The translations under genes and the position numbers were made by a program. A stretch of 11,341 nucleotides of DNA from Actinomycetota bacterium (GTDB lineage: Bacteria > Actinomycetota > Actinomycetes > Mycobacteriales > Micromonosporaceae): contig VAXX01000259.1 of NCBI GenBank assembly GCA_005885115.1, forward strand, positions 1 through 11,341, written 5' to 3'. The notes under the pieces were generated by a model. It saw nothing but the letters and a program-made list of their open reading frames with translations, was not told the origin of the DNA and did no database searches. Numbering within the stretch: position 1 is the stretch's first letter; every line of letters begins with the position of its first letter. Below, in pieces: positions 1 through 11,341 of the stretch.

Positions 1-352
1 GGATGGTGGTGGTGGCGTCAGTCATACTGCCCATTCTGGCGTACGCGACAATAGAAACCTATGTCCGGTATTTTCCGGCTGTCCGGTGGGTAGCCGGGAT
101 CCGACCGCCCACCGGACAGGCTGAACCGGTGCGCCATGCCCGCTACGTCGACGTCCATCTTGAACCTCAGCGCACCGGCCCGGTCGGACCCGCTCATGCG
201 CCGGCCGCGGGCACCTGGCCGAGGATCACACGCAGGGGGTGGCCCAGCCCTCATTCGCCGTCGGCGTTTCTACGTACCAGCAGACCCGGGATGCCGACCG
301 CTGCCGCACCGGCGATGTATCGGTGTTGCCCTCGGGCCACGGCTCCCGTCGG
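1..352. other. Left-edge region without a supported gene
   Basis: No reading frame here has a convincing start with a ribosome site or a recognisable protein. The frames that are open (plus strand from about 3, minus strand from about 254) give arginine/proline-rich translations typical of chance openness in GC-rich DNA. The first 80 bases are somewhat less GC-rich than the rest. The only clear structure is the inverted repeat at 79-119. The minus-strand gene to the right stops at 353, so this is its 3' flank. Confidence 0.5.
79..119. repeat. Perfect 12-bp inverted repeat (hairpin), possible terminator
   Basis: The arms CTGTCCGGTGGG (79-90) and CCCACCGGACAG (108-119) are exact reverse complements around a 17-nt loop. 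The stem is GC-rich and very stable. No T-run follows on either strand, so it is not a classical intrinsic terminator, but actinobacterial terminators often lack the U-tract. It lies 230 bp beyond the stop of the minus-strand gene at 353-1078 and could end transcription from either side. An operator role is equally possible. Confidence 0.45.
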
Positions 353-1078
353 TTACCTACCGAGGGACGCGAGGGTGGCGTCGATGGCGTCCAGCAACTC
401 CTTGTGACATTCGGGCCGGTAGATGGAATCCATGTCTACGCCGCATTCGCACTGCCGTTCCCGCAGCAGTGGCTCGTGCGCGTACGGCACCGATATCGGG
501 AAGGCGAAGGGGTCGAGGTCGGGAGACCGTACCAGGAGTGCGTCGAACGGGTCTTGGACGTCGCCGGCCACCTGGAGCCAGTGGACGTACCGCCCGTAAC
601 GGACCACGCCGGCCCCGATGGCTTTCGTCCACTGCGTGAACAGAGCCGCCAGGCTGGTGGCGGCTCGCATCGAGTCCCAGGTGTCGGGGCGGAACTCGTA
701 GCGCCAGATCTCACCCTCACGGTCGCCGGCAAGTACGAAGGTGTACACCATGTCGCCGAAGTGGAACAGGGGTAGCTGATGCCGCCACGGGAAGGGCGTG
801 GCGAAGGAGAAGGACAAGCTGTCCAGTGACTCCTGGGCGTCGGTCGGCCACGGCAGGATGCCCCCGCCCTCGGGCAGGACCGGGCTGGGGTCCCATCCCT
901 GGGACCGGAGCCAGATCAGTTGTTCCGCGACGTGGTCGACGTCGAAGAGCCGGTACACCAGTGGCGGAGGCGGCCCGCCGTCCGCGTCGGGGGGATCGGG
1001 CCACGCGACGCCCGCGGCGATCGCCGCCCCGCGGTACGCCTCGAACGCATCGCGCAGCGCCGGCATGTCATCGAGCAT
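353..1078 (-). CDS. SMI1/KNR4 (SUKH)-like protein, putative immunity protein
   Basis: 241-aa cytosolic protein with no signal peptide or membrane segment. The frame is open further upstream, but ATG at 1078 is chosen because GGAGG sits 6 nt before it; a second ATG at 1066 is less well placed. Visible traits are many aromatic residues, a GILPWPTD segment near residue 90, then LFHFGDMVYTFVLAGDREGEIW and a following RYEF/W pattern. The C-terminal third includes SLAALFTQWTKAI and a Cys pair in CECGVD. These recall actinobacterial SMI1/KNR4-like (SUKH superfamily) proteins, many of which neutralise polymorphic toxins. The assignment is from remembered family pattern, not a search. It is on the same strand as the RHS toxin module but separated from it by a plus-strand gene, so it is not obviously in the same operon. 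It could instead be a stand-alone SUKH protein of unknown role. Confidence 0.7.
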   Translation of the reverse strand: MLDDMPALRDAFEAYRGAAIAAGVAWPDPPDADGGPPPPLVYRLFDVDHVAEQLIWLRSQGWDPSPVLPEGGGILPWPTDAQESLDSLSFSFATPFPWRHQLPLFHFGDMVYTFVLAGDREGEIWRYEFRPDTWDSMRAATSLAALFTQWTKAIGAGVVRYGRYVHWLQVAGDVQDPFDALLVRSPDLDPFAFPISVPYAHEPLLRERQCECGVDMDSIYRPECHKELLDAIDATLASLGR

Positions 1079-1191
1079 CAGGGACCTCCGGCCGTTGTGG
1101 GCAGCGACGGCTTCAGGCACGCCGTGAACGACTGCGCTGGACGAGATTCGTCGCCACAGGTCGAGCGGCCACACCGTGCGCCTCTGCCACT

Positions 1192-1224
1192 CCTGCTGGT
1201 GGTGACCACCAGCAGGGCTATGAT
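1192..1224 (+). promoter_or_regulatory. Promoter with overlapping 25-bp palindromic operator
   Basis: The arms CCTGCTGGTGGT (1192-1203) and ACCACCAGCAGG (1205-1216) are exact reverse complements around a single G at 1204. Two bases later is TATGAT (1219-1224), a good sigma-70-type -10 box. The palindrome therefore covers the -35/spacer region (the -35 itself is weak). Transcription would start near 1231 and the GAGGAGG ribosome site of the next gene lies at 1244-1250. The geometry is that of a repressor operator (TetR- or MarR-type size); the regulator is not identified. It is also about 115 bp upstream of the divergent gene starting at 1078, which it might control too. Confidence 0.6.
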
Positions 1225-1255
1225 GCCGGCGTGTCGTAGGACCGAGGAGGCTACC

Positions 1256-1561
1256 GTGCCGGATGCTGACCGAATTGAGGAACTGCGCACGGCCGAGCGC
1301 CAACTACAGGCCGCGCAGCTGGCCTGCAAGTCCGACGACTTGCGTATGCACGGGACCGGCGAGCAGAAGATCACCCGAGTCGAGGAGGAGGACCTGTCCG
1401 TGCTCGTCGCGCGTGACACCGGCATCACCTGCTTCCTCGGCACGCTCGAAGGCACACTGTCAGGTACGCAGTTCACCGCACGAATCAGATACACGCGCAC
1501 ATGGATCCACGACATTTCCGGCTGGCGCCTACTGGCCGTGCACGTGAGCGACGCCGGCTGA
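1256..1561 (+). CDS. NTF2-like/DUF4440-type protein, apparently internally shortened
   Basis: 101-aa protein starting at GTG 1256, set by GAGGAGG at 1244-1250 with 5-nt spacing. The frame is open upstream but only this start has a ribosome site. The N-terminus IEELRTAERQLQAAQLA is the first helix typical of DUF4440/SnoaL-like (NTF2 fold) proteins. The C-terminus has the usual TRVEEEDLSVLVA, FLGTLEGTLSG, RYTRTWI and GWRLLAVHVS strand pattern. Family members usually carry about 20-25 more residues after the first helix (an LF.GPDG-type segment before the 'K.DDL' motif). Here QLAC at about residue 24 runs straight into KSDDLRMH, suggesting an in-frame internal deletion. The fold would then lack part of its pocket and may be non-functional, or a minimal variant. 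The comparison is from memory of the family. The substrate is unknown. It converges with the minus-strand gene that ends at 1634. Confidence 0.75.
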   Translation: MPDADRIEELRTAERQLQAAQLACKSDDLRMHGTGEQKITRVEEEDLSVLVARDTGITCFLGTLEGTLSGTQFTARIRYTRTWIHDISGWRLLAVHVSDAG

Positions 1562-1633
1562 CCGCTCCAACGCCGTACACCGTCTCTTGCTTGATGGAAC
1601 CCGGACCGAGTTGGCGCCCGGGGCCGCGACCTG

Positions 1634-2035
1634 TCAGATCCTCGCTTCAGCCCTGGAGCTGAGGAAGCTGGCGGCGTACATGACGGCTTCCGCGACCATC
1701 TCGACGGAGTCCTGGGTCAGGTTCTCGATCTCCTCGCGCAGGCACATCTTGTAGAAGGTGCAGATACTCGCGCCGATACGCAGAACGCTCTCGGCTTCTG
1801 GCGGCCCGGCCAACCGCCCGGCGTCGAGCGCCTCCACGGCTTCCTTCCACCGGATTCCGATGGCGTCGACCGGGTCGCCGTACAGCGCGACGAACGGGAC
1901 GAACTCCGGTCGAGGAAGCCAGTATCCGTGCCGGAGCAGCAACCTCGCGGAAGCCTCGTGGATGTACACACCACTGGCTCCCCGCATCAGCAGCTCTTCG
2001 AGCTGGTCGGGCTCAAACCGCGCTAGCGGGTCCAT
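1634..2035 (-). CDS. Small acidic/helical protein, putative cognate immunity protein of the RHS toxin
   Basis: 133-aa protein that I do not recognise as a family. Start ATG 2035 is chosen because GGAGGAG lies 5 nt upstream; a GTG two codons earlier (2041) overlaps the RHS stop and is less well spaced. The gene starts immediately after the TGA of the RHS gene (stop at 2038-2040), so the two are translationally adjacent and surely co-transcribed. The protein has no signal peptide. It looks mainly helical, with DPLARFEPDQLEELLMRG at the N-terminus and a long C-terminal helix (EEIENLTQDSVEMVAEAVMY). A small cytosolic protein directly behind a polymorphic toxin gene is the standard position for an immunity protein that binds the C-terminal toxin tip. 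That role is inferred from position, not homology. The 3' end converges on the NTF2-like gene, with a 72-nt gap and no clear terminator. Confidence 0.75.
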   Translation of the reverse strand: MDPLARFEPDQLEELLMRGASGVYIHEASARLLLRHGYWLPRPEFVPFVALYGDPVDAIGIRWKEAVEALDAGRLAGPPEAESVLRIGASICTFYKMCLREEIENLTQDSVEMVAEAVMYAASFLSSRAEARI

Positions 2036-2037
2036 CC

Positions 2038-3606
2038 TCACTCCTCCGGAAGCAACGGCTCCTCGACCGGATCGATCCCGGCCGCGTCACCCAGGTTCCA
2101 TTCGCTGACAGCCCTCGGCGCCGGACCGGTGTTTCCTGAATTCGGGTTGGGGTTACCGGCCCCGGGTACCCGATACCCCTTGGGATCGCCCTTCCACTGC
2201 CATTTGAAGTACGGCCCCCGATGGACGACGTCTCGGGAAGTGCTTTCTGGATTGCCAACCTCCCAGAAGGCGCTGACTGACTTGTCGCTGGGATCGTACG
2301 CCCGCCAACCGCGGCCCCCGGTCGCCGCCGTCTCATTCATCTTTTCGACTGTGAGTCCGGAGTTTTTCGCCAGTTCCAGGAACTCGTCCTCGGTGGCGCC
2401 GCGCATCGACTGGGGGTTGTTGAGCCGCCGGGTCGGGCCGTCCCCGTTGATCAGCTCGGCCCCGTCATCGAGCGGGTCCGGATCGGTCAGCGGGTTCATC
2501 GCCTCGACCTGGGCCTTCAGGTCCGGAGGGCAGATGTCTCCTGGATTACCGCAGACGTCCGCCCAGACCTTGTACCGTGGGTCGTTCTGGTGGATGAGGA
2601 CGTGCGGGCTGAGCTTGACGATGGGATCGGGCGGAGCCGGGCTCCACGACCCTCCCGGATCCGCCTGGAAGCCGGACGGGTCGGGGTTCGCGTTCGGGGC
2701 GTCGGCGCCGCTGCACTGGCGTTCCTCCCCGTCCGGGCCTTCGCACGTCGCCTGCAGGCCGGTGGGGTCCGTCCGGACCTCCGGGTTGTCCCCCGCGTAC
2801 GTGTACCCGTTCAGCTGTCCCGGGTCCTTCTTCTCGAACACCGGGTCGACGCTGATGAACCTACCGAGCGCGGGGTCGTAAAATCTGGCGCCGATCGCGG
2901 TGAGGCCGGTCCCGGTGTCGGCCGGCTTGTTGAGGAAGGCGCGGTTGTCGGGCCACGTGCCGGCGGTACCACGCGGGTCGCCGTAGGGTGTGCTCTGCCG
3001 CCACGTCGGATTCTGCGTCGTGTTGTCCAGGTAGAACGCCGGCGTACCGTGCTGGTCGGTGACCTCGAAGCGGTACGCGGTCGTCGCCGTACCGGTCCGG
3101 ACCGCGACGGCTCCGCCGGGAAGCTGGTAGTACCGGGTGCCCGTCGTCGTACCCGCGGAGTTGCTGAGCACGATCTGCTCACCCGGCAGGTAGAGCGTCG
3201 TCGTCGCCGGGTCCTTCTGGACGAGCAGGTTTCCGTCCGCGCCGTAGGTGAAGGTGCTCGTACCGTTGGCGGTGCTGGCGATGGCGGTGAGCCGCCCGGC
3301 GTCGTCCCACGTGAGGGTCTGGCTGCCCTGGCCCGCGTTGCGCATCGTCGTGTTGCCGGTCGAGTCGTACGCGTAGCTGGTGGTCCCGCTCGCCCCGCCC
3401 GTCTTCGTCGTACCGGTGAGGCTGTGCGGCTGCCCGGCGCCGTTGCCGTTGTACGTGTACGTCGTGGTGGTGTCCGTGCCGCCGGTGGTGCTGTGCTGCA
3501 CCTGGTTGGCGCGCTGACCCAACGGGTCGAACGACCAACTGGTCCAGTACGCGCTCGCCGAGCCGAGGCTGTCACCGACCGTGGCATGATTGGCCGGGGT
3601 CGGCAC
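2038..3606 (-). CDS. RHS repeat-associated core and C-terminal toxin (3' part of frameshifted RHS gene)
   Basis: 522 codons from a GTG at 3606, but the homologous frame is open back past 3676, and no ribosome site precedes the GTG, so this is best read as the 3' part of the RHS gene rather than an independent gene. YD repeats (YDSTGNTTMRN, WDDAGRLTAIA, YGADGNLLVQ) cover residues 50-130. The RHS core follows at about 239-284 with ARFYDPALGRFISVDP, LNGYTYAGDNP and DPTGL. After that comes a 238-residue variable region: a proline/aspartate-rich linker (285-395), then a compact domain (about 398-485) with RGATEDEF, GGRGWRAYDP, FWEVGNPES and VVHRGPYFKW. This is the expected toxin position. The His/Arg-rich GPY motif recalls small RNase-type polymorphic toxins, but I cannot name the family. 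The toxin tip has lower third-codon GC than the core, as exchanged tips often do. In RHS proteins the core shell is known to enclose and cleave off the tip. Confidence 0.85.
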   Translation of the reverse strand: MPTPANHATVGDSLGSASAYWTSWSFDPLGQRANQVQHSTTGGTDTTTTYTYNGNGAGQPHSLTGTTKTGGASGTTSYAYDSTGNTTMRNAGQGSQTLTWDDAGRLTAIASTANGTSTFTYGADGNLLVQKDPATTTLYLPGEQIVLSNSAGTTTGTRYYQLPGGAVAVRTGTATTAYRFEVTDQHGTPAFYLDNTTQNPTWRQSTPYGDPRGTAGTWPDNRAFLNKPADTGTGLTAIGARFYDPALGRFISVDPVFEKKDPGQLNGYTYAGDNPEVRTDPTGLQATCEGPDGEERQCSGADAPNANPDPSGFQADPGGSWSPAPPDPIVKLSPHVLIHQNDPRYKVWADVCGNPGDICPPDLKAQVEAMNPLTDPDPLDDGAELINGDGPTRRLNNPQSMRGATEDEFLELAKNSGLTVEKMNETAATGGRGWRAYDPSDKSVSAFWEVGNPESTSRDVVHRGPYFKWQWKGDPKGYRVPGAGNPNPNSGNTGPAPRAVSEWNLGDAAGIDPVEEPLLPEE

Positions 3607-3658
3607 GGCGGCGCAGTTGTCGGTCGCGGTCCACGCGTGGGTGAGCCGGTCGACCTGG

Positions 3659-3676
3659 TCATACGTGAAGCACGTA
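3659..3676 (-). other. Frameshift junction in the RHS gene at a perfect 6-bp hairpin
   Basis: The N-terminal frame reads DDESYVLHV then TGA at 3659-3661, while the next frame gives TYDQVDRLTHAWT, the expected continuation of a YD repeat. Removing 7 nt (plus-strand GAAGCAC, 3667-3673) would restore ESYTYDQVDRLT and a protein of about 2042 aa; removing one G would give SYVLHYDQVD. The site is an exact inverted repeat on the plus strand, TACGTG-AAG-CACGTA (3662-3676). Either a real mutation or a sequencing error could explain it. Confidence 0.8.
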
Positions 3677-6600
3677 CGACTCGTCGTCGACTCTGGTCGG
3701 CGTGGTCAGGATCTGGTTGGTGGTCAGCTGTTCGGTGAGCCGGCCGGTATGCGCGTCGTACAGATTGGTGATGGTCGCCTCGTTGGGCGAGGCACCGATG
3801 GTCTCCTGACTGACCCGCCCCCAGGCGTCGTACGCGGTCTGCTGTGCGTACATGCCCGTGCCGTTGGGAAGGTCGTCACTCGTGTACGAGTGCAGCACGG
3901 TCTCGGACGGCAGGCCACCGGCGGCCGGGTAGATGTCCTTGAGCAGCAACCCGTTCGTGGCGGTGTAGACGTGGGAGAACGCGTACGAGATGCCCAGCGC
4001 AGTGCCTTCGGTGGCCGACGGGATGGTGACTGTCTCGCCGAGTGACTCACCGAAAACGTTGAAGGCCCTGTACTGTGTGGTGTATGCGGCGCCGCCCCAG
4101 TACGCGGTCTGCGTCGTCAGGTGCCCGACCGCATTGGTCACTCCCGCGACGGCGTTGCCGTTGTCGTAGACCCAGGACGTCATCTGGTTGGCGGAGCTCT
4201 GCCCACCGGTCGGGGCGGCGTACGTCGCGGTCTTGCGGTTGAGCGGGTCGTACGTCGTGGACGTGGTCCTCCCCCGGGAGTCCGTGCTCTGGACGAGGTT
4301 GCCGTTGCCGTCGTAGACCAGGGCCGAGGTACCCGCGTCCGGGTCTGCCTTGGCCGTCACCTCGCCGAGCAGGTTGTACGTCGAGGTCCACGTGCTGTTC
4401 TGGGCATCGGTGACGGTGTTCTGCTTGCCGTGACCGTCGTACCCGTACCGGGTGGCCGTTGTGGTGCCGCCGGACACCGACCAGGTCCCGGTGAAGGTGT
4501 TCGCCGGTGTGCTCACCGTCGGCGCGGTGGTGTACTCGTCCAGCTCCGTCATGCGGCCCAGCGGGTCGGTCAGGACCGCCCGGGTGACCCCGCCCGCGGG
4601 CGGGACGGTGGTGGTGCGGTCACCGTTGTACACCGTCGTCGTGGTGGATTTCGCCACACCGCTGTCTTCGCTCGTGTCGACGACCACGCGGCCGAGTCCG
4701 TCGTAGGTGTAGAAGTCCTGCATCGGGATGGCCCCGCTGGCCGCGACCAACGTGGTGCTCGGTAGGTTGTTGGCGTCGTACCAGTTGGTGTATTTCGCCC
4801 GGACCCAGCCGCGGCTGTCGTAGAACGTGTCCGTCACCAGCCGGCTGGTGGTGCTGACCGGGGTGGTCGCCTGGGTCTGCCGGACGCGCAACTGCCCGTC
4901 GTAGATGGTGATCGTGGACCGGTAGGCGGAGGCGTCGGTGAGCCGGTTGGTGGTCACCGAGGTCGTGCCCGTGTTGGACACCTGGTAGCTGTAGGTGTAG
5001 TTCGCCGCCACCGAGGTCGACCGGGAATTGAGCCAGACCGAGGTGACGCGACCCAGCGCGTCGTACTGGTGCGTCGTCACCACCGAGTTGGGATCGGTCG
5101 CGGTCAGCGTCGTGCCGCGCTGCGGGTCCACGGTCGTCGTCGTGGTCTGGTTGAGCGCGTTGGTGACCGCGGTCGCCGTGGTGAGGCCGACCGCGTTCAT
5201 GGTGTACGCCGTTCCGGTCCGGTTGCCGTCGCCGTCATAGCTCGCCGTCACGCGGCCGATGCCGTCGTACGTGCTGCGCGCCGTGGTCTGGTAGGTGAAC
5301 CCGCCACCGGACCAGTCCGACGCCTTGCGCACCATGGTGACATCGCCCTTGGACGGTGCCGAGGGCTGCGGGTAGGTGGTGGCGAAGGTGGGGTCGTCGT
5401 AGAAGGTACGGGCGTCGGTGACGACCTGTCCGGGCCGGTTGACCGTGGCCGGCGCGGTCAACCGGTTCGACCCGGCCGGTACGGACGCCGGGGTGCCCTC
5501 GGTGAACCCGCCGCACGCCACCGAGTCGGTCTCCACCTCCCCCGGCAGGCCCACCAGGTTCGCCGCCGGGTTCGCGGCCGCGTACGTGGTGGTCGTACAC
5601 CGGTCGTAGGCGGTGTCAGCCGGCACGGTGTGGCTGTACGTGTTCAGGACCAGCCCGAGGTTGACGTCGGTGACGGTGGCGTCGTACGTGGTGTCCGTCT
5701 CCGAGTAGCGCCACGTGATCGCACCGCCGTCGGTCAGCGCCTGCCGGCTGTACGTCTCGGCCGGCGCCACCCAGTTCGCCGTCAACGCCGGCAGGCCGTT
5801 CCGGTTGCGTGTGGCGGTCGGCCCCGACACCCAGTACGACGTGATCGTCGAGTGATCGACCGGACCACCGTTGCCCAGGTACGTCGTGGTCTCCAACGCC
5901 CTACCCGACAGCTGGTCGAGGTCCTCGTGCACGCCACCGGCCGAGTCGGTCAGGTTGGCCACCGTGCTGTTGTTGTCCCGCGACATCCCTTGGTAGTAAA
6001 CGGTTTCCGACTTGGCCTGCGGATCGTTGGCACCGTCGCCGGTCAGCGTGATGACATCCGAGTAGCCGCGGAACTGCCCGTACGTGCGGTACTTCGCCTG
6101 GACCACCTCGTTGTCGTCGTAGTGCCATGCCGCACCGTGGTCCCGGTACACGTAACTGGTCGCGGTCGCCGGCGCACCGCCGGTCGGATCCGTCGCGGTG
6201 ACCTTGCTGACGACGTACTTGTTGAACCAGTCGGTGAACGGAGCCGTGTATCCCGGCGGCGTCCAGGACACCGGATAGCACGACGACGTGTTCGCCGACG
6301 GCGTGATCGTCACCGGCGCGGTGCACGGGTTCACCAAGGTGTAGGTCGGGCTGATGACCGAGCCGGTCTCGGTGGCGATCGACGCGATCCGGTACCGGTA
6401 GAACGGCGGCAGCCCGTCGGTGACGCTGTCCACCCGGTTCTGCAGCTGCACCTTGCCGAAGGTCACCGCTGGCAGCGTGACCGGTGTGGTGGACCCGCCA
6501 CCCGTCGTGCCCGATCCGGTCCGGGTCACCGAGTCCAGCCACAGCGTCGGCGAGGTGCCGTCACCGGTCGCCGGGAAGCTCTGCGACAACGCGTACGAGT

Positions 6601-8173
6601 CGACCGTCAGGTACGACGACGAGGCCACCGAATACTGCTGCGCGCTGATCGAAGCCAGCCGTACCGTGGAGAAGAACGACGGCCCCTGGGCGCTGCAGGT
6701 GCTACCGGCCGCGCAGATCAGATCGAACGGTACGTCCGGCAACCCGTAGTCGACGTGGTCCAGGTGACTGTCCCGGACGTACGAGCTCATCTTCGCGCCC
6801 TTGTTCTGCGCGTAGTAGTTCGCGTCCTGGCGATAGTAGTACGCCATCGCATTGCCGTGGATGTCCTTGACATAGTCGAGGTTCCACCGGTAGGCCATCG
6901 TGCACACCGACGAGGTGAACCCGGCCGTGTTGTAGCACGGGTCACCCGGGTGCGCCGAATACACCGGCTCGGAGTCCACCGAGTTCGTCGTCGCCTTACC
7001 CGACACCCACCCCGGCAACTCGTTGCGCCCGAACTGGTACACCGTCCCCGACCGCTCGGTGACCGTCCAGTAGTCCGTGTTGTATGTCCCGGAACCGTTC
7101 CCCGAGTTCGTGACGTGGGTGACCACCTCACCGCTGTCACTCTGTGGCTTCCACATGGACCTGCCCGAGTCCCACACGAGCGAGGTCGAGGAGCCGTTCA
7201 ACGACAGCGTCAGAACCGGGCCGTTGTAGCACTGGTCCGAGGTCGCCACCGGCGAGGCACTGCCCTCCGGGCTGTCCGAACATGCCACGAAGGACTGCTC
7301 GACGTATGACGAGGGCGTCGACCACCCGTCACCCGCCCACGACGACTGGGCCTGCGTCGACGCGGTCTTCCCGTCCACGTCCGACGAGTCGTACACCATC
7401 GCCGTTCGGGGCATCAACGGGGACGCCGCGGGCGGTATCAGGATCGGGTAGGTGTAGTTGAAGCCGCCGGTGCTCCCCCCGGCGGTCCAGGAGCCCAGCG
7501 GCGAGAGGCTGGTCGCCGCGTAGGATCCGGCGGACCCGCCCTCCTGGCCGGGATCGCTGGTTGCCGCCAGTACCATCGGCGTCGCCGTCGTCATCGGCGA
7601 GGCGGAGGCGGCCCGTGGCGCCACGACGCCGGGATTGATCTGCGCGGAAACCGTCTTCGCTGTGGTGTCGTTGGACCCGAAGTTGCCCCCGAATGCCTGG
7701 GCGAACGCGGAGTAGTCGAGGCCCACGCGGACCGGGCCGGTGCCCGAGCCGATCGGCGTGACGGTGAACAGGACGCCCTTCACGCCGGCCGTGACGGCGG
7801 ACGCCTGGTCCAGGACGGCGACGTCCAGACCGGGCGGCCCGCTGTAGCGACCCCGCGCCTCGACGACGGGCCGGGCCCAGACCGGTGTGCCGGTCGCCTT
7901 CACCGGTGCCGCCGACGCGGCGGACAGATGGAGCGAGGCGATCCCGGCGCTTGGCAGCGTCGTGGCTTTCGGCGCGTAGGCGGAGGCGGGCTGGTTGGCC
8001 GCCTTGGTGAAGTGTGACGGTATCCGCTTCACAGCGCTCACCGCCGGGCCCGGGTCCGGCGCCGGTGGCGGCGTCGAGGGCCGCGCCAGTGCCGGTACAC
8101 CGCCGAGCAGAGCGCCGGCCAACAGACCGGCGACGAGCCCGGCAACGGCAACTGTTCCCTGTCGCGGATACAT
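3659..8173 (-). CDS. Secreted RHS/YD-repeat protein, N-terminal part (frameshifted)
   Basis: 1504-aa product as it stands; about 2042 aa if the frameshift at its 3' end is repaired. The frame is open to 8548, but ATG 8173 is chosen because it starts a clear Sec signal peptide (Arg4, hydrophobic AVAGLVAGLLAGALLGG, AxA cleavage after residue 30) behind a GAGCGAGGG ribosome site. Then follow a proline-rich linker (31-45) and an N-terminal region containing TYPILIPPAASPLMPRTAMV and SSWAGDGWS (about 241-284), the entry motif of actinobacterial secreted RHS proteins. A beta-rich shell region comes next. YD repeats fill roughly residues 965-1490 (for example YDGIGRVTASYDGDGNR, YDALGRVTSV, YDGLGRVVVD, YDGNGNLVQS, YDAWGRVSQE). 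It would form the RHS cocoon around the C-terminal toxin. Its first 58 codons and ribosome site are duplicated inside the divergent gene. If the frameshift is real, this product lacks the core and toxin. Confidence 0.9.
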   Translation of the reverse strand: MYPRQGTVAVAGLVAGLLAGALLGGVPALARPSTPPPAPDPGPAVSAVKRIPSHFTKAANQPASAYAPKATTLPSAGIASLHLSAASAAPVKATGTPVWARPVVEARGRYSGPPGLDVAVLDQASAVTAGVKGVLFTVTPIGSGTGPVRVGLDYSAFAQAFGGNFGSNDTTAKTVSAQINPGVVAPRAASASPMTTATPMVLAATSDPGQEGGSAGSYAATSLSPLGSWTAGGSTGGFNYTYPILIPPAASPLMPRTAMVYDSSDVDGKTASTQAQSSWAGDGWSTPSSYVEQSFVACSDSPEGSASPVATSDQCYNGPVLTLSLNGSSTSLVWDSGRSMWKPQSDSGEVVTHVTNSGNGSGTYNTDYWTVTERSGTVYQFGRNELPGWVSGKATTNSVDSEPVYSAHPGDPCYNTAGFTSSVCTMAYRWNLDYVKDIHGNAMAYYYRQDANYYAQNKGAKMSSYVRDSHLDHVDYGLPDVPFDLICAAGSTCSAQGPSFFSTVRLASISAQQYSVASSSYLTVDSYALSQSFPATGDGTSPTLWLDSVTRTGSGTTGGGSTTPVTLPAVTFGKVQLQNRVDSVTDGLPPFYRYRIASIATETGSVISPTYTLVNPCTAPVTITPSANTSSCYPVSWTPPGYTAPFTDWFNKYVVSKVTATDPTGGAPATATSYVYRDHGAAWHYDDNEVVQAKYRTYGQFRGYSDVITLTGDGANDPQAKSETVYYQGMSRDNNSTVANLTDSAGGVHEDLDQLSGRALETTTYLGNGGPVDHSTITSYWVSGPTATRNRNGLPALTANWVAPAETYSRQALTDGGAITWRYSETDTTYDATVTDVNLGLVLNTYSHTVPADTAYDRCTTTTYAAANPAANLVGLPGEVETDSVACGGFTEGTPASVPAGSNRLTAPATVNRPGQVVTDARTFYDDPTFATTYPQPSAPSKGDVTMVRKASDWSGGGFTYQTTARSTYDGIGRVTASYDGDGNRTGTAYTMNAVGLTTATAVTNALNQTTTTTVDPQRGTTLTATDPNSVVTTHQYDALGRVTSVWLNSRSTSVAANYTYSYQVSNTGTTSVTTNRLTDASAYRSTITIYDGQLRVRQTQATTPVSTTSRLVTDTFYDSRGWVRAKYTNWYDANNLPSTTLVAASGAIPMQDFYTYDGLGRVVVDTSEDSGVAKSTTTTVYNGDRTTTVPPAGGVTRAVLTDPLGRMTELDEYTTAPTVSTPANTFTGTWSVSGGTTTATRYGYDGHGKQNTVTDAQNSTWTSTYNLLGEVTAKADPDAGTSALVYDGNGNLVQSTDSRGRTTSTTYDPLNRKTATYAAPTGGQSSANQMTSWVYDNGNAVAGVTNAVGHLTTQTAYWGGAAYTTQYRAFNVFGESLGETVTIPSATEGTALGISYAFSHVYTATNGLLLKDIYPAAGGLPSETVLHSYTSDDLPNGTGMYAQQTAYDAWGRVSQETIGASPNEATITNLYDAHTGRLTEQLTTNQILTTPTRVDDESYVLHV

Positions 8174-8194
8174 CGCACCCTCGCTCCGTCGCAC
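7999..8194. repeat. 196-bp direct repeat, copy 1 (start region of the RHS gene)
   Basis: Matches 9513-9708 base for base at a constant offset of 1514, with one difference (T at 8028, C at 9542) and no gaps. On the minus strand it spans the 21 nt before the RHS start (ribosome site), the ATG and codons 1-58, including the full signal peptide and linker. The single difference changes codon 49 from AAG (Lys) to AGG (Arg). This copy fits its gene and is likely the donor or original. Confidence 0.95.
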
Positions 8195-8629
8195 AGACAC
8201 ACCCCGATACGGCGGCAGCCCGGTAGGCGCTCCCCGTGGCCGAAACTCTGTCACGAACCCTGGCCGCTGTGTGGGGCACGAGGTCATTTCGGATGATCCC
8301 GGCGGGCCGGAGAAACGGGTCAGCGGGCATCGATACGGACACCATCGGGGTGGTCCCGGCGCGGTCGCCGAGAATCTGGCCGAGGTGGGCGAACACGGTG
8401 GTACGCGTTCCCCGTCGGGTGCACCCCTCGCACGGTTCGAACGATCTTCGCGGCCCCGCTGCGAGATCTCGGACCGATAACGATTGGTGCGTGAAAACCA
8501 GCAGGATTCGCCCAAAGATCGATCGATGCGGTCGAGTCGACCGGGCACCTGCCCCCCACGATTCCGGGTCGGCTGTTTTCCTGTGACCGACCTAACCGGT
8601 ACCGGTTACTCACCTGAAAGCGGGGGAAG
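8174..8629. promoter_or_regulatory. 456-bp intergenic region between divergent large secreted-protein genes
   Basis: Separates the RHS gene (start 8173, minus) from the DNRLRE/FG-GAP gene (start 8630, plus), so it must carry both promoters. I cannot fix -35/-10 boxes with confidence. Visible structures are a 16-bp perfect palindrome (8593-8608) near the plus-strand start and two shorter 10-bp palindromes, CGAGATCTCG (8462-8471) and ATCGATCGAT (8518-8527). The minus-strand frame is open through much of the region but its translation is arginine-rich and lacks a ribosome site, so it is not treated as coding. Confidence 0.6.
8593..8608. promoter_or_regulatory. 16-bp perfect palindrome, candidate operator
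   Basis: TAACCGGTACCGGTTA is its own reverse complement, centred 8600/8601, and ends 21 nt before the ATG at 8630. It lies in the leader or promoter of the plus-strand gene and could bind a dimeric regulator or form a hairpin next to the ribosome site. No regulator gene is in the window. Confidence 0.4.
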
Positions 8630-11341
8630 ATGCGTACATTCGTACGCCGTCTACGTGATGCCTGTGTGGCGGTCACCGCTGTGACGACCGTGGTCGTCAC
8701 GAGCGCTACCGGCGCCTGGTCCGCGGCACCGGCACATACACCAACCGCCCCGACGACACCCACCACGAACACCCCAGTGCTGACCGCGACGCAGGCCCAG
8801 GCCCAGGCGAGGGCGACCGGAAAGGCGGTACCGGTCGACGGGGCCACCACCGCGACCGACACCCTGGTCGCCAACCCGAACGGTACGTTCACCCGCACCC
8901 GGTCGGCGGTAGCCGTGCGCAAGCGGGTCGGCTCGTCCTGGGCCGGGTTGGACGCGACATTGCGGCGCAACGCCGACGGCAGCATCTCCCCCACCGTCAC
9001 GACCGCTGGTCTGACCCTGTCCGGCGGCGGAGGAGGCCCGCTCGCGACCATGACCAGCGGCGGTCGCTCGCTCGCGCTGTCGTTGCCGATGACCCTGCCC
9101 GCACCGACCCTGTCCGGTCCGACCGCCACGTACCCGTCGGTGCTGCCCGCCGTGGACCTTCAGGTGAACGCGGACGTGCAGGGCGGCTTCAGCGAGGTCC
9201 TCGTCATACACACGGCGGCCGCCGCCGCGAACCCGGCGCTGACCACGCTGACGCTTGCCGCCAAGGCGGACGGAGTGACCCTGTCGGCCGACGCGACGGG
9301 GAACATCACGGCGAACGACCGCTTCGGTCGGGCGGTGTTCACGGCAGTGGCGCCGACGATGTGGGACTCGGCGAAAGCGGCCCCGTCGGTGACCGCGACC
9401 GACGTCGACGGTACGGTGCTCGACGCGCACACCAGCCGACCGGTCGCCTCCGGCCCGGTCGGTCCCGGGGAGGCGGCACACGTGGCGGGTGTCGCCGCCA
9501 CCGCCACGTCGACCGCCTTGGTGAAGTGTGACGGTATCCGCCTCACAGCGCTCACCGCCGGGCCCGGGTCCGGCGCCGGTGGCGGCGTCGAGGGCCGCGC
9601 CAGTGCCGGTACACCGCCGAGCAGAGCGCCGGCCAACAGACCGGCGACGAGCCCGGCAACGGCAACTGTTCCCTGTCGCGGATACATCGCACCCTCGCTC
9701 CGTCGCACGGCACAGCTGAACCTGACCAACGTGTACTCGTACTCCTGCTCGGCCCGTACCGTCGAGGTGTATGCGCCCGGTACCACGCTCTCGTCGGGCA
9801 ACGCGACCTGGAACTCGTGGTCCGGGGTGAACCTGGGCGCCCGGGTCGACGCGGTGTCCGCCGCGCACGGATACAACTCCTCGTGCCCGGCGGCCGGCAT
9901 CGGGTTCAACGTGACCTCGGCGATCTCAGCGGACGTGTCGTCGGGCAAGTCGACGCAGACGTTCCTGTTCCAGGCCTCGAACGAGTCCACCGACGTGTAC
10001 GGGTGGAAGGAGTTCGCGTCCCCGAACCAGTCGGGTAAGCCGACCCTGTCCATCACGTACAACCACCCGCCGAACCAGCCCACCGGACTCACCACCTCAC
10101 CGGCGACGTCCTGCAACGCCAACCCGCCCAGCACGGTCGGCGACGGCACGGTCTCGCTGTACGCACCGGTGTCCGACCGGGACGGCGGCAACCTCGGTGT
10201 GGGCTTCCAGCTCACCCAGACCGCCACGGGTACGGTGGTCGCCTCCTCCGACCCCAACACGCTGACCTACCCGTCGGGACAGACCGCCGTACTCGTCGTA
10301 CCGGAATCCACCCTCAAAACCGTGGCGGGTACCACCATCACCCAGTTCAGCTGGAAGGTACAGGTCACCGACTTCATCGCCGGGCCGGTCTGGTCGACCA
10401 CCTGTACGTTCAACTTCGACCCGACCCGCACCGGGCAGCCGAACGTCGCCAAGCCGGCCACGACGATCACCATGCACCAGCCGGCGACGTTCACGGTCAC
10501 CAAGCCGGTCACCGGCACGGTACCGGTCAACTACATGTACCAGCTCAACGGTGAGGCCGAGGCGACCGTACCCGCCGACGCGGGCGGCAACGCCACCATC
10601 ACGCTCACGCCCGACCGGTTCACCAACGTCCTGACCGTCACCAGCCTCTCGCCGGGCGGCAACATCGGCGACACCGCACAGCTGGTCTTCAACGCCACCC
10701 CGGGTGCCACGGTGCAGGCGGACCAGGACCTGACCGGGGACAACGTGCCGGACCTGCTGTCGGTCGGCGCCGTGTACGGACTGCCGTCCGGGCTGTGGCT
10801 GGCCCGGGGTCAACCCAACACCGGGCAGGTCATCGCGGCGGCCGCGAACATCGGCGCCAACGGAAACAACATCGGTGTCCCGGGACAGCCTCCCGACAAC
10901 AGCCCGCGCGACTTCGACACCTCGCAGGTCATCTCCGGGCGCTTCACCGGTACCACGCTGCAGGACGTGCTGGTTTACTACCCGGGCGGTGCCAACGCCG
11001 GCGGTGGGGTGATCCTCAACGGCAACGGCGACGGTTCGGTGCTGCAGGCGCAGTACAACAACAACGCCGACCCGATCAGCTCCGGAGTCTTCACCGACGG
11101 TCTGGGCAACAACCCGCTCCAGATCGTCAACGCCGGCAACGGTTCCGGCCAGAACCTCGGGTACCCCGATCTGATCGGGCTCGCCGGCAGCTCCGCGACC
11201 GGGTACTACCTGAACTACTTCCCCAACGGAGACCAGGTCGGCGGGTACGGTGCGGTCGACTCACTCACCACCCTGACCCCCGACCAGGACATGAACTGGA
11301 ACAACTGGACCATCGTCGCCTGCCAGGTGGCCGGCTCGACC
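8630..11341 (+). CDS. Large secreted DNRLRE/FG-GAP-like protein, chimeric, runs off the window end
   Basis: 904 codons with no stop before the edge, so partial at the 3' end. Start ATG 8630 follows a purine-rich GGGGGAAG that is unusually close; MRTFVRRLRDACVAVTAV then WSAAPA gives a plausible Sec signal peptide. Order of parts: a Thr/Pro-rich linker (to about 60); a beta region with the AVRKRVGSSWAGLDATLRR and TYPSVLPAVDLQVNADVQGG motifs (about 95-250), typical of actinobacterial secreted proteins found near RHS genes; foreign segment 295-360 (see the repeat); then AQLNLTNVYSYSCSA to LSITYNHPPNQP (361-485), the C-terminal half of a DNRLRE-type beta domain. Fn3/Ig-like segments follow, and from about 698 FG-GAP-like repeats (ADQDLTGDNVPDLLSVG). 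Such proteins are surface or wall associated and often accompany RHS toxins. Residues 295-360 read the antisense of the RHS signal region and do not fit the fold, so the protein may be damaged. Confidence 0.8.
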   Translation, partial: MRTFVRRLRDACVAVTAVTTVVVTSATGAWSAAPAHTPTAPTTPTTNTPVLTATQAQAQARATGKAVPVDGATTATDTLVANPNGTFTRTRSAVAVRKRVGSSWAGLDATLRRNADGSISPTVTTAGLTLSGGGGGPLATMTSGGRSLALSLPMTLPAPTLSGPTATYPSVLPAVDLQVNADVQGGFSEVLVIHTAAAAANPALTTLTLAAKADGVTLSADATGNITANDRFGRAVFTAVAPTMWDSAKAAPSVTATDVDGTVLDAHTSRPVASGPVGPGEAAHVAGVAATATSTALVKCDGIRLTALTAGPGSGAGGGVEGRASAGTPPSRAPANRPATSPATATVPCRGYIAPSLRRTAQLNLTNVYSYSCSARTVEVYAPGTTLSSGNATWNSWSGVNLGARVDAVSAAHGYNSSCPAAGIGFNVTSAISADVSSGKSTQTFLFQASNESTDVYGWKEFASPNQSGKPTLSITYNHPPNQPTGLTTSPATSCNANPPSTVGDGTVSLYAPVSDRDGGNLGVGFQLTQTATGTVVASSDPNTLTYPSGQTAVLVVPESTLKTVAGTTITQFSWKVQVTDFIAGPVWSTTCTFNFDPTRTGQPNVAKPATTITMHQPATFTVTKPVTGTVPVNYMYQLNGEAEATVPADAGGNATITLTPDRFTNVLTVTSLSPGGNIGDTAQLVFNATPGATVQADQDLTGDNVPDLLSVGAVYGLPSGLWLARGQPNTGQVIAAAANIGANGNNIGVPGQPPDNSPRDFDTSQVISGRFTGTTLQDVLVYYPGGANAGGGVILNGNGDGSVLQAQYNNNADPISSGVFTDGLGNNPLQIVNAGNGSGQNLGYPDLIGLAGSSATGYYLNYFPNGDQVGGYGAVDSLTTLTPDQDMNWNNWTIVACQVAGST
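9513..9708. repeat. 196-bp direct repeat, copy 2 (inserted in the plus-strand gene)
   Basis: Second copy of 7999-8194, with a C at 9542 instead of T. Homology ends sharply: beyond the shared CC at the left and GCAC at the right, the flanks differ. No terminal inverted repeats and no clear target-site duplication are visible, so it does not look like a mobile element. In the plus-strand gene it stays open as codons about 295-360. Because 196 is not a multiple of three, the flanks stay in frame only if bases were also lost or replaced. On the minus strand it carries an intact ribosome site, ATG (9687) and signal peptide. Confidence 0.95.

Follow-up and report, generated by a model that had tools for sequence, protein, structure and literature searches.

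A 196-bp gene-start repeat inside a DNRLRE-type gene of a draft actinobacterial genome is most likely an assembly artefact

Results

Genes of the window

The window, that is, the whole stretch of 11,341 nucleotides that was analyzed, constitutes one entire contig (designated C210) of the source draft (3,469,911 bases in 607 contigs) and contains no N. Its minus strand carries an RHS gene, whose first part (3659–8173) was recognized by an RHS_repeat match and by 51–68% identity to four relatives, and whose continuation in another frame (2038–3660) was located by comparison with relatives. The frame is broken near 3655 (within 3600–3720, minus strand), where the RHS genes of C184 (a contig of the same genome carrying a paralogous locus) and of genome G023 have 29 residues between the matched parts vs about 4 in the window. 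Behind the RHS gene, two further minus-strand open reading frames (ORFs; 353–1303 and 1634–2041) gave no Pfam match at E 0.001; judging from their position, we would guess that they could be immunity genes. On the plus strand, an ORF that is still open at the contig end (8630–11341) encodes a DNRLRE-type protein, as identified from the ORF list, its relatives, and an NCBIfam profile, in which the front of the DNRLRE domain is missing. An RHS gene lies beside a divergent DNRLRE-type gene, as in the window, at four of five related loci compared together with their flanks (C184, G023, G033, and G007), and no RHS relative was found within the 8 kb of the fifth (G003). The two divergent genes may work together.

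A 196-bp direct repeat at the RHS start and within the DNRLRE-type gene

Alignment within the window re-found the direct repeat reported in an earlier note on this DNA: positions 7999–8194 (copy 1) and 9513–9708 (copy 2) are identical at 195 of 196 bases without a gap at an offset of 1514, the sole mismatch being 8028/9542, and identity drops at once to background outside both sharp edges. The pair formed the longest repeat family in a repeat search of the window and was far above chance in self-BLAST (E 8.9e-98). As the note had also stated and as was seen in the ORFs, the unit comprises, on the minus strand, the RHS start codon (8173–8171), 21 bases upstream (including, by our own reading, a ribosome-site-like stretch), and the leader plus linker, and its second copy lies antisense within the oppositely transcribed gene. 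Judged from sequence comparison, the native copy is clearly copy 1, which sits at the RHS start; the paralogous RHS gene on C184 has its leader, 65% identical, at the matching place. Copy 2, also on the minus strand, occupies the place where relatives of the host ORF have about 86 codons of the DNRLRE domain, as indicated by the repeat alignment, the relatives, and the DNRLRE profile. The plus-strand ORF nevertheless remains open across it. Of the three plus-strand frames of the unit, a single one is stop-free, and the ORF runs through exactly this frame and is in register again behind copy 2; we estimate the chance that a randomly misplaced copy keeps the frame at about 1 in 9.

Within the paralogous RHS leader of C184 (locus L036, 2066–2344), a tandem duplication with a period of 132 bp, identical at 145 of 147 aligned bases, is joined at a short shared sequence. 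It may be real or another artefact.

Conserved sequence replaced by copy 2

A protein search, in which 7992 candidates were scored, returned 202 relatives of the plus-strand protein, which belongs to an actinobacterial family with named members in Micromonospora, Dactylosporangium, Streptomyces, and others; many of them contain LamG or FG-GAP-like domains. None of the best 120 of the 202 relatives exceeded 56% identity, and a second assembly of the source species was therefore not found among these 120. The gene was matched in 33 of the 61 genomes searched, but the same-genus genome (G001) had no relative of it. Plasmid records gave 15 matches, all 60–80% identical, to that part of the DNRLRE gene which precedes copy 2, and a scan of a species-genome collection gave one distant locus.

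Eleven relatives picked from the search matches, including the paralog on C184, were aligned with the window. All 11 retain a related stretch at the position of copy 2, which is absent from the window, and both flanks are conserved. The span between the matched residues, whose ends vary by locus and hence give different figures for the window, was 258 bp in the C184 paralog vs 186 bp in the window (residues 297–358), 276 vs 183 bp for G023, 291 vs 204 bp for G007, and 258 vs 213 bp for G033. Moreover, the match of the window protein to the NCBIfam DNRLRE profile began no earlier than position 50 of 164, at residue 360 and thus immediately after copy 2, whereas in the nearest relative (P0001) it began already at position 3. 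Because the relatives keep this stretch and the profile starts only behind copy 2, the event at copy 2 is, by these comparisons, not a plain insertion: the front of the DNRLRE domain, some 86 codons or about 260 bp, has been lost, and 196 bp have been filled in. The conserved coding sequence is thus disrupted in the window while the relatives are intact, which speaks against a biological origin of copy 2 as far as such distant relatives can show. The RHS break near 3655 is a second local defect of the window contig.

Occurrence of the 196-bp unit in genomes

The own genome has only two near-identical copies of the unit, both in the window; after these came the C184 leader, which covers most of the unit at 65%, and a pair of hits about 44 bases long. 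Some match was obtained in 49 of the 61 genomes (own genome included), mostly short, the longest elsewhere spanning about 107 bases with 74% identity (G004), and no near-identical copy was found in the 60 other genomes, for each of which 13 candidates were scored.

These results bear on several of the origins that may be considered for copy 2. Insertion of a small mobile or repetitive element in the gene is scarcely credible: two near-identical copies in one contig would fit, but they are the only ones in the genome and are not found in the 60 others, the unit coincides with leader coding sequence, and the target sequence was lost and not duplicated. Gene conversion with the RHS leader as donor, or an exchange that drew on a paralogous RHS locus, would explain the 99.5% identity to the neighboring leader and the one differing residue (Lys/Arg), and both were among the four causes listed in the earlier note; they are nonetheless very unlikely. 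Conversion is opposed by the two sites, which show no homology beyond the 196-bp unit, and by the replaced stretch, which in relatives is unrelated to the leader, and exchange does not agree with the only paralogous leader found, that of C184, which is 65% identical as compared with 99% for the neighboring one. Misassembly, also on that list, emerged as the best supported of the four.

Similar patches in other contigs of the draft

One hundred further contigs of the source draft were sampled, of which 80 were readable and 20 were wholly N and each shorter than 3 kb. Inner N runs (19 runs of 2 to 318 bases) occurred in 16 of the 80 readable contigs, and these, together with the 607 contigs and a completeness of 77.74%, confirm that the window comes from a fragmented, scaffolded source. 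The short inner runs look like scaffold gaps; not every longer run need be one.

When each sampled contig was compared with itself for repeats, patches like that of the window were found in two of the 80 readable contigs (C460 and C483), with the other copy 1.3–1.6 kb away. In C460 (L086; 4834–4926 and 6399–6491), a 93-bp piece of a PAAR gene is also present, with 92 of 93 bases identical, 1565 bp upstream inside a VgrG/phage-hub-like gene, where the same-genus ortholog (G001) has 189 bp of other sequence; the right join of the patch resembles that ortholog. A VgrG-related model matched the patched gene below its cut-off, the match starting no earlier than position 94 of the profile and residue 48 of the protein. 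Relative to the G001 ortholog, the gene also lacks 38 bp near 5926, 1 kb beyond the patch, and its frame is broken there. Separately, the VgrG-like gene of G001 lacks 22 bp relative to C460 (L182, near 1512), which breaks its frame, and the G001 draft or this gene may be faulty too.

In C483 (L107; 208–310 and 1548–1650), two copies of a 103-bp recG fragment, alike at 101 of 103 bases, lie 1340 bp from each other, and 9–10 bases at one of the joins are common to both sides. This contig holds two recG wedge regions, of which the one at one contig end is 85% identical to G001 (residues 2–98 of 99) and the one at the gene start is 54% identical (residues 1–89 of 90), while the two are 53–57% identical to each other. 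C483 therefore joins recG segments of different ancestry. In C320 (L072), 2402–2562 and 2665–2825 form a 161-bp inverted repeat at 99% identity, the first arm ending exactly at a run of nine N.

In control genomes, no direct dispersed repeat of at least 90 bp at 97% identity or more was found in 594 kb (G023, 120 kb; G033, 320 kb; G001, 89 kb; G006, 24 kb; and G026, 41 kb; masked bases counted); two patched contigs vs none is a small count and weak by itself, and these limits were chosen after the hits had been seen. Below the limits, the source draft (G000) showed tandem arrays and weaker repeats in C330, C450, C530, C540, and C505. Among the controls, G033 had four direct repeats of 31–42 bp and one tandem repeat of 86 bp, and G001 had one 82-bp repeat at 90% with copies 10 kb apart; at locus L037 of G023, a direct repeat of 104 bp with 86% identity was seen.

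The three patches differ from their donors at four bases in total, all of them at codon position 1 or 2, and the residue is changed each time. Since natural alleles differ mostly at third codon positions, such differences are as random errors might give and as natural alleles seldom do; by our estimate, random error would avoid third positions four times out of four in about 1 of 5 cases. Alternative strain alleles had been considered as the source of the patches, and this idea was dropped because all four differences change the residue. As for the reading frame, the C460 patch is locally in frame (about 1 in 3 by chance) and the C483 patch is out of frame.

Excess of frame breaks in the draft

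The draft was further compared with the controls by a frame-break scan, in which a codon-usage model detects a change of reading frame without a stop. At the first setting, 435,649 bases of the sampled draft yielded 13 frame breaks free of N and another 111,327 bases yielded 5 (18 in 547 kb), as against 0 in 120,000 bases of G023, 1 in 320,000 of G033, 1 in 83,327 of G001, and 0 in 60,096 of G006 plus G026 (2 in 583 kb); the breaks were thus about 10 times commoner in the source draft, and some of them may reflect true pseudogenes or simple sequencing errors. Sequences consisting of N by more than half had been dropped from the scan (20 of the 100 sampled contigs, 3 of 8 pieces of G001, and 2 of 10 pieces of G006 plus G026). 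Over four settings, the totals were 18, 18, 26, and 16 for the source draft, 1, 1, 2, and 1 for G033 and likewise for G001, and 0 throughout for G023 and for G006 plus G026. In the window and C184, no break was flagged at any of the four settings despite the known RHS break near 3655; the scan therefore misses some breaks. An earlier scan, with the window and C184 included in training, had given 20 in 567 kb for the source draft, 1 in 440 kb for G023 plus G033, and 0 in 80 kb for G001, and had listed the known breaks in C460 and C483.

Discussion

The conserved stretch missing at copy 2 and the similar faults elsewhere in the draft, which exceed those of the controls (C460, C483, and C320, besides the frame breaks), point most likely to an assembly error. 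Copy 2 is very probably an artefact of draft making, either a local misassembly or an amplification chimera, and not a biological switch; as far as sequence comparison can tell, it is most likely a misplaced assembly fragment. The observations behind this interpretation are the repeat, the replacement as seen against relatives, the fragmented draft, the like patches, the two-ancestry contig, and the many frame breaks, to which the broken RHS gene and the C320 inverted repeat ending at an N run add support. On the other side stand the plus-strand frame kept open by the patch, a Ku gene that makes break repair possible, and a window contig without N.

Presumably, scaffolding, gap filling, or amplification of a fragmented and probably low-coverage genome provided the setting, whichever of these steps was the one at fault. 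A small piece of the RHS leader, which carried errors and whose real place would be 7999–8194, may have been set, with its orientation unchanged, into a gap of the neighboring DNRLRE gene some 1.5 kb off. Both joins would have been closed without N and, we infer, without read support, and the conserved stretch that belonged at the gap would have been lost.

Faults of this general kind are known from other drafts. Local assembly errors inside contigs and duplicate sequence made by scaffolding are described for metagenome-assembled genomes and such drafts in the pertinent sections of PMC7111523, which also warn that wrong protein-coding sequences spread through public databases when curation is skipped. 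On the reading favored here, the present case would resemble these in its faults inside contigs, its duplicate at a scaffold join, and the wrong protein-coding genes it brings into a public draft. It differs in that the errors there were found by missing read support and here by comparison, and patches of 100–200 bp from 1.5 kb away are not among the cases described in those sections. According to the part of the metaMIC report concerned with the CAMI benchmark (PMC9661791), about 65% of misassembly breakpoints in metagenome contigs lie within coding sequence; flanks derived from different genomes or places are a feature shared with the joins seen here, although our evidence is comparative and does not come from reads.

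The main biological alternative is a real recent rearrangement, in which a double-strand break in the DNRLRE gene led to the loss of about 260 bp and a templated fill from the RHS leader 1.5 kb away, by end joining or by template switching at a short shared sequence. Templated insertions do occur at repaired double-strand breaks, and the deletion of target sequence with a nearby templated fill seen at copy 2 is like them, although this combination fits biology and artefact alike. The sharp edges, the frame kept in C210 and C460, and the 9–10 shared bases at one C483 join would also be in keeping with such repair. A profile search gave a Ku family match above the cut-off on C368 of the source draft, so that end joining is possible; Streptomyces is among the bacteria with known end joining through Ku and LigD (PMC5124664). 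We nevertheless regard break repair as unlikely. It would take several such events within a draft of 3.5 Mb, with conserved genes, recG among them, being broken, and the same draft contains the two-ancestry contig, the inverted duplicate that stops at an N run, and the roughly 10-fold excess of frame breaks, faults that point to assembly. A biological process that copied the RHS start into the adjacent gene, as put forward in the earlier note, found no backing, given the 60 other genomes without a near-identical copy and the same type of fault elsewhere in the draft.

The note had further proposed that both genes would be turned off if the 1514 bp separating the direct repeats were lost. Direct repeats of about 196 bp can recombine in principle, and to that extent the arrangement would permit such a switch. 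This is, however, highly improbable, since it presupposes a real copy 2, the DNRLRE gene already lacks conserved sequence, and the second copy is present in none of the relatives examined; the proposal has no support of its own.

It is also quite unlikely, though not to the same degree, that the genome truly carries several segments of 90–200 bp replaced by same-orientation copies from 1.3–1.6 kb away, two of the three in frame, as the outcome of a templated rewriting of conserved domains from neighboring genes. If it were true, the replacement would be real and would represent an unusual local rewriting of genes. With an assembly artefact as the favored explanation of copy 2, gene-within-gene repeats in fragmented drafts call for a check of whether conserved sequence has been replaced relative to relatives and of whether like faults occur in the same assembly. 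Long same-orientation duplicates 1–2 kb apart, one of which replaces conserved sequence, may serve as a cheap marker of assembly errors.
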